Source of the DNA: Thermoplasmata archaeon
Lineage (GTDB): Archaea; Thermoplasmatota; Thermoplasmata; Thermoplasmatales; Thermoplasmataceae
DNA: 63,048 nucleotides
Direction of reading: 5' to 3'
Assembly: GCA_021817255.1 (NCBI GenBank)
Contig: JAKAVO010000007.1
Coordinates: 1 to 63,048 of the forward strand
Shown here: positions 1-63,048 of the stretch, piece after piece
Layout of the letters: every line of letters begins with the position of its first letter
Position numbering within the stretch: the stretch's first letter is position 1
Program-made: the position numbers and the translations under genes
The notes under the pieces: generated by a model
The model's input: the letters and a program-made list of their open reading frames with translations, nothing else
What the model was told of the DNA's origin: nothing
Database searches by the model: none

Positions 1-423
1 AGCATTGTGAATGATATAAGAAATGCATTGTAGAAAAATCATTGAATAAGTTCTTCAAATAGCAATGCAGATTTAAATGGCAAAAAAATTAGCCAGAAAG
101 CCCCAAATAGCCTCACAAACTACTGATTCAGGCGAGTTTAGGTGAATGATGAGATTACCAGGATAAACTGCCCCCAAATGTGGCATGAAAGCGTAGTACA
201 AAGTACAGATTTAAAATTCTATTCCACCTGGCCACAAGTAAACCTTGTGGAAAGAGAAACTCATTCTATCTTGTATGTGTGTTCAATACGAGTCATGCAC
301 CCATAAATCATAAAGTATGCAATTAAAACCGGTTTGATTGCAAAGGATTGGACTCAATTGTAAAATGCTCTGACTGAGAACTGAAATAAAGGTTCAATGA
401 TCTGCAATTAGTTAAACACTCCA
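1..423. other. Gene-free, decayed stretch
   Basis: No intact gene is visible. Short open runs, such as a plus-strand run around 140-305, read like protein for up to about 50 codons but are closed by stops and match no family I recognise. The stretch lies next to integrase debris, so decayed mobile-element DNA is the likeliest content. The window edge cuts it off. Confidence 0.4.
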
Positions 424-910
424 TTGTGTTCTCAACAAATGCATTCATTCTGTGGATTTGCAGTTGAACAAGAGATTGGGAGGCTTGAGAAATCAGAAGT
501 GCCTGAGAACTGCAGGAAAGCAATAAAGGACTTTCTGAACGACATAAGGGTAAAAGATAACCATTCCGGGAACAGGATATATTATTATGCAGCAAGTCTA
601 AGAAAGGTTGCAGAGATTATTCCTGACAGTTTCCTTAATCCCAACGGACAGGACATAAAGGGGGGAGTATCAGATATTGCAGGAAGAAAACACCAGTCAG
701 GTGTGAAATACTCAGAGAACACTATTGAAGACTACAAAATTGCAGTGAAGAGAGGTTCTTCAGGTGGCTTCTTGCTAATGATGGACACAATCCGGATGTT
801 GTGAAATGGATCAAGAAGAGAAAGGCAACAAACAGAAATGTCAAACCTTGCAACATGATCACTGAAAAGGAGATCGTGAAGATCGTGGATGCGTGCACGA
901 TCCCCTATAA
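424..910 (+). pseudogene. Tyrosine recombinase/integrase N-terminal remnant (frameshifted)
   Basis: Residues 20-100 of the first open frame look like the SAM-like core-binding domain of an archaeal XerC/phage-type integrase, with a helix reading ENTIEDYKIAVKR. The frame is lost near 755; after a one-base shift it continues as FFRWLLANDGHNPDVVKWIK and then NMITEKEIVKIVDACTIP, the usual link into the catalytic domain, and stops near 910. No catalytic R-HxxR-Y domain follows. It is therefore a dead fragment. The assignment rests on recognising the domain style, not on a search. It fits a former mobile element whose other boundary may be the tRNA-Glu gene at 12812-12886. Confidence 0.55.
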
Positions 911-929
911 TAAAAACTGACAAATGTAT

Positions 930-1310
930 TGAAGAAGCCCTGAATATCGGTGAGAGGAAGTTATATCGACTGATGTCTAAGAATGTCAGTAATGAGAGTA
1001 CTGCCACTGACAAAAAGTCAGGCAGATCAAAAAAAACATCTATGGAAGATGATGACAAGGGACAGGATCAACTCTTTAAGACGTTCGAGGAAGTAGCACA
1101 CAAAGAGCTTTTGCCCATACTGAAAGTGGAGTTGTCCAGTGGCTTAAGAATGGTGCAATACTACTGCACTATGACATCAGGTACTGGAGAGATATAGAAG
1201 AAATGGGCCTACGTTGGGATGAGCCTATCGATTTCTTTTTTACCACAGGCTAACGGTTGCTCGTGGATGAACATGTCAAGAGGGTATTTGAGGAACAGAA
1301 GCAGTCATAA
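930..1310 (+). pseudogene. Decayed ORF of unknown function
   Basis: The fragment starts in a frame reading TDKCIEEALNIGERKLYRLM, with a charged linker and then LFKTFEEVAHKELLPILKVE. Near 1140 the frame shifts and continues as LLHYDIRYWRDIEEMGLRWD up to a stop near 1250. A later short run, EHVKRVFEEQKQS, ends near 1310. At least one frameshift and one stop interrupt it. I do not recognise the family. It is probably a relic of the same element as the neighbouring integrase fragment. Confidence 0.35.
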
Positions 1311-1479
1311 ACGGAAGAAGTTTTAAAAGAAGGGATCAAGATGAAGACAATTGCACAGATGAATAATAGCATTTGAATTTAGTAAATGCAAGAAATTCAT
1401 CAGCCATTTGGTGAAAATTATAAACCGGAAGAAAGAAACTTTCTGGATGAAATGCAAGAATTACTAATCAATTACAAAC

Positions 1480-4341
1480 TTAATCTCCTAGGTCAAACAT
1501 TTCACTTTTAAACACTGTATCAAATGTCTCCAATCTCGATTCAATATACGAAGGATCCCTGTGCCAAAGATCAGTAAGACTCTTTCGGTAAGCCAATTTC
1601 ACAAAATTAAACAGATAATCATCTGTCGCAGTAATTATTCCCATCTCTTTATTGGCTGAAACGAGAGCTAATACCGAGGTCTTGAGACTATCAACTTCTG
1701 GGGAATAATCTCGATTGTCACCTATTAAGTGGTTCCAGCTTATGCAAGGACTCTTGAACAAAGCGATGGCATTGTTTGAATCATTTCCTTTCACTCCTAT
1801 AACCATACCTATTGGTATCCCTTTCTTTCTAAGGGTTTTGAGTCCATAAAGGTTCTCGCTTTTAATGGTTTGATTTGCACTCTTCCTTCCTACTGCCATC
1901 TTGCCATATTTCCGTTTTATCTTGAGATGCATCTTGCCGTTTCCCACCAGGATATCGCAGGCATCAACATTACCATTAGAGACAATATAATAGTTCTCGA
2001 AATAATGGTAGTGTTCATTGTGTTCTTCTAACACGTCGAATGCAATTTTGCTCACTACGTCGTCCTCATGTAGCAAGAAACGCTCGACGTCATCAATCAT
2101 ATTGCAGGTGTCATAGACATCGATAATTCCAAACAATGTTGCCCCGTCTTGGGACTTTTCGTATTGTTTAAGTTCCTCCGGATGTTTGAGGAAGTGCGAA
2201 TGGGCAAGTTCCAAGCCAGTACTAACCAAGTCTTCTCTACCGGTCTCTAAGAACTGAAGGCCGGTCTTTACACCCAGCGACTTCAGGTCCTTCGAGACCG
2301 CAAAAATGTGAACAACGACATCTACAAAATCCCAATACCAGTCATCAAGAGATTCGGGCTTGTTCAAGAGAAGCGCCTTTACAGTTTCAAAAGTTTCCTT
2401 ACCGCCACAATTCTTCAAAAGAAATAAATGTTTCACGGAAAACTCCTCTATGTCATGGCTACTCACCATAAGTTTCAAAATCCGTTTTTCGCACTCTCCC
2501 TTGTTAAGCCTCGTAAGGATCTCAAATAATTGTGTCTCACCACTAAACAAATGCTCTATGTTGTCGGATTGTCGAGATTTATCCAATCCTGCGAGGTTAA
2601 ACGTCTCCTCACTATACATGTGCTCTAGGGCATCATCTGAGAGATACAAATTCCAGATCTTGTCGAAGAATTTTACCTGTCCCATTCTAGACAGGGCATC
2701 GGCCGCCTGAAGCCTCATGTAATATGGCTCAACGTCACTCTCTTCATCGTCAAAGTTAAGGTATTGTTCTATTATACCCGCTGCCTTTGTAATAGATATC
2801 TTGCCAGCAGAACCAATCAGATGATACATTAAGTTTTCATCTTTGGTGCTGGAAAGAAGTTCATATATGTATTCCGAAGTTCCAGGTGGTTGAAGTTTCT
2901 CAAGTGCTTCCAAGCATTCTATAAATGTGGGCGGGAGTTCACCCCCAAATTTTCCTGCCTCGTTCCACAAATCCACAACTTTCCTGAGATGTTCAAGAAC
3001 CATTTGCAAAAGCACTGGCGACTGATTGGATTTCACTGCATCTAACCAACTTTTTGCTACTTCGATCCAGCCCATGTATTGTTTTGAAGCATCCTCATAT
3101 TTTTTACTCAAGCCATTATCTCCACTTCTCAGATCTTTGGCCCGTTGAGTTATGTCCATAGTTCTGATTTTCTTAATTAACTCCCAAGTTTCCCTATATT
3201 GGCCAAAAAGGTGACTTGACACAGTTTCCTCATAATATGTTTTAAGCTTGTATTCCGTGAATTTTTTGTCATTGAAAAATTCCATCGATTTAAGCAAAAG
3301 AGATTTTCGTTGAAAAGACAGTTCTTTATCCAGTCTGTCAGAAAATTTCTGTTGCAATTGATCTCCAAAAAGGTAAGTTCCATTGACGACAAACTCCAAC
3401 GCCATAGATCTTATTTGGGATGAGTTCTCGTTGATTGAATCCATTAGGGCATTTTCAGCATAACTCAATCCATAAATGCTTTGATATGCAGTTAGCCATT
3501 CGAATACAAGTTTGTATGATTCGGTCTTTACTTTTTCCGAATAATTTCCTCTGGCCAACGAGAATATACGGTCAAAGTAAGGTATAAGTTTGAGGTCTGA
3601 ACAGTTTTCTATGCCCTTTAATAAGATTTCTTCTTTGTAACTTCCAAGTCTGCTCTCAACTTCAGGCACTTTGGATAACATATTTTCCGGTGCTTTGGTT
3701 CCATATGACCATAAATGACGATCTGTCTCCACAGCCTTAATTTTCTCCAATATAGATAAGAACGTTTCTTCCGAGATCCCATATTTTTCTCCAGTTCCAA
3801 CAAAAGATAGTTTTTTCATTAATTCTTCGCCTATTGGTAGCAATGTGCACCAAAATAGGTTAGTTTTATCATAGTCATTAGGTGTTGAATTCTCTGCGGT
3901 AACAATAAATCCTAAAATTAGTTTCATAACTTGATCATGAGTTTCTCTTTTATCTTTCTCTCTCTCATGCTGATAAAAATTTTCTTCAATAAAGTCAGAA
4001 AAGTTTCTTCTTTGATGTCTCACCTGTAAGAAAGGGTTAATCCTCTCATTTTCAATTTTGACGCGTTTTCCCTCTTGGTCCAGCCCTTCCCATGGATCTG
4101 ATTCACTGGCATTTGGGAAGAATTCTCCACGAATGTTCTTAAGTTCAATAATAGCCAGTTTGTTCTTGCGGTAAAATATGCAGTCTATCTGCCTTTTACC
4201 TCTCCCTAGCTTTGGATCTATCACGATATATACATTATAATCCAGGGGATCGAACTTATAATATACCTTGTCAATGAATGCCTGCAATTGTTCCTTTTCA
4301 AACGTCTCATAGAGTTCTCCGCATTTGTATATCTTTAACAT
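1480..4341 (-). CDS. Large NERD-like nuclease-domain protein with helical repeats
   Basis: A protein of 953 residues. Residues about 10-110 resemble the NERD (nuclease-related) domain: a conserved aspartate in QIDCIFYR is followed by AIIELKNIRGEFF, the D...ExK pattern of PD-(D/E)xK nucleases. The middle (about 220-760) is alpha-helical with HEAT-like stretches such as MRLQAADALSRMG and SKIAFDVLEEHN. Near the C-terminus (about 790-870), a stretch with ACDILVGNGKMHLKIKRKYG and MVIGVKG might be a second small alpha/beta domain. Its ATG overlaps the stop of the radical SAM gene by 7 bases, so the two are probably translated together. Nuclease activity is inferred from the motif only. The setting, beside a type I restriction system and integrase debris, suggests a defence effector. 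Confidence 0.6.
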   Translation of the reverse strand: MLKIYKCGELYETFEKEQLQAFIDKVYYKFDPLDYNVYIVIDPKLGRGKRQIDCIFYRKNKLAIIELKNIRGEFFPNASESDPWEGLDQEGKRVKIENERINPFLQVRHQRRNFSDFIEENFYQHEREKDKRETHDQVMKLILGFIVTAENSTPNDYDKTNLFWCTLLPIGEELMKKLSFVGTGEKYGISEETFLSILEKIKAVETDRHLWSYGTKAPENMLSKVPEVESRLGSYKEEILLKGIENCSDLKLIPYFDRIFSLARGNYSEKVKTESYKLVFEWLTAYQSIYGLSYAENALMDSINENSSQIRSMALEFVVNGTYLFGDQLQQKFSDRLDKELSFQRKSLLLKSMEFFNDKKFTEYKLKTYYEETVSSHLFGQYRETWELIKKIRTMDITQRAKDLRSGDNGLSKKYEDASKQYMGWIEVAKSWLDAVKSNQSPVLLQMVLEHLRKVVDLWNEAGKFGGELPPTFIECLEALEKLQPPGTSEYIYELLSSTKDENLMYHLIGSAGKISITKAAGIIEQYLNFDDEESDVEPYYMRLQAADALSRMGQVKFFDKIWNLYLSDDALEHMYSEETFNLAGLDKSRQSDNIEHLFSGETQLFEILTRLNKGECEKRILKLMVSSHDIEEFSVKHLFLLKNCGGKETFETVKALLLNKPESLDDWYWDFVDVVVHIFAVSKDLKSLGVKTGLQFLETGREDLVSTGLELAHSHFLKHPEELKQYEKSQDGATLFGIIDVYDTCNMIDDVERFLLHEDDVVSKIAFDVLEEHNEHYHYFENYYIVSNGNVDACDILVGNGKMHLKIKRKYGKMAVGRKSANQTIKSENLYGLKTLRKKGIPIGMVIGVKGNDSNNAIALFKSPCISWNHLIGDNRDYSPEVDSLKTSVLALVSANKEMGIITATDDYLFNFVKLAYRKSLTDLWHRDPSYIESRLETFDTVFKSEMFDLGD

Positions 4342-5672
4342 CTTGCCCCCCTTGAAATATCCTTCAGAAAACCAAACGTCTCCTCGTCCAGAAGCGAGTT
4401 CCGATCTTCAAGCTGCATCTGCAATTTCTTAAGCCTAAATAAGGTATCCATTCCCATCCATTTCGACTTGATAATTTCCTTTGGGAACATAGGGGAGAAG
4501 TGGATATCTTCACCATTCCCATAGGCCACTCCGATTTCCGTACCTCTAAGGAGCGAGAGGGGAAATAGCCTTACAGTGCGGCATCCTAATTCTTTCAGAG
4601 TTGAGACGTCACTGTAGAAAGACTCAAACGTCTGCATAGGGAGTCCATAAATCAAATGAGTTTCAAATGGCACTCCTTTCTTTATGAGTTCCCTTATGAT
4701 TTCCAACACCTTGGCTTTATTGTTCACCCTCTTAATCTCTTTCTGCACGGCTGGGTCAAGCGTCTGCAATCCACACTCCAGTGTAATGTTTAGTGTGGAA
4801 ATTGATTCAATGATTTCGCTATCCAAATGTTCAAACCTGGTTTGTATGTTGAAATGCACTTCCGGGCATATGGTTCGAATCAGTTCCAGTACCTTCATAG
4901 ATCTTTCCTTTTTGAGGAAGAATACAGGGTCAAGCACTGCCACGTTCTTAATTCCAGTTTCCTTGATTTTCCCAAGTTCGTATTCAACTGTGGGTAGATC
5001 ACTCTCATCTGTAAGCCCATTCGGCAACTTGAAAGCACAGAATGAGCACCTGTATACACAACCTCTCTGCGTTTGCCATCTCAGGAAATCCCCGCCTGTA
5101 ACTAGTGGTATCAATTCCTTGTGAGAATATGGGGATGAAGGAAATTCGTTATTAGAATTTGACAAGATGTTGCCTATATCTTCACCCTTTCTGTAAATGC
5201 CTGCACCAACTGGAACTTGCCCTTCAAGAGACTTCCTCACAATTTCCAGGATAGGCGCTTCACCAAATCCCTTAACAAAATAATCGGCGGCATCAAATTC
5301 CTCATTTAATTCTTGGCCTCCATACGTAATTTCCGGCCCTCCAAGGACAATTGTCCCAGTGAATCCCAATTCACGAAGACTATGCCCCAGATGTTTGATT
5401 TGTTCTGAATTCCATGCGTAGACGCTCATGCCAAGCACTGATGGATTCAAAACAAGTACTTCATGAAGAACATTGCTCAAATTTTCCCTGACATCTGCAT
5501 TTATAAACTTGATATCAACATCCGTGCAATCTGCAATGCCTGACTTCAAAGCAGAATACAAATATGCCATACCCAAAGGTACCCTAGGATCTTTTCTCCT
5601 GTACCAGTTCAGTGAGAGGAGTATAATGCATTTCCTATTTTTTTGGTTCATTTCTTTGGTTTCAAATATCAT
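4335..5672 (-). CDS. B12-binding radical SAM protein
   Basis: A protein of 445 residues. The N-terminal third has the layout of a cobalamin-binding Rossmann domain (PRVPLGMAYLYSALK, then LNPSVLGMSVYAWNSEQ and GTIVLGGPEITYGG). The radical SAM core follows with the cluster motif RGCVYRCSFCAF (CxxxCxxC) near residue 210, then a TIM-barrel-like region including LECGLQTLDP and THLIYGLPMQT. Such enzymes use a 4Fe-4S cluster and S-adenosylmethionine for radical methylations or rearrangements; the substrate here is unknown. It is the first gene of a leftward pair with the NERD-like protein, whose start overlaps its stop. An 8-bp hairpin lies just before the ATG. A start at the second methionine (residue 8) is possible. 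Confidence 0.8.
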   Translation of the reverse strand: MIFETKEMNQKNRKCIILLSLNWYRRKDPRVPLGMAYLYSALKSGIADCTDVDIKFINADVRENLSNVLHEVLVLNPSVLGMSVYAWNSEQIKHLGHSLRELGFTGTIVLGGPEITYGGQELNEEFDAADYFVKGFGEAPILEIVRKSLEGQVPVGAGIYRKGEDIGNILSNSNNEFPSSPYSHKELIPLVTGGDFLRWQTQRGCVYRCSFCAFKLPNGLTDESDLPTVEYELGKIKETGIKNVAVLDPVFFLKKERSMKVLELIRTICPEVHFNIQTRFEHLDSEIIESISTLNITLECGLQTLDPAVQKEIKRVNNKAKVLEIIRELIKKGVPFETHLIYGLPMQTFESFYSDVSTLKELGCRTVRLFPLSLLRGTEIGVAYGNGEDIHFSPMFPKEIIKSKWMGMDTLFRLKKLQMQLEDRNSLLDEETFGFLKDISRGARC

Positions 5673-5675
5673 ACG

Positions 5676-5694
5676 AAGGAAACGATGTTTCCTT
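5676..5694 (-). promoter_or_regulatory. Perfect hairpin directly before the radical SAM start codon
   Basis: AAGGAAAC and GTTTCCTT form an 8-bp perfect stem with a 3-base loop and end three bases before the ATG. On the leftward transcript it would fold in the 5' leader, and its A/G-rich arm lies where ribosome binding is expected. A TATA-like element (minus strand, around 5720-5735) lies upstream. The function is inferred. Confidence 0.35.
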
Positions 5695-5853
5695 TTTTTG
5701 TGTAGGTTGAGATACGAATTATGTTTATAATGGTTTCTTTTTCCGGGTATTGTGGTTCAGTGATCGATGTAAATGTTAGAAATGCCAAGTGAACCTCAGA
5801 GTGAGTATTTGAACATTAGAAATTGCGATAATGTAAATGTTGGAAGTTGGAGT

Positions 5854-8800
5854 TCAACTAACCCAGTCAGCTCCTAATAACTTTGCCTGTTCCAATACAG
5901 TAATAGTGGCTTTTTCCTGTTTGTCAGGAGGATAGCCATATTTTCTCAGGATCTTTTTCACTATGACCCTCAACTTTGCCTGGACACTATCTCTTACAGA
6001 CCAGTCTATGGTTATATTCTTCTTAACCGTGGCAACAAGTTCCCTTGCTATTGTCATAAGTGTCTCATCTCCGAGAACCTGCATAGCGCTTTCATTGTCT
6101 GCAAGTGCATCATAGAATGCAATCTCATCATCATTGAGACCAAGTTTCTTTCCCCTGTTCTGTTCATCCCTGAGTTTCTTTGCCAGATCTATCAGTTCCT
6201 GTATGATTTTTGCTGTGTCAATGCTTCTGTTTGTGTAAGCCTTTATGGAATTTTCCAACAGCTCAAGGAAAGATTTTGCCTGTACAAGGTTCTTTCTCAA
6301 CCTTATCCTGATCTGATCCGTCAGCAGTTTTCTGAGCATCTCAAATGCAAGGTTTCTCTGTGGCATGTCCCTGACTTCCGCAAGAAACTCATCAGAAAGA
6401 ATTGATATGTCAGGGTTCCGAAAGCCTGCAGCTGCAAATATGTCTATCACCCGATCTGATACCAATGCATGTGAGAGAATTTGCTTTATGGCAGTTTCTG
6501 ATACACCTGAATCAACCCTCCTAGATTCTGTATTCTTTATCAGTGCAGATCTTACAGCCTGGAAAAACCCCACCTCATCCCTGATCTTGAGTGCCTCAGC
6601 ATTTGGAACCACCAGTGCAAATGCCTTTGTCAATTCAGTCACATTCGTAATATATCTGCCTTTTCCGTCTTCAAGGGAAAGTATATGATCCATTGCCCTT
6701 TCTATGATAGATAACCGTTGCTTTGTATCCCCAGTCAAGAATGCCCTGTATCCAAACCCGCTTAACATTGTGGTGACAATATCATATTTCTCATCCATCA
6801 ATGCAATGGTCTGATCCAGTGGTATGCCGGTTTCCTTTCTGTCTCCCTCCGTGTATTGTGACAGCGCTTTCTTCAGTTCAAATGCAAGGCCAAGGTAATC
6901 TACTACCAATCCGCCAGGCTTATCCCTGAATACCCTGTTTACCCTAGCTATAGCTTGCATGAGTGAATGTCCTATCATTGGCTTGTCTATGTACATGGTA
7001 TGCAGGCTTGGAGCATCGAAACCTGTTAGCCACATATCCCTCACGATGGCAATTTTAAGGGGATTATCTGGATCCTTCATCCTTTCTGCAAGATGCTGCC
7101 TTCTTTCCTTATTCCTTATGTGTTCCTGCCACTTTGCTCCATCTGCTGCAGAGCCCGTCATAATGACCTTTAGCGTTCCTTTCTCATCATCGCCATCATA
7201 CCACTCGGGCCTCATTTTCACTATGGCATCGTGCAGTTCAACTGCAATTCTCCTGCTCATGCAGACAATCATGGCTTTGCCTTCCAGCACAGAAAGCCTG
7301 TTTTCCCAGTGTTCCACTATATCCTCTGCTATGGTCTCGATCCTGTTGCTGCTTCCCACGATCTTTTCAACGTTCGCCCACTTTGTTTTCAGCTTTTCTC
7401 TTGATGAGATTTCTTCTCCCTCTGTAACCTCATCAAATTTTTCATCTATATGGGGCTTTTCTTCAGGTTTCAGATCCACTTTCGCCAGCCTGCTCTCATA
7501 GTAAATTCTAACTGTGGAGCCGTCTTCCACGGCCTGCTGCACATCATATATGTCAACATACTTCCCAAAAACTGCTGGAGTGCTGCGATCCTCCTTCTCG
7601 ATCGGAGTTCCTGTGAATCCAATGAATGTGGCATTTGGGATCGCATCTCTCAGGTATTTTGCGTATCCATATTTCGTTGAGTATTCATCATCTCTCAAGG
7701 AAAACTCAGCCCCGAAACCATATTGGCTCCTGTGTGCTTCATCTGCAATAACAACAATATTATTTCTTTCTGAAATGAGTGGAAATGCATCCCCTTTATT
7801 CTCAGGAAGAAACTTCTGGATTGTGGTAAAAATAATGCCTCCCGAAGCAACGTTTAGGAGATGTTTCAAAGTTTCCCTGCTGTCTGCCTGCTTGGGTTCC
7901 TGTCTCAGCAGTTCCTGGCATCTGGCGAATGTCCCAAACAATTGATCGTCAAGATCATTTCTGTCTGTGAGCACGATTACAGTAGGATTTTCCAATTTTG
8001 GCTCTAAGACCAGTTTACCTGTGTAAAACACCATGGTGACGCTCTTTCCTGATCCCTGTGTGTGCCATATTATGCCGGCTTTGTGATCTGAATTTATTGC
8101 TTCACCGGTGGAAATTAATGCCTTATTTGCAGCGTTGTATTGCTGATAGGCTGCCACCTTCTTTGAGATCTTGACGCTACCTTCACTTTTATCCATCTCA
8201 TATACAATGAAATTTCTGGTAATATCCAACAAAGTGGGAGGTGAAAGCAGCCCTTTTATGAGCGTTTCCAGCATTGTTGAATTATCCGGTTTCTCATAAT
8301 CTATGGTCTTCCATTGGGAATATCTCTCTCTTGGTGAAGTTATGGTTCCGTATCTGGAATCAATGCCATCACTGATTATACATATTTCATTGAACCTGAA
8401 AAGGAAAGGAATTTCATTAAGATAGGTTCCTATTTGTTTATAAGCGTTCCAGATAGTGGCACTCTCATCTTCAGGATTCTTAAGTTCGATTACAACTAGC
8501 GGAATCCCATTCACAAAAAGAACAATATCAGGCCTCCGTTCATGTTTGTTCTCAACTATGGTGAACTGATTGACAGCTAGAAATTCGTTATTTTCCATAT
8601 TATTGAAGTCAAAAAGGAAGAGCTTGTCATGTTTGATCCTGCCATCCTTCCTCTTGTACTGAACATCAATTCCGTTAACAAGAAGGTTATGGAAGTCATG
8701 ATTGTTTGAAACAATATTCTGGCTCTCATTCTTTGTTAACTTCCTTATAGCCTCATCAATAGATTCTAATGAAAAATCAGGGTTGATTAATTGTATCCTT

Positions 8801-8958
8801 TCTCTCAATCTTCCAATGAGAATTGGTTCTGAATACTCCCTTTCCTGTTGCCTTCCCCCAGTAGAAATGTCAGGCCCGTACACTACCTTATAACCAATGC
8901 TTTCCAAAGTAACAAGAAAGAAGTTTTCTATGTCAGATTCTGAGATTGTTTTAGGCAT
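5854..8958 (-). CDS. hsdR: Type I restriction enzyme, R (restriction/translocase) subunit
   Basis: A protein of 1034 residues, normal for HsdR. The N-terminal nuclease domain shows [20 protein letters not shown] and the following QIGTYLNE, the PD-ExK arrangement that cuts DNA. The SF2 helicase motor follows with Walker A (HTQGSGKS), the DEAH box ([11 protein letters not shown]), motif III (FTGTPIE) and motif VI ([11 protein letters not shown]). The helical C-terminus usually docks on the methyltransferase. It translocates DNA and cuts unmethylated targets as part of the HsdR2M2S1 complex. The ATG follows the hsdS stop at once, and a strong GGAGG ribosome site lies in the last hsdS codons. All motifs look intact, so the system is probably active. 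Confidence 0.96.
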
Positions 8959-10257
8959 TTACTCCTCCATAGGTATCCTTATTTTGCCAGATATAAGTCT
9001 CGGAAGGATCTGATCTCGAATCTCTGTAAGTGTGTAGAATTCTCTTTGATTAGAAAGTATTTGGTTAAACATTGGTTGAACTAATCGATGGAAATTTTCC
9101 ATCACATTCTGCGATGGTATCAAAACCCAAATATTTGAAAAATCACCAGTATTCAAATTAAGAGTAGCAGTTCCAGACGAACCTTTGGCAAGTATCTCGT
9201 TTCTTTTAGCTTTCATTTGAAAATATACATAATAAGGACTAACTGTATCTTTGCATATTATACTGTTTATTTGTTGGTTGGTGTAACTTTCTATAGATGT
9301 CAATGTCACTAATCCGGGCGTTGCTATGCAACTAACACATACACTCATTGGTGGAAGCTTTTTGTTCAGTATCAAATTGGATCCTTTCTTTGAGAGTTTT
9401 GTCTCAGTTTTCTCGGTGAAGAGCAGTCCTCTCATATCTGGTATTTTAATAAACGGGTAATCTTCACCAAAATGATCGGAAATTTTCGTTGAAGGAGTTT
9501 TTCCACAAACTATTTGCCCTAGGTCTTTCACTTGATTGACACTCCATCCAATTGGAATCTTATCTATCTCTGAATCGACCATTTCCCCACCACTTGACTT
9601 ATACGGTTGGCCACTCTCATCTGGGAACTCAAAATCTATGAACCAGTGTTTGAATAGGGTTTGGGCCATGGCTTCTAGAGTTTTATTCATTTGTTGGTTG
9701 AGTTCTATTTTAGAGTCGAGATCGGAGAGGATTTTGGAGATGGAGTGTTGTTCTTCTAAGGGAGGGCAATGTATAAAAGATTCTGCAATGACTTCCGATG
9801 TTATTGATGGATATGCAGTTGTGCTAGTTTCTGCGATGCCCGACAAGTAATTTGTATATCTTTCTGTCGTGATAGAATAGTAAAGGAAGTCAGGGTCTAT
9901 TTCGTTAGGAGTTAAAACAATAAAACCAGTAGATGCAATTGTGCAAAGCTTAGCTTCCCTAATTCTGCAATAATGTTTGAGATTTGGTCTCACAGAAGAA
10001 ATAAGGATGTCTTTATTCTTAACAATTCTTTTTGCTCTAGATGGAGCTTTAGTGATTGGCAAACTTTTTGTTTTCTTTATTATTCCCTCTTCAACAGAGT
10101 CAATATCAATGTATTCTATAAAGTGACAAGACGAGTTTCTTTTCAAATTTTTCTCATTTAATACTGCGAGTTCTTTTACTGGGTTTACTACCCAACCACT
10201 TGGTAAATCAAGCGCTTTTGAATATCCATCTGTTGGAGTGCACTTGTTAAAATTCAA
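8959..10257 (-). CDS. hsdS: Type I restriction enzyme, S (specificity) subunit
   Basis: A protein of 432 residues with the usual two-half layout: target recognition domain 1 (about 15-165), the central conserved helix starting PPLEEQHSISKILSDLDSKIE and running to HWFIDFEFPDE, target recognition domain 2 (about 230-390), and a C-terminal conserved helix ending LPRLISGKIRI. The two domains read the two halves of a split DNA target; the target cannot be deduced here. The start is a TTG that overlaps the upstream stop by four bases, with GGAGG eight bases before it. It is AT-richer than the core genes, as is common for exchanged specificity subunits. Confidence 0.94.
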   Translation of the reverse strand: MNFNKCTPTDGYSKALDLPSGWVVNPVKELAVLNEKNLKRNSSCHFIEYIDIDSVEEGIIKKTKSLPITKAPSRAKRIVKNKDILISSVRPNLKHYCRIREAKLCTIASTGFIVLTPNEIDPDFLYYSITTERYTNYLSGIAETSTTAYPSITSEVIAESFIHCPPLEEQHSISKILSDLDSKIELNQQMNKTLEAMAQTLFKHWFIDFEFPDESGQPYKSSGGEMVDSEIDKIPIGWSVNQVKDLGQIVCGKTPSTKISDHFGEDYPFIKIPDMRGLLFTEKTETKLSKKGSNLILNKKLPPMSVCVSCIATPGLVTLTSIESYTNQQINSIICKDTVSPYYVYFQMKAKRNEILAKGSSGTATLNLNTGDFSNIWVLIPSQNVMENFHRLVQPMFNQILSNQREFYTLTEIRDQILPRLISGKIRIPMEE

Positions 10258-11081
10258 ATGTAATTCCTCCTATGATTGTTTTCTGATTGAGATTCTCCAA
10301 CAATAACCAGAGATAAATCAAATGCTGAAAGTAGTAGATTGGCGATGTAATTTAGTTCGCTAGAAACATTATCCGGCTGTCTTTCTTCGATCAATTTTTT
10401 GACAATGCTCATTTTCTTTAGGTCAATAATTTCACTCACTGAGTCTTCTACTGTCTTTACTAATCTTCTTGTAAAATCATCATTTATAGGATCAAAGTTC
10501 GGCAGTTTTTGATCATAAATGTGAATTAAGTTTTTACCTAAGATAGACCCACTTCTCTTTTTCTGAGATGAATGTTGGATGAAATCCTTTTCACCGTATT
10601 TGAATGTAATATAATGTTGTTCTTTATCGTCTGGGTCGTAATTTTCGCATTCACGCAAAGGGATGAGTCTTGAGTTTTCTATAACTTTTCGATTCAGAAA
10701 TGCATCTTCAAATATTTCACTGGAATGAACTTCTGGTGCCACGTAATATGTTTCCTCATTGCCAGCAACCTGTGCGAGTTCCCAAAGACGCCTGTGCTGC
10801 TGATTGTTGTTTGCTTTGTGAAGTGCAATCTTATAGTAAGAACTGCTGTACGTACCATCCGCTATGAACTTGGAATTGCTTCGTGAAAATCGCTCACTCA
10901 ATTTAAATTGGTAATAAAAGGCCTTGCCCTTAGTTGGAAGTTTTACATCCCATCCCAATTTCGCTTCTCCTCTCAGACTTGGGAGAATAGGAACCCCAAT
11001 GACTCTTCCCCACTTACGAAGAGTTTGCTCGTGAAGGAAAGCATAACCAAAAGAAAACTCAGATAACCCTATATCCGCCAT
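10254..11081 (-). CDS. Conserved hypothetical protein inside the type I RM operon
   Basis: A protein of 275 residues between hsdM and hsdS, with overlaps of 13 bases (hsdM) and 4 bases (hsdS), so it is clearly part of the operon. The start reads ISFGYAF-like ([20 protein letters not shown]), then [18 protein letters not shown] and [10 protein letters not shown], later [10 protein letters not shown] and [16 protein letters not shown] recall similar unnamed proteins in bacteria but no proven function. The spacing of GWDVKLP and QFKLS resembles a PD-(D/E)xK core with Q in place of E, so a nuclease-like fold is possible; this is inference. It could modify the RM system or be an independent defence factor carried in the same operon. 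Confidence 0.75.
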
Positions 11082-12700
11082 CCAATCTTCTCCAAGTTTT
11101 TCCGTATCTCTTCATCCAATCTCTTGCTCTCTTCCATCTGTTGTTTTAACTCAGTAGTGAGCTTGACCATCTTTTTCTGAAATTCTCCATCATCATCTTC
11201 ATTTTCCTCCGTCCCTACGTATCTCCCTGGTGTGAGAATATAATTATTTTTCCTTATTTTATCAATTTCTGCTGTATTGCAAAATCCTGCAACATCTTGA
11301 TAATCATCATACCCACTTTCTCCTCTCCACGAATGATATGTGTCAGAAATCTTCTTTATGTCTTCGATGCAAAGAACTTTAGATTTTCTGTTAATCATTG
11401 TTCCGAGGGATCTTGCATCTATGAAGAGCGTTTTCCCTCTTCTATCCTTGAATTTGTTATTCTTTTTATCCTTGGCAACAAACCATAAACATGCTGGAAT
11501 CTGGGTGTTCATGAATAATTGTGTCGGAAGAGCGACCATGCAATCCACAAAATCTGCTTCAATAATATTTTTCCTGATTTCCCCTTCATTTGAGGTATTG
11601 GAACTCATTGATCCGTTTGCCAGGACAAAACCTGCGATACCTGTGGGCTTGAGATGATGGATAAAATGCTGGATCCATGCGAAGTTTGCATTACCTGTGG
11701 GAGGCACACCAAATTTCCATCTGACATCACCTTTCACCAATTCTCCACGCCAGTCCGAATCATTGAATGGTGGATTTGCAAGTATGTAGTCTGCCCTCAC
11801 ATCCTTGTGCAAATCGTTAAGAAAGCTCCCTTCATTGTTCCACTTTACTTCATCTGAATCTATGTTGCGTATAGCAAGATTCATTTTGCACAACTTCCAA
11901 GTCGTCTGGTTTGATTCCTGTCCAAATATATGGATATCGTCCATTTTTCCCTGATGGGCCAATATAAACCTTTCACTCTGTACAAACATTCCGCCTGAAC
12001 CACAGCATGGATCAAGCACTCTTCCACTGAAGGGTTCAATCATCTCTACGAGTAGCCTCACAATGCTCCTTGGCGTATAGAACTGCCCTCCCTTTCTTCC
12101 TTCAGCAAGGAAGAACTGTCCCAAAAAATACTCATAAACTCTGCCTAGAACGTCACTCTCTCTCGCGTCCAAAGTTCCAATCGCAATGCTTCCAATTAGA
12201 TCAATTAACTCACCCAATCTTTGCTTGTCAATCTGTGGCCTGGAATAATTTGTTGGGAGTACTCCCTTCAATGATGGATTGTCACGCTCGATCACATCCA
12301 TCGCATCATCTATCATTCTGCCGATTGTTGGTTGTTTGGCATTTCTTTGAAGATAATCCCATCTTGCATCAGGAGGTACCCAGAATACATTCCTCATCTT
12401 GTATTCATCCCTGTCCTCTGGATCTGAGAAGTTTTCCCTGTCATCTTTAAGTTCCTGATAAACTTCCTGGAAAGTGTCGGAGATATACTTCAAGAATATG
12501 AGTCCAAGAACAACATGCTTGTATTCAGCAGCATCCATGTTGCTCCTTAACTTATCTGCTGCAGTCCACAATTTCTTCTCAAGTTCCTTTCCTTGATACT
12601 CTTTCTTGCAATCTTCATCACTATTTCCTTCGTTTTTTACAGGTTCAATCTCAGGTTTCCAATCTTTAACGTTATCAGAAAGTTGATCATGTTGAGTCAT
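11069..12700 (-). CDS. hsdM: Type I restriction enzyme, M (DNA adenine methyltransferase) subunit
   Basis: A protein of 543 residues. The N-terminal helical domain (from [20 protein letters not shown]) is followed by the methyltransferase fold with the SAM-binding motif [11 protein letters not shown] (around residue 230) and the catalytic motif ILANPPFND (NPPF, N6-adenine methylation). The C-terminus is a coiled-coil tail that meets HsdS. It methylates host DNA and protects it from HsdR. It is the first gene of the leftward operon and has an extra charged stretch before the conserved N-terminal domain. All key residues are present. Confidence 0.96.
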
Positions 12701-12728
12701 TTCTAAAATGTCATACTCATTGAGAACT

Positions 12729-12740
12729 CTTAAATTTTTC
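12729..12740 (-). promoter_or_regulatory. TATA-like element of the hsd operon
   Basis: On the minus strand the stretch reads GAAAAATTTAAG, an archaeal TATA-like box about 30 bases before the hsdM ATG. That would give a very short leader. Confidence 0.35.
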
Positions 12741-12811
12741 GCTGCTTAAGAAATATTGTTCCTGATTACAATTGTCAGCAAAACCAATAGGGTATCGAAC
12801 TTTTGATTGAG

Positions 12812-12886
12812 TGCTCTGACCGGGATTTGGACCCGAGTCGCCGGCTTGAAAGGCCGGTATGCTTGGCCTGGCTACACCATCAGAGC
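12812..12886 (-). tRNA. tRNA-Glu (anticodon TTC)
   Basis: A full cloverleaf reads leftward: acceptor GCTCTGA pairs with TCAGAGC plus discriminator A; the anticodon stem CCGGC/GCCGG encloses loop CTTTCAA, with anticodon TTC; the T-arm reads CGGGTCCAAATCCCG. CCA is not encoded. Its 3' end faces the restriction island, the usual side for integrase-mediated insertion. A TATA-like AATAAATATA lies upstream (minus strand, near 12920). Confidence 0.95.
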
Positions 12887-13201
12887 TTGGTAATCAGGTA
12901 AGATACCAATCTATATTTATTTTTGCCTGCAATTACCTAAATCTACATCACTTTCATTGCTAAACTTTTGAGGCATATTAGTGTGTTTTTTTAGATTGAG
13001 GCATTCACAATTACACTTTAAGTATTGATTCTTTTAATTGTTCAAAGATTCAGATTGCTCTCAAAACCAAAAATTCTGAAGTGCTTAGTTCTCCTGCAAG
13101 CGTTCAGATTATAGAAAATATATTTTATGTTCCTGCTCCGTACCCAGGAATGGCTGATGGAGTTCCAGAAAGCAAAATTAATTTGGATATATCACATGTT
13201 T
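12887..13201. other. Intergenic region with a startless open frame
   Basis: It contains the tRNA-Glu promoter. From about 13005 a plus-strand frame of some 65 codons stays open into the 3' end of the convergent acyl-CoA dehydrogenase and reads protein-like (VLSSPASVQIIENIFYVPAP). It has no ATG, GTG or TTG start and no recognised family. It may be a decayed C-terminal fragment or chance. Confidence 0.3.
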
Positions 13202-14830
13202 TCAAACTTTATGCATCCAGTTGACAAGTTCCATGTTCTCGAACAAATCTTCAAAACCAATCCTGTTATTTTCAAAGGAAATAATGTCATATATTTCTGA
13301 TATGCCAATGAGCCGCTGGCTCCCAAGTTCAGAACCAGCCTCAGAGAGCAATGCAAGTGACAATACATTCCCAAATATCTTAAGAAGATCTTTTGATCCT
13401 CTCTCGAAAGATCCGCTCTTAACAAGTGATTCGAACTGTTCCTCAGCAAACTTTATCCTGGTTTCAAGTTTTTCTTTAAGAAATGTGTCTTTTACCCTTT
13501 CCATTCTTCTTTTCAGATCATCGAAAAATACAGTTGCAACTCCTTTTTTTGCTATTGTTTCCATCATTTCCAGGGCCTGAATATTGCTTGTTCCTTCCCA
13601 GATTGACGTTACCAGGGCATCCCTGTGGAATTTTGCAATAGGAAACTCCTCAAAAAATCCGATCCCCCCGAATATTTCCATTGAGTATTGTGTGACGTGG
13701 ACTGAGGACCATGCTGCAATATTCTTGGAAAGATGCGTGATGAACCTTGCATAATGGTATGAATCATTGTAAGGCGGCTCTACCTCAACAACATCTGAGA
13801 ATAATTTAGCAGCATAGAGTGATAATATGATTGCACCTTCCAGTTCTGCCTCCAGTGATGTGATATCCTTTCTCATAAGTGGATGGGAATTGATTGTTTT
13901 TCCAAAAGTGGCCCTTCTCTCTGCAAAAAGATATGCTTCCCAGAATGCTTTTCTTGCAATCCCAACTGCAGCCATTGCATCATCCACCCTGGAAATTGTT
14001 AGTATCTCCATGGCATAGTAAATTCCTTTGTTCCTCTCTCCCAGCAGATATGCCTCGGAATCTGAAAACTCCACTTCGCCAGTTGGCACAGCGACCGTGC
14101 CAAGTTTATTTTTCAACCTTCTTATAGTGAAATTTGGCTCCCCCGATTTCCTGGCTGCCGGCATGAAAAATGTTACAAGCGATCTGATGCCTTTGTCTCC
14201 AGCCATTGCAATAACTACTGCACCATCTGCTATTCCCGCATTGCTTGCAAAATATTTGTCAGATCCATTCAGAACCCATCCGTTTTTCGTCTCCGTTGCT
14301 CTTGTTTTGTTAGCTCCAAGATCACTGCCACCTTGAGTTTCACTGTAAAATGTTGCACCATACCAGGGGTCGCTCCCGTCCAGAAAATGTTCCAGGAACT
14401 TTTCATCTCCCTTATAATATTTTTTGAGGGCATAGGCTGTCTGGGCAGTTAAAGTTAAGCTGCAGAATATTCCGGAATCTGATATTAAATATCCGGAAAC
14501 AAAGTGGTACATCCATGGAACATTTCCAGATGCACTTTTGATTACCACACCAAAATCCTGAAGCCTTTTCAATGCCTTCTTATGCTCTGGTGACAACCTT
14601 ACATAATCAATTCGCTTTCCATCAGGATTCCACGTTATAAGCTCAGGTTTTCCGTTGTGATCCACAAAGTCCATGATTTCTATAAGTTCCTCTGAGACGT
14701 ACTTTCCCAATTCTTCTATGTCACTGTCTCCCTCAAATTTGAAAAAATTGAGAAATTCACGCATTGGCTGATCCTGCGTGAAATAATTAATGCCCTTGCT
14801 TTTAAAAATCTCATGGAACTGATCTTTCAT
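13202..14830 (-). CDS. Acyl-CoA dehydrogenase (long form)
   Basis: A protein of 542 residues. It catalyses alpha-beta dehydrogenation of an acyl-CoA with FAD and passes electrons to an ETF. The family motifs are clear: the middle beta domain has YSETQGGSDLGAN and GWVLNGSDKYFASNA, and the C-terminal helical domain has ERRATFGKTINSHPLMR and IFGGIGFFEEFPIAKFHRDA, with WEGTSNIQALEM near the end. The length beyond about 390 residues reflects an N-terminal extension and a C-terminal helical tail, as in AidB/very-long-chain-like forms. It stands alone between two tRNA genes. The substrate chain length is unknown. Confidence 0.88.
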   Translation of the reverse strand: MKDQFHEIFKSKGINYFTQDQPMREFLNFFKFEGDSDIEELGKYVSEELIEIMDFVDHNGKPELITWNPDGKRIDYVRLSPEHKKALKRLQDFGVVIKSASGNVPWMYHFVSGYLISDSGIFCSLTLTAQTAYALKKYYKGDEKFLEHFLDGSDPWYGATFYSETQGGSDLGANKTRATETKNGWVLNGSDKYFASNAGIADGAVVIAMAGDKGIRSLVTFFMPAARKSGEPNFTIRRLKNKLGTVAVPTGEVEFSDSEAYLLGERNKGIYYAMEILTISRVDDAMAAVGIARKAFWEAYLFAERRATFGKTINSHPLMRKDITSLEAELEGAIILSLYAAKLFSDVVEVEPPYNDSYHYARFITHLSKNIAAWSSVHVTQYSMEIFGGIGFFEEFPIAKFHRDALVTSIWEGTSNIQALEMMETIAKKGVATVFFDDLKRRMERVKDTFLKEKLETRIKFAEEQFESLVKSGSFERGSKDLLKIFGNVLSLALLSEAGSELGSQRLIGISEIYDIISFENNRIGFEDLFENMELVNWMHKV

Positions 14831-14947
14831 TCTTAAATAGCATTGGGCAATTTATTAATATTCCGCTCTGCAATTTCTGTTAAATATCAAATTGCGGGAA
14901 TGGAATCTTTAACAAAATTTAAGCACATTTGAGCATTTCCCTGCTAA

Positions 14948-15020
14948 GGGCTTGTAGTCCAGTGGTTATGACGTCGCTCTCACACAGCGAAGACCGCCGG
15001 TTCGAATCCGGCCAGGCCCA
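14948..15020 (+). tRNA. tRNA-Val (anticodon CAC)
   Basis: Acceptor GGGCTTG pairs with CAGGCCC plus A. The anticodon stem TCGCT/AGCGA encloses loop CTCACAC, with anticodon CAC. The T-arm reads GCCGGTTCGAATCCGGC. No intron and no encoded CCA. Confidence 0.95.
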
Positions 15021-15147
15021 TTTAGATCTGCAAGCAAGATTTTCTTTTGAGTTTGAGATCAGTTAGCAAAGCATTAATAAACTTGTTTATAACTATTTTA
15101 CGGCGGATGATGAAAGTGGAATGGATACCAAAACGGGGTGATTTCTA

Positions 15148-15615
15148 TTGTTGTTTACCTTGAAGCCAATGAGCGGACAAGATGCCGTGGCAATTGCCCA
15201 GTGGCACTATTCTGAACCTTACACATTTTACGATTTGAAATCTGACAGGAATGATTATGAGGAATTTCTCAATTTAGCGAAATGGAAACGGGATTCTAAA
15301 TTCTCAGTCATTGATGATCATGGGGAATTAGTCGGCTTATTTGAATTTTCATACCAAAATGACGTAGTGGATATTGGCCTTGGGGTGCGCCCAGATCTCA
15401 CCGGGAGAGGCATAGGACTGAGCTTCTTTTTAGCAGGTTTAAAGTTTGCATCTGAAAAGTTTTCCCCCAAACGATTCAAGTTGTCTGTTGCTGCTTTCAA
15501 TACACGAGCGATAAAGGTGTATGAAAAAGCAGGATTCCGAATTGTACGAACTTTCTGGAATGAGACTAATGGCGGCGTATATAAGTTCTTGGAGATGTCT
15601 TATGAACCATTTTAG
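15148..15615 (+). CDS. GNAT-family N-acetyltransferase
   Basis: A protein of 155 residues. The acetyl-CoA binding motif A is visible as DIGLGVRPDLTGRGIGLSFF (V-R-P-x-x-x-G-R-G-I-G), followed by FKLSVAAFNTRAIKVYEKAGF, the typical beta4-beta5 region with the N and Y residues of GNAT enzymes. It probably acetylates an amine or a protein N-terminus; the substrate is unknown. The start is a TTG (15148 or the next codon), supported by GGTGATT a few bases upstream. It stands alone after tRNA-Val and runs convergent with the flavin-reductase gene. Confidence 0.88.
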   Translation: MLFTLKPMSGQDAVAIAQWHYSEPYTFYDLKSDRNDYEEFLNLAKWKRDSKFSVIDDHGELVGLFEFSYQNDVVDIGLGVRPDLTGRGIGLSFFLAGLKFASEKFSPKRFKLSVAAFNTRAIKVYEKAGFRIVRTFWNETNGGVYKFLEMSYEPF

Positions 15616-15725
15616 CAAGGCTAAATATGCATCCAATCCACTTGCAGGCAGAGAGATGAATTGAAATCCGCTTTCAGGCGCAGAATAATGTATAATGTTA
15701 CAAATCCTGCGATTATAACCGGTTT

Positions 15726-16412
15726 TCACGTTTCCGATTTAAAGGTCTTTCCCAGTTGCTCTCCGAGTGAAAAATAATGCCGAAACGAATATATCAGTGG
15801 TTTCCACTTTAGAGGATCTATATGGTTCATGTCCAGGGCAATATCTTTATCTGCGTGAATCTTGACCACAGAAACCTCCACTATCGCAGCACCCAGGTTA
15901 TCTTCAGACAATGCATAAATGTGTTGAACGGTTGCCTCCATCTGGATAGGGCATTCACCTACAAGTGGAGGGTGCACTATATCAGATTCCACCGCTGTCA
16001 AATTGGCCACATTGAACTTATCACTTTCAAATGAATACCTTCCAGCCTTGGAAGGTGGTACGGGATTCTTCCCTGTCAGTTGGGCGAGACTTTCAACGCT
16101 TTCCCACATACTTCTGTCCGGAAAGTTGAGTGTTAACTCTCGCGTTGCCTCCAGATTCTCATATGTTTTGCCATTCATTGCAAGTCCCAGTACAACACAG
16201 TGTCCAAGTGCCCAGGCAGATGACATTGGCGATAAGTTTACCTTTCCATCCCTGCCAAGCGAGGAGATGAGAACAACCGGCGTGCCAAAATACAGGATTC
16301 CCGGTTCAACATCCATGTGATCGATGTTCTTCCCCAATCCCTTCATTTCCTTTCCTTTTTGATGCTCTGAAAGCCCATATTCCTCTTCAAAAGCATTTGA
16401 GTTTTTTGCCAT
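15726..16412 (-). CDS. Flavin reductase-like (FMN-binding split barrel) protein
   Basis: A protein of 228 residues. It shows the flavoredoxin / DIM6-NTAB pattern: FGTPVVLISSLGRDGKVNLSP followed by MSSAWALGHCVVLGL, then ENLEATRELTLNFPD, which bind FMN in this family. It probably reduces flavin or acts as a flavin-dependent electron carrier; the physiological partner is unknown. It is divergent from an ArsR-type regulator across about 90 bases holding two direct 12-bp repeats, so it is the likely target of that regulator. Confidence 0.82.
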   Translation of the reverse strand: MAKNSNAFEEEYGLSEHQKGKEMKGLGKNIDHMDVEPGILYFGTPVVLISSLGRDGKVNLSPMSSAWALGHCVVLGLAMNGKTYENLEATRELTLNFPDRSMWESVESLAQLTGKNPVPPSKAGRYSFESDKFNVANLTAVESDIVHPPLVGECPIQMEATVQHIYALSEDNLGAAIVEVSVVKIHADKDIALDMNHIDPLKWKPLIYSFRHYFSLGEQLGKTFKSET

Positions 16413-16450
16413 TAAAACACAATTATTCCTCCTTACTTAAATCACCTCAT

Positions 16451-16478
16451 ATATATGGAAAATCAGATATATGGAAAA
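16451..16478. promoter_or_regulatory. Two 12-bp direct repeats between divergent genes
   Basis: ATATATGGAAAA occurs twice without mismatch (16451-16462 and 16467-16478), 16 bp apart. The repeats overlap the AT-rich promoter zone shared by the flavin-reductase gene and the ArsR-type regulator. They are a candidate operator; binding is inferred. Confidence 0.45.
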
Positions 16479-16505
16479 CTCATTAACACAGAGAGATGAT
16501 AGGCA

Positions 16506-17195
16506 TTGAGCTTGAAAAAGGATTTTTTTATTAGTGCAATTTCGCATCCTGTAAGAAAGCGCATAATTGAAATACTCGCAGATGCCCCCCGGACAGTCAG
16601 CGAGATTGTAATTCTAACGGGCCAGAACCAGCCCACAGTGTCTTCACACCTGTCCATTCTATCAGGCGCCAGCATTGTGGATTCATATCCCCTTGGCAGG
16701 GAAAGAATATACCGGTTGATTCCTGAAGAATTTGAGGAACTTGTTGGCTGGCTGGACAGAATTATCCACGCCAGGGATGAAAAACACATATCCCCTTTAA
16801 ACAAGAGGAGTCAAGTGATTACAGAATTGCACTATGCGAGGACATGCTACGATCATCTGGCAGGTGTTGCAGGAGTAAGCATGCTCGACGAACTTCTGAC
16901 GCGAAAGTGGCTTTTGCAGAATGATGATGGGAGCAAGATGCTGGCAATGACTTCTAAAGGCGAATCTGGATTTGCAAATATCGGAGTGAACAGGCCTCTA
17001 GGAAAGGGAAGAAAGCGGATTTTCGCTTACACTTGCATGGATTGGACTGTCAGGAGGTTTCACCTGGGAGGCAAATTAGGTTTTGATTTGCTGAAACAAC
17101 TTGAGAGTTCTGGTTACATCTTGAGGGTCAATGATTCGAGGAAAGTAATAATGAAGGGAGAAATAAAAGATTTTCTGGATGGCGTATTGCTATAG
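16506..17195 (+). CDS. ArsR-type winged-helix transcriptional regulator
   Basis: A protein of 229 residues. The N-terminus (about 5-75) is a winged helix of ArsR type: FFISAISHPVRKRIIEILAD, TVSEIVILTGQNQPTVSSHL and GRERIYRLIPEEFEEL. The C-terminal two thirds (YARTCYDHLAGVAGVSMLDE and later RIFAYTCMDWTVRRFHLGGK) is a conserved extension seen in some bacterial and archaeal ArsR relatives and may bind a ligand. The start is TTG at 16506 with GATGAT upstream. It probably controls itself and the divergent flavin reductase through the direct repeats between them. Confidence 0.85.
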   Translation: MSLKKDFFISAISHPVRKRIIEILADAPRTVSEIVILTGQNQPTVSSHLSILSGASIVDSYPLGRERIYRLIPEEFEELVGWLDRIIHARDEKHISPLNKRSQVITELHYARTCYDHLAGVAGVSMLDELLTRKWLLQNDDGSKMLAMTSKGESGFANIGVNRPLGKGRKRIFAYTCMDWTVRRFHLGGKLGFDLLKQLESSGYILRVNDSRKVIMKGEIKDFLDGVLL

Positions 17196-17429
17196 CTAAT
17201 GCCTAATGGCACAATACATTATTGCACTGTAAAATGTTCGGGTTTGCATTTTGCCAAATGTCCACTTTAGACCTGCATGTTCCCATGCTGCATAGTATAA
17301 CTTTTAAAGGCCTGTTCACAAAGCTTGATGAAATTTTATCTGCAAATTCTATCAAAGAAGATGAATGGAATCATTATAGAATGAATTGCTTATATAGAAA
17401 ACAAAAAAATAAATTTGGGAATTAAAAAT

Positions 17430-18035
17430 TTACTCCTTTTTTGCCCCAAATCCTGGACCGAGAGGTATCTTGCCAGCGTGGTTGCTGTTTGTAACTATTG
17501 CAAATGCTGTGTATATTGCGAATGTTGCAGTCAGAATTCCTGCGTAGCCACCCAGGTGTGTCAGTATTGTTGAGCCTGTCATTGCACCTGCGCCGAGGAG
17601 GAAAAACGCCAGCCAGAGGAAAAGGAACGTTAAGTTCAGCGCAAGGTTTAGCCTCATTGCTGTCACATACAGATACAGTGTTAGAATTCCCCAGAATATA
17701 AGAGACAATCCAAGCGCCTGGCCTGTGACAGTAATTATGCCATAGTGGGCGGCAACTTCCACAAACACAAACCATAACCAGAAAGCCCCATAACTCGTGA
17801 AAGCCACGAAGCCAAACTGCGAACCTCTTCTCATTTCCCATTGCCCGGCAATAAGTTGTGCCATTCCGCCATATGCAAAAGCAAAAGCGATGGCCATACC
17901 TGTACCGCCAGAACTTCCTATAAGCCCAGCATTTGTAAAGCTGAGCAGGAAAGTGGTCAATGCAAATCCTGTCAATCCAAGAGGGGCTGGGTCTACCTTG
18001 AAGACAGTTCCAAACACATTCTCATTTTCGGTCAT
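17430..18035 (-). CDS. GPR1/FUN34/YaaH (SatP) family acetate transporter
   Basis: A protein of 201 residues with six hydrophobic segments. The family signature near the start is seen as DPAPLGLTGFALTTFLLS (usual NPAPLGL, here D for N), and a loop reads YGGMAQLIAGQWEMRRG. Members carry acetate or succinate with protons through the cytoplasmic membrane. It lies just downstream of acetyl-CoA synthetase on the same strand, which supports acetate as the substrate. The gap to acs is about 190 bases, so it may have its own promoter. Confidence 0.9.
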   Translation of the reverse strand: MTENENVFGTVFKVDPAPLGLTGFALTTFLLSFTNAGLIGSSGGTGMAIAFAFAYGGMAQLIAGQWEMRRGSQFGFVAFTSYGAFWLWFVFVEVAAHYGIITVTGQALGLSLIFWGILTLYLYVTAMRLNLALNLTFLFLWLAFFLLGAGAMTGSTILTHLGGYAGILTATFAIYTAFAIVTNSNHAGKIPLGPGFGAKKE

Positions 18036-18224
18036 AAAGTTTCTCCATTGGGTGCGATCACTTTATTTCAGTTATGCACCTAACATAAAACTCATACCGT
18101 GTACGTATAAAAACCTTTCCGGAGCCGGTTTTTTCGGGATAAAACAACCACTGCTTTTCTTGCCTGAATGATGAAAAATCACTTGATTAAATTGGTAAAT
18201 TAAATTTATTTTTTGAGGAGGGAA

Positions 18225-20174
18225 TCACTTTTCAGACTGTTTCCTCAATATGTTAATGGCTTCCTGAATTTCCGCTACAGATGCCTCGTTCTCCAGTGTG
18301 CTAACATCTCCGGGAATCTGGCCGGTGTAGACAGCCTTCACCACCCTTCTCATTATTTTCCCGCTTCTTGTTTTTGGTACTGCTTTTACAAAGTGGATTT
18401 CATCAGGGACGAGTATTGGGCCCATTGTTTCCCTTATTCCTTTTTTCAGCTTCTCGATCAGCGCTTTGTCTGCAGTAACACCTTCCTTTGTGATGACGAA
18501 TGCCACGACAGCCTCTCCCTTGACGGCATCTGGCTTGCCAAAAACAGCAGATTCAGCAACCTCTTTCATTGACACAAGAGCATCCTCTATCTCTATAGTT
18601 CCTATCCTGTGGCCTGAAACCTTGATGACTTCATCGGCCCTTCCAAGGAGCCAGTAGTATCCATCGGAGTCCCTCATTGCATAATCCCCGTTGTAATATT
18701 TCCCCGGGAATTTTGAGAAATAGACAGATTTGTACCTTTCCGGATCATTGTTCAGCCCAAGCATGAGCCCGGGCCATGGCCTCTTTATTGCGATGAAGCC
18801 TTTTGTGTTATCCCCTAACTCTTTGCCCGCTTCATCGAGAATGACCGGATCTATGCCTGGCATAGGGAAAGTCGCAGAGCCCGGCTTCAGTGACCCGACT
18901 CCCAGCTGTGTTGCAGGCGAGATTATAAATCCACCTGTTTCAGTCTGCCAGTATGTGTCCACTATGGGGCACCTGGATTTGCCAATGGTCTTGAAATACC
19001 ACTGCCACGCGGCAGGGTTAATAGGCTCGCCAACAGTGCCGAGAACACGAAGGCTGTCGAGATCGTGCTTTGCCGGGTATAAATCGCCATACCTCATTAG
19101 CATCCTTATTGCTGTTGGTGAGGTGTAAAGCAGGTTGACACCGTATCTTTCAATAATATCCCACATCCTGTCCGGTTCGGGATAATTGATTGCTCCCTCA
19201 TAGATTACTGAAGTAAGCCCCAGCAGGAGAGGCGCAAATACAATGTAACTGTGCCCTGTTACCCATCCTATATCAGCAGCACACCACCATCTGTCGTCTT
19301 CCTGGGGGTTAAATGCCCACTTGAGGGTGTTTGCCACCCAGACACTATAGCCTCCATTTCCATGGACAACTCCTTTTGGCTTGCCAGTTGTGCCTGATGT
19401 ATACAGTATGAAAAGCGCATCGTTGGAGTCCATTCTCTCCGGTTCTACGAAAACGTTCTGATCCGCTGTGATCTCGTGGTACCAGTAGTCCCGCCCTTCA
19501 ACCATCTCCACCTTGTTCTCTGTATTTCGGACAACGATTACTTCCTCAACGGTAGATGCCAGTTCAACAGCTTCGTCCACAATTTTTTTCAGATCTATGA
19601 GCTTGCCACCCCGGTTTGCACCGTCCGCTGTCACAACAATCTTTGCGCCACAGTCAGTAATTCTGTCTGCCAGTGCATTTGCTCCAAATCCTGAAAAGAC
19701 AAGCGTAAATGCAACTCCTATTCTTGCAGCGCCCAGCATTGCCACTGTTGCTTCAATGATCATTGGCATGTAAATGGCGATCTTGTCACCTTTCTTGAGC
19801 CCGGCATCCTGAAGGGCTTTTGCAAAGGCGTTGACTCTCTTTAGAAGCCCGTGGTATGTTACAATCTTTTCCTTGCCTGACTCCCCAACCCAGATAAATG
19901 CCGCCTTATTCCTCCTGTGGCTTTTTAGGTGCCGGTCAAGTGCATTATATGTTACATTCAGTTTCCCATTTGTAAACCATCTGAAAAACGGGGGGTTTGA
20001 ATCGTCAAGGACTTTGTCCCACTTGCTGTACCAGTCAATTATATTTGCGTGTTCGTTCCAGAATTCATCAGGCTTTTCGAGGGACATTTTATGGAATGCC
20101 TCGTAATTTCCCCTGTGATGGGATATGTACTCATCAACAGGCAACGAACTCCTATTCTCATTTGTTTCGGCCAT
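18225..20174 (-). CDS. acs: Acetyl-CoA synthetase (AMP-forming)
   Basis: A protein of 649 residues from the chosen start. It activates acetate to acetyl-CoA via acetyl-AMP. The motifs are LFILYTSGTTGKPKGVVH (P-loop of adenylate-forming enzymes), DTYWQTETGG, YNGDYAMRDSDGYYWLLGRA and the C-terminal PKTRSGKIMRR with the catalytic lysine. The open frame extends upstream to 20213, but a TATA-like CTTAAAATAC (20195-20205, minus) lies about 25 bases before the ATG at 20174, which points to a leaderless message starting MAETNENRSS. It forms an acetate-use unit with the SatP-like transporter. Confidence 0.95.
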   Translation of the reverse strand: MAETNENRSSLPVDEYISHHRGNYEAFHKMSLEKPDEFWNEHANIIDWYSKWDKVLDDSNPPFFRWFTNGKLNVTYNALDRHLKSHRRNKAAFIWVGESGKEKIVTYHGLLKRVNAFAKALQDAGLKKGDKIAIYMPMIIEATVAMLGAARIGVAFTLVFSGFGANALADRITDCGAKIVVTADGANRGGKLIDLKKIVDEAVELASTVEEVIVVRNTENKVEMVEGRDYWYHEITADQNVFVEPERMDSNDALFILYTSGTTGKPKGVVHGNGGYSVWVANTLKWAFNPQEDDRWWCAADIGWVTGHSYIVFAPLLLGLTSVIYEGAINYPEPDRMWDIIERYGVNLLYTSPTAIRMLMRYGDLYPAKHDLDSLRVLGTVGEPINPAAWQWYFKTIGKSRCPIVDTYWQTETGGFIISPATQLGVGSLKPGSATFPMPGIDPVILDEAGKELGDNTKGFIAIKRPWPGLMLGLNNDPERYKSVYFSKFPGKYYNGDYAMRDSDGYYWLLGRADEVIKVSGHRIGTIEIEDALVSMKEVAESAVFGKPDAVKGEAVVAFVITKEGVTADKALIEKLKKGIRETMGPILVPDEIHFVKAVPKTRSGKIMRRVVKAVYTGQIPGDVSTLENEASVAEIQEAINILRKQSEK

Positions 20175-20194
20175 GCAATGTATATGAGGCATAC

Positions 20195-20205
20195 TGTATT
20201 TTAAG
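20195..20205 (-). promoter_or_regulatory. TATA-like box of acs
   Basis: CTTAAAATAC on the minus strand lies about 25 bases from the ATG at 20174. This spacing decides the start codon and suggests a leaderless transcript. Confidence 0.45.
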
Positions 20206-20486
20206 TTTTTCAACTACAATTTTCTTTAAAAACCCTATCGGTAAATTGGCTTCCGGAAATGGCTGAATGAACTTGAAACTGTTTGAACCGTAAACATAAA
20301 TGATCGCTGTTCTAAGGCATGCAGAAATGAAAATTTCCGTAATGTGTATTGATCAATATGTGCCAGTGTTCGTATGGCTATGCAATTCACCATGGAGGAA
20401 ACGGTGAATGTAATCATTTTGCAAATTGGTGGTTGCAAGGAGGCATTATAACAAAAGTCTGGGTTGGCAGATATGGCAAAAGTTTG

Positions 20487-20497
20487 TTTAAATACTT
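20487..20497 (+). promoter_or_regulatory. TATA-like box before the structured leader
   Basis: TTTAAATACTT is a good archaeal TATA match. Transcription would begin about 25 bases downstream near 20515-20522, leaving some 225 bases before the protease ATG. Confidence 0.45.
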
Positions 20498-20565
20498 ATC
20501 AACAAACCTTAATTAAAATGTATTGATATCTGACACGCCCTGAAATTAGTATAGATGATCTCATG

Positions 20566-20740
20566 ATTTTATATGGCGACACAGGGTATAAAAATCGCCT
20601 CGCCATATGGGCCTCTGCACCAGTATAGGATCTAATTCCTGCTATGAAATGCCGATCAGAGGCTGGCGAAAAAGTCCCCGTGGGTCAGAGGAACCAGGAA
20701 AATGAATGGTTCCCGTTAGAACGGGGAAAAGATCAAGAGG
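20566..20740 (+). ncRNA. Candidate structured leader RNA or ncRNA upstream of the site-2 protease gene
   Basis: Several perfect stems follow each other: ATATGGCGA (20571-20579) with TCGCCATAT (20600-20608); GCCTCTG (20611-20617) with CAGAGGC (20657-20663); CCCCGT (20676-20681) with ACGGGG (20721-20726), the last pair enclosing GGAACCA (20690-20696) with TGGTTCC (20707-20713). I looked for RNase P, SRP and known riboswitch signatures and saw none. It could be a cis-acting leader of the membrane protease gene or an independent small RNA. Folding is read by eye; no energy calculation was made. Confidence 0.45.
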
Positions 20741-20746
20741 CTATCC

Positions 20747-21835
20747 ATGGAAAACAGTGAGAAAGTTGGACTCGAAAATCCTAAGGTTCGGGAAGTAGTT
20801 GATATAGTTAGAAACTATATTTATACATACGAAATAGAGGTAAATCCACTTTCAATTAAATTTATGTTTCTCGATTCAGATAATCCCCTTATTACGAAGA
20901 AATTTGCTGAGTTAAGCCAGAAGCTTGTTGCTATGGGGTATATTCCCCAGATGGTGAACAGTTATGAGCATTATGTTCTGGTAACTATTGGGGAACGCAG
21001 GAAATTTGTCTCAAACAAAGTGAACCTGGTCATGCTCATTTTGACAATTTTTTCAACCCTGTATGCTGGCTATTACTTTTCCGGGGATTTTGTGGCACCT
21101 GGAAATGATGTTTTCTGGAGAACTGTTTTTTACGGCTTTATTTTCTTCACCCTTCCTCTGCTTACCATACTTGGTGTCCATGAATTCGGGCACTTTATTG
21201 TTGCAAAGCATTACAATATAAGGGCGTCACTCCCATTCTTCATACCCTTTATCCCTCTGGCATACTCAATAGGGACATTTGGGGCATTCATTTCATTGCG
21301 GGACCCGTTTCCAAACAGGAAAGTTATGACAAATATTGGCGCTGCAGGCCCAATTGCAGGTTTTACTACTGCCGTTCCCCTTCTATTTGTTGCAAATTAC
21401 CTGCAAAAGACTATGCCTCTTTATAAGCACTATATTCCTTATTATTTGCATTATCCGTTTGTATATCATATATTCGGGCTTTTTATGCCAGTCAACACAC
21501 CATTTTTCCCTATGACCATGTCCGTCTGGGTTGGAATATTTGCCACTGCGCTTAATTTATTCCCTGTTGGGCAGCTTGATGGAGGCCACATTGCAAGGGG
21601 CATGCTCGGAAGAAAGGCAATTTACCTGAGCTATTTTTTCATTATGGTTCTTTTCTACCTTGGCCTGAGCTATACCGGATGGCTCCTTATAGCAATACTT
21701 GTCCTCGTCCTCGGCTTGAACCATCCTCCTGCACTTGATGACACCTCTTCTGTGGGTGCGCTTGAAATTGCAGTTGGCGTTCTGGTGCTCATACTGTTCA
21801 TATTGTCATTTACCCCTGTGCCTATTTACATCTGA
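20747..21835 (+). CDS. Site-2 protease-like membrane metalloprotease (M50)
   Basis: A protein of 362 residues. An N-terminal soluble domain (about 1-85) is followed by six or more hydrophobic helices. The zinc motif is VHEFGHFIVAKH (HExxH), and the second motif LFPVGQLDGGH (NxxPxxxLDG type) supplies the third ligand aspartate. These enzymes cut proteins inside the membrane, often to release regulators. The substrate is unknown. The gene follows a long structured leader with its own TATA box, unusual in this leaderless-rich genome, which hints at post-transcriptional control. Confidence 0.92.
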   Translation: MENSEKVGLENPKVREVVDIVRNYIYTYEIEVNPLSIKFMFLDSDNPLITKKFAELSQKLVAMGYIPQMVNSYEHYVLVTIGERRKFVSNKVNLVMLILTIFSTLYAGYYFSGDFVAPGNDVFWRTVFYGFIFFTLPLLTILGVHEFGHFIVAKHYNIRASLPFFIPFIPLAYSIGTFGAFISLRDPFPNRKVMTNIGAAGPIAGFTTAVPLLFVANYLQKTMPLYKHYIPYYLHYPFVYHIFGLFMPVNTPFFPMTMSVWVGIFATALNLFPVGQLDGGHIARGMLGRKAIYLSYFFIMVLFYLGLSYTGWLLIAILVLVLGLNHPPALDDTSSVGALEIAVGVLVLILFILSFTPVPIYI

Positions 21836-21890
21836 ATGAATGTAGATAATGCATAACAACATTTATTATTAGAATTAGATATTGACAGGA

Positions 21891-23048
21891 ATGGCAGATG
21901 ATGCATCAAATATTGAAAAATACGTTATTTCAATGAGAAGGCAATTTCACGAGTATCCGGAACTGAGCTTTCAGGAAGAGCAGACAGAGGGAGTTATTGC
22001 TGAAGAGCTTGAGGGCATGGGCCTGAGGCCTGTTCTTGTTCCAAAGGGTGGCCTGTACGCAGACATAAAAGGAGGGACAGAGGGAAAGACTGTTGCTTTG
22101 AGGGCAGACATGGACGCACTTCCAGTAAGGGAAGAAAATGATATACCGTTCAAATCAAGGAATGACGGGGTAATGCATGCATGTGGCCACGATGCGCATA
22201 TGGCTATGTTGCTTGGCGTTGCAAAATCGCTTATGCAGAAAAGGGATCAGTTTAACGGAACCGTAAGGCTGCTCTTCCAGAGGGCAGAAGAAATGCCACC
22301 TGGCGGTGCAGTGGAACTTATTAAGGCAGGTGCCCTCAAAAATGTGGACTGTGTAGTTGGGCAGCACGTTATGTCAGATGCACCGGCAGGGATCGTAGCT
22401 GTATTCCAGAAAGAATGCATGGCAAATGCGGATGAATTCAGGATCAGGATACACAGCAAAGGCGGGCATGGTGCCTATCCGCATACCGGGGTGGATACCC
22501 TGATGATAGGCTCAATGCTTGTAGTCCAGGCACAGACAATTGTTTCGCGTATGCTTGACCCGACAGAAGCTGCTGTGGTTACATTCGGGAAAATGGATTC
22601 AGGCTTCAGGTACAATATTATTGCCGCCCATACTGATCTTAGAGGAACTGTGAGAACTTTCTCTGAAGCTGGAAGGGACAAATGCGAAAAATCACTAAAG
22701 GAAATGGCGGCAAACCTCTGCAAGACATATGGTGCAGAATTTGAGTTTGAATTTCTCAGGGGATATCCAGCGCTTATAAACAACCCGGAGATAGTTTCAG
22801 TCGTTGAAAGCGTTGCGAGAAAAGTTGTGGGCGAGAAGAACATAATTCATCCCAAGCCACAGATGGGGGGAGAGGACTTTGCCTATTATGCACAGCAGGT
22901 CCCCAGTGCTTTCTACTTCCTGGGCACAACAGATAAAAATGAAACGAATCCTGGTGCAAACCATTCTCCCCAGTTTTCCATTGATGAGTCAGCACTTTCA
23001 AAGGGCACAAGGCTGATGGAGGAAATAGCACTCAAACTTCTTTTGTAA
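21891..23048 (+). CDS. M20-family metal-dependent amidohydrolase/carboxypeptidase
   Basis: A protein of 385 residues. Metal-binding and catalytic motifs: RADMDALPVREEN, MHACGHDAHMAMLLG and FQRAEEMPPGGA (usually FQPAEE; here R for P), then KGGHGAYPHTGVD in the dimer lid domain and MGGEDFAYYAQQVPSAFYFLG. It hydrolyses N-acyl amino acids or peptides in the cytoplasm. The frame is open from a TTG at 21882, but TTTATTATT (21862-21870) lies about 25 bases before the ATG at 21891, favouring a leaderless start there. It is separate from the following repair operon. Confidence 0.92.
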   Translation: MADDASNIEKYVISMRRQFHEYPELSFQEEQTEGVIAEELEGMGLRPVLVPKGGLYADIKGGTEGKTVALRADMDALPVREENDIPFKSRNDGVMHACGHDAHMAMLLGVAKSLMQKRDQFNGTVRLLFQRAEEMPPGGAVELIKAGALKNVDCVVGQHVMSDAPAGIVAVFQKECMANADEFRIRIHSKGGHGAYPHTGVDTLMIGSMLVVQAQTIVSRMLDPTEAAVVTFGKMDSGFRYNIIAAHTDLRGTVRTFSEAGRDKCEKSLKEMAANLCKTYGAEFEFEFLRGYPALINNPEIVSVVESVARKVVGEKNIIHPKPQMGGEDFAYYAQQVPSAFYFLGTTDKNETNPGANHSPQFSIDESALSKGTRLMEEIALKLLL

Positions 23049-23102
23049 AAACACAACATTAAAACTTATAAAACGATTTAATATACTTACAGATATTTGA
23101 CC

Positions 23103-24104
23103 ATGGATTTCGTTGAAAAATACAATAATTTCCTCGTGAAAAACAGGGACAGCATAAGGCGAAGCCTCATACTGCACGAGGAGGATCCGGCCTATATTTA
23201 TTTCAGGGACAGGGTGATGAAACAATTCCATCCCCTTCCGGAACAGCAAAACCCTTCTCTTAAGATCAGTGCGACCGATGGGTCAGAATTCTCAAGGGAA
23301 TTGTACAACGGACAGAAACTTGTAACGGCAAGGGCAATATCTCTTGTTGATGAAAATGAACTGGAGGAGGATGCCTTTCATCTCCTCAGGGTTGAGCGGG
23401 AACAGAAAAGTGAGCTGATAAAGAGGATAATGGAAAATCTCGAACATGAGGTCGCTACAAGATCCATCCTGGAGAATGGAGCCCGGATATGCCTGATGGA
23501 TGGTTCCCTGTCCGGAAGGCTTTACTGGAAAACAAAGAGGTTTGATACCGATCTTCCGGATATATATTCAGATTATGCCTCAAAATTGACAAACTTCATC
23601 AATGCTGTTGTTGAAAAAAAAGTGGTCCTCATATTTGTAGGAAAGAGTTCTGACACAACAATTTTCAAAAGGAGCCTGATGGGACAGGATCCTAACGTGC
23701 CTGCCAGCGTAAAAAACCAGTCAATAACTGATCACCTTCTTATAAAGTCAATAGTGAGGGAGCCGGGTTACACTGAGCCAATACAGGTGGAAAGGGAAAT
23801 CTCAAAGAATGAAAAGGTCTCTTTTTATACAATGCATATTCTTCCTTCAGTAAATGATACGCCAATGAAGATAGATTTTATAATACCGGATGATTCAACT
23901 ATAAGCCACACAGATATAGTATCATGGATGATGTGGGGGTATACAGGGTTGAAGAACCACAATTTATGGATTTCCCTTGCTGACAAGAAGGTGAAGTTCC
24001 ACAGGGAAGAGACTGAGGATGTGATAATGAGGCTGTTTATAAAAATGGCGGGGTCAGAATATGTTGAAACGAGAGGTGAAAGGCGCGCAAGAATCAGGTT
24101 TTGA
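23103..24104 (+). CDS. nurA: NurA 5'-3' nuclease
   Basis: A protein of 333 residues. The NurA domain is recognised by the first catalytic aspartate in SATDGSEFSRELYNG, followed by ARAISLV, and by ICLMDGSLSGRLYW (second aspartate). NurA works with HerA to resect DNA ends, producing 3' tails for recombination after Mre11-Rad50 opens the break. The frame opens at TTG 23097, but TTTAATATA about 25 bases before the ATG at 23103 fits a leaderless start there. It is the first of four repair genes, nurA-herA-mre11-rad50, and its 3' end overlaps herA by 44 bases. Confidence 0.93.
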   Translation: MDFVEKYNNFLVKNRDSIRRSLILHEEDPAYIYFRDRVMKQFHPLPEQQNPSLKISATDGSEFSRELYNGQKLVTARAISLVDENELEEDAFHLLRVEREQKSELIKRIMENLEHEVATRSILENGARICLMDGSLSGRLYWKTKRFDTDLPDIYSDYASKLTNFINAVVEKKVVLIFVGKSSDTTIFKRSLMGQDPNVPASVKNQSITDHLLIKSIVREPGYTEPIQVEREISKNEKVSFYTMHILPSVNDTPMKIDFIIPDDSTISHTDIVSWMMWGYTGLKNHNLWISLADKKVKFHREETEDVIMRLFIKMAGSEYVETRGERRARIRF

Positions 24105-25608
24105 ACTGGGATATGTGACTGGCCAGAGCGAGAGTGAATACTTTCAGTTTGTAATAAGCCCGGATGCAGTGTTGAAGAGATGGGAATATATTACGGTTGA
24201 ACAGAATGGAAGAAAGATAATAGGAAGAGTGGAGAAACTGTTGTCTTTCAGTGATCTCATCAGCCAGAACATTGATTTTCAGACAGTGAAAAAACTGAAC
24301 AGCACAAAGATAAGGGAAGTCGTGGATGTTGCCAAGGCCAGAACTGTCGGTTCAATAACGGATGACGGGAGGGTCCTGAAAAGCAACAGGGAACTGATAC
24401 GCCCCGGGACAGGCGTTAAAAGATCAACAGAAGTGGAAATGAAAACACTTTTTGGATATAGCCAGGATGGAAGCCTGGAACTGGGTTCACTCACTGATTA
24501 TGAGAATGTCAAAACAGGGATTTCGATTAATGGAATGAGAAGGCATGTTGCAATTATGGCCCAGACGGGTGCTGGAAAAAGCAATGCTGCTGCAGTCCTC
24601 ATTGAGGAACTTGCAAAGGCAGGCGCAACAATAGTTGTCCTCGATCCGCATGCAGATTATTCCCTTATGAAAGCAAGCAGATCCATGGCTGATATCACCA
24701 GGGTGTTTAAAACACCTATGAGCACGGGCCGCTATGGGACTGAGCTGAACTCACTCACGGAGAGGTTTTCCCTGAGGTTTCAGGATCTTGAAGAGGACGA
24801 TCTGTTCAACATAATGAGAATAGACGAGCAGTGGACAAATATGAGGGAAATCGTCAGGAGGCTGTATGCAAATGTCAAGGGAAAGGGGAGTTTTGAAGAT
24901 TTTATCAGGGCATACGAATCAATGCCGCTTCAGGACAAGTCGAAGATAGCAGGCAGGATAGCCCTGTTGAAAGCAGTAAAAGATATTTTCACAGACGTAA
25001 CAACGCCGGTGGAATCTTACCTTAGGCCAGGGCAGCTGTCCATCCTTGATCTTTCAGGGCTTGACCAGGATATAATATCATATTTCTGCCTGAAGATCCT
25101 GGATGAGGTCTACGATCAGAAAACATCCGGGAATTTCAAATATCCTGTTTTCTTCTTTATAGAAGAGGCACATAACTTCGTCGGCAGGGAAACTGTTGGC
25201 AAGCTGCCGGTCCTCATTAAAAAGATAGCATCAGAAGGCAGAAAGTTCGGCACATTCCTTGTTGTTATCACCCAGAGACCTGGCAAGATCGACCAGGATG
25301 TGCTCAGCCAGTGCAATTCGCAGATTATTCTAAGGGTTACCAATCCCATGGATCAGAGGGCAATCGAGGAATCATGCGAAAGCGTCAGCGAGTCCATCAT
25401 TAATGATCTCCCCTCACTTAACACTGGAGAAGCAGTGCTTGTTGGCGAATTTGTAAGATTCCCGGTGATCGTGAAGGTCAGGCGGAGGGAAACAAGAGAG
25501 GGTGGAGGGGATGTGGATATACTCCCACTAATGAAGGAATCCAGAATTCTCAGGGAAAAGGCATCATCTCCGGAAAAGAACCGGGACTTTATCAGGGGGC
25601 TGACATGA
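24061..25608 (+). CDS. herA: HerA bipolar DNA helicase/translocase
   Basis: A protein of 515 residues. The N-terminal HAS-barrel (about 1-100; GYVTGQSESEYFQFV) is followed by a FtsK/HerA ATPase: Walker A MAQTGAGKSNAAAVL, Walker B FFFIEEAHNF, and ITQRPGKIDQDVLSQCNSQI toward the C-terminus. The hexamer pumps DNA through NurA for end resection. Its start overlaps the nurA end by 44 bases and its stop touches the mre11 start, so translation is probably coupled. A GTG at 24076 is an alternative start. Confidence 0.95.
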   Translation: MLKREVKGAQESGFELGYVTGQSESEYFQFVISPDAVLKRWEYITVEQNGRKIIGRVEKLLSFSDLISQNIDFQTVKKLNSTKIREVVDVAKARTVGSITDDGRVLKSNRELIRPGTGVKRSTEVEMKTLFGYSQDGSLELGSLTDYENVKTGISINGMRRHVAIMAQTGAGKSNAAAVLIEELAKAGATIVVLDPHADYSLMKASRSMADITRVFKTPMSTGRYGTELNSLTERFSLRFQDLEEDDLFNIMRIDEQWTNMREIVRRLYANVKGKGSFEDFIRAYESMPLQDKSKIAGRIALLKAVKDIFTDVTTPVESYLRPGQLSILDLSGLDQDIISYFCLKILDEVYDQKTSGNFKYPVFFFIEEAHNFVGRETVGKLPVLIKKIASEGRKFGTFLVVITQRPGKIDQDVLSQCNSQIILRVTNPMDQRAIEESCESVSESIINDLPSLNTGEAVLVGEFVRFPVIVKVRRRETREGGGDVDILPLMKESRILREKASSPEKNRDFIRGLT

Positions 25609-26736
25609 GTGGCACGGTTCATGCATATATCCGACACACACCTGGGTTCTGTACAGTATGGGATTCCTGAAAGGGAGAACGATTTCTACGAAGCCTTCAG
25701 GGAGGGAATTCAAGTTGGTATTGATAAAGAAGTTGATTTCATTATTCATTCCGGTGATTTTTTCGATTCTGCAAGGCCTTCAAACAGGGCTCTCAGGGTG
25801 GCAGAGGAAGCAATGGTACTGCTTCAAAAGAGCAGTATACCAGTTTTTTCCATAGCAGGCGATCACGACAGGCCAAAAGTCAGGGATAATCCGTCACACA
25901 TTCTATTCGACCTTTTCGGGCTGAAGATAATGGGAATGGACGGATTTCAAGGCACTGTTTTCAGAAAGGGCGGTGAAGAGGTGTTTATTGGCGGAGTAGG
26001 CAACATGAAGATGTTCATGAGGGAAAAACTCAAGGATGAATATGACAAAGCAAGCATGGAAGCTGCAAACCACAAAATATCCGTTTTCATGTCGCATCAG
26101 GGCATATCGCCAATGTTTCCGCCAGAAAGTTCGGAAGCAAGGGAAGATCAGCTTCCGGTTAACTACAACTACCTTGCCTTCGGCCATGTCCATCAGTTCA
26201 ACAGGAGAATGATAGGCAGGGCTTTATTCAGTTACGCAGGCTCAACGGAAGTGAAAAGCACAAATGAAATATCCGGCCTGGAGAGGCAGGGAAAGGGTGT
26301 GAATATAATTGAAACGGATGGTGAAAATACTGAACTTGAGAGGGTTATCCTGAAAAGCGTGAGGGTTCAGAAAGATCTGACTGGAACTATGGACGAATGC
26401 TTTGGGAAACTTGATGCCCTGAATGCCAAAGAATATGGAAAGAAGCCAGTAATAACAATGCACATCCACGGCAAGCCGAATATTAAATATCTGCGTGAAA
26501 AGCTTTCAGAATACAAAGAGAAATTTATCATACGGCAGCCAATTATAGAAGAAAACCCGGATGCTGTCCTTCTTGCACCATCTTTTGAGGAAAATATTGA
26601 ATCCATATTTGCAAAATACTTTTCGGATGAGAAAAAGGGGCATATGGCGCTTTCCATATACAATCTTATAAAAGACGGCAGGAACAGCGATGATGATATA
26701 ATGAAGATCTGCGGGGAAGTGCTCAATGATAATTGA
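25609..26736 (+). CDS. mre11: Mre11 nuclease subunit
   Basis: A protein of 375 residues. Calcineurin-like phosphoesterase motifs run in order: FMHISDTHLGS (I), IHSGDFFDSARPSNRA (II), AGDHDRPK (III, usually GNHD; here GDHD), MSHQG (IV) and AFGHVHQFNR (V). With Rad50 it senses and trims DNA double-strand breaks. The start is a GTG directly after the herA TGA, supported by the four-gene order. The stop overlaps rad50 by 11 bases. Confidence 0.95.
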   Translation: MARFMHISDTHLGSVQYGIPERENDFYEAFREGIQVGIDKEVDFIIHSGDFFDSARPSNRALRVAEEAMVLLQKSSIPVFSIAGDHDRPKVRDNPSHILFDLFGLKIMGMDGFQGTVFRKGGEEVFIGGVGNMKMFMREKLKDEYDKASMEAANHKISVFMSHQGISPMFPPESSEAREDQLPVNYNYLAFGHVHQFNRRMIGRALFSYAGSTEVKSTNEISGLERQGKGVNIIETDGENTELERVILKSVRVQKDLTGTMDECFGKLDALNAKEYGKKPVITMHIHGKPNIKYLREKLSEYKEKFIIRQPIIEENPDAVLLAPSFEENIESIFAKYFSDEKKGHMALSIYNLIKDGRNSDDDIMKICGEVLNDN

Positions 26737-29431
26737 AAATGTGAAGATTGAAAATTTTCTTTCACACAGGAACAGCGATATTAATTTGGGAACCGGCATC
26801 AATATCATAATTGGGCAGAATGGATCCGGGAAATCGTCCATATTCGAGGCGATCAAGGTTGCTTTTTTTGGCCAGGCTGAAAGTTACAGGAGAAGGCTGG
26901 TATCGTACAATTCAACACTTGCCAAAATTCACGTAAAATTCAGGATTGGAGATCACGAATACGAAGCTGTAAGGCAGATAGAGAACAGGAAAGACAAGGA
27001 AACCACAAAGCTTGCCCTTCTATTGATGGATGGGCAGAAAATCGTTGAAGGGGCAAGCGCAGTTACTGCAGAACTGCAAAAGATAATAGGCATATCGAAA
27101 AGTGCGTTCATCAATTCCATTTACGTTGACCAGGGGCAGATTGATTCCCTTGTGAAAGAATCCCCTGCAGAAAGAAAAGATGTTTTCAATGAAATCATTG
27201 GATTGAGGAATTATGACAGGGCATTTGCTGAAGTTGACAGGATTGTAAAAAACATGGCTGGGAAGATAGATGAGCAGGAACCGAAAACTGATGAATTGGC
27301 GAAAATGATGCAGGAAGTGGGTTCCAAAGAAACGGAATTGAAAAATCTTGCTGAAAAGAATGAAATAAATAAAAAGGAACTGGAAGAGAGCGAAGAACTT
27401 CTCGAAAATTTAAATAAGAAATATATAGAATACTCGGGAATCATCAGCGTTATCAGATCCAATAAAGAAAAAATTTCAGAACTGGAAAAAGATAAGGCTT
27501 ACCTGGATGAAAAGATCAGGAAAATCAATGAAGGGATGGAAAAACTTGAGTTTCTAAAAGCAGAGTTGCAGAATATTGAGAATAATGATCTTTACCTTCA
27601 TGGAGATAAGATTGCCCTGATAGAACAGAATTACAGGCAGATCGATGATGAGAAGAAGCAGATAGAACAGTTGAAACTGGAGGTGGAGAAACTCAATAAG
27701 TCCGTTGAAAGGGAAAAGGATGAAAGGCAGAAATATAATATCTGGAAGCAGAAATTAGAAGAGATTGAGAAGAATGAGAAGGAATTGAGTTCACTGACAG
27801 AAAATCATGTTAAATACATAACCTTGGGAAAAGAAATTAAGGATAAACAGTCAGAGATAGTGAAATTAAGGGCAGAACTGAATGAATGCGAAGTAAAGAT
27901 TCCGGAAAGGATTATTTCTGAAAAGTTGCCTCCGGAAGATGTTGATAAAGAAATTGCGGCACTCAGAAATGAAGAGAATGAGATTAATTCCAAAAGCGGA
28001 GTTGCCAGGAATGAAATACTGAACTTTAAGAATGAAATAGATAAAGCAAATAATAAGATCCTGAACCTGAAGGATGAGAAGGAATGCCCCCTCTGTGGGC
28101 AGGAACTCACGGCAGGCCATCTGCACAGGGTAATGGATGAATACAGGAAACAGGTTTCAGATATGGAAGAGGGGGTAAAATCAAATAATAATCTGATAGC
28201 CGCCCTAGACAGGAAAAAAGAGAATCTGAAAAGCAGGATTGACCTGTTTTCAAGCCAGCATGTGAAAAACTACTATGCCATCCTGGACGAAACAGGCAGG
28301 CTCACCAGGGAGATACAGGCAAAAGAGCTGGAACTTGAGGGTTTGGACAAATCCCATGCCCGCTTTGAAGAGCTGAAAAAAGTTCTGGAAGGAAGTGATG
28401 CCTTAAAAAGAGATTTCAGGGCAATGGAAAATGAATACCTCAAACTGCAGAAAACAATAGAAGTGCTGGGAGATCAGAATATTGGAGAGAAAATAGAACG
28501 CGAAAACAAAAAGATAGAAAATCTTCATGATCTCAACAAATCAAACGAAAAGAGCTTTAAGCTCTGGAGTGAAGGGAAACGATCTGATGAATACCAGGAA
28601 CTTAAGGATAAAGCTGCACGGATAAAGAAAGATATAGATTCATACAGCAATGCTGTGCAGGACCTCAACGACACAAAGTCCAGACGTTCAGCCACTGAGG
28701 AAACGATCAATAAGAATATGCAGGAAAATGAAAAGAGAAGTGTTCAACTTGCCTCTTTCGGTGAAATCGAGAAACAGTTGTCTGGAGCAAATGAAAGAAA
28801 AAGAACCCTTGCTGGTTTAGAACTGAACCTAGCAGGGCAGATATCATCGCTGAAGGCATCTATTGAGGAGATGCAGAAAAATGCCGCCAGGCTGGGGAAT
28901 GAGCTTGATGAAATAAAGAACCTGAGGAAGATTTACGAATTCCTCTCAATGGTCAGAAAGGCCTTCAACAGGGATGGAATACCGCAACTCATAAGGCAGA
29001 TGGCACTGGAGTCAATAAATTCCATCACCCGGAACCTCATCTCCAGGTTTAACCTGAACATGGAAGATATCAGGATATCAGAAGATCTTGATGTGGAGAT
29101 TATGCAGAATGGTTCTGTAAAGAATATAACCCAGTTAAGCGGCGGTGAAAAAACTGCAGTTTCCATTGCCATGAGGCTGGCAATAGCCAAGTATCTTGGA
29201 AGAAATATAAGCACCATAATGATGGATGAGCCCACTGTTTACCTGGATGAGGAAAGAAGAAATGACCTGAGGGAGATATTGCAGTATGCGATGAAAGATC
29301 TCAGTGATGAGGGCATATTCCCGCAGATTGTGATTATAACACACCATCCTGAACTGGAAATTGCTGCCGACATCTCCCTCCATGTCAGGAAATTTGAAGG
29401 CGCATCAGTTGTGGAAACCAGCAGCTACTGA
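26726..29431 (+). CDS. rad50: Rad50 ATPase
   Basis: A protein of 901 residues. The N-terminal ABC half has Walker A IIGQNGSGKSSIFEAI. Two long coiled-coil arms (about 170-440 and 480-760) flank the zinc hook CPLCGQEL (around residue 453), through which two Rad50 molecules join. The C-terminal half holds the signature QLSGGEKTAVSIAMRLA and Walker B STIMMDEPTVYLD. With Mre11 it bridges and processes DNA ends. It is the last gene of the repair operon and converges on sufU with a 7-base overlap of the two 3' ends. Confidence 0.96.
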   Translation: MIIENVKIENFLSHRNSDINLGTGINIIIGQNGSGKSSIFEAIKVAFFGQAESYRRRLVSYNSTLAKIHVKFRIGDHEYEAVRQIENRKDKETTKLALLLMDGQKIVEGASAVTAELQKIIGISKSAFINSIYVDQGQIDSLVKESPAERKDVFNEIIGLRNYDRAFAEVDRIVKNMAGKIDEQEPKTDELAKMMQEVGSKETELKNLAEKNEINKKELEESEELLENLNKKYIEYSGIISVIRSNKEKISELEKDKAYLDEKIRKINEGMEKLEFLKAELQNIENNDLYLHGDKIALIEQNYRQIDDEKKQIEQLKLEVEKLNKSVEREKDERQKYNIWKQKLEEIEKNEKELSSLTENHVKYITLGKEIKDKQSEIVKLRAELNECEVKIPERIISEKLPPEDVDKEIAALRNEENEINSKSGVARNEILNFKNEIDKANNKILNLKDEKECPLCGQELTAGHLHRVMDEYRKQVSDMEEGVKSNNNLIAALDRKKENLKSRIDLFSSQHVKNYYAILDETGRLTREIQAKELELEGLDKSHARFEELKKVLEGSDALKRDFRAMENEYLKLQKTIEVLGDQNIGEKIERENKKIENLHDLNKSNEKSFKLWSEGKRSDEYQELKDKAARIKKDIDSYSNAVQDLNDTKSRRSATEETINKNMQENEKRSVQLASFGEIEKQLSGANERKRTLAGLELNLAGQISSLKASIEEMQKNAARLGNELDEIKNLRKIYEFLSMVRKAFNRDGIPQLIRQMALESINSITRNLISRFNLNMEDIRISEDLDVEIMQNGSVKNITQLSGGEKTAVSIAMRLAIAKYLGRNISTIMMDEPTVYLDEERRNDLREILQYAMKDLSDEGIFPQIVIITHHPELEIAADISLHVRKFEGASVVETSSY

Positions 29432-29814
29432 GGGTTTCTGCTTTTAAAATCCTTTATCATTTTGATAAGGGCATCGTATGACAGCAGGGCACATTTTTCT
29501 CTGGCAGGGCCCAATTTCAGGCCAAGGTTGCCAAGGATGTCCTCCTTTGTCATGCCCAGCACGTTTTCAATAGGCTTTCCTTCTACATTCTCTGATAATA
29601 TGGAGGCGGATGCCACACTGATCGAACATCCCTTTGCAACATATTTTATCTCCTTTATCCTGCCTTCCCCAATCCTGACATACATTGCAATTGTATCGCC
29701 GCAGGTAGGGTTTGTTTCCATTATGTGCTCATCAGGATTTTCAATCTTTCCAAAGTTCCTTGGCTCCTGGTAATGCTCATCTATTATTGCGCTGTAAACT
29801 ATGTCATCAGTCAT
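29425..29814 (-). CDS. sufU: SufU/IscU-type Fe-S scaffold or sulfur-transfer protein
   Basis: A protein of 129 residues of the NifU N-terminal family. The three conserved cysteines are visible in NPTCGDTIAMYVR, AKGCSISVASASILSE and REKCALLSYDAL. It receives sulfur from the desulfurase SufS and may carry it to SufBCD or act as scaffold. The ATG overlaps the sufS stop (ATGA). It is the last gene of sufC-sufB-sufD-sufS-sufU. No SufA or SufE is present in the window. Confidence 0.9.
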   Translation of the reverse strand: MTDDIVYSAIIDEHYQEPRNFGKIENPDEHIMETNPTCGDTIAMYVRIGEGRIKEIKYVAKGCSISVASASILSENVEGKPIENVLGMTKEDILGNLGLKLGPAREKCALLSYDALIKMIKDFKSRNPQ

Positions 29815-31073
29815 TTCACAATCATCCTCTTTTCTATTTTTTGAATTGATTCAAACAGGCGATCTGCATCCTTCATATCATTGTATATATAAAAAGATGC
29901 CCTTGCTGTTGCATAAACCCCCAATGCAACCGTCATTGGCATGGCACAGTGGTGGCCGGACCTGAGCTCAACACCCTCGATCTTGTCAGCCATGTGGGAA
30001 ATATCATGTGGATGGACCTCATTTCCAAATGGCCTGTCACCTTCCACTTTTTTCTTTATGTTGAAAGTGAATATTCCTGCCCTGTATTCAGGATCCCTTG
30101 GCCCATAGCTTACCAGGTCATCCATGTTCAGTTCATCTTCTCTTTTCAGGATATAAGAGATTATCTCCTTCTCATGATCCCTGATGTTTTCCATTCCGAT
30201 TTTTCTGAGGTAATCAACAGCGGCTGAGAGCCCTATTGCACCCTCAATATTTGGTGTTCCCGCTTCAAATTTCTCAGGCACCTCTGCAGAAACAAAATGA
30301 TCTTCATACACTTCCCTTATCATCTCGCCACCGCCCATGTAGGGTGGCATTTCGTTTAATATCTCTTCAGTGCCATACAGGCATCCTGTTCCGGATGGCC
30401 CAAGCATCTTGTGGCCTGAGAAAGCCATAAGGTCACATTTTAGCTTTTTCACATCCACTGGCATATGTGGAACACTCTGTGCACCATCAACAACAAATTT
30501 GATGCCCAGGTTGTGGAGATGCATCCCAACATCATTGAGATCGTTTATTGTCCCAAGTATATTGGAGCATTGTGTTAATGAGACAACCTTTGTCCTTTCA
30601 CTGAGGTTTTCCTCGATCAACTTCCAGTTGATTCTTTCCCTTTCTCCATTCTCTATAAATTTCAACCCAATCTTTCTGTTTGCTGCCTGAATCTGCCATG
30701 GAACTATGTTTGAATGGTGTTCCATTCTTGAAACCAGCACTTCGTCCCCTTCCCCCATCACGGAAACCAGCCCTGATGCTGTTAGATTCAACGCTTCAGT
30801 TGCATTCCTGACGAAAACAATGTTATTCGCTTTTGCGCCTACGAACTTTGCTATATTTTCTCTTGATCTGTTATACAGTTCGGTTGCTTCCTCACCAATC
30901 CTGTAAACACCACGATGGACATTTGAATTGTGGTTTTCGTAGAAATTTACGACTGAATCTATAACTGACCTGGGTTTCTGTGTTGTTGCAGCATTGTCCA
31001 GATAAACAATGCCTTCTCTCTCAAACCGCTTAAAAATGGGAAAATCTTTTCTAATTTCATCAACATTAATCAA
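29811..31073 (-). CDS. sufS: SufS-type cysteine desulfurase
   Basis: A protein of 420 residues, PLP-dependent. Motifs: YLDNAATTQKP, RNATEALNLTASG, MEHHSNIVPW, VDGAQSVPHM and the PLP lysine in AFSGHKMLGPSGTG; the active-site cysteine region reads LRSGHHCAMP, typical of SufS/CsdA (group II). It takes sulfur from cysteine for Fe-S cluster assembly. The start is a TTG (codon at 31071-31073), with the conserved start MINVDEIRKDFPIF. It lies between sufD and sufU. Confidence 0.95.
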   Translation of the reverse strand: MINVDEIRKDFPIFKRFEREGIVYLDNAATTQKPRSVIDSVVNFYENHNSNVHRGVYRIGEEATELYNRSRENIAKFVGAKANNIVFVRNATEALNLTASGLVSVMGEGDEVLVSRMEHHSNIVPWQIQAANRKIGLKFIENGERERINWKLIEENLSERTKVVSLTQCSNILGTINDLNDVGMHLHNLGIKFVVDGAQSVPHMPVDVKKLKCDLMAFSGHKMLGPSGTGCLYGTEEILNEMPPYMGGGEMIREVYEDHFVSAEVPEKFEAGTPNIEGAIGLSAAVDYLRKIGMENIRDHEKEIISYILKREDELNMDDLVSYGPRDPEYRAGIFTFNIKKKVEGDRPFGNEVHPHDISHMADKIEGVELRSGHHCAMPMTVALGVYATARASFYIYNDMKDADRLFESIQKIEKRMIVK

Positions 31074-31104
31074 ATTGCTCGCCAGTATTGATAGGATATT
31101 TCTT

Positions 31105-32316
31105 TTAAAAATTTATATCCTTTGAATATTCTCTTACAGTTTCAATAAATTTTTCATTGTTTGACTTTTCGATGATTGACTCGATAAATCCGCCCGTGAT
31201 CAGCATTGTTGATGTTTTCTCGTCAATTCCCCTGCTTTCCAGGTACAGTATCTGTTCCTTGTCCACATTGCTTATGGCAGAGCCGTGCTTTGATCTTGTG
31301 TTGTTATTTCTTATGATAAGCCCTGGCTTTGAATTTGCATAGCCCTCCTTAGAAAGCAGGAGGATCTTTGAATCGTAGAAACCGCTTGAAAGCACACTTG
31401 GCAATTCTATGTCAACGTTTCCCCTGTGAATGGTGGAACTTGATCCCTTCACAACCCCCCTGACCTGTATATCAGCAGACGTGCTTTTTCCTATCTGGAA
31501 ACTGCTATCCCTGACATCAATTGACTGGCGGCCATTGCTGAAACTGGCTCCGAACACCCTGTAATCAGATTCATTGCCTTCCTGCGTTGATTCATTGACA
31601 AAAAGCAATTTGCCCGAACCATGGTTAATATGGAAGATCTTGAATGTGGAAGACTTTTCCTGGTATGTCCTTACGAATGTAATGTCACTAACTCCTGTAC
31701 TCTTGTCCTGAAGGTAATTGTATTCGAGTGTTGAACCCTCTCCCATGAATATGTATGTGGCTTTGCCCTGTGTTGGATTGCCCTTTGCCTCCCCTTCTGT
31801 GTATCTTGATTCAATGATATTTACCTTTGAGAATGCGCCTATGAATATAATATTCTTTTCAGAACCTGAGTCTGAGCCATTGTTATAGGCATCTATGGTG
31901 ACTTTTACTTCCCTGTCCTTCTGTATGTTAAGAAAATATCCTGTGTTCCATGATGCATTTATGAGGAATTCCTCTCTGTCTTTTCCCTTTTTTTCCCATA
32001 CTGCAGGGGGAAGATCATCGAGGGATTCTTCTATGTTGCTGATTTTTACCCCTTTTAACTCCTTTTTGCTGACAATCTGGCCATTGCCTATGAGAATGTC
32101 ACAGTCCCTGCCGCCGGGCTCGAGATCGAGTTTTCCGTAGATTCCTGTAGCCATATTTTCCAGGTCTTTCTCTGAAAAATCCACATAATCTTTCACCGTT
32201 GGGCTCTCTTTATGTGTTCTTCTTGGCGTTTTAAGATAATTTAAGAATGAATCCTGCCTGAAATCATAGGCAGGATCTTTCAGCCTTGTTTTTAATAAGT
32301 CAGAAAACTGTTCCAT
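31105..32316 (-). CDS. sufD: SufD, Fe-S cluster assembly scaffold subunit
   Basis: A protein of 403 residues with the SufBD beta-helix core in its C-terminal half: GEGSTLEYNYLQDKSTG, then HRGNVDIELPSVLSSGFYDS and ARSKHGSAIS-like (NTRSKHGSAISNVDKEQILY). It forms the SufBC2D complex that builds clusters. Six bases separate it from sufB, with an AGGATGATCC ribosome site upstream. It is shorter and less conserved than SufB, as usual. Confidence 0.92.
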   Translation of the reverse strand: MEQFSDLLKTRLKDPAYDFRQDSFLNYLKTPRRTHKESPTVKDYVDFSEKDLENMATGIYGKLDLEPGGRDCDILIGNGQIVSKKELKGVKISNIEESLDDLPPAVWEKKGKDREEFLINASWNTGYFLNIQKDREVKVTIDAYNNGSDSGSEKNIIFIGAFSKVNIIESRYTEGEAKGNPTQGKATYIFMGEGSTLEYNYLQDKSTGVSDITFVRTYQEKSSTFKIFHINHGSGKLLFVNESTQEGNESDYRVFGASFSNGRQSIDVRDSSFQIGKSTSADIQVRGVVKGSSSTIHRGNVDIELPSVLSSGFYDSKILLLSKEGYANSKPGLIIRNNNTRSKHGSAISNVDKEQILYLESRGIDEKTSTMLITGGFIESIIEKSNNEKFIETVREYSKDINF

Positions 32317-32322
32317 GAAGGA

Positions 32323-33765
32323 TCATCCTACTGCTCCAAGTTTGTTCATTTCAAGCTTTACCAGCCTGTTCATTTCAATAGCAAATTCCATCGGTATTTC
32401 CTTCATTACATCGTCAAGGAAGCCCAGAACTATCATTGAACTTGCCTCATCTTCAGAAAGTCCCCTTGATCTGAGGTAGGTTAATTCTTCTGTGCCGATT
32501 TTTCCAACGCTTGCTTCGTGTGAGAATGTGGCTGTTGGTTCATATATTTCATCGTGCGGAAATGTCAGCGACTGGGAATCGTCATTGATCAGGAGAGCAT
32601 CGCACTGCACTTTGCTTCTTGAATCCACTGCTCCTTTGTTCATTCTCAGCAGTCCCCTGTAGATAGCCTTTCCGTCCTCGATGCTTATGCTCTTTGCTAT
32701 GATCTTTGATGTTGTGTGCGGTGCCATGTGTATTGCTTTTGCCCCTGTATCCTTTACTGTTCCGGCACCTGCCAGTGAAATATTGAGGTTTGACGTTGAA
32801 GCGTATGGGCCTCTCAGGTATGACGATGGATATATCATTGTGATTTTTGACCCAAGTGAACCGCCAACCCACTCCATCTTGGCCCTTTCATCTACCCAGG
32901 CTCTCTTTGTCGGCATGTTGTAAACACTTTTTGACCAGTTCTGCACACTTGTATATCTTACATCTGAATCCCTTTGCGCATATATCTCCACTATGGCACT
33001 GTGAAGTGAGTCCTTGTCCCATCTTGGTGCAGTGCATCCCTCTATGTAATGCACTTTTGACCCTTCATCTCCAACTACTATTGTGTGCTCAAACTGCCCT
33101 GTGCTTTCATTGTTCATCCTGAAATATGTCTGAAGAGGCATATCAATATGCACCCCCTTTGGCACATAGAGGAAAGAACCTCCACTCCACACTGCACCAT
33201 TCAGTGCTGCGAATTTGTTGTCCGTAAAAGGAACTGCCTTGCAGAAGTAATCTTTAACAAGATCCGGATGGTTCTTGACAGCTGAGTCAAGGTCCATAAA
33301 GACAACACCCTTGTCTTCCCATACCTTTTTCAGTGAATGGTATACGCCTTCACTTTCGTACTGTGCAACGGAACCTGCAAGGTATTTCTGCTCCATCTCC
33401 GGAATTCCAAGTTTCTGGAAAGTGTCCTTTATCTGATCCGGGACGTCATCCCAGTTCTGGGATTTTCTCTCATCAGGCCTGTTGTAATATGTTGTGTTTT
33501 CCCAGTCAATGCCGGAAAGATCCGGACCCCATGTAGGCATAGGCTTTGACTGGAAGATTTCCAGCGCTTTCAGCCTCATTCTCCTCATCCAGTCAGGCTC
33601 TTTTTTAATCTCTGATATTTCCTCAACCACGGATTTATTCAGTCCTTTGCCGGTTGAGTATATTGGGTTGTACTTGTCATGAAATTCCCAATCGGATGAT
33701 TTTGAATCCTTTAAACTTTCAACCAGCCTTTCTATTTCTTCTTCCTTTGATAATTCAACTTCCAT
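32323..33765 (-). CDS. sufB: SufB, Fe-S cluster assembly scaffold subunit
   Basis: A protein of 480 residues, nearly standard length. Highly conserved segments: WSGGSFLYVPKGVHIDMPLQ, VHYIEGCTAPRW (with the cysteine of the core), VQNWSKSVYNMPTKRA, MIYPSSYLRGPYA, SRSKVQCDALL and EASVGKIGTEELTYLRSRGL. It is the main scaffold of SufBC2D. A GGAGTGA ribosome site sits in the last codons of sufC, five bases before its ATG. Confidence 0.97.
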   Translation of the reverse strand: MEVELSKEEEIERLVESLKDSKSSDWEFHDKYNPIYSTGKGLNKSVVEEISEIKKEPDWMRRMRLKALEIFQSKPMPTWGPDLSGIDWENTTYYNRPDERKSQNWDDVPDQIKDTFQKLGIPEMEQKYLAGSVAQYESEGVYHSLKKVWEDKGVVFMDLDSAVKNHPDLVKDYFCKAVPFTDNKFAALNGAVWSGGSFLYVPKGVHIDMPLQTYFRMNNESTGQFEHTIVVGDEGSKVHYIEGCTAPRWDKDSLHSAIVEIYAQRDSDVRYTSVQNWSKSVYNMPTKRAWVDERAKMEWVGGSLGSKITMIYPSSYLRGPYASTSNLNISLAGAGTVKDTGAKAIHMAPHTTSKIIAKSISIEDGKAIYRGLLRMNKGAVDSRSKVQCDALLINDDSQSLTFPHDEIYEPTATFSHEASVGKIGTEELTYLRSRGLSEDEASSMIVLGFLDDVMKEIPMEFAIEMNRLVKLEMNKLGAVG

Positions 33766-33770
33766 TTATC

Positions 33771-34508
33771 TCACTCCTTTATCCAGTCATAGCCTTCTTC
33801 TTCTATTTTCAGGGCAAGGCTCTTATCCCCGTTTCTAACTATTTTTCCATTCATCAGTATGTGGACAAAATCAGGATCAATGTTCCTGAGAATCCTCTGG
33901 TAGTGCGTGATGATAAGGAATCCGACTTCACTGTTGTGGTATTTTATAATTTCCTCGGCTACAAGCCTGAGGGCGTCTACGTCAAGCCCGGAGTCTATCT
34001 CGTCAAGAACCACTATTTTTGGCTTAAGTATAGCCATCTGAAGAATTTCGAATCTCTTTCTTTCACCGCCTGAAAAACCGTCGTTAACAGACCTCGACAT
34101 GAAGGATTCGTCCAGGCCAACGAACCTGAGATGTTCCTTTACCCTGTTAAAGAATTCAGTGACTGTAACCTTGTCTTCGGGGTGAAGCTGCTTATATGCT
34201 GTTCTCAGGAATGATGAGATTTTTACCCCGGGGATTGAGATTGGGCTCTGGAATGCGAGGAATAATCCTGCCCTTGCCCTTTCTTCTGGTGTTTTCTCTG
34301 TAAGATTGTTGCCGTCGAGCATTATTGAGCCACCTTCAATTGCATAATTGGGATGGCCTATCAAAACATTGCCCAACGTGCTCTTGCCTGCTCCGTTTGG
34401 CCCCATAAGTGCATGAATTTCTCCACCTTTAACATCAAAATCAACGCCTTTCAGTATCTCCTTTCCTTCCACACTGGCTCGGAGATTAGTAATTTTCAGC
34501 TCGACCAT
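33771..34508 (-). CDS. sufC: SufC, Fe-S assembly ATPase
   Basis: A protein of 245 residues from the ATG at 34508 (MVELKITNLRASVEGKEIL). The ABC ATPase motifs are ALMGPNGAGKSTLGNVL (Walker A), FSGGERKRFEILQMA (signature) and IVVLDEIDSGLDVDAL (Walker B). It powers SufBC2D. The frame is open further upstream to 34739, but that stretch runs through the divergent regulator and its promoter; a TATA-like TTTAAATAT lies about 25 bases before 34508. It is the first gene of the suf operon. Confidence 0.95.
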   Translation of the reverse strand: MVELKITNLRASVEGKEILKGVDFDVKGGEIHALMGPNGAGKSTLGNVLIGHPNYAIEGGSIMLDGNNLTEKTPEERARAGLFLAFQSPISIPGVKISSFLRTAYKQLHPEDKVTVTEFFNRVKEHLRFVGLDESFMSRSVNDGFSGGERKRFEILQMAILKPKIVVLDEIDSGLDVDALRLVAEEIIKYHNSEVGFLIITHYQRILRNIDPDFVHILMNGKIVRNGDKSLALKIEEEGYDWIKE

Positions 34509-34527
34509 AATTCCAAATTGGTTTAAC

Positions 34528-34575
34528 ATATTTAAACACTTTCTTATGTTTAAAGTCAATAAAGTTAATATAAGT
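34528..34575. promoter_or_regulatory. Divergent suf/sufR-like promoter with inverted repeat
   Basis: TTTAAACA (34531-34538) and TGTTTAAA (34547-34554) form a perfect 8-bp inverted repeat with an 8-base spacer. The left arm overlaps the TATA box of sufC (minus strand). The TATA-like TTAATATAA of the regulator gene lies just to the right, near 34566-34574. One repressor bound here could close both promoters. Binding is inferred. Confidence 0.55.
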
Positions 34576-34593
34576 AGTTTCCTTATCTCATAT

Positions 34594-35265
34594 ATGGATA
34601 ATGAACTGGCAGTGAGTCCTCTCCTTGGGAGAGTTAAAACAACCATACTGACCATTCTTGAGGATGGGGAAAGGAGCATGGCTTTCCTTGCTGAAAACCT
34701 GGACATGAATAAAACTGCGGTAAAGGAGCATATGGACACACTCGAAAAAATGGGCTATGTTAAGCCATTTTTTAAGAAAGAAGGCACTGGAAGGCCTTCC
34801 AAGTATTATGAAATAAGCCAGTCTGGAATGGAGTTGTTCCCAAAGAAATATTCGGAGCTCATGGCAACATTCCTGGATGAATTCAGGAATGAATTCGGAG
34901 AAATGAAACTGAATATGCTGCTTGGGCAGGTTGCCGACAGGTTGATGGAAAAGGCAGGATTCAAGGAAAAAGATGGCATAATGGAAGGCAGGGAAATGAA
35001 GATACAGAGGCTCCAGAGCTTTGTAAATGCCCTGAATAAGCTAGGCTATTACGCAAAAATGGAAGTCAGCGGTGAAACTGTCAGGATCATAAGGCACAAC
35101 TGCATTTTTTATGAAATGGCAAAGAATAATGGCAAAGTGATCTGCGATGTGCTTGGCAAAGATATTATCCAGAGGTCCGGGGAAAACAACTTCACGCTTG
35201 TCGAGAAATTTTCAGATGGCGGAAATAAGTGTGTTGTTGAAGTAGATCTGAATCAGATCAACTGA
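34594..35265 (+). CDS. SufR-like winged-helix regulator of the suf operon
   Basis: A protein of 223 residues from ATG 34594, about 25 bases after a TATA-like box. The N-terminal winged helix (VKTTILTILEDGERSMAFLA, DMNKTAVKEHMDTLEKMGYV, TGRPSKYYEIS) is of the DeoR/ArsR style of SufR. The C-terminus has IIRHNCIFYEMAKNNGKVICD, in which two cysteines stand where SufR-type repressors bind an Fe-S cluster. It probably represses suf when clusters are plentiful. Divergence from sufC and the inverted repeat between them support this. Its 3' end overlaps the threonine dehydrogenase gene by 13 bases. Confidence 0.82.
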   Translation: MDNELAVSPLLGRVKTTILTILEDGERSMAFLAENLDMNKTAVKEHMDTLEKMGYVKPFFKKEGTGRPSKYYEISQSGMELFPKKYSELMATFLDEFRNEFGEMKLNMLLGQVADRLMEKAGFKEKDGIMEGREMKIQRLQSFVNALNKLGYYAKMEVSGETVRIIRHNCIFYEMAKNNGKVICDVLGKDIIQRSGENNFTLVEKFSDGGNKCVVEVDLNQIN

Positions 35266-36200
35266 CATTTGAAATTTTTTATCATATCTGACACTGTATC
35301 CCGGAGATTGAATTCCGGCTTAAAATTCCAGTCGTTGACTGCATCCTGAATATCTATTGAATATGGCCAGGAGTCCGCTATTTTCTGCCTGAAATCCGGT
35401 TTGTATGTTACAGTGAAATCCGGGTTGAATTCCTTTAACATTTCCTCCAGTTCCCCAGGTGAGAAACTGAATCCCATAACGTTATATGAAGTCCTTATCT
35501 GGATAGCTTCCTCAGGGGAAGTCATCAGGCGAAGTGTTGCCTGCATTGCATCCGGCATGTACAGCATCGGCAATTTCGTGTTCCTTTCGAGATAGCATTC
35601 ATAGGAATTCCCACTGGCTGCTTCCCTGATCATGCTCACTGCATAATCTGTAGTCCCGGCCGTTGGCGCCACCTTATAGCTCAAAAGTCCGGGATACCTT
35701 AAACTTCTCACATCAAGGCCATATTTGTTATGGTAATATTGAAAAAGCATTTCTGACGTAAATTTTGTTATGCCATACATTGTCGTGGGAATTGAATTGT
35801 GCCTTATTGGAGCGTTTGCCTTATCCACTTCAGGCCCGTAAACCCCTATAGTGGATGGAATGAAGACTTTTTTAACGTCCTCCGTGACGCAGGCATTCAG
35901 TATGTTTATTGTGCCTGTAAGGTTCACGTTGTATGCCATATATGGATCCTGTTCACCCTTCGCAGACAGGATAGACGCAAGGTGGTATACCTCATGAATG
36001 TTCTTTTCATCCAGTATATTTTCAACGGATTCCATATTCCTGACATCAAGAACCTCATAACTCACTTTGCTATTCGGTTTTAATGTTGATTCCTCGCGGA
36101 TGTCTGTTGCATATATTTTTCCAACAAAACTTGCTGATAGATAATCTATAAGTTCTGAGCCAACCTGGCCCAGGGAGCCGGTAATTAGAATATTGGTCAT
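35253..36200 (-). CDS. tdh: L-threonine 3-dehydrogenase (SDR/epimerase type)
   Basis: A protein of 315 residues. It has the extended-SDR Rossmann motif ILITGSLGQVGSELI (GxxGxxG), the acidic NAD-choosing residue in YATDIRE, and the catalytic MYGITKFTSEML (YxxxK). Segments such as YHLASILSAKGEQDP and RYPGLLSYKVAPTAGTTDYA match the Thermoplasma-type L-threonine dehydrogenase rather than UDP-sugar epimerases. It oxidises threonine to 2-amino-3-ketobutyrate with NAD+. The frame opens at TTG 36206; I chose the ATG at 36200. It stands alone and runs convergent with the SufR-like gene. Confidence 0.88.
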   Translation of the reverse strand: MTNILITGSLGQVGSELIDYLSASFVGKIYATDIREESTLKPNSKVSYEVLDVRNMESVENILDEKNIHEVYHLASILSAKGEQDPYMAYNVNLTGTINILNACVTEDVKKVFIPSTIGVYGPEVDKANAPIRHNSIPTTMYGITKFTSEMLFQYYHNKYGLDVRSLRYPGLLSYKVAPTAGTTDYAVSMIREAASGNSYECYLERNTKLPMLYMPDAMQATLRLMTSPEEAIQIRTSYNVMGFSFSPGELEEMLKEFNPDFTVTYKPDFRQKIADSWPYSIDIQDAVNDWNFKPEFNLRDTVSDMIKNFKCQLI

Positions 36201-36325
36201 GATCAACGTATAGGTTAAAGGTTAAAAAATATAATCTCGGCGGCTTTTGTTTTTATATCAGCACGAAAACCTTTATGATTGGATGATAAAAAATCAATAA
36301 ATTAAATGCCACATAAAAAGAGCTT

Positions 36326-36823
36326 TTACCTTAGCCTGGACCTTCTCACATATACTCTTTGGATGACTCCGCCCAGGACAAGGCTTGCCATAAACACTCC
36401 AAACACAAGAACATCAAAAAGAATGGTATTGGTGATTATTCCCAGGTATCCTAACAGGTATATGACTCCATATCCACCCATCAATATTATCAACCCAATA
36501 AAGCGGATGTAAATAGGAATGGAGACTCTTTGGGGCATGTTCGGATTGCTGATCCCCTGTGGCCCGCCCGTATTGCCGAGAATATAAAAAAGCTGATTCT
36601 GGACACGCCTCTTCTCCCTGGATTCGGGGCACATTGGATCGGTGATGGCATCCTTCGCATCTTCAAGCAACTGGTTTGCCTTCTCTTTCTCTCCTTTCCT
36701 GTTATATAAGCTGGCAAGCTCAATTTCCATCTTTGCCAGGCTTGCGCAGTTCGATATGGGCATCATTTTCTCATATTCAACCTGCCCCTGAAGAGTTTGA
36801 ATTTTTTCATCTATTGCTTCCAA
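36326..36823 (-). CDS. Small membrane protein with N-terminal helical domain
   Basis: A protein of 165 residues with no family I recognise. Residues 1-75 are helical and charged (MEAIDEKIQTLQGQVEYEKM and a TPR-like LASLYNRKGEKEKANQLLED). Two hydrophobic segments follow, IRFIGLIILMGGYGVIYLLG and ILFDVLVFGVFMASLVLGG, with a basic tail RRSRLR, so the N-terminus is probably cytoplasmic. The start is a TTG, supported by an AGGAGGT ribosome site nine bases upstream. Confidence 0.65.
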   Translation of the reverse strand: MEAIDEKIQTLQGQVEYEKMMPISNCASLAKMEIELASLYNRKGEKEKANQLLEDAKDAITDPMCPESREKRRVQNQLFYILGNTGGPQGISNPNMPQRVSIPIYIRFIGLIILMGGYGVIYLLGYLGIITNTILFDVLVFGVFMASLVLGGVIQRVYVRRSRLR

Positions 36824-36953
36824 TTTGTCAATACCTCCTGAATAGAATTGTCATTTCCACTTTTCATTTATAGTATTGCCTTTTGAAAACGGCACATTCA
36901 ATTTTTTACCGGTTCTGGATTTCTGCCTGTTTTCTTCACTAAATATAGAATAA

Positions 36954-38831
36954 ATGGCAAAGAGTTATTATTCTTTAAAAAAACTTCGTTTAAATTTTAT
37001 AGGCAATATGGCATATGGAGTTGTGAAAGACAAAGAAAGCTCCATAGACATCTTTTCATTCGTAAACAATAAAAGAAAAGATCTTCAGGATGGCTTTATC
37101 AAAAAGATATACCATCTTGGAGAGGGCAAATTTATATTTCAGGTTCACAGCCAGTCACTGAAAAAGGGGTCTTTTTATATTGATGTCAAGAAAGGCATCT
37201 GCCTAATGGATGCCGAAAGGGGGCAGGATGCAGGAAATTTAGCGATGTTCCTCAGGAAGAAATTCATGGACAAGAAGATAAAGGATATTTACCAGATAAA
37301 TTTTGACAGGGTTGTAAGGGTAGACTTCTACAATGGTTCCTCCTTTGTAATGGAACTGTTCAGGGACGGCAATCTCATTGTTCTGCAGGATGATATTATT
37401 GAATATGCGTTGAATCCAAGAGAGTGGAAGAACAGGAAAATAATAAGGGGTGAAAAGTATGTCCCGCCATCACTTATTGACCCAATTTCACTGAGTACGG
37501 AAAAAAAGGCTGAGATTCTGGAAAAAAGCAAAGCTTCAATCGTCCAGACAATGGCAACAAGATTGAATCTTGGCGGGGAACTCTCAGAGGAGATCCTGAA
37601 GAGGGCAGGCATCAATAAAGATCTCAGTTCGGTGGAATGTGCAGGAAGGATGAATGAGATTGAGGATTGCCTCATGAAGTGCCTCAGCGAGACCACAGAA
37701 AACAGGGGTTATGTGTATGAGGAAGAACAGCTTGTCAGCCCCATAAGATTAACATTCCTCAACAGGGAAGCAGATAAAGTTGTGGAAGATTTCAACGATG
37801 CCCTTCAGCCAATGATGGAGAAGGAAGTGAAGGACACGCCGGAAAATCTCAGGATCAGGCGTATTGTGGAAAACCAGGAGAGAACGATTGAAGAATACAA
37901 GAAGGCATCCATAGCCAATAAGGAGACTGGTGTGCTCATATCCTCCCACTTCCAGACCATGAAGAAGGTACTGGGGCATATAAAGAATTCAGACCAGCAA
38001 AGATTGTCCTTTGATGGGTTTGTAATCGAAGTGCTGAATAAGGACAAGGCTGAAAAAAGTGCACAAATTTCTTTTGAAGGCAGGCCTTTCAAGTTGTTTT
38101 ATGAAAAGACTGTTGGAGAAAACATGACTTTTTATTTTGACACCTCAAAAGATTACCTTGAAAGAGTGGAAGGAGCAAAGGTGGCCATGGAAAACTCCAT
38201 AAAGGGCATCCAGGAGCAGCAGGTTAAAAAAAGGAAAGAGAGATCAAAATACTGGTTTGAAACATACCACTGGTTTTTCACCACAGCCGGCCATCTTGTC
38301 ATTTCCGGGAAGAATACGGACACAAATGAAAAGGTGGTCAAGAAACATATGGGGGAAAAAGACCTGTATATACACGCTGACATGTACGGTGCACCAAGCA
38401 CTGTAATAAGAAATGAAGACAACGCAGAGATTAATGAAGATGAAATAAGGGAGGCTGCAACTTTTGCAGTCTCCTTTTCAAGGGCATGGCAGAATGGGCT
38501 GAGTTCAGGTTCCGCATACTGGGTAAGCCCTCTTCAGGTGAGCAAGACGCCGGAATCCGGGCAGTATGTCAGAAAAGGATCATGGATCGTGAGGGGAAAG
38601 AGAAATTACCTTTTCAACCTGGATCTGAAACTTAGTGTGAGGATGATTGATTACAGGGATTCGAAAATTGCCATGATATACCCATTCAGGGAAAATGATT
38701 CCGGCTGTGTCACAATAATTCCCGGAAGCAGGAAAAGGGATAAAGCTGCACAGGAAATTGCTAAAAAACTGGAAACGGATACAGAAGAGATTATGAGAGT
38801 CCTTCCAACAGGGAACCTGGAAATTATTTAA
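36954..38831 (+). CDS. NFACT-family ribosome quality-control protein (RqcH/Rqc2 homologue)
   Basis: A protein of 625 residues. The N-terminal NFACT-N domain includes RVVRVDFYNGSSFVMELFRDGNLI. A coiled-coil middle (about 280-430) follows, then the NFACT-R (DUF814) domain with WFTTAGHLVISGKNTDTNEK-like sequence and LYIHADMYGAPSTVIRNEDN. RqcH/Rqc2 proteins bind stalled large ribosomal subunits and add C-terminal tails to the stuck peptide. Motifs in the archaeal branch are conserved here. It stands alone, with its 3' end overlapping the convergent PGI/PMI gene by 8 bases. Confidence 0.9.
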   Translation: MAKSYYSLKKLRLNFIGNMAYGVVKDKESSIDIFSFVNNKRKDLQDGFIKKIYHLGEGKFIFQVHSQSLKKGSFYIDVKKGICLMDAERGQDAGNLAMFLRKKFMDKKIKDIYQINFDRVVRVDFYNGSSFVMELFRDGNLIVLQDDIIEYALNPREWKNRKIIRGEKYVPPSLIDPISLSTEKKAEILEKSKASIVQTMATRLNLGGELSEEILKRAGINKDLSSVECAGRMNEIEDCLMKCLSETTENRGYVYEEEQLVSPIRLTFLNREADKVVEDFNDALQPMMEKEVKDTPENLRIRRIVENQERTIEEYKKASIANKETGVLISSHFQTMKKVLGHIKNSDQQRLSFDGFVIEVLNKDKAEKSAQISFEGRPFKLFYEKTVGENMTFYFDTSKDYLERVEGAKVAMENSIKGIQEQQVKKRKERSKYWFETYHWFFTTAGHLVISGKNTDTNEKVVKKHMGEKDLYIHADMYGAPSTVIRNEDNAEINEDEIREAATFAVSFSRAWQNGLSSGSAYWVSPLQVSKTPESGQYVRKGSWIVRGKRNYLFNLDLKLSVRMIDYRDSKIAMIYPFRENDSGCVTIIPGSRKRDKAAQEIAKKLETDTEEIMRVLPTGNLEII

Positions 38832-39768
38832 TTTTTGAAAGCTCAGCCTTCAGGTTCTCAAGTACCTTCACATCCTCCGGATCATATGACAATCTCAGGC
38901 TGACTTCAACTGTCAGGAAGTCGATGTAGTGCAATATATAGAAAAGCTTTTCCAGGTAAGATTCCCCCTTTGGCCTTATCTTTATTATCTCTGATGCTGA
39001 TTTGCTTTCCATTATTTCAAGGCGCCTCCTGCTTCTTGAATCCTGATCGCCTTCTATGGCAAGGAAAATAAACTTGTCAGCCATGCTGTTGTTCATCAGC
39101 TGTGGCACAAGTTCATTGTGGTTCTGCTCCGAAAGTGTGTGGTTCAGGGCAAAAAGTTTTGAGTTTTCATTAAACTGGGTCTTGAATCTGTAACTGAGGC
39201 TGCTGAATGGCTCCCATGACAATATGTATGGTATTTTTCTTGAATCAACGATTTTCTGGGCCAATTGCCATATTGGGCTCCTTTCCTTTTCAAGTGCTTC
39301 AAGAATAGAAATGATGTTTGTTCTTTCTTCCTCATTAACACCAATAAATGTGTTAAGCAGGGGCATCAGGAGATAGCCTATGGCTTCCCTTGGCTGCAGC
39401 CCTGATGGTATTTTAACAAGATTGTCACATATTTTGGAAAGCTCTCCCCCGGAAGTTATGGCATTGATCTTTATTCCCCTGGATTTAGCTTCTTTTGCAA
39501 CACTTAATGTTTCTTCTGTGTTGCCCGAATAGCTGACGGCAACAAAGAAATAATCCCTGGTTACAAATTTTGGCAGTTTATATGAATCTATTGTGATTAC
39601 AGGAATATCCTGAAAGGCTTCGGAAAAGATCCTCCCCGAAACGCCTGAACCGCCCATTCCAGAGATGGCGATTGCTTTAACTTCTTTAGGATTTATTGAA
39701 AATTTGCCTCCGAACCTGATCTGATCCTTGAGTGAATATACCTGATCATAAAACTTATCTTCAGCCAT
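38824..39768 (-). CDS. Bifunctional phosphoglucose/phosphomannose isomerase
   Basis: A protein of 314 residues from the ATG at 39768 (MAEDKFYDQVYSLKDQI). A SIS domain carries AIAISGMGGSGVSGRIFSEA and FVAVSYSGNTEETLSVAKEA, and the second half has the family's LNHTLSEQNHNELV with catalytic histidine and glutamate. It interconverts fructose 6-phosphate with glucose 6-phosphate and mannose 6-phosphate. The frame is open upstream to 39813, but that stretch overlaps a small membrane ORF; the true gene starts just 11 bases after that ORF ends. Confidence 0.9.
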   Translation of the reverse strand: MAEDKFYDQVYSLKDQIRFGGKFSINPKEVKAIAISGMGGSGVSGRIFSEAFQDIPVITIDSYKLPKFVTRDYFFVAVSYSGNTEETLSVAKEAKSRGIKINAITSGGELSKICDNLVKIPSGLQPREAIGYLLMPLLNTFIGVNEEERTNIISILEALEKERSPIWQLAQKIVDSRKIPYILSWEPFSSLSYRFKTQFNENSKLFALNHTLSEQNHNELVPQLMNNSMADKFIFLAIEGDQDSRSRRRLEIMESKSASEIIKIRPKGESYLEKLFYILHYIDFLTVEVSLRLSYDPEDVKVLENLKAELSKIK

Positions 39769-39779
39769 TTTTAATGCCC

Positions 39780-39872
39780 TCAGATTGGTGCATAAACGAG
39801 GAAGAATCCCCACACAGCTGGGAGTAAGGCAGCTAAACCGACTGCTACGTAAATCATGAATTTCGTTGACAT
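39780..39872 (-). CDS. 30-residue single-helix membrane microprotein
   Basis: An open frame of 30 codons begins MSTKFMIYVAVGLAALLPAV and continues to a stop through aromatic and aliphatic residues (WGFFLVY), forming one membrane helix with a basic N-terminal end. A TATA-like AATAAAAAATA on the minus strand lies about 25-28 bases before the ATG at 39872, so a leaderless message is likely. PGI/PMI starts 11 bases after its stop. The composition is hydrophobic from end to end, unlike random sequence. No family is recognised. A second in-frame ATG at codon 6 is possible. Confidence 0.55.
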   Translation of the reverse strand: MSTKFMIYVAVGLAALLPAVWGFFLVYAPI

Positions 39873-40033
39873 GCAGATCAGTATCGGGTTATTTTTTATT
39901 AACCTTTCTCATTGCCTTCAAGTGGGAAAATTTCCACATTTACAGAATATTTGTTTATATTTATTTTCAATTGAGAATTAAAAAGTATTGCAGTATGGCA
40001 TTATTGATGATGTTTCCAGTATATGCACACATT

Positions 40034-41290
40034 TCAGTTTCTGTGCAACGTATATGTCATGCAGTGTGCCCCACCATAGCCTCCGGTTATTTCTTCAAGG
40101 TTTATCTTGATAAAATCCAGCCCGAATTCATTCATCATGTTTTTTGAAGGGAACATTTCCCCACTCTGCAGCTGAATTGCCTTTGCCCCTGCCTCTTCCT
40201 TTATCTTCTCCGTGATTACACCGTTCCTTTCGAGTTTTTTCAACACAGAAAAGGAATCTATGCATATGATTTTGTTATCCTTCAGTGTCAGGAAATTTGA
40301 AGAATAGCAGAGTTGTTCTATTGGCGAAATATCCATTATATTATACCCCTTCCTGATCATATAATCATTCAGTGCAATATTTTCGCTGAATTCATATCCA
40401 TCCCCTGCCCTATGGTACAGCTTCCCTTTTGCAGCTTTTGCAAGCCTTGCAGACCCTATGGCAGTTCCATTGCCTGCTATGTTGAAATAGGTGTCCAGGT
40501 GCATATTGTTGAGCAGGTCGTTGACCATAAATGGGTATTTTGGATTTTCTACAACGAGAATTTCATCGTGTGCCATCATGCCTGAATTCATTGCAGACAT
40601 TGCTCCCTGGATATCAGTCCGCGGTCCAGTGCCAATAAGTCCAAAATCACCACATGGAATGTAATCGCCCCCCTCAAAGTGTGAGTTTTCTTCCACTCTC
40701 CTGAGGTGATCGTTTCCCAGGACATTCTTCATTATGAACCCTGTAATTTCAGGCTCAAGCTTTCTTTGTGGCAATTTCATCCTTCCAAGTATTACCCCGT
40801 TGGAACTTACAGCCTGCTGGTCCCTCATGAAATAAAGATTGGTCAACGGAATGTTTGAGAATATTTTTGGGTATGACATGTGGTTTTCCTTGTCCACCCT
40901 GATATCTATGGATGGAACAAGTATTGAGATATTGAAAAGTGTGTCAGCGTCCATGAAGGGCAGATTCCTGTGAAAGTCTGATTTCAGCTTTTCAACCTCT
41001 GATATGTCGCCGTAGAATTGCACCTCCTGTTCTATTCTCTCCTCAAGTTCCTTCCTGAAGCTGCTGTCTGCATTGCACCTGTTTACAACGATTTCCCTCA
41101 GCTTCGTCACTTTGGCCCCGTTTTCCTTCATCACATTTTCAAGTGTTTCATGCTCTGCCAGGGCCTTCGTTTTATTGAAAGGCCTCTCAAAGAGAAATGC
41201 CCTTGGGGAGATCATGGCATAATCTATCTCCGTCCCTGGCCTGTGCATAATTACTTCCCTTAAATTTTCCCATTCTGATCTAACAAACAT
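40034..41290 (-). CDS. arcA: Arginine deiminase
   Basis: A protein of 418 residues. It converts arginine to citrulline and ammonia. Motifs of the guanidino-modifying fold: SEWENLREVIMHRPG at the start, NLYFMRDQQAV, NSHFEGGDYIPCGD (catalytic FEGGD) and the C-terminal GGYGGAHCMTYTLHRN with the nucleophile cysteine. Length matches the family. No ornithine carbamoyltransferase or carbamate kinase is nearby, so the usual three-step energy pathway is not encoded here as an operon. Its start overlaps the stop of the Nmd3-like gene by one base (TAATG). Confidence 0.93.
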   Translation of the reverse strand: MFVRSEWENLREVIMHRPGTEIDYAMISPRAFLFERPFNKTKALAEHETLENVMKENGAKVTKLREIVVNRCNADSSFRKELEERIEQEVQFYGDISEVEKLKSDFHRNLPFMDADTLFNISILVPSIDIRVDKENHMSYPKIFSNIPLTNLYFMRDQQAVSSNGVILGRMKLPQRKLEPEITGFIMKNVLGNDHLRRVEENSHFEGGDYIPCGDFGLIGTGPRTDIQGAMSAMNSGMMAHDEILVVENPKYPFMVNDLLNNMHLDTYFNIAGNGTAIGSARLAKAAKGKLYHRAGDGYEFSENIALNDYMIRKGYNIMDISPIEQLCYSSNFLTLKDNKIICIDSFSVLKKLERNGVITEKIKEEAGAKAIQLQSGEMFPSKNMMNEFGLDFIKINLEEITGGYGGAHCMTYTLHRN

Positions 41291-42306
41291 TATTTATCAC
41301 CCAAAATTCCGTAGTAATTGTCCTCGTAGAAGAACAGTTCAACCTGATCCTCCTTGATGACGCTTTTCAGCGTAATCTGGCTGTATGTCCTTTCATTCAT
41401 AAGATTGGTCTCATTTTCTGTCCTGTCAAGTACAATAAACTTTTCTTTTTGTGCCTTTTCACCGGTTTCCCTGAGCTTGTCAAAATCTATTATTCTTTTG
41501 TTGATTAGAGTGATCTCCCCTTTCTTCAGGTCTGTAACATATATTCCTCCAGGCCTCTTTCCCTGGTATATGTATTTTACATTATCAAAGAAGATTAATG
41601 ACCCTGGCTCAATATCAAGTATTCTTATCATATAGGTGAATCTGAAAAACTGTTTTCCATCCTTTATGCCCGCAAGTGAACTTGAGACAACAACATTGCA
41701 TATGGTTTTAGACTGTATTTCCCTGGCGAAAGTATCCCCGTCTTTCTTTTTGCCAAGGTATATGTCAATTCCCTCCCTGAGCTGGACTGACTTGGAGACA
41801 AAAGATTCAGGATCTTTCTTCTGGTTGCTCTCAACCATTTTCAGAAGTTCTTCATGTATATTATTTATCTCCGGGCTCATTTTCTCGGAAAATCCCCTTA
41901 ACTGGACTTTAGACTCATAATATGATCCAGTAACTTTATTGCATGTAGGGCAGCTTATCAACTCCCTTTTATATGGTATTTCCAGAGGGAAAGTTTTTGA
42001 ATCAAGCTCATCCCTCTTTACTGTGGCTTTTAAATAAGCTGTATCTTCAATTTTATTCAGTTCTATTGGGCTGAACGATTCAATTTTAAATGGTTCATTC
42101 ACTCTGAACAATTCATATACCTTCCTGGACCACCTCTCATGCGCTTCATGGTGTGCCCAGTAATTTACAACCTTTACTGCACCGCATTTTGGGCAGCTCG
42201 TAAATGTTATAGAACCTGGCTTGTCAAATGCAAGCCCCTCCCAGACACAGCTTTCGCATAAACCCTTGTAGACAGCATCTCTGGTTCCGCATTTTATGCA
42301 TAACAT
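41290..42306 (-). CDS. nmd3: Nmd3-like ribosome biogenesis protein
   Basis: A protein of 338 residues. Zinc knuckles at the N-terminus: MLCIKCGTRDAVYKGLCESC, then FTSCPKCGAVK, and a further pair in LISCPTCNKVTG. The body matches archaeal NMD3 homologues (NYWAHHEAHERW, LREGIDIYLGKKKDGDTFAR). In eukaryotes Nmd3 exports the 60S subunit; the archaeal protein probably binds the large subunit late in assembly. It is the second gene of acyl-CoA dehydrogenase-nmd3-arcA, with 3 bases to the gene before it and a one-base overlap with arcA. Confidence 0.88.
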   Translation of the reverse strand: MLCIKCGTRDAVYKGLCESCVWEGLAFDKPGSITFTSCPKCGAVKVVNYWAHHEAHERWSRKVYELFRVNEPFKIESFSPIELNKIEDTAYLKATVKRDELDSKTFPLEIPYKRELISCPTCNKVTGSYYESKVQLRGFSEKMSPEINNIHEELLKMVESNQKKDPESFVSKSVQLREGIDIYLGKKKDGDTFAREIQSKTICNVVVSSSLAGIKDGKQFFRFTYMIRILDIEPGSLIFFDNVKYIYQGKRPGGIYVTDLKKGEITLINKRIIDFDKLRETGEKAQKEKFIVLDRTENETNLMNERTYSQITLKSVIKEDQVELFFYEDNYYGILGDK

Positions 42307-42309
42307 AAT

Positions 42310-43458
42310 TCAATCAATAATCCTTCCTTCTCGGAAATCCTTAATTAGAGACCCCGATATGAGCTTTTTTCTTATTTCCGTAGTTCCGGCTCCTATCTGG
42401 CCAAGTATTGCATCCCTCATAAGCCTGTCTATTCCAGTATCGTGCATATATCCGGCTCCACCAAAGATCTGAATGCATTCCCTTGAGATGTATTCAGACA
42501 CCTGTGCTGAATAAAGAATAGAAGCAGCTGCCGCTTTCATATCCACATTATTGTTTTTCAGGTGTTTAATGGAGTCATATGCAAGGAGCTTTGATGCTTT
42601 GTACCGGGTATACATGGTTGCCAGTTTGTCCTGGATCATTTCAAACCTGTATAACGATTCGCCAAACTGTTTCCTTTCCACAGAGTATTTAATTGCCTCT
42701 TCCAGGGATCTTCTTGCGAGCCCGACAAAGATAAAAGACAGGATGGCCCTTTCAGAATTCAACCCGCTTAAAATTATGTGCTTTCCATGGTTTTCCCTGC
42801 CCAGCAACCTTTTTTCTGATACTTTTACATTCTGAAAATATATCTCTCCTGTGGGCGATCCCCTCATCCCCATCTTGTCAAATTTCCTGCCTCTTGAAAA
42901 ACCTTCATCATCTGCCAGAATTATAAACGCCGAGTGCTCTTTTCCTGTTTTGCAATAAGTAAGGAAAAGATCTGCATAAGGTGCATTCGTGATATATGTT
43001 TTTGAACCGTTTATTATATAATTATCTCCCTCTTTGAGCGCGTTGGTTTTCATGTTAAGTGCGTCTGATCCTGATTGTGGTTCCGTTAAGCCAAGAGAGC
43101 CAATCCATTCTCCTGAAACAAGCTTTGGGACAAACAATTCCCTCTGTTCTCCATTTCCATTTCTATAGAGGTTATCAAGCGTGAGATTGCTGTGTGCACC
43201 ATAACTCAGGGCAAGCGAAGGTGAAGAATAGCCCAATTCCTCTTCAATAACAGCCTGTCCGAGATAGCCAAGATCCGCACCTCCAAATTCTTCTCCTACA
43301 GTAATACCAAGGTATCCCATCTTCCCCATTTCCCTGAAAACACTTTCCGGAAAATAATCCTGCATGTCCATCTTTTTGGCTATTGGTTCAACCTTTCTTC
43401 CTACAAATTCACGTATATTCTTCCTTAATTCTTCATAAATTTCATCATTTTCAACCAT
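42310..43458 (-). CDS. Acyl-CoA dehydrogenase
   Basis: A protein of 382 residues, standard length. Motifs: YLGITVGEEFGGADLGYLGQ, LGLTEPQSGSDALNMKTNA, YIINGSKTYITNAPYADLFL, SERAILSFIFVGLARRSLEE, ERKQFGESLYRFEMIQDKLA, the glutamate-bearing ECIQIFGGAGYMHDTGIDRL, and C-terminal GAGTTEIRKKLISGSL. It oxidises short or branched acyl-CoA with FAD; the closest style is isovaleryl/short-chain forms. It is the first gene of the leftward unit with nmd3 and arcA. Confidence 0.92.
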   Translation of the reverse strand: MVENDEIYEELRKNIREFVGRKVEPIAKKMDMQDYFPESVFREMGKMGYLGITVGEEFGGADLGYLGQAVIEEELGYSSPSLALSYGAHSNLTLDNLYRNGNGEQRELFVPKLVSGEWIGSLGLTEPQSGSDALNMKTNALKEGDNYIINGSKTYITNAPYADLFLTYCKTGKEHSAFIILADDEGFSRGRKFDKMGMRGSPTGEIYFQNVKVSEKRLLGRENHGKHIILSGLNSERAILSFIFVGLARRSLEEAIKYSVERKQFGESLYRFEMIQDKLATMYTRYKASKLLAYDSIKHLKNNNVDMKAAAASILYSAQVSEYISRECIQIFGGAGYMHDTGIDRLMRDAILGQIGAGTTEIRKKLISGSLIKDFREGRIID

Positions 43459-43579
43459 ATACAGGTTAATCCTTCCTTAAAATAATCTTATTTCTCTTTT
43501 ATAAACATTTGTGGACAAAATTTTAAACGGTAATCCATCGCATGCTTTGGTTTTCCAATGAATAGAACGATTTTCTCGA

Positions 43580-43664
43580 TGCGAGGGATGGGATTTGAAC
43601 CCACGAACGCCTACGCGACTGAATCTTAAGTCCAGCACCTTTGGCCAAGCTCAGCAACCCTCGC
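43580..43664 (-). tRNA. tRNA-Leu (anticodon TAA)
   Basis: A class II tRNA of 85 bases. Acceptor GCGAGGG pairs with CCCTCGC plus A. The anticodon stem CTGGA/TTCAG encloses loop CTTAAGA, with anticodon TAA. A long variable arm follows, then the T-arm GTGGGTTCAAATCCCAT. No intron, CCA not encoded. Confidence 0.94.
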
Positions 43665-43718
43665 TTAAACTCCGTAATTCTTAATGGATAAAATAGATTT
43701 TCATATTTAGCCAATCTG

Positions 43719-43727
43719 TTTTATATA
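43719..43727 (+). promoter_or_regulatory. TATA box for the 43742 gene
   Basis: TTTATATAT is a strong archaeal TATA box, centred about 20-26 bases before the two candidate ATGs (43742 and 43748), so transcripts are probably leaderless. Confidence 0.5.
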
Positions 43728-43741
43728 TCCTTATTGCATCT

Positions 43742-44026
43742 ATGATTATGGTATTTCAAGGAGGTCTTCCAGACAACGGGGAGATAATAAATTTTGATAT
43801 TGAAGAAGAACCCAAATGGGTCAAGGTTAAACTGGGAGACGGCTCTGTCATTCAGGTTAAAATGGAAATAGTTGCCATAATGAAAGGTGGAAATGATCCT
43901 AACACAGGCCTTCCTATATACATGGTTCAGGCAACGAACATAATAAGAATGAACGAGATTCCAAAAGAACTTATTAAGAAAGGCCCCAGCAAGGAAAAAG
44001 GGACGGATGGAACACTCTATAGATAA
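43742..44026 (+). CDS. Conserved small hypothetical protein
   Basis: A protein of 94 residues; I do not recognise a named family. The sequence is soluble and mostly beta: DIEEEPKWVKVKLGDGSVIQ followed by VKMEIVAIMKG and GLPIYMVQATNIIRM, with a charged lysine-rich tail. It overlaps the following Lrp-type regulator by 20 bases, so the two are cotranscribed. TATA spacing would also allow the ATG at 43748 (MVFQGG). Confidence 0.75.
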   Translation: MIMVFQGGLPDNGEIINFDIEEEPKWVKVKLGDGSVIQVKMEIVAIMKGGNDPNTGLPIYMVQATNIIRMNEIPKELIKKGPSKEKGTDGTLYR

Positions 44027-44426
44027 GAAGAAAAACATAGATCTTCTGGACGAAAAGATACTCGAGCTGCTGAGAATGAACAGCAGGTTTACCAATAAGG
44101 CAATAGCAACTGTCATAAATGTTTCAGAGGGCACCGTCAGAAGAAGGATAAAGAATCTCCAGGAAAGGAATGTCATAACCAGGTTCACCATAGAAACTAC
44201 AGAGATGAAGGAAGCCATAATACTGTCCAAGTATGATCCACTTAACAAGGCCAGCATCCTTCAGAACCTGAAAACAATATCGGCAAAGGTCTATGAAATT
44301 GCAGGGAAATCAGATATGGCAATAATGGTATCATACAGGAACCTGGTTGAACTGAATGATTTTATTGACAGAATAATGGAAATAAAAGGCATAAGAAATA
44401 CAGAAACAATGATCAGGCTGAAGTAA
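44007..44426 (+). CDS. Lrp/AsnC-family transcriptional regulator
   Basis: A protein of 139 residues. The N-terminal helix-turn-helix is clear (LLDEKILELLRMNSRFTNKA, then VSEGTVRRRIKNLQERNVIT) and the C-terminal RAM-like ligand domain follows (YEIAGKSDMAIMVSYRNLVE, then IRNTETMIRLK). Such proteins sense amino acids or related small molecules. The target genes are unknown. The start overlaps the previous gene by 20 bases. Confidence 0.9.
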   Translation: MEHSIDKKKNIDLLDEKILELLRMNSRFTNKAIATVINVSEGTVRRRIKNLQERNVITRFTIETTEMKEAIILSKYDPLNKASILQNLKTISAKVYEIAGKSDMAIMVSYRNLVELNDFIDRIMEIKGIRNTETMIRLK

Positions 44427-44508
44427 ATAATTATGCATATCAAATCTTTTCCAATAAATGGGATATGATTAAATACCCTTTTTTCATTTACAGCATAAGT
44501 GATTTACA

Positions 44509-44784
44509 ATGTCGGAAGGAAATAACATCATTTACGTAGGAAAGAAGCCAACAATGAACTATGTGCTAGCAGTAGTAACTCAGTTTAACACAAACAATGC
44601 TGAGAAAATAGTAATCAAGGCTAGGGGCAAATCTATAAGCAAAGCTGTAGACATTGCAGAAATAACAAAAAACAAGTTCATGCCAAACGCCAAATATGCT
44701 GACATTCACATAGAAACTGAAAAGGTCGAAGGAGAAAGGGGAGAATCAAACGTGTCTTCCATTGAAATTACGATCTCCAAGTAA
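44509..44784 (+). CDS. alba: Alba chromatin/RNA-binding protein
   Basis: A protein of 91 residues. The Alba fold shows NIIYVGKKPTMNYVLAVVTQ, IVIKARGKSISKAVDIAEIT and the C-terminal VSSIEITISK. The lysine of GKSIS, where Sulfolobus Alba is acetylated, is in place. It dimerises and coats DNA and RNA. The upstream TTAAATACC (near 44468) is a probable TATA box. Confidence 0.96.
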   Translation: MSEGNNIIYVGKKPTMNYVLAVVTQFNTNNAEKIVIKARGKSISKAVDIAEITKNKFMPNAKYADIHIETEKVEGERGESNVSSIEITISK

Positions 44785-44821
44785 TTTTTCAAAAACATTT
44801 AATTTGGCAACAGATCTGATT

Positions 44822-44881
44822 ATGCTCGAATTTCTTAAAAAGTTTAAATTGCCTCCGGGCAATGTCGTCCTGTTGATTTAA
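44822..44881 (+). CDS. Candidate 19-residue leader peptide before the prenyl synthase
   Basis: An ATG opens the frame MLEFLKKFKLPPGNVVLLI and its TAA overlaps the ATG of the prenyl synthase (TAATG). TTTAATTT lies about 24 bases before this ATG, compatible with a leaderless message. Stop-start overlap suggests translational coupling. An equally possible reading is that the prenyl synthase has its own TATA box (GTTTAAATTG near 44840) and the frame is chance. Confidence 0.3.
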   Translation: MLEFLKKFKLPPGNVVLLI

Positions 44882-45861
44882 TGTCAGAAGTACTAAAAAT
44901 CAGTGTTGATCTGAGCGGCAAACTGGATCTTATTAATAAGAGGCTGGCTGAGGTCCTTAAAACCGACAACGAAAGATTGAACGAAATGTCCAGTTATACA
45001 ATATCTTCCGGCGGCAAGAGGCTCAGGCCACTGATTATACTGCTTGTATACGAATTAAATACAACCAAGCCCGTTGAGAATGTACTGGATCTTTCTGTTG
45101 CGTATGAAATCATGCACAGTGCAAGCTTAATCCATGACGATATTATAGATGAATCTGAGGAGAGAAGGGGTGTACCTTCATTGCATAAGAAGTATGGCCT
45201 TGAAGATGCCATAGTTACAGGGGATTATCTCTTTTCCGTTGCATACAGGATTGGCGCTTCTTATGGAACAGATGTATCAATAGTCGTGGCAAAGGCTGCA
45301 CAAAAGCTTGCAGAAGGGCAGATTGAGGAATCAATGAACCTCGGGAATTTTGATATAACGGAAGATACATATTTCAATATAATAACAAACAAGACTGCTT
45401 ATTTCTTTGGGGCAGGCGCAAAAACCGCCGCAATGGTTGCAGGATCCTCCCAGCAGGATCAGGATAATATGTTCACGTTTGCATTCAATGTGGGGATGGC
45501 GTTTCAGATTGCCGATGACATACTGGATATTGTGGGCAAGGAGGAGAACACCGGAAAACCCCCTTTTACGGATATAAAGCACAGTGCCCTTACACTGCCA
45601 ATGATTTATGCGCTGAACCACGGCGACGAAGCAGGCAAGAAACTCTTGAAGAGTGTTTTAAAAGGGAAAAACGTGGATCAGGAGAGCATAAAAAAGGCAA
45701 AGCAATTCCTGATAGATTCAGGCTCCGTTGATTATTCCCTTGAAAAAGCAAAGGATTTCATTGATAAAGCAATAGAATCTGAAAAAACAGCGAAAATTAG
45801 CCCAAACCTCCAGACCTTGTTTGAAATTGCATACAGTGTCATCAGCAGAATAAGAATTTAG
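44881..45861 (+). CDS. idsA: Polyprenyl (geranylgeranyl/farnesyl-type) diphosphate synthase
   Basis: A protein of 326 residues. First aspartate-rich motif SLIHDDIIDESEERRGVPSL (DDxxD), conserved GKRLRPL near the start, GDYLFSVAYRIG, and second motif QIADDILDIVG. It adds isopentenyl diphosphate units to allylic chains, giving the C20 precursor of archaeal ether lipids. Five residues before DDIID stand small or medium side chains (MHSASLIH), compatible with a C20 product, but product length is not certain from sequence. It precedes the ArsA-like gene by 14 bases and is probably cotranscribed with it. Confidence 0.94.
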   Translation: MSEVLKISVDLSGKLDLINKRLAEVLKTDNERLNEMSSYTISSGGKRLRPLIILLVYELNTTKPVENVLDLSVAYEIMHSASLIHDDIIDESEERRGVPSLHKKYGLEDAIVTGDYLFSVAYRIGASYGTDVSIVVAKAAQKLAEGQIEESMNLGNFDITEDTYFNIITNKTAYFFGAGAKTAAMVAGSSQQDQDNMFTFAFNVGMAFQIADDILDIVGKEENTGKPPFTDIKHSALTLPMIYALNHGDEAGKKLLKSVLKGKNVDQESIKKAKQFLIDSGSVDYSLEKAKDFIDKAIESEKTAKISPNLQTLFEIAYSVISRIRI

Positions 45862-45875
45862 GATGGTGTTTCGGA

Positions 45876-47039
45876 ATGGTTAGGGTATTATTATACACAG
45901 GGAAAGGCGGTGTTGGGAAAACAAGTGTTTCTGCGGCTACGGGAATTGAACTGGCTTCAAGGGGCCTAAAGACACTGGTAATTTCAACAGATCCTGCACA
46001 CAGCCTGCGTGATGCTTTCCAGAGGGACATAGGAAATGATCCTGTCCAGGTGAGTGAAAACCTTTATCTTCAGGAAGTGAGCGTTACAGAATCCATCAGA
46101 AAATACTGGGACACCCTTAAGCTGTACCTAACGGCGCTCATGAGATCGCAGGGTGTGGAAGGCATTGCAGCGGAGGAAATTGCCACCCTCCCAGGATTTG
46201 ATGAGGCAACAGAACTTCTCTATATAAGGGAATACGCAAGGAATAACAGGTTTGACGTTGTCATAATGGATACTGCCCCCACAGGGGAATCATTAAAACT
46301 GCTCTCTTTTCCAGAGGCTTTTTCATGGTACATGGAGAGAATATTTCCCATAGGCAGAAAAACTGCAAAGATTATGAGGCCGTTGATGAAACCTTTCCTT
46401 GGAGTTCCAATCCCCGATGACAAGGTATTCGGGAGCATTGAAGAATTATATTCCCAGATGAGGGAAGTGGAGGAAATACTGTCAGATCCCAAAATTACAA
46501 CAATAAGGCTTGTCTGCAATCCGGACAGGATGTCTTTCAATGAAACCAAGAGGGCATTTACTTACCTGTTAATGTATGGATATAACGTGGATAGCGTCAT
46601 TATAAACAAGATTTACGATGACGACACGGGAGATTTCCTGAAGAAATGGAGAGAATCGCAGAGTGAGGTTCTGAAAGAGATTGAAACTGCTTTCGCCGAT
46701 CTCACAATCCTGAAAATACCAATGAGTGAAAAGGAACCAACAGGGCTGAAACTGCTTGAACAGATGGGCAAAAAACTCTATAAAAACCTGGATCCAATGA
46801 ACACCATGAGCGATATAATTCCCCCAATACAATTCCTGGTAGAGGACAAACAGAAAATTATCAAGATAAGAGTCCCATTTGCGGATAAGGAAAATACAGA
46901 ACTGCACAACAGGGGCGGTGAGCTGGTGGTGCAGATTGACAACTGGAGAAGAGTGTTCTTCCTGCCCCAGAGCATGAGTGAACTGAATCCTGTCAACGCA
47001 GAATTTAATAAGGGCTATTTGGATATAGAGATGAGTTAA
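45876..47039 (+). CDS. ArsA/Get3-family ATPase
   Basis: A protein of 387 residues. It shows the deviant Walker A LYTGKGGVGKTSVSAATGIE, switch I VISTDPAHSLRDAF and the A-loop-like VIMDTAPTGESLKLL. It has a single ATPase copy, so a Get3/TRC40-like dimer is expected. The C-terminus ends in a small alpha-crystallin-like beta segment (KIIKIRVPFADKENTELHNR, then LVVQIDNWRRVFFLPQSM), known in some ArsA homologues. It could target tail-anchored proteins or handle metal ions. No ars genes are nearby, so the former is likelier. It lies between idsA and a small ORF that starts directly at its stop. Confidence 0.9.
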   Translation: MVRVLLYTGKGGVGKTSVSAATGIELASRGLKTLVISTDPAHSLRDAFQRDIGNDPVQVSENLYLQEVSVTESIRKYWDTLKLYLTALMRSQGVEGIAAEEIATLPGFDEATELLYIREYARNNRFDVVIMDTAPTGESLKLLSFPEAFSWYMERIFPIGRKTAKIMRPLMKPFLGVPIPDDKVFGSIEELYSQMREVEEILSDPKITTIRLVCNPDRMSFNETKRAFTYLLMYGYNVDSVIINKIYDDDTGDFLKKWRESQSEVLKEIETAFADLTILKIPMSEKEPTGLKLLEQMGKKLYKNLDPMNTMSDIIPPIQFLVEDKQKIIKIRVPFADKENTELHNRGGELVVQIDNWRRVFFLPQSMSELNPVNAEFNKGYLDIEMS

Positions 47040-47240
47040 ATGGCGGAGAAAACAATTGGAAAGAAGAATGGAAGGATTCATTTTGAAGTTGATATTGAAT
47101 TCCCGGAAATGAAAGAAGCTGCCATGGATATGCTTTCGTTTATGAAGAATGCAGCAGACGAAATGATGGATGCCGGAAAGAGAATTGCATCAAAGCAGAA
47201 TGGCGAGAAAAAAGACATAAAAAAAATCAATATTAAATAA
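47040..47240 (+). CDS. Small protein encoded directly after the ArsA/Get3-like ATPase
   Basis: A protein of 66 residues with no known family. It is amphipathic and charged: GRIHFEVDIEFPEMKEAAMD, a likely helix with MLSFMKNAADEMMDAGKRIA, and a lysine-rich tail. The methionine-rich helix resembles a coiled-coil or a chaperone-binding segment; this is speculation. The ATG follows the TAA of the ATPase gene with no gap, so the two are cotranslated, and a functional partnership is plausible. Confidence 0.7.
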   Translation: MAEKTIGKKNGRIHFEVDIEFPEMKEAAMDMLSFMKNAADEMMDAGKRIASKQNGEKKDIKKINIK

Positions 47241-47288
47241 TTTTTGTACTACCACTATTCATATAAACAGTGAACCAATCACTTGCCC

Positions 47289-48830
47289 ATGGTGGAAATT
47301 GAGAAAATAAAAAGAGACACTTTTGAAAAACTTGGGCTATCTGAAAATAATCCCGGGGTTTATAATGGAAAATGGGAAAATTTCTCAGAAAAAGACGCGA
47401 TTACAGTAAAAAGCCCGATTGATGGCTCTACACTTGGGAGAGTTTCTGTGGCAAGCAAAGAAAGTTATGAAAAAACACTTAATTCGTTAAAGAAGGCCTT
47501 TGCCGAATGGAGCGATGTTCCTGGGCCCAAGCGGGGAATGCTCATTAAGAAATTGTCCGATGCACTTTCAGAAAAGAAAGAGCTTCTTGGAAGAATTGTA
47601 TCCCTTGAAGTTGGAAAGACAAATGTAGAGGGACAGGGAGAAATTCAGGAAATGATAGACGTGGGATATTACGCAACCGGGCTTGGGAGGCAAATTTATG
47701 GCAACACAATAGCAAGTGAAAGGCCCGGGCACGTGTTATATGAGAAATTCCTTCCCCTTGGAATAGTTGGTGTTATATCGGCATTCAATTTTCCCTCTGC
47801 AGTATGGTCATGGAATTCCTTCATTGCGGCAACCGTCGGAGATACAGTACTCTGGAAACCGTCTTCAAAGGCTTCGCTCACTTCAGTTGCGGTGATGGGG
47901 GTTATTGGCGATGTCCTTGAAAAGGAGGGCGTTCCAAACATCTTTGGGCTTGTAAACGGAAGGGGCGGTGTCATAGGTGAACTTCTTGCAAAAGATCAGA
48001 GAATACCTCTTGTTTCATTCACAGGTTCAGTGAAGACAGGCAGGCATATTTCATCAATGGTTTCTGAAAGATTTGGAAGGGCAATTCTTGAACTTGGAGG
48101 AAACAACTGTGCAATTGTGAGCGAAAAAGCAGATATGAATATTGCATTGAAGGGGGTTGGCTTTGGGGCAATGGCAACTGCAGGGCAGAGATGCACAAGC
48201 ACCAGGAGGGTTGCTGTCAGTGAAAAGATATACGAAGATTTCAGGAAAAGGCTCGTTGAAGCCTATAAAAAGGTAAAGATTGGCAATCCACTGGAAAACG
48301 GGGTGCTTGTTGGGCCCCTTATAGACAGTGAGGCTGTCCTGAACTACGAGAAGGCCATAGAAACTGCTGTAAAACAGGGTGGAAAGGTGCTGGCCGGCGG
48401 AAAAAGGCACAGTGCCGGAAACAATGGCTATTACGTGGAACCTACAATAATAGAAGCAAAGAAGGATATGGAAATAACGAAGGAAGAAACCTTTGCGCCA
48501 ATTCTTTACCTCTTCAGGTATTCCGGCCTGCAGGAAGCCATGGAAATTCACAATGGAGTGCCCCAGGGGCTTTCATCAGCAATGTTTACAACTGACCTGA
48601 GGGAGGAGGAAATATTCCTCTCATCAAAGGGATCAGACTGCGGCATTGCAAATATAAACACAAGCACAGCCGGAGCAGAAATAGGCGGCGCATTTGGCGG
48701 TGAAAAGGATACTGGCGGGGGCAGGGAATCAGGAAGCGACTCCTGGAAGGCATACACGAGAAGAATCACCATTACCAAGAATTATGGAAATGAACTCCCT
48801 CTTTCCCAGGGGGTAACTTTTGATCTTTAA
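47289..48830 (+). CDS. Aldehyde dehydrogenase (ALDH7 type)
   Basis: A protein of 513 residues. NAD(P)+ site: GVISAFNFPSAVWSWNS, WKPSSKASLT and FTGSVKTGRHIS. Catalytic glutamate in AILELGGNNCAIV and cysteine in TAGQRCTSTRR. The tail AGAEIGGAFGGEKDTGGGRE and SWKAYTRR is the ALDH7 (antiquitin, alpha-aminoadipic semialdehyde) signature. In Thermoplasmatales an aldehyde dehydrogenase oxidises glyceraldehyde in the non-phosphorylated Entner-Doudoroff route, so that is another possible role. The frame opens at TTG 47283, but CATATAAAC lies about 28 bases before ATG 47289, so I chose that. Confidence 0.9.
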   Translation: MVEIEKIKRDTFEKLGLSENNPGVYNGKWENFSEKDAITVKSPIDGSTLGRVSVASKESYEKTLNSLKKAFAEWSDVPGPKRGMLIKKLSDALSEKKELLGRIVSLEVGKTNVEGQGEIQEMIDVGYYATGLGRQIYGNTIASERPGHVLYEKFLPLGIVGVISAFNFPSAVWSWNSFIAATVGDTVLWKPSSKASLTSVAVMGVIGDVLEKEGVPNIFGLVNGRGGVIGELLAKDQRIPLVSFTGSVKTGRHISSMVSERFGRAILELGGNNCAIVSEKADMNIALKGVGFGAMATAGQRCTSTRRVAVSEKIYEDFRKRLVEAYKKVKIGNPLENGVLVGPLIDSEAVLNYEKAIETAVKQGGKVLAGGKRHSAGNNGYYVEPTIIEAKKDMEITKEETFAPILYLFRYSGLQEAMEIHNGVPQGLSSAMFTTDLREEEIFLSSKGSDCGIANINTSTAGAEIGGAFGGEKDTGGGRESGSDSWKAYTRRITITKNYGNELPLSQGVTFDL

Positions 48831-49044
48831 GCCAATATTCAATTGAAACACACATTTTATTTTTTTGTATTTTCTGATCAGCCTTTGCTTAACTGCCTTT
48901 AAGTTAGAAATATAAATTTCAGGGTGTGTAATATATTACCTTTTAGTGAAATTTATATAATTTATAATATTATAATATAAAAACCCATGAATTATTGGGG
49001 TTTCCTGATGAAAATTTTTTCATATAAATATATTGCCGAAACCA

Positions 49045-49053
49045 CTTATATAA
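49045..49053 (+). promoter_or_regulatory. TATA box for the permease
   Basis: CTTATATAA lies in a very AT-rich upstream region (48940-49076) and would place the transcript start a few bases before the ATG at 49077. A GAAGG ribosome site precedes the ATG. Confidence 0.4.
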
Positions 49054-49076
49054 TATGAACTATTAAAGAAGGTATT

Positions 49077-50552
49077 ATGTTCGAGAAGACGCCAGATGAT
49101 TTAGGTGGCAGCAAGAACGAATTGAAAAAAGGATCTGTTGGAACCTGGCAGGGGGCATTTTACTCTCTGGCCCAGGTTGGCCCGGCAGCAGATATTGCAA
49201 TTCTCATGATAGGGACGTTTAAAGTCGTGGGATTCAGGTCAGTTACGGCTGTACTGGTAGCATGGCTGATATATGGAATGTGGATGATCACGCCTTATGA
49301 GTTTTCAAAACTGAGGTCAAATGCAGGAGGATATTATGCTTATTCTGCAGCCTCAACGAAATCGGGTTTCCTTGGGCCGGCTACAGCATTTTCATGGCTT
49401 TATGAAAACCTTACTTCGTCGGCTTTCGCTGTCCTTGGAATATCGTCATTTCTCTTTCTGCTTTCATCGGAGATTACAGCATTAAAATACCTCTGGGTTG
49501 TTTTTGCAGTTGGAATGATAATCTATGTTACAGTTATACCCTATCTGGGCATCAGGCCTTCAGTACAGTATACTTTTATTACCGGATTCGCGGAAGTGAT
49601 GTTTCTTCTTGTGGCCTCCATTATAATTATAGTTGAAGTTGGCCCGGCAAATTCATTCATGCCTTTCACCCTGCCGGTAAGTGTTGTTCCTGTGTTTTTC
49701 CTTTCAATGATATTTTCAATCAGTGACTTTACAGGAATAGGTATTTCGACAACCATTTCGGAAGAGGTCACTGAACCAAAGAAGAAGATAAAGAATTCTC
49801 TTCTGCTTTCATATATCTTTTCCGGGCTGGCACTTATACCCGCTACATATGCGCTTACGGTTGGCTGGGGAATATCAGGCATAGGGAGTTTTGCAGGTGC
49901 AAGAGATCCTGGCCTGATTGTGTTTGAAAGATATCTGGGGCCAATAGGCGGCATCCTTCTTGTAATCTTTACAATAAACAGCTACCTCTCCAATGGTGTT
50001 GCAAAGACAAACGCAGTGAGCAGGGTATGGTTTTCTGCGAGCAGGGACAAAATCATATTCCCGAAATCATTCTCCCAGGTCCACAAGAAATACAAGAGCC
50101 CGCACAAAGCAATAAGGGCGTACATGATCCTTATGTTGGTTATCAACCTCATATTTGGTTTCTTTTTCGGCCCAAGAACCGGAGCATTGATCCTTCTTAC
50201 AGGGGCAGGAATAGGGATAATATTCACACACATATACGCAAATATAGGCCTGACTCTGTATACAAAATCGCAGAAGGTATTCAGGTTTTTTGTCCATGGG
50301 GTTATTCCAATAACCTCTTCCATAATCGCAGCAGTCGTTATTTATTACACAGTTGAAGGAGATATCATGACACAGGTTACATCACCTTCCTTTGACAACT
50401 TTGCTTTTGCAACTTCAGCAGTTATTGGCCTCATATGGTCGTTTGCATTTGCGTTAATCATATCGTACTATTACGTAAAGAAACACCCGCACAGGGCGAC
50501 CGCCGCCGGCACATATGACTCAGACCATATAGAGATAAGCTGGGATAAATAA
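49077..50552 (+). CDS. APC-superfamily amino acid permease
   Basis: A protein of 491 residues with about 12 hydrophobic segments. APC features: an N-terminal GTWQGAFYSLAQVGPAADIA and YEFSKLRSNAGGYYAYSAAS with the glycine-rich unwound first helix region, and STTISEEVTEPKKKIKNSLL in the conserved loop after TM6. It imports amino acids or related amines with protons or sodium across the cytoplasmic membrane. The substrate is unknown. It stands alone with its own promoter. Confidence 0.9.
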   Translation: MFEKTPDDLGGSKNELKKGSVGTWQGAFYSLAQVGPAADIAILMIGTFKVVGFRSVTAVLVAWLIYGMWMITPYEFSKLRSNAGGYYAYSAASTKSGFLGPATAFSWLYENLTSSAFAVLGISSFLFLLSSEITALKYLWVVFAVGMIIYVTVIPYLGIRPSVQYTFITGFAEVMFLLVASIIIIVEVGPANSFMPFTLPVSVVPVFFLSMIFSISDFTGIGISTTISEEVTEPKKKIKNSLLLSYIFSGLALIPATYALTVGWGISGIGSFAGARDPGLIVFERYLGPIGGILLVIFTINSYLSNGVAKTNAVSRVWFSASRDKIIFPKSFSQVHKKYKSPHKAIRAYMILMLVINLIFGFFFGPRTGALILLTGAGIGIIFTHIYANIGLTLYTKSQKVFRFFVHGVIPITSSIIAAVVIYYTVEGDIMTQVTSPSFDNFAFATSAVIGLIWSFAFALIISYYYVKKHPHRATAAGTYDSDHIEISWDK

Positions 50553-50722
50553 GGAAAAACCAGCACCAATATTTATTTTTATAACCAAATTTTTTATTAA
50601 TTATTTTGGCTCTTCACCCTTTTGTGTGGGTCATTTGTTTCAATGAAGCCCTTCAACACCGTCTGGCTAAGTAGAAAAATGAAAATGTCACCCACATTAA
50701 AGTCCGATGACCCATTATTTTT

Positions 50723-51652
50723 TTAAATTTGATCAATTATATATGAAGGCATTTCCATCGAGACAACAAAATTAGGCTCATCAACGATTTCGCTTATGTG
50801 CAAATTGCCTGCAACGCTGCACAAAATATAGGCTTCTTCTGCTGTCAGCCCTTTTTCCTGCAAGTTTGATATCATTGACAGGGCTGCATTCTGTGCATCC
50901 AAAAACAGATCTGGGCCAATCCCCGTGGATATTACAACTTTCCCTGCTTCCTTCTTCATGCCCTCTATGATAGGCGAACCTGTTTCCTTGCCCTTAACGA
51001 TTTGAACTTCAGCAACTATTCTTGCTCCCGTTTCAACAGCAGTTCCACATATTTCTCCGTCTCCTTGGGAAGCATGCGGATCTGAAAACGAAAGCAGCCC
51101 TCCTTTCACTGATACAGGCAGGGAAATGGCTGACCCCTCAGACAGAAATCTGTTATCCATGTTGCCGCCAAAATATTGTGGCGGGATCATGCCATATTCC
51201 CCTTTTCCCGGTGCCGTGCCTACAACACCCAGGAATGGGTTGGGTTCTATTTTTATATTCTTTAGCAAATCTCCCTCACTCCTTATTTCACTTTTGCCAA
51301 CCTGCCATATGACAAGTGTTTCCCTGAATCTATTTTTCAACAGGCCAAAGTTATCCATTATTGCGGTCCATCCCCAGTTTTCAGTCTCGATTTTCTTTAT
51401 TCTGACATTAATGCGATCTCCAACTTCGGCACCTTCAATATATACAGGCCCAACTGCACCATCGAACAGTGAAGAATCTATGGATCGCACCTGTTCCAGT
51501 GTTGAACTCCTGCTTATCTGCATGGTTGAAGAGTCTGGTATGGCAACCTCGAACTCCTCCCCTTCCATAACGTGAATTTTTGGTTTGTTTTCACTGCTCC
51601 ATTTAAAATGCAGATTTTTCATTTCTCTTCCGTTCAGCGACTTCATCAGCAT
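50723..51652 (-). CDS. Acetamidase/formamidase family amidase
   Basis: A protein of 309 residues from ATG 51652 (open frame to TTG 51661). Family motifs: GPVYIEGAEVGDRINVRIKK, NPFLGVVGTAPGKGEYGMIP, PPQYFGGNMDNRFLSEGSAI and FSDPHASQGDGEICGTAVET, with metal-binding aspartate and histidine. It hydrolyses short amides such as formamide or acetamide to the acid plus ammonia. It stands next to the permease gene on the opposite strand, convergent. A start at residue MKNLHFKW is possible. Confidence 0.9.
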   Translation of the reverse strand: MLMKSLNGREMKNLHFKWSSENKPKIHVMEGEEFEVAIPDSSTMQISRSSTLEQVRSIDSSLFDGAVGPVYIEGAEVGDRINVRIKKIETENWGWTAIMDNFGLLKNRFRETLVIWQVGKSEIRSEGDLLKNIKIEPNPFLGVVGTAPGKGEYGMIPPQYFGGNMDNRFLSEGSAISLPVSVKGGLLSFSDPHASQGDGEICGTAVETGARIVAEVQIVKGKETGSPIIEGMKKEAGKVVISTGIGPDLFLDAQNAALSMISNLQEKGLTAEEAYILCSVAGNLHISEIVDEPNFVVSMEMPSYIIDQI

Positions 51653-51862
51653 TGATGGCAATGTTGGATAAATAGTGTTTTAATTTAGAAATTATAGGAA
51701 GAACGATCAAAAAAACCGTGCGTTGGATGAAGTTGATTTTCTATGCAAAAAACAAAAGAAATCTAATAAGTTGCAGAAGAAATGTGAATTTAACCGGAAA
51801 TAAGGCCGGATGTGAGTGCTTTTCGCCTGGCTCAATGGATAAATTTGGTTTGAGAAGATTGA

Positions 51863-54493
51863 TCAGATCTTCCTTTTCCTCATCGCAAGCACAGATCCAA
51901 ACAGTACAACTGCTGCAACCCCTCCGATTGCACCATAAAGCACTGCGCTGGGCATTCCTGATGCAGAGGGCGATTTTTTGATGGCTGAAAATGTGATTGT
52001 TTTCGAAAGATTGTTGCCATTAACTGATATTGAAGTGGATGAAGCCGAAAATGAATACCCTGATTCATTGCCGATGGTGTAAGAATATGTTCCATTTGTA
52101 AGATTGAAAGTGTAAGATGTTCCACTGATAGCACCTGATTTCATGCCGTTACTTAAATTAACATACCATGTCGTGTTTGATGGAAGGCCTGATTCCCTGA
52201 ATGTGACTGTATACCTGGCCAGGGAGAAAGTGACTGCGCTGGAGACTGAATTTCCTTTCACCGAAACTGATCCAGACGGTGATTCATAGAACTTGGCTGA
52301 TGTTGCTATCGAGTAAGAGTATGATCCATTTGGGAGGTTAAAAGTGTAAGATGATCCTGTGATTGCTCCTGACTTCATGCCGTTGCTTAGATTAACGTAC
52401 CATGCAGTTCCCGATGGCAATCCCGTTTCTGTGAATGTTACTGTATACTTCACTTCAGAAAATGAAACAGAAACAGAATTGGTTGTTGTCAATCCATTAA
52501 CTGTAAACGATCCTGGAGACGCATGGTAAATTCTTCCCTGGGACTGTACTGTGTATGAGTATGATCCGTTTGTCAGGGAGAATGCATATGATAATCCTGT
52601 TATTGCTCCAGACTTCATTCCGTTCGTTAAATTAACATACCATGCTGTACCTGATGGAAGGTTGGATTCTGTGAATGTTACTGTATACTTCACCTTTGAG
52701 AAACTGACAGAAACTGGAAGCGCTTTTCCATTAACTGCAAATGACCCCCCGGGTGCTTGATATATCTTGTCTGATGTTGATATTGTGTAATTGTACGATC
52801 CATTGGTCAGGGAAAATGAATATGATGTTCCTGTTATTGCCCCTGAACCTGGAAGGCCTGTTATATTTACGTACCATGCAGTTCCTGATGTTAAGTTAGA
52901 TTCTGTGAATGTTACCATGTATATAGATTTTGAAAAAGTGATCGGCTGTGATGTGTTTTTTCCGTTTACGGTGATCAACCCTGCATTTGCATGATATGTT
53001 TTGTCAGTGGTTGTGGTGTTGTAGATGTATGATCCATTGGCCAGAGAGAATGAATATGATAATCCCGTGATCGCACCTGACTTCATTCCGTTTGTTAAAT
53101 TGACATACCACGCTGTTCCTGATGGAAGATTGGATTCTGTGAAAGTTGCCGTGTATTTTACTTCAGAGAATGAAACAGAAACAGAATTGGCTGTCGTCAA
53201 TCCATTAATTGTAAACGATCCTGGAGTTGCATGGTAAATTCTTCCCTGAGACTGGACTGTGTAATTGTACGATCCGTTTGTCAGGGAAAATGAATATGAT
53301 GATCCCGTGATCGCACCTGAGCCTGGTTGCCCCGTTATATTTACGTACCATGTTGTTCCTGATGTTAAGTTAGATTCTGTAAATGTTACTGTATACTTCA
53401 CCTTTGAGAAACTGACAGAAACTGGAAGTGCTTTTCCATTAACTGCAAATGATCCGCCTGATGCCTGGTATATCTTGTCTGATGTTGCTGTGGAGTAATA
53501 ATATGTTCCATTTGCCAGGGATACTGAATATGATGTTCCACTGATCACACCTGACTTTATTCCGTTCGTTAAATTAACATACCATTCCGTCAATGAAGGC
53601 AATCCCGTTTCTGTGAATGTTACAGCGTATGTGACTTTTGAGAATGAGATCGGTTGTGATAAACTATTGCCGTTTACGGTGATCGAACCTGCATTTGCAT
53701 GATATGTTTTGTCAGTGGTTGCAATGCTGTAGGCGTATGTCCCATTGACCAGATTCGCTGAATACGAGGTTCCTGTGAGTGCCCCTGAGCCTGGCTGTCC
53801 TGTAATATTCACATACCAAGCTGATCCTGGTGAAAGGTTGGATTCTGTGAATGTTGCTGTATACTTCACCTTTGAGAAACTGACAGAAACTGGAAGCGCT
53901 TTTCCATTAACTGCAAATGACCCCCCGGGTGCTTGATATATCTTGTCTGATGTTGATATTGTGTAATTGTACGATCCATTGGTCAGGGAAAATGAATATG
54001 ATGTTCCTGTTATTGCCCCTGAACCTGGAAGGCCTGTTATATTTACGTACCATGCAGTTACTGATGTTAAGTTAGATTCTGTGAATGTTACAGTGAATGT
54101 GACTTTTGAGAAGGTTACTGCCATGGAAACTGGAATACCATCCACTGTAGCTGAGCCGGGTGGTGATTCGTAAATCTTATCCGGTGTTGCTATTGAGTAA
54201 GAGTATGATCCATTTGGAAGGTTGAAAGTGTAAGATGTTCCTGTTATTGACCCTGATTTCATTCCGTTCGTTAAATTAACATACCAGGCAGTTCCTGATG
54301 GGAGGTTAGATTCCGTGAAATTTAGAGCATATTTTTTTGCCGGTGGTTTTGGAACATGAGATAGTATAGAAACGGTACTTGACCCTGAATTGTCTATAAA
54401 CACATTTCCATTGGCCGAATCAATGGCAACTCCGTAAGGTTCTGTGCCTACATTTATGGAAGTTGCTACTTTGTTTGTAGTTCCGTTTATCAT
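51863..54493 (-). CDS. C-terminal part of giant surface protein: beta-sandwich repeats and membrane anchor
   Basis: A frame of 876 residues, in the same reading frame as the upstream part. It begins with the last propeller blades (residues about 1-50), then ten repeats of about 77 residues, each starting like VTFTESNLPSGTAWYVNLTN and containing SGAITGTSYSFSLTNGSY and a FSKVKYTV junction. The end has one hydrophobic helix (MPSAVLYGAIGGVAAVVLFG) and a basic tail MRKRKI, a C-terminal membrane anchor. Many NxS/T sites suggest heavy N-glycosylation outside the cell. The repeat style resembles stalk domains of archaeal thermopsin-like and S-layer proteins. If the TAA at 54539-54541 is real, this part lacks a signal peptide and would not be exported by itself. 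Confidence 0.8.
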   Translation of the reverse strand: MINGTTNKVATSINVGTEPYGVAIDSANGNVFIDNSGSSTVSILSHVPKPPAKKYALNFTESNLPSGTAWYVNLTNGMKSGSITGTSYTFNLPNGSYSYSIATPDKIYESPPGSATVDGIPVSMAVTFSKVTFTVTFTESNLTSVTAWYVNITGLPGSGAITGTSYSFSLTNGSYNYTISTSDKIYQAPGGSFAVNGKALPVSVSFSKVKYTATFTESNLSPGSAWYVNITGQPGSGALTGTSYSANLVNGTYAYSIATTDKTYHANAGSITVNGNSLSQPISFSKVTYAVTFTETGLPSLTEWYVNLTNGIKSGVISGTSYSVSLANGTYYYSTATSDKIYQASGGSFAVNGKALPVSVSFSKVKYTVTFTESNLTSGTTWYVNITGQPGSGAITGSSYSFSLTNGSYNYTVQSQGRIYHATPGSFTINGLTTANSVSVSFSEVKYTATFTESNLPSGTAWYVNLTNGMKSGAITGLSYSFSLANGSYIYNTTTTDKTYHANAGLITVNGKNTSQPITFSKSIYMVTFTESNLTSGTAWYVNITGLPGSGAITGTSYSFSLTNGSYNYTISTSDKIYQAPGGSFAVNGKALPVSVSFSKVKYTVTFTESNLPSGTAWYVNLTNGMKSGAITGLSYAFSLTNGSYSYTVQSQGRIYHASPGSFTVNGLTTTNSVSVSFSEVKYTVTFTETGLPSGTAWYVNLSNGMKSGAITGSSYTFNLPNGSYSYSIATSAKFYESPSGSVSVKGNSVSSAVTFSLARYTVTFRESGLPSNTTWYVNLSNGMKSGAISGTSYTFNLTNGTYSYTIGNESGYSFSASSTSISVNGNNLSKTITFSAIKKSPSASGMPSAVLYGAIGGVAAVVLFGSVLAMRKRKI
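51960..54350 (-). repeat. Ten ~231-bp repeats coding beta-sandwich domains
   Basis: Ten tandem units with a shared start (FTESNL or FTETGL, followed by WYVN). Two stretches of about 220 bp, starting near 52680 and 53856, are identical except for one or two bases, so copies are still exchanging sequence. Confidence 0.8.
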
Positions 54494-56090
54494 GGAGACG
54501 TTATTCGAATAGTGATTCGCAACATATAGGTATCCGTTTTATGGATCAAAAGCCACCCCGTAAGGCCTTGCCCCCACATTGATGGAGGCAACTACTTTGT
54601 TTGTAGTTCCGTTGATTACTGAAACATTGTTTGAATACTTGTTTGGAACGTATATATACCCATTTGATGGATCAAAAGCCACGGATTTTGGTGATGATCC
54701 TACTGTTATGTTTACAATGACTTTGCTGGTGGTTACGTTTATTACGGAGACAGTGTCTGAACAACAATTTGTAACATATACATTCCCGTTCAAAGAATCA
54801 AAGGCTGCTCCACTAGGGTCACAGCTAACGTTCACAGTTTCAACAACTTTATTTGTGGTTCCGTTGATTACGGAGACACTGTCATTAACCTGGTTGACGA
54901 CGTACACCTTCCCATTTGATGGATCGAATGTAATTCCTGCAGGTTCTGAGCCCATATTGATGGATGTTGCTACTTTGTTGGTGGTTCCGTTAATTACGGA
55001 GATATTATATGAACAGGCGTTTGTGATATATACATTCCCATTTAAAGGATCGAAGAGTGCTCCCCTGGGATCATGGCCCACATTGATAGATAGGTTCACT
55101 TTGCCAGAAGTAGTATTTATCACGGAAACATTGTCTGAGGCTTTGTTGACGACGTACATATACCCATTTGATGGATCAAATGCCGCACCGGCAGGCTCTG
55201 TGCCCATATTGATGGATGTTACTACTTTGCTGGTGGATCCGTTGATTACTGAAACGTTAGTTGAACAGCAATTTGTAACATATACGTTTCCGTTCAAAGA
55301 ATCAAAGGCATCTCCAGTTGGTGAGTTTCCTACGTTTATAGATTTGATTACTTTGTTTGTGGTTCCGTTGATAACTGAAACGTTAGTTGAACGCGAATTG
55401 GTGGCATAAATGTTTCCGTTTGATGAATCAAATATTATTCCAGTTGGACCATATCCCACGTTTATAGATGTGATTACTTTGTTTGTGGTTCCGTTGATTA
55501 CTGAAACGTTGCTGAAATCACGGTTGGAAACATAAAGATGCCTGTTTAATGAATCAAATGCAACTCCAGAAGCTCCACAACCCACATTTATTGATCCATT
55601 CACTTTGTTAGTGGTGCCATTGATTATGGAGACATTGCTTGAAAAGCATTTCACAACATATATATTTCCATTTAAGGGATCAAGAGCTGCCCCGCCAGAA
55701 TCACATCCCACGTTCACGGAATCAATAACTTTGTTAGTGGTGCTGTTGATTACGGTTACGTTGTCTGAACAGCGATTTGTAAAATATATATTTCCATTTA
55801 ATGGATCAAAAGCTGCACTGGAAGGTTCGTTTCCTACAGCTATCGTTTCAACAACTTTGTTTGTGGTTCCGTTTATTACCGAGACATTTCCTGAGCAACA
55901 ATCAGGGACGTATATGTTTCCATTTGATGGATCATAGGCTATTCCACCAGGACTTGAGCCTACTTGCACGATTCCAGCTATCTTGTTTGTGGTTCCGTTG
56001 ATTATTGTGACACTGCTTGATTTAGCATTTGAAATATACAGATTCCCATTGGACGGGTCAAAGCTTATTGCTGTTGGAGATATGCCGCCT
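54380..56090 (-). repeat. About fourteen 126-bp repeats coding propeller blades
   Basis: Each 42-residue unit reads like GVAFDPSNGNIYVTNxxSxN, then VSVINGTTNKVVxSINVGxxP. Counting across the stop codon gives fourteen units, the last incomplete. Several blades carry adjacent cysteines (NCCSTN, DCCSGN). Confidence 0.85.
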
Positions 56091-56323
56091 CCGACTGATT
56101 TTTGGTTGCCATTCAGCAGCGAATTATTGAGCAGGTCAAGTGTATACTTGACATAACCCAAACTGGAATTCCCCTGCGGAACAAAAGGTGTATTGCTGCC
56201 AATTGATCCTCTGTCAGGCACATGGTTGCCCTGGCTGATCGCAGAAACAAATGAAATTCCGACAAACGCCAAAATCATGACTATTACTAATGTTACAACG
56301 ACTAATTTTCTCATTTGCCGCAT
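54539..56323 (-). CDS. N-terminal part of giant surface protein: signal peptide and YVTN beta-propeller
   Basis: A frame of 594 residues. Residues 1-30 form a Sec signal (MRQMRKLVVVTLVIVMILAF, then VSAIS). After a linker, twelve YVTN-type repeats of 42 residues follow, each with SNGNIYVxN and NVSVINGTTNKV cores. The frame ends at a TAA where every other blade has a serine codon (FDPSNG; here FDP-stop-NG), a TCA to TAA change. Downstream the same frame goes on with blades 13 and 14 and the C-terminal part. The protein is probably extracellular and adhesive or part of the cell surface. It ends without an anchor if the stop is used. Confidence 0.82.
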   Translation of the reverse strand: MRQMRKLVVVTLVIVMILAFVGISFVSAISQGNHVPDRGSIGSNTPFVPQGNSSLGYVKYTLDLLNNSLLNGNQKSVGGGISPTAISFDPSNGNLYISNAKSSSVTIINGTTNKIAGIVQVGSSPGGIAYDPSNGNIYVPDCCSGNVSVINGTTNKVVETIAVGNEPSSAAFDPLNGNIYFTNRCSDNVTVINSTTNKVIDSVNVGCDSGGAALDPLNGNIYVVKCFSSNVSIINGTTNKVNGSINVGCGASGVAFDSLNRHLYVSNRDFSNVSVINGTTNKVITSINVGYGPTGIIFDSSNGNIYATNSRSTNVSVINGTTNKVIKSINVGNSPTGDAFDSLNGNVYVTNCCSTNVSVINGSTSKVVTSINMGTEPAGAAFDPSNGYMYVVNKASDNVSVINTTSGKVNLSINVGHDPRGALFDPLNGNVYITNACSYNISVINGTTNKVATSINMGSEPAGITFDPSNGKVYVVNQVNDSVSVINGTTNKVVETVNVSCDPSGAAFDSLNGNVYVTNCCSDTVSVINVTTSKVIVNITVGSSPKSVAFDPSNGYIYVPNKYSNNVSVINGTTNKVVASINVGARPYGVAFDP

Positions 56324-56748
56324 AAAGCATGATCAATATTTAACTTTGTGTTAATGCGGAGTACGAGAATTCCACAGAAAACTGAGCTTCAACTAAAGAG
56401 ATATAGAAATTCTTAAGTAATATTGGCACTTTTATAACACTTGATCATGATTTAAAATTAATATTTGGACAGATTGAATTGGAGATAAAAATGGGAGAAA
56501 ATTAAAAAAACAGCTATAAACTCTTCACCTTAACATTAAGGCCTTTAATTTGCAGGATTTTGAAGCGGTTGCTGTGTTGATTTTCTTTTGTGCCCATTCT
56601 ATATATTGACAGAATGTTTGGAGAATGTGGCGTGATATACGATATTTACGAGCTTATGGAAAATGCCAGGCCAAATATTTAACAAAAATTGTTGCCTGCA
56701 AAAGGGGAAATTTTATGTGAAAATAATTTTGCAAGAATACAAAAAAAA
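56324..56748. other. AT-rich intergenic region
   Basis: It contains the promoter region of the surface-protein gene near its left end. I see no convincing ORF, tRNA or repeat in the rest. Confidence 0.5.
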
Positions 56749-56889
56749 TGGGGACACTGGGATTTGAACCCAGATCTGCGGGTCTCTTCCCGGTTCATAG
56801 TTCCAGTCAATCATCACCATTTCAGTTGACCCGTTTCTAATCAAAACCTGACTGGAGCCCAATAGGATGCCTGATTACCCCATGTCCCC
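56749..56889 (-). tRNA. tRNA-Trp (anticodon CCA) with intron
   Basis: Acceptor GGGGACA pairs with TGTCCCC plus A; the T-arm is CTGGGTTCAAATCCCAG. The 5' anticodon stem TTGGG leads into CTCCAG, with anticodon CCA. An intron of about 68 bases (roughly 56784-56851) interrupts at position 37/38, the canonical archaeal site; the 3' exon resumes near ACCCG. In the intron, TGACTGG is complementary to the anticodon region CCAGTCA, and the C/D-type elements CTGA and GTGATGA are present, as in other euryarchaeal tRNA-Trp introns that guide methylation. The exact splice points are uncertain by a few bases; pair 27-43 is a mismatch. Confidence 0.88.
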
Positions 56890-57118
56890 GTAGTTGTGAA
56901 TTATTGTTTACTATTTAATTCTAAGGGATCATGCTGAATTTTGTGAAAAGTAAAATGCAATATTCATAGAATGCTATAGGGGGATTGAAAAAAGAAACTT
57001 CATTGATCCACCTGCAACATTTGGCTGGAATTTTGCAGGAAATAGATGCTTCGGGGAAGAGATTGCTGATGCGCGTTAACATGGGATAACCCATAATGAA
57101 CTTAATTGATGGGGGAAT

Positions 57119-57279
57119 CTTTCAATCCTAATAAGGTTCAATTTTTACACATATCATCCTTTTGGCCCTCACGGTAATGATTTCTTTCAATCCTAATAAG
57201 GTTCAATTTTTACAACAATTTCTTCCGGAAGCCACAAAATCCATTGTACCTTTCAATCCTAATAAGGTTCAATTTTTAC
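57119..57279 (-). CRISPR. Mini CRISPR array, three 30-bp repeats
   Basis: Three identical 30-bp repeats (57119-57148, 57184-57213, 57250-57279) begin CTTTCAATCCTAATAAGG and end TTTTTAC, and flank spacers of 35 and 36 bases. The reverse complement ends in ATTGAAAG, the usual crRNA-orientation end in archaea, so transcription is probably leftward. The repeat shares only its first nine bases (CTTTCAATC/A) and the general pattern with the large array to the right. No cas genes are nearby. Confidence 0.88.
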
Positions 57280-57582
57280 CCGTGACCTAAATGACATAAC
57301 TGTCTATAAAAATTTGGTATTGAATGAAAAAATAATAAACAACCCCGATGTTTGAATTGAAGTATATAAAGGTTTGATGAAAGAAGATCCGAGACATCGT
57401 AGAACTGGAACACCATGATGTTAATGTTATGAGAGAGAATGAACACATGGAGAACATGCAAAAAGCAGCAAATCAGACGATTGTAATCGCCTGTTGATTC
57501 TTGTGCATCTTCGCCGGTTTAATTTTAACCCATGTCTTTCTGCAGACAGTGATCAGAATTGTTCGGTCTGGAGGTGTGGGAA

Positions 57583-58277
57583 ATGATTCGCAGTATGAGG
57601 GACAATGGTATGAGCATATGATCCATAGGAAAGAAGATTGGAACATCAAGGAACTGTGTGAGGGAGTAACTCAAGAATAAACATGTGGAGAAAGATAAAC
57701 AGAAGAGATAAGGAATACTGGATATGATGGCGGCTACACAATACTGAAGGAATAATGCCATGAACTCAGGAGAGTCAGGTCAGTACAGGCAGTATACAGG
57801 TATGAGACAGAACCTGGAAAACAATCGCAGGTTGACTTTGGAGAATTCTGGCGCATAGATCACGACGGAAAATTCAGGAAACTGTATGCATTTTCCATTA
57901 TGCTCGGATATTCCATGATGAGGTTTGCAGAATTCACAACTGGCATATCCACGGAAAACGAGATCAGGATGCATCTCAATGCATTTGAATACTTTGGCGG
58001 TTTCACGGACACAATATTATATGGCAACATGAAGCCGGTTGCCATAGGCAGGAAGATCAAAGCTTCAGAATCCAGGTTCAATGTGAAATTCATGGACTTT
58101 GCTGAATATTATGGCATTATTGTCGGGTTATGCTTTCCCTATATGCCACAAACAAAGGGAAAAGTTGAAAGAAGTATCAGTTATGCAAGGGTGGGCTTCT
58201 TCGATGGAAGAGAACTCAGTTCGCTGCAGGATGTGAACACACAATGTCTCTCTTGGCTGGCTGAAGAATTCACATGA
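57583..58277 (+). pseudogene. IS21-family (IstA-like) transposase remnant
   Basis: The N-terminal helix-turn-helix is readable around MIRSMRDNGM and SIGKKIGTSRNCVRE but broken by several stops (near 57622 and 57669). From about 57770 the rve/DDE domain is open: RYETEPGKQSQVDFGEFWRI, then TENEIRMHLNAFEYFGGF, ILYGNMKPVAIGR and PQTKGKVERSISYARVGFF. The second catalytic aspartate of the family (LYDNMK) is replaced by glycine, so it is catalytically dead as well as truncated. No IstB partner follows. Confidence 0.75.
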
Positions 58278-58353
58278 TCTCTCAGAAAGGGATAGGGATC
58301 GGTTGTTCTCTGTGAAATCACTGGATCTCCAGACATCACATGCATGCCATTTC

Positions 58354-58658
58354 ATGATAGCGCTCCAGAGGCATGGCAGGTGGATGTGCCCATTGCTGAA
58401 GATTACCTGAGGAAATGAATATCATGGGCATCCAAGTCAAGGATGCCGGATATAGTGAAGCTTGGAAAAACAGTGAAGAGACACATTGATGGCATCATGG
58501 AAGCAATACGATCAGGGATAAATTCAGCTGTTGTTGAGGGACTAAACAACAAGATCGGGACAGCGTTCAAGCGATCCTATGGATTCAAGGCACAGGAATA
58601 CAGGGACACAATCATATATCTGGTGGCAGATGGATTGAAATTACCCCCAGAATGTTAA
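58354..58658 (+). pseudogene. ISL3-family transposase C-terminal fragment
   Basis: The frame reads SAPEAWQVDVPIAEDYLRK, stop (near 58420), then ISWASKSRMPDIVKLGKTVK and GINSAVVEGLNNKIGTAFKR, SYGFKAQEYRDTIIYLVADG. This is the typical C-terminus of the ISL3 (IS204/IS1001/IS1165) DDE transposases. The N-terminal and central parts are missing. It abuts the IS21 remnant, so one element inserted in or recombined with the other. Confidence 0.72.
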
Positions 58659-58681
58659 AGAGATCCAATAAAATCCGTGAA

Positions 58682-59212
58682 CTATCTCCTGTAAGCCTCT
58701 TTGCGATCGAATTCTATCAATGAATTTCTTGTAAGGGGTTTGCTCGTATCGCAAACTTGAGATAAGTCTTTGCTATAAGTCGCATCGGCGTGCCTCAAAT
58801 GTACCATAATGCCTTCTTCCTTCACAAACTGAACTGCTGGTACAAAATCGCCGTCCCCTGTTATTAGAATTACGTGTTGAATCCTGTTTTTGAGCGCCAA
58901 CCTTATCATGTCTATTGCGATCAGTATATCTACCTGTTTTTGATGAAATCCTTTCTCATTTTCCTGAAGCTTGCCTAATCTAATCTCAAAACGACTTTGC
59001 AAATTTAAGGATGTCAAAAATTTCCTATTGCTTTCCAATGGTACATCATAGATATAAGTTCTAAATCGCTCAGAATTTATATCTCTGCATAAACTGTTAC
59101 TGAACTCTTCATAGTCCAAGCTAAATTTTCCATAGTTACCCTTGAGCTTATCTGTTACTTCCCTTTGCAAATAAGCGTTATCTACCAAAACTGCAGCCTC
59201 ATTATAATTCAA
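58682..59212 (-). CDS. NYN/LabA-type (PIN-like) putative RNase
   Basis: A protein of 176 residues. Conserved acidic residues of the NYN/DUF88 fold are in EAAVLVDNAYLQREV (first aspartate), KQVDILIAIDMIRLALKN (second) and VILITGDGDFVPAVQFVKEE (third and fourth, GDGDF), with GIMVHLRHA after. Proteins of this family are thought to cut RNA with a metal ion. Substrate and role are unknown here. It is divergent from a HEPN-like gene and sits between transposase debris and the CRISPR array, a defence-type setting. All catalytic positions look intact. Confidence 0.85.
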   Translation of the reverse strand: MNYNEAAVLVDNAYLQREVTDKLKGNYGKFSLDYEEFSNSLCRDINSERFRTYIYDVPLESNRKFLTSLNLQSRFEIRLGKLQENEKGFHQKQVDILIAIDMIRLALKNRIQHVILITGDGDFVPAVQFVKEEGIMVHLRHADATYSKDLSQVCDTSKPLTRNSLIEFDRKEAYRR

Positions 59213-59575
59213 ATTTGCACCACCGCTTAGTCAATGCCTACACTATTCCCTTTATAAACTTGTAATATATTAACTTGACTTTATCGTCTGGAGAGCAAAT
59301 GAAGATCAAGAGTACTAATGATTATCTAAAGGAGAAATGTAATGGATCTTTCACATAGACATGATCTTCACGTTTTTCCCTCGATAAACTTTCTGTGTCA
59401 AAAAAAGTAGTTATTGTTGTAATTCAATATCTGATTGGAAACTTCGAAACTCAAGGAGAGGATCGAATAAACAAATTTCCTATGTTATCCTTCTGTTCGT
59501 TTTGAAATGCGGTCTTAAAGAATTACCTTCATATAGCAGAGCGTAGAATTAAGCATCTTCCATATATTCTATTCA
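59213..59575. other. Intergenic region between divergent genes
   Basis: It holds the promoters of the NYN and HEPN-like genes. The stretch is AT-rich with no ORF or tRNA that I can support. Confidence 0.4.
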
Positions 59576-60262
59576 ATGAGTACCTACTCCAACGACGAAT
59601 GGGTAGATCGCATTTTGAGCGGTATATATACTTTCAATTCAAGAGGGTTAACTGGCCGAGCACAAAGGAACACAGAATGTGACAATCTGCTGAAGACATA
59701 CTTTTTAAACTGTGACTATTCAGATGAAAAATCCAATGCAACTTTAAAGATATTTAGTGATACATTGGATATTATTGTCGAAGCAATTGAATGCTATAGA
59801 ATAGGTCATTTCAATGCCTCAATGGTTATGATTAGAAATGCAATAGATGCTTCAACCTACACTTCATTATGTTATGATCTCCAATTAGATCAAGAAACTA
59901 AAAAAGTGCACGGAATCGTGCCTATTGGTTCAATTAGAAAATATAAGAAGTATAAAGACTTAAATGTCAGAAAAAAGAAAATTGTCAATCAAAAATTACT
60001 TGCTCAAAATGAAGTTGATGAGTTATATGAAATTAGGAAATCGTGTAATTTTTCTGCACACATATATGAAATAAAACAAGACATATTTTTCAAAAAATTT
60101 CCGAAGTTTTTAGAGGAGGCTCTGACTGGTAAAAGAACCTCCGGAGATCCACTTTCTAAGCAACAAACGACAGAAAAGGAAAACCAAAGCAATCTGAATA
60201 GAGCTATAAACTTGTTGATGAAGCTTCATATGAACTACGTTCACAAATCTGGAATGCTTTGA
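59576..60262 (+). CDS. HEPN-like hypothetical protein
   Basis: A protein of 228 residues, mostly helical. The segment AIECYRIGHFNASMVMIRNA, followed by IDASTYTSLCYDL, resembles the first helices of HEPN-type proteins (DUF4145-like), and LYEIRKSCNFSAHIYEIKQD resembles their conserved IRxxGNxAAH end (here C for G), the R...H motif that forms an RNase site in many members. The C-terminus is helical and charged. It may be an RNase toxin or antiphage effector, or a structural HEPN without activity. The family call is inference from motif style. Neighbours: the divergent NYN gene and the CRISPR array downstream. Confidence 0.5.
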   Translation: MSTYSNDEWVDRILSGIYTFNSRGLTGRAQRNTECDNLLKTYFLNCDYSDEKSNATLKIFSDTLDIIVEAIECYRIGHFNASMVMIRNAIDASTYTSLCYDLQLDQETKKVHGIVPIGSIRKYKKYKDLNVRKKKIVNQKLLAQNEVDELYEIRKSCNFSAHIYEIKQDIFFKKFPKFLEEALTGKRTSGDPLSKQQTTEKENQSNLNRAINLLMKLHMNYVHKSGML

Positions 60263-60330
60263 GAAGAGAGAAGTTGGGAGATACTGCTTGTAATATCCCC
60301 CCTCACCATAACTGAGATCTCGGGAGCAAA

Positions 60331-60804
60331 ATTCTGCAGGTTGTGAAACCCATTGATGTGTTTAGCTCTCCAAGCACGGTGGAGGTTGCAAGAGCTACAG
60401 GGGAGTACAATATTCTTAAAGTCAGAATAACTGAAGATGGAAATGCATATTTGGCTAAAGCAGGAGACGATTTTGAAGTTCCAATTAAAGGCAATGGACT
60501 GTTAAGTGGAAAGATGGTGGAGAATGGATTGCTTGGCTTCAGGCCTGATGAGATTCTGATTCATCCTTCCGGAAGCAAAGATTTTGAGACTCCAAAGGCA
60601 TTCGTAGAGTGTGGGACTGCAGAAGTTTTGATTTCCAGTTAGTCCCTGGGATCATTCAGGGTGAATCTCCATCTTGACAATAATGACAGTTCATTCTTCT
60701 ACCTGCACAATAATCCTTTCCCACCTGGAGAAAAGGTCAAAGTCCTGATCAAGGCTGAGAAGTCATATATATTCGATCCTGAGAATAACCGCGTTGTTCT
60801 ATGA
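60331..60804 (+). pseudogene. ABC-transporter ATPase C-terminal (TOBE) remnant
   Basis: The frame reads LQVVKPIDVFSSPSTVEVAR and ATGEYNILKVRITEDGN, the end of a MalK-type ATPase, and then GFRPDEILIHPSG with a TOBE-like tail. A TAG at 60640-60642 interrupts it; the same frame then continues SFRVNLHLDNNDSSFFYLHN to EKVKVLIKAEKSYIFD and stops near 60804. The nucleotide-binding domain is missing entirely upstream. It is therefore a truncated and interrupted gene. Confidence 0.65.
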
Positions 60805-60948
60805 CCGCCTTTTTATATTTATTGATTTATAGTATATTGTGATAGTAAACTTCAACTTTTTGTCATATTTTACCCTTTTTTAAGAGATGTAACGTTCAGA
60901 TATCAAAAGAACCATGTTTAATAAGTGTTTTATTAAATGTCAAAGATT

Positions 60949-63048
60949 ATTTCAATACTAACTGGTTTAACTGCATTCATCAATATACAGGTCTTGCGTG
61001 TCGTATCGATGTTCCTTTCAATACTAACTGGTTTAACTGCATTTCAGTTCCGCTGTAAAACAGTATCGTCAGGTTGTTGTCTTTCAATACTAACTGGTTT
61101 AACTGCATTGATAATCCAACCATCAATAGACCTGGCTCTTAACCCCTTTCAATACTAACTGGTTTAACTGCATTTCTTTCGCAAATGGATTTCGTTTAAC
61201 CATATTTCCAGCTTTCAATACTAACTGGTTTAACTGCATTTCATTATCAGCATTTACCCTATCTTTTACTCCCTCCCTCTTTCAATACTAACTGGTTTAA
61301 CTGCATTTCATCCTGCAGCTCCGATATCTTCTTCTTCTTGGATCCTTTCAATACTAACTGGTTTAACTGCATTTATTAATGCTAAAGACTCAACGGAGGC
61401 TTGGAAAATTCTTTCAATACTAACTGGTTTAACTGCATTCGGCCAGAACATAAGACAAAATGACTGATAATATGTAACTTTCAATACTAACTGGTTTAAC
61501 TGCATTCGGCCAGAACATAAGACAAAATGACTGATAATATGTAACTTTCAATACTAACTGGTTTAACTGCATTCTGCTAATTGGGCATAGTATTCAGGGC
61601 TTATCTCCTTCTTTCAATACTAACTGGTTTAACTGCATTATCATCATTCTCCGTTTCATTATCTGCATTACCCTGCTTTCAATACTAACTGGTTTAACTG
61701 CATTACTTATCTTTATTTCATATAACCCCTTGCCCACTTTTCTTTCAATACTAACTGGTTTAACTGCATTTGCTTAGTACCCTTCCTGCACCGTGTGAGC
61801 ATGACTCTTTCAATACTAACTGGTTTAACTGCATTTGGGCTGTTGCCAGTGTCGTTACGATTTGGGTTGCCCACTTTCAATACTAACTGGTTTAACTGCA
61901 TTATAGGTCAACTGTCCTCACCTCGTGTTGCCATGCCGGTCTTTCAATACTAACTGGTTTAACTGCATTTATATGACGCCATTGCTAAAATATGTCCCCG
62001 ACATCGTCTTTCAATACTAACTGGTTTAACTGCATTTCCATACAGGTCCAGACAAGGGCATTCCAGGAATCAACTTTCAATACTAACTGGTTTAACTGCA
62101 TTTTGTTATTCCATTTGGGGTGATGATGTGCATTTTAACTTTCAATACTAACTGGTTTAACTGCATTCTCTAGCTCGTTCCTCGAACATGCAAGAGCAAA
62201 CAACTTTCAATACTAACTGGTTTAACTGCATTAAGAGTAGATAGTGCCTAGTACGTTTATTTTCTCCGCTTTCAATACTAACTGGTTTAACTGCATTTTT
62301 TCATTGGGATTCCCTCCTCACATCTCTCACTATCTTTCAATACTAACTGGTTTAACTGCATTTGTACTTTCGTAAATTGTGCAGTTCCGGTTGTGGTGTC
62401 TTTCAATACTAACTGGTTTAACTGCATTAACGCATATTCCAATACAGCCTCACAGTGCAATTAACTTTCAATACTAACTGGTTTAACTGCATTTCTTTTT
62501 TTCAGGCTTCTTTTTAGGTTCAGAATCCTCTTTCAATACTAACTGGTTTAACTGCATTAATCCTGGGCATAATAATAGCGGCGGTGATGCTTCTTCTTTC
62601 AATACTAACTGGTTTAACTGCATTGATTACGAAGCCGTGGGATTCTGAGCTCCTCTTTATCTTTCAATACTAACTGGTTTAACTGCATTTTGATCTCATA
62701 AAGACATACCTGGCGCAGTTTTCGTTCTTTCAATACTAACTGGTTTAACTGCATTCAGGTACCGGATTTTATCATATTGAGATCATCTCAGCTTTCAATA
62801 CTAACTGGTTTAACTGCATTATTTTGTCTCTTTGGTAAAATTCATCGAGGGTTTCGCTTTCAATACTAACTGGTTTAACTGCATTGCTGCCTTCGGAGAG
62901 ACTGTCTTCCAGCAATTGTGGCCTTTCAATACTAACTGGTTTAACTGCATTAATTGTTAGTGCCACTTACTATTCCCAGGGGGTCATCTTTCAATACTAA
63001 CTGGTTTAACTGCATTAATGAAAGGAGATATCCTAACGGTCCAGACTC
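60949..63048 (-). CRISPR. Large CRISPR array, 32 repeats in window, truncated at right edge
   Basis: A 29-bp repeat (first copy 60949-60977, last full copy 62988-63016), beginning CTTTCAATACTAAC and ending AACTGCATT, recurs with 36-38-base spacers. I count 32 repeats and 31 complete spacers; the first spacer is 60978-61014. All repeats look identical except the first, whose first base is A instead of C. The reverse complement ends in ATTGAAAG, so crRNAs are expected from the minus strand, with the leader to the right of the window. No cas gene lies within the window. Spacers 61440-61477 and 61507-61544 are identical. Confidence 0.97.

What the first reader, a model, noticed from the sequence alone, without database searches (positions are those of the whole stretch)
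20515..20746. Highly structured ~225-base leader or small RNA before the site-2 protease gene
Four stems of 6-9 bp, two of them nested, fill the region between a good TATA box (20487-20497) and the ATG. Many genes here look leaderless, so a long folded leader is out of character. It matches no RNA family I could recognise.
Basis: partly seen in the sequence, partly recalled or inferred. Interest (0 to 1): 0.5.

Follow-up and report, generated by a model that had tools for sequence, protein, structure and literature searches.

The report
Three-hairpin archaeal pseudouridine guide RNA
The folded stretch before the protease gene is most likely an archaeal guide RNA that directs pseudouridine formation in the ribosome's working core; it belongs to a known family (HgcG/Pab40) but has diverged too far here for the standard library to recognise, and in this group of archaea it usually sits at the front of a membrane-protease gene.

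Summary
The structure is real: fold z -3.4 and strong covariation over 88 homologues (93.2% of cells paired; score 0.647 against 0.213 shuffled). It is not a protease-specific leader but a three-hairpin box H/ACA guide sRNA, about 20533-20731. Each hairpin has a guide pocket, a kink-loop or kink-turn, and an ANA box about 14-15 nt behind the upper stem. Six of 37 homologous loci scanned match Rfam HgcG (Pab40, RF00064), best E 1.3e-11, all below its gathering score; the window copy does not match. Hairpin 3 fits 23S helix 69 (U1915, E. coli numbering); hairpin 2 fits the A-loop (U2554/2555, imperfect geometry); hairpin 1 fits U2511 (weak 5' guide here). The RNA is in 69 of 77 genomes of the family: just upstream of the site-2 protease in 56, elsewhere in 13, and not beside it in the other families of the order. 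In linked genomes it probably also forms the protease mRNA's 5' leader (inferred). Verdict: divergent, unrecognised members of a known kind; the coupling to the protease is the unusual part.

The parts
20508..20517 (+). TATA-like promoter element (CTTAATTAAA)
   Evidence: position; A/T-rich element at a similar distance before the RNA by eye in the 40 loci printed; simple pattern met in 38 of 56 linked, 10 of 13 unlinked f1 and 8 of 13 f3 members
20533..20731 (+). H/ACA guide sRNA (ends approximate; model match 20527-20731)
   Evidence: covariance model match, covariation; ends inferred from the TATA-like element and the last ANA box
20537..20587 (+). hairpin 1, with K-loop GA...UGA; upper stem and loop 20549-20574
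20575..20580 (+). hairpin 1 3' guide (GGCGAC; GACGAC in 64 of 69 f1 members), pairs 23S GUCGUC before U2511
20595..20669 (+). hairpin 2, with K-turn
20605..20612 (+). hairpin 2 5' guide (...UGGGC), pairs A-loop GCCCA; 3' guide CAG at 20657-20659 pairs CUG
20675..20727 (+). hairpin 3, with K-loop, followed by ANA box
20682..20687 (+). hairpin 3 5' guide GGGUCA, pairs UGACCC of 23S helix 69
20715..20718 (+). hairpin 3 3' guide GUUA, pairs UAAC before U1915
20735..20740 (+). possible Shine-Dalgarno (AAGAGG) of the protease gene
   Evidence: ORF; homologues in 112 of 117 genomes of the order at E<=1e-20

Best explanation
It is a three-hairpin archaeal box H/ACA guide sRNA, the Thermoplasmatales counterpart of HgcG/Pab40 (Pf7, Afu-4). 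Transcription starts just before hairpin 1. Each hairpin would bind L7Ae at its K-loop or K-turn and Cbf5-Nop10(-Gar1) at its stems and ANA box. The two strands of each pocket pair with 23S rRNA on either side of a uridine, which Cbf5 turns into pseudouridine: U1915 in helix 69 (hairpin 3, best supported), U2554 or U2555 in the A-loop (hairpin 2, probable), U2511 near the peptidyl-transferase centre (hairpin 1, possible). In this genome and most of its family the same promoter probably also serves the site-2 protease gene behind it, so the sRNA is either cut out of, or kept as, the protease mRNA's 5' leader. Shown by computation: structure, covariation, homology of relatives to HgcG, guide-target complementarity, gene order. 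Inferred: RNP assembly, modification, transcript ends, co-transcription.
For: Covariation: on the MAFFT alignment A2 (16 sequences) 90.6% of cells pair, 24 of 44 pairs have double changes (shuffled mean 13.6), score 0.379 against 0.172, 0 of 500 shuffles; on A3 (88 rows, 87 distinct, fitted to the model) 93.2% pair, score 0.647 against 0.213 shuffled (0 of 500) and at most 0.142 when slid. Rfam RF00064 HgcG (Pab40), model 1-276, at the RNA itself: L164 1.3e-11, L175 4.6e-9, L178 1.9e-5, L122 3e-6, L123 3.6e-6, L177 3.2e-4: 6 of 37 distinct loci scanned. ANA at 13-15 nt behind the upper stem: f1 65, 63 and 68 of 69 for hairpins 1, 2, 3 (control windows 22/9, 12/18, 4/0); f3 14 of 14 for each, at exactly 14, 14 and 15 nt (controls 0/0, 6/0, 0/0). 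GA-N2-6-UGA in hairpins 1 and 3: 69 of 69 each in f1. Guide strands in place: GGGUCA, GUUA, UGGGC and CAG 69 of 69 each in f1. UAACUAUGACCC of helix 69 in 18 of 18 LSU genes read; with one free base it occurred 0 times in 3000 shuffles of G010 SSU+LSU. Cbf5 8 of 8, Nop10 8 of 8 genomes. Published third hairpins of Pf7/Pab40/Afu-4 aim at the same U (PMC2584109 section 24, PMC4652768 section 14).
Against: The window copy does not match HgcG, nor do 22 of 24 f1 loci, 8 of 9 f3 loci and 1 of 2 f4 loci scanned, so membership runs through a few relatives below the gathering score. On A3 the number of pairs with double changes (39) hardly exceeds shuffles (36.4; 10 of 500 as high). Hairpin 2 needs three unpaired target bases; PMC4652768 calls a third unpaired residue unfavourable (passage). 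Hairpin 1's 5' guide is poor in f1, its 3' guide alone is expected 0.23 times by chance, and it is absent in G014 and in 4 of 4 f4/f5 members. 12 of 14 f3 members have GGUCA but not GGGUCA. By hand count hairpin 3's upper stem is one pair longer than the usual ten. The targets do not vary, so no guide-target covariation can be shown. Gar1 was found in 4 of 8 genomes, over its cut-off in 1, and not in this genus; L7Ae was not tested. No expression or modification data; this genome's LSU is incomplete.
Confidence: 0.9

Rival explanations
1. A cis-regulatory leader (riboswitch-like or protein-binding) whose main job is to control the site-2 protease gene.
For: RNA directly upstream of the protease in 56 of 69 family genomes that carry it, start codon with open frame 3-62 nt behind it, T run behind the RNA in only 4 of 56 linked members.
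Against: In 13 of 69 family genomes the RNA is elsewhere (same contig 281-433 kb away in three complete genomes); in f3-f5, of 19 genomes with the RNA 17 have the protease homologue on another contig and 2 had no protease match; the nearest downstream ORF is on the opposite strand in 11 of 13 unlinked f1 loci. The conserved internal loops are explained by rRNA complementarity.
Confidence: 0.04
2. Both at once: a guide sRNA whose assembly or excision on the nascent transcript also sets protease expression.
For: Gene order and the missing terminator-like T run in linked members; kink-loop of hairpin 3 lies close to the protease start.
Against: No data on transcripts; the protease keeps its own short leader and works without the RNA in unlinked genomes.
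Confidence: 0.2
3. Another structured RNA of unknown function that only resembles H/ACA RNA.
For: Hairpins 1 and 2 have imperfect guide-target geometry; the window copy does not match Rfam.
Against: HgcG matches in relatives, ANA spacing, exact helix 69 complementarity.
Confidence: 0.04

Closest known systems
HgcG RNA / Pab40 (Rfam RF00064; Pf7 in P. furiosus, Afu-4 in A. fulgidus)
   Same: Three H/ACA hairpins in a row; L164 aligns over the full HgcG model; the third hairpin pairs with helix 69 around U1915, as reported for Pf7 stem III, Pab40.3 and Af4.3 (PMC2584109 section 24, PMC4652768 section 14).
   Different: The window copy is not recognised by the Rfam model; predicted targets of hairpins 1 and 2 (2511, 2554/2555) were not shown to equal those of Pab40 (L2588, L1932); usually joined to a site-2 protease gene in this family.
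Haloferax volcanii H/ACA motifs Hvo1/Hvo2
   Same: Hvo2 is described as the homologue of Pf7 stem III, aimed at 1915 and 1917, and it also needs an extended upper stem and a third unpaired base (PMC2584109 section 24, PMC4652768 section 14).
   Different: Two hairpins separated by a long spacer in halobacteria; here three adjacent hairpins.
Nanoarchaeum equitans H/ACA sRNA
   Same: Several hairpins with k-turns, an ACA between them, own promoter and T stretch (PMC3491384, passages).
   Different: Two hairpins, intergenic, another lineage.

Membership tests
archaeal box H/ACA guide sRNA | one to three hairpins, each with two stems around an internal pocket | tested here: met
   three hairpins; every one of seven helices has pairs with double changes
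archaeal box H/ACA guide sRNA | K-turn or K-loop (GA/GA) at the top of the upper stem | tested here: met
   GA-N2-6-UGA in hairpins 1 and 3, 69 of 69 each in f1, 13 and 14 of 14 in f3; hairpin 2 tested only for UGA, 68 of 69 and 14 of 14
archaeal box H/ACA guide sRNA | ANA box 14-15 nt 3' of the upper stem | tested here: met
   f3 14 of 14 for each hairpin; f1 65, 63, 68 of 69 at 13-15 nt, in f1 mostly inside A runs; f4/f5 2, 4, 4 of 4
archaeal box H/ACA guide sRNA | pocket strands complementary to rRNA on both sides of UN | tested here: met
   met for hairpin 3 (6 + 4 pairs); hairpin 2 only with a 3-base spacer; hairpin 1 with both guides only in f3
archaeal box H/ACA guide sRNA | Cbf5, Nop10, Gar1, L7Ae present | tested here: inconclusive
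   Cbf5 8 of 8, Nop10 8 of 8, Gar1 4 of 8, L7Ae not tested
archaeal box H/ACA guide sRNA | pseudouridine at the target in vivo | not testable with these tools
   no modification data held
HgcG / Pab40 (RF00064) | match to the Rfam covariance model | tested here: inconclusive
   window: none; 6 of 37 distinct homologous loci match at E 1.3e-11 to 3.2e-4, all below the 77-bit gathering score (E limit 1, 10 and 1)
HgcG / Pab40 (RF00064) | third hairpin targets the 23S U1915 equivalent | tested here: met
   numbering, sequences; published target from PMC2584109 and PMC4652768
protease-specific cis-regulatory leader | constant association with the regulated gene | tested here: not met
   13 of 69 family members unlinked; f3-f5 members not beside it

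The most novel reading that the evidence does not exclude
In most genomes of this archaeal family an rRNA-modification guide RNA is physically the 5' leader of a membrane-protease mRNA, so that guide-RNP assembly or excision on the transcript sets protease synthesis and ties intramembrane proteolysis to ribosome production.
Probability: 0.2. Interest if true: 0.6.

Novelty: new member of a known kind. Interest (0 to 1): 0.38.

Why it matters
It also offers a natural case of a guide sRNA that is placed before an mRNA in some lineages and stands free in others, so the effect of the coupling can be compared.

Tried and rejected
Rejected: a protease-specific leader (unlinked in 13 of 69 and not beside the protease in f3-f5); RNase P and SRP RNA (RNase P RNA is elsewhere in this genome; SRP RNA was found in 21 of 25 genomes at other places, though not in this incomplete one); chance folding.

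The other figures per SSU+LSU: hairpin 3 core 0.018, hairpin 1 GUCGUCU 0.231, hairpin 1 with the f3 5' guide 0.001, hairpin 2 CUGUNNGCCCA 0.012 and CUGNNNGCCCA 0.058. Guide-target covariation was looked for and could not be shown because the rRNA does not vary. A script test for K-loops in f3 hairpin 1 failed through a badly made pattern (0 of 14) and was redone (13 of 14). A simple TATA pattern caught only 38 of 56 linked members. G052 (E 0.0078) has none of the guides and is probably false, but was kept among the 88 rows; the second hit in G006 (E 0.0033) was not followed. Start codons are the first with an open frame, not proven protease starts. The literature on sRNA genes co-transcribed with mRNAs was searched once without result. 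Whether HgcG hairpins 1 and 2 have the same targets was not settled, for want of a Pyrococcus 23S sequence.

Full report
The observation. The stretch 20511-20746 folds to -72.8 kcal/mol, z -3.38, with none of 200 shuffles as low; the opposite strand scores z -3.08, so folding alone says little about strand. Rfam finds no family there at gathering scores or, apart from two unrelated minus-strand matches, at E up to 10.

Conservation. A DNA search of 41 genomes (this one included) gave strong matches in the same family; the first 15 loci, L001-L015, all have the protease next to the match, while the sixteenth, L016 in G020, does not. An alignment of 16 (A2) supports a named three-hairpin structure: 90.6% of cells paired, 24 of 44 pairs with changes on both sides, 0 of 500 shuffles reaching the covariation score. 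A covariance model from it found the RNA in 88 of 117 genomes of the order at E<=0.1: 69 of 77 in the window's family f1, 14 of 15 in f3, 2 of 5 in f4, 3 of 18 in f5 (one of these, G052, probably false), none in the single genomes of f2 and f6. The 8 f1 genomes without a match have completeness values of 62-87%. At phylum level 29 of 194 genomes matched at E<=0.01, nine of them outside the order. On all 88 rows 93.2% of cells pair and the covariation score is 0.647 against 0.213 shuffled; 39 of 43 pairs show double changes, but shuffles give 36.4 on that measure. This alignment was fitted to the model.

What it is. Three hairpins follow one another. Each has a lower stem, an internal pocket, an upper stem ending in GA...UGA (K-loop in hairpins 1 and 3; in hairpin 2 a K-turn with a further stem, read by eye), and an ANA triplet about 14-15 nt behind the upper stem. 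Over 69 f1 members ANA occurs at 13-15 nt in 65, 63 and 68; in f3 in 14 of 14 for each hairpin, mostly as ACA or ATA, at exactly 14 nt (hairpins 1 and 2) or 15 nt (hairpin 3); in four f4/f5 members in 2, 4 and 4 (with control windows). These are published marks of archaeal H/ACA sRNAs (PMC2584109 passages; PMC4652768 section 10). Independently, Rfam's HgcG model (Pab40, H/ACA) hits the same RNA over its full length in relatives: L164 1.3e-11, L175 4.6e-9, L178 1.9e-5 (3 of 7 sources), L122 and L123 about 3e-6 (2 of 20), L177 3.2e-4 (1 of 11); 6 of 37 distinct loci, all below the gathering score. L122 and L123 belong to the window's own family.

Targets. Hairpin 3 has 5' guide GGGUCA and 3' guide GUUA, both in place in 69 of 69 f1 members. 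They pair with UGACCC and UAAC on either side of U-A in helix 69. UAACUAUGACCC is in 18 of 18 LSU genes read (7 of 17 genomes asked had no LSU match) and its U aligns with E. coli U1915. With one free base the string occurred 0 times in 3000 shuffles of the G010 SSU and LSU. The third hairpins of Pf7, Pab40 and Afu-4 are reported to guide the same position (PMC2584109 section 24, PMC4652768 section 14). In 12 of 14 f3 members the 5' guide is one base short, GGUCA. Hairpin 2 has UGGGC and CAG, both in place in 69 of 69 f1 and 14 of 14 f3 members, matching GCCCA and CUG around UUC of the A-loop in 8 of 8 LSU genes and 15 of 18; the base modified would be U2554 or U2555. Three bases, not two, would be unpaired, a feature described as unfavourable. 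Hairpin 1 has GACGAC in 64 of 69 f1 and 14 of 14 f3 members (GGCGAC in the window, which still pairs with one G-U), matching GUCGUC before U2511; f3 adds a 5' guide UGGAA fitting UUCC, f1 does not; f4/f5 lack it (0 of 4). I rank hairpin 3 high, hairpin 2 moderate, hairpin 1 low to moderate.

Protein partners. Cbf5 (TIGR00425) and Nop10 (PF04135) are in 8 of 8 genomes tested, this one included. Gar1 (PF04410) was found in 4 of 8, over its cut-off in 1, and not in this genus. L7Ae was not tested.

Gene order and expression. Comparing the positions, the RNA lies just before the protease in 56 of 69 f1 genomes. A start codon with an open frame lies 3-62 nt behind it in 56 of 56, with a Shine-Dalgarno match of 4 nt or more in 46 of 56 against 24.8 by shuffling. 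In 13 (10 of genus g10, 3 of g25) it lies elsewhere, in three complete genomes 281-433 kb away. Of 19 f3-f5 genomes with the RNA, 17 have the protease homologue on another contig and 2 had no protease match. In 24 unlinked loci examined (of 32), the nearest downstream ORF of 70 aa or more is on the opposite strand in 11 of 13 f1 and 10 of 11 others. TTTT from 4 nt before to 30 nt behind the RNA end is seen in 12 of 13 unlinked f1 members, 8 of 13 f3 members and 4 of 56 linked ones. A TATA-like element sits about 20 nt before the RNA in both settings. In the 10 unlinked genomes whose protease locus was held, 7 show a Shine-Dalgarno match of 4 nt or more before the protease. I infer one promoter for RNA and protease in linked genomes, with the sRNA either excised or retained.

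Novelty. The kind is known (HgcG/Pab40). I saw no report of this RNA in Thermoplasmatales in the searches; these lists were capped for three of the four and cover an open-access library only. Papers: PMC2584109 passages and section 24; PMC4652768 outline, sections 9, 10, 14 and passages; PMC6138745, PMC3608112, PMC7991803 and PMC3491384 passages only; Muller 2008 not seen.

Noticed in passing
window 56749-56889 (-): Rfam calls a tRNA spanning 141 nt (41.4 bits) that ARAGORN does not report; probably a tRNA with an intron.
   Followed up: no
genomes G000, G010, G002, G020: Gar1 (PF04410) not detected although Cbf5 and Nop10 are; diverged or missing Gar1 in this group.
   Followed up: no
L187, L188 (f5 LSU genes): The strings TCGATGTCG and CTGTTCGCC, found in the other LSU genes read except a partial one, were not found in the two f5 LSU genes; a variant or interrupted peptidyl-transferase region.
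   Followed up: no
L167 2353-2420 (-), L174 1786-1853 (+): Weak matches to C/D sRNA sR17 close to the H/ACA RNA in f3 genomes, below the gathering score.
   Followed up: no
G072:C1:695420-696067 and 1934701-1935210: The protease appears in two pieces far apart in this one-contig genome; one piece lies at the end of the record.
   Followed up: no
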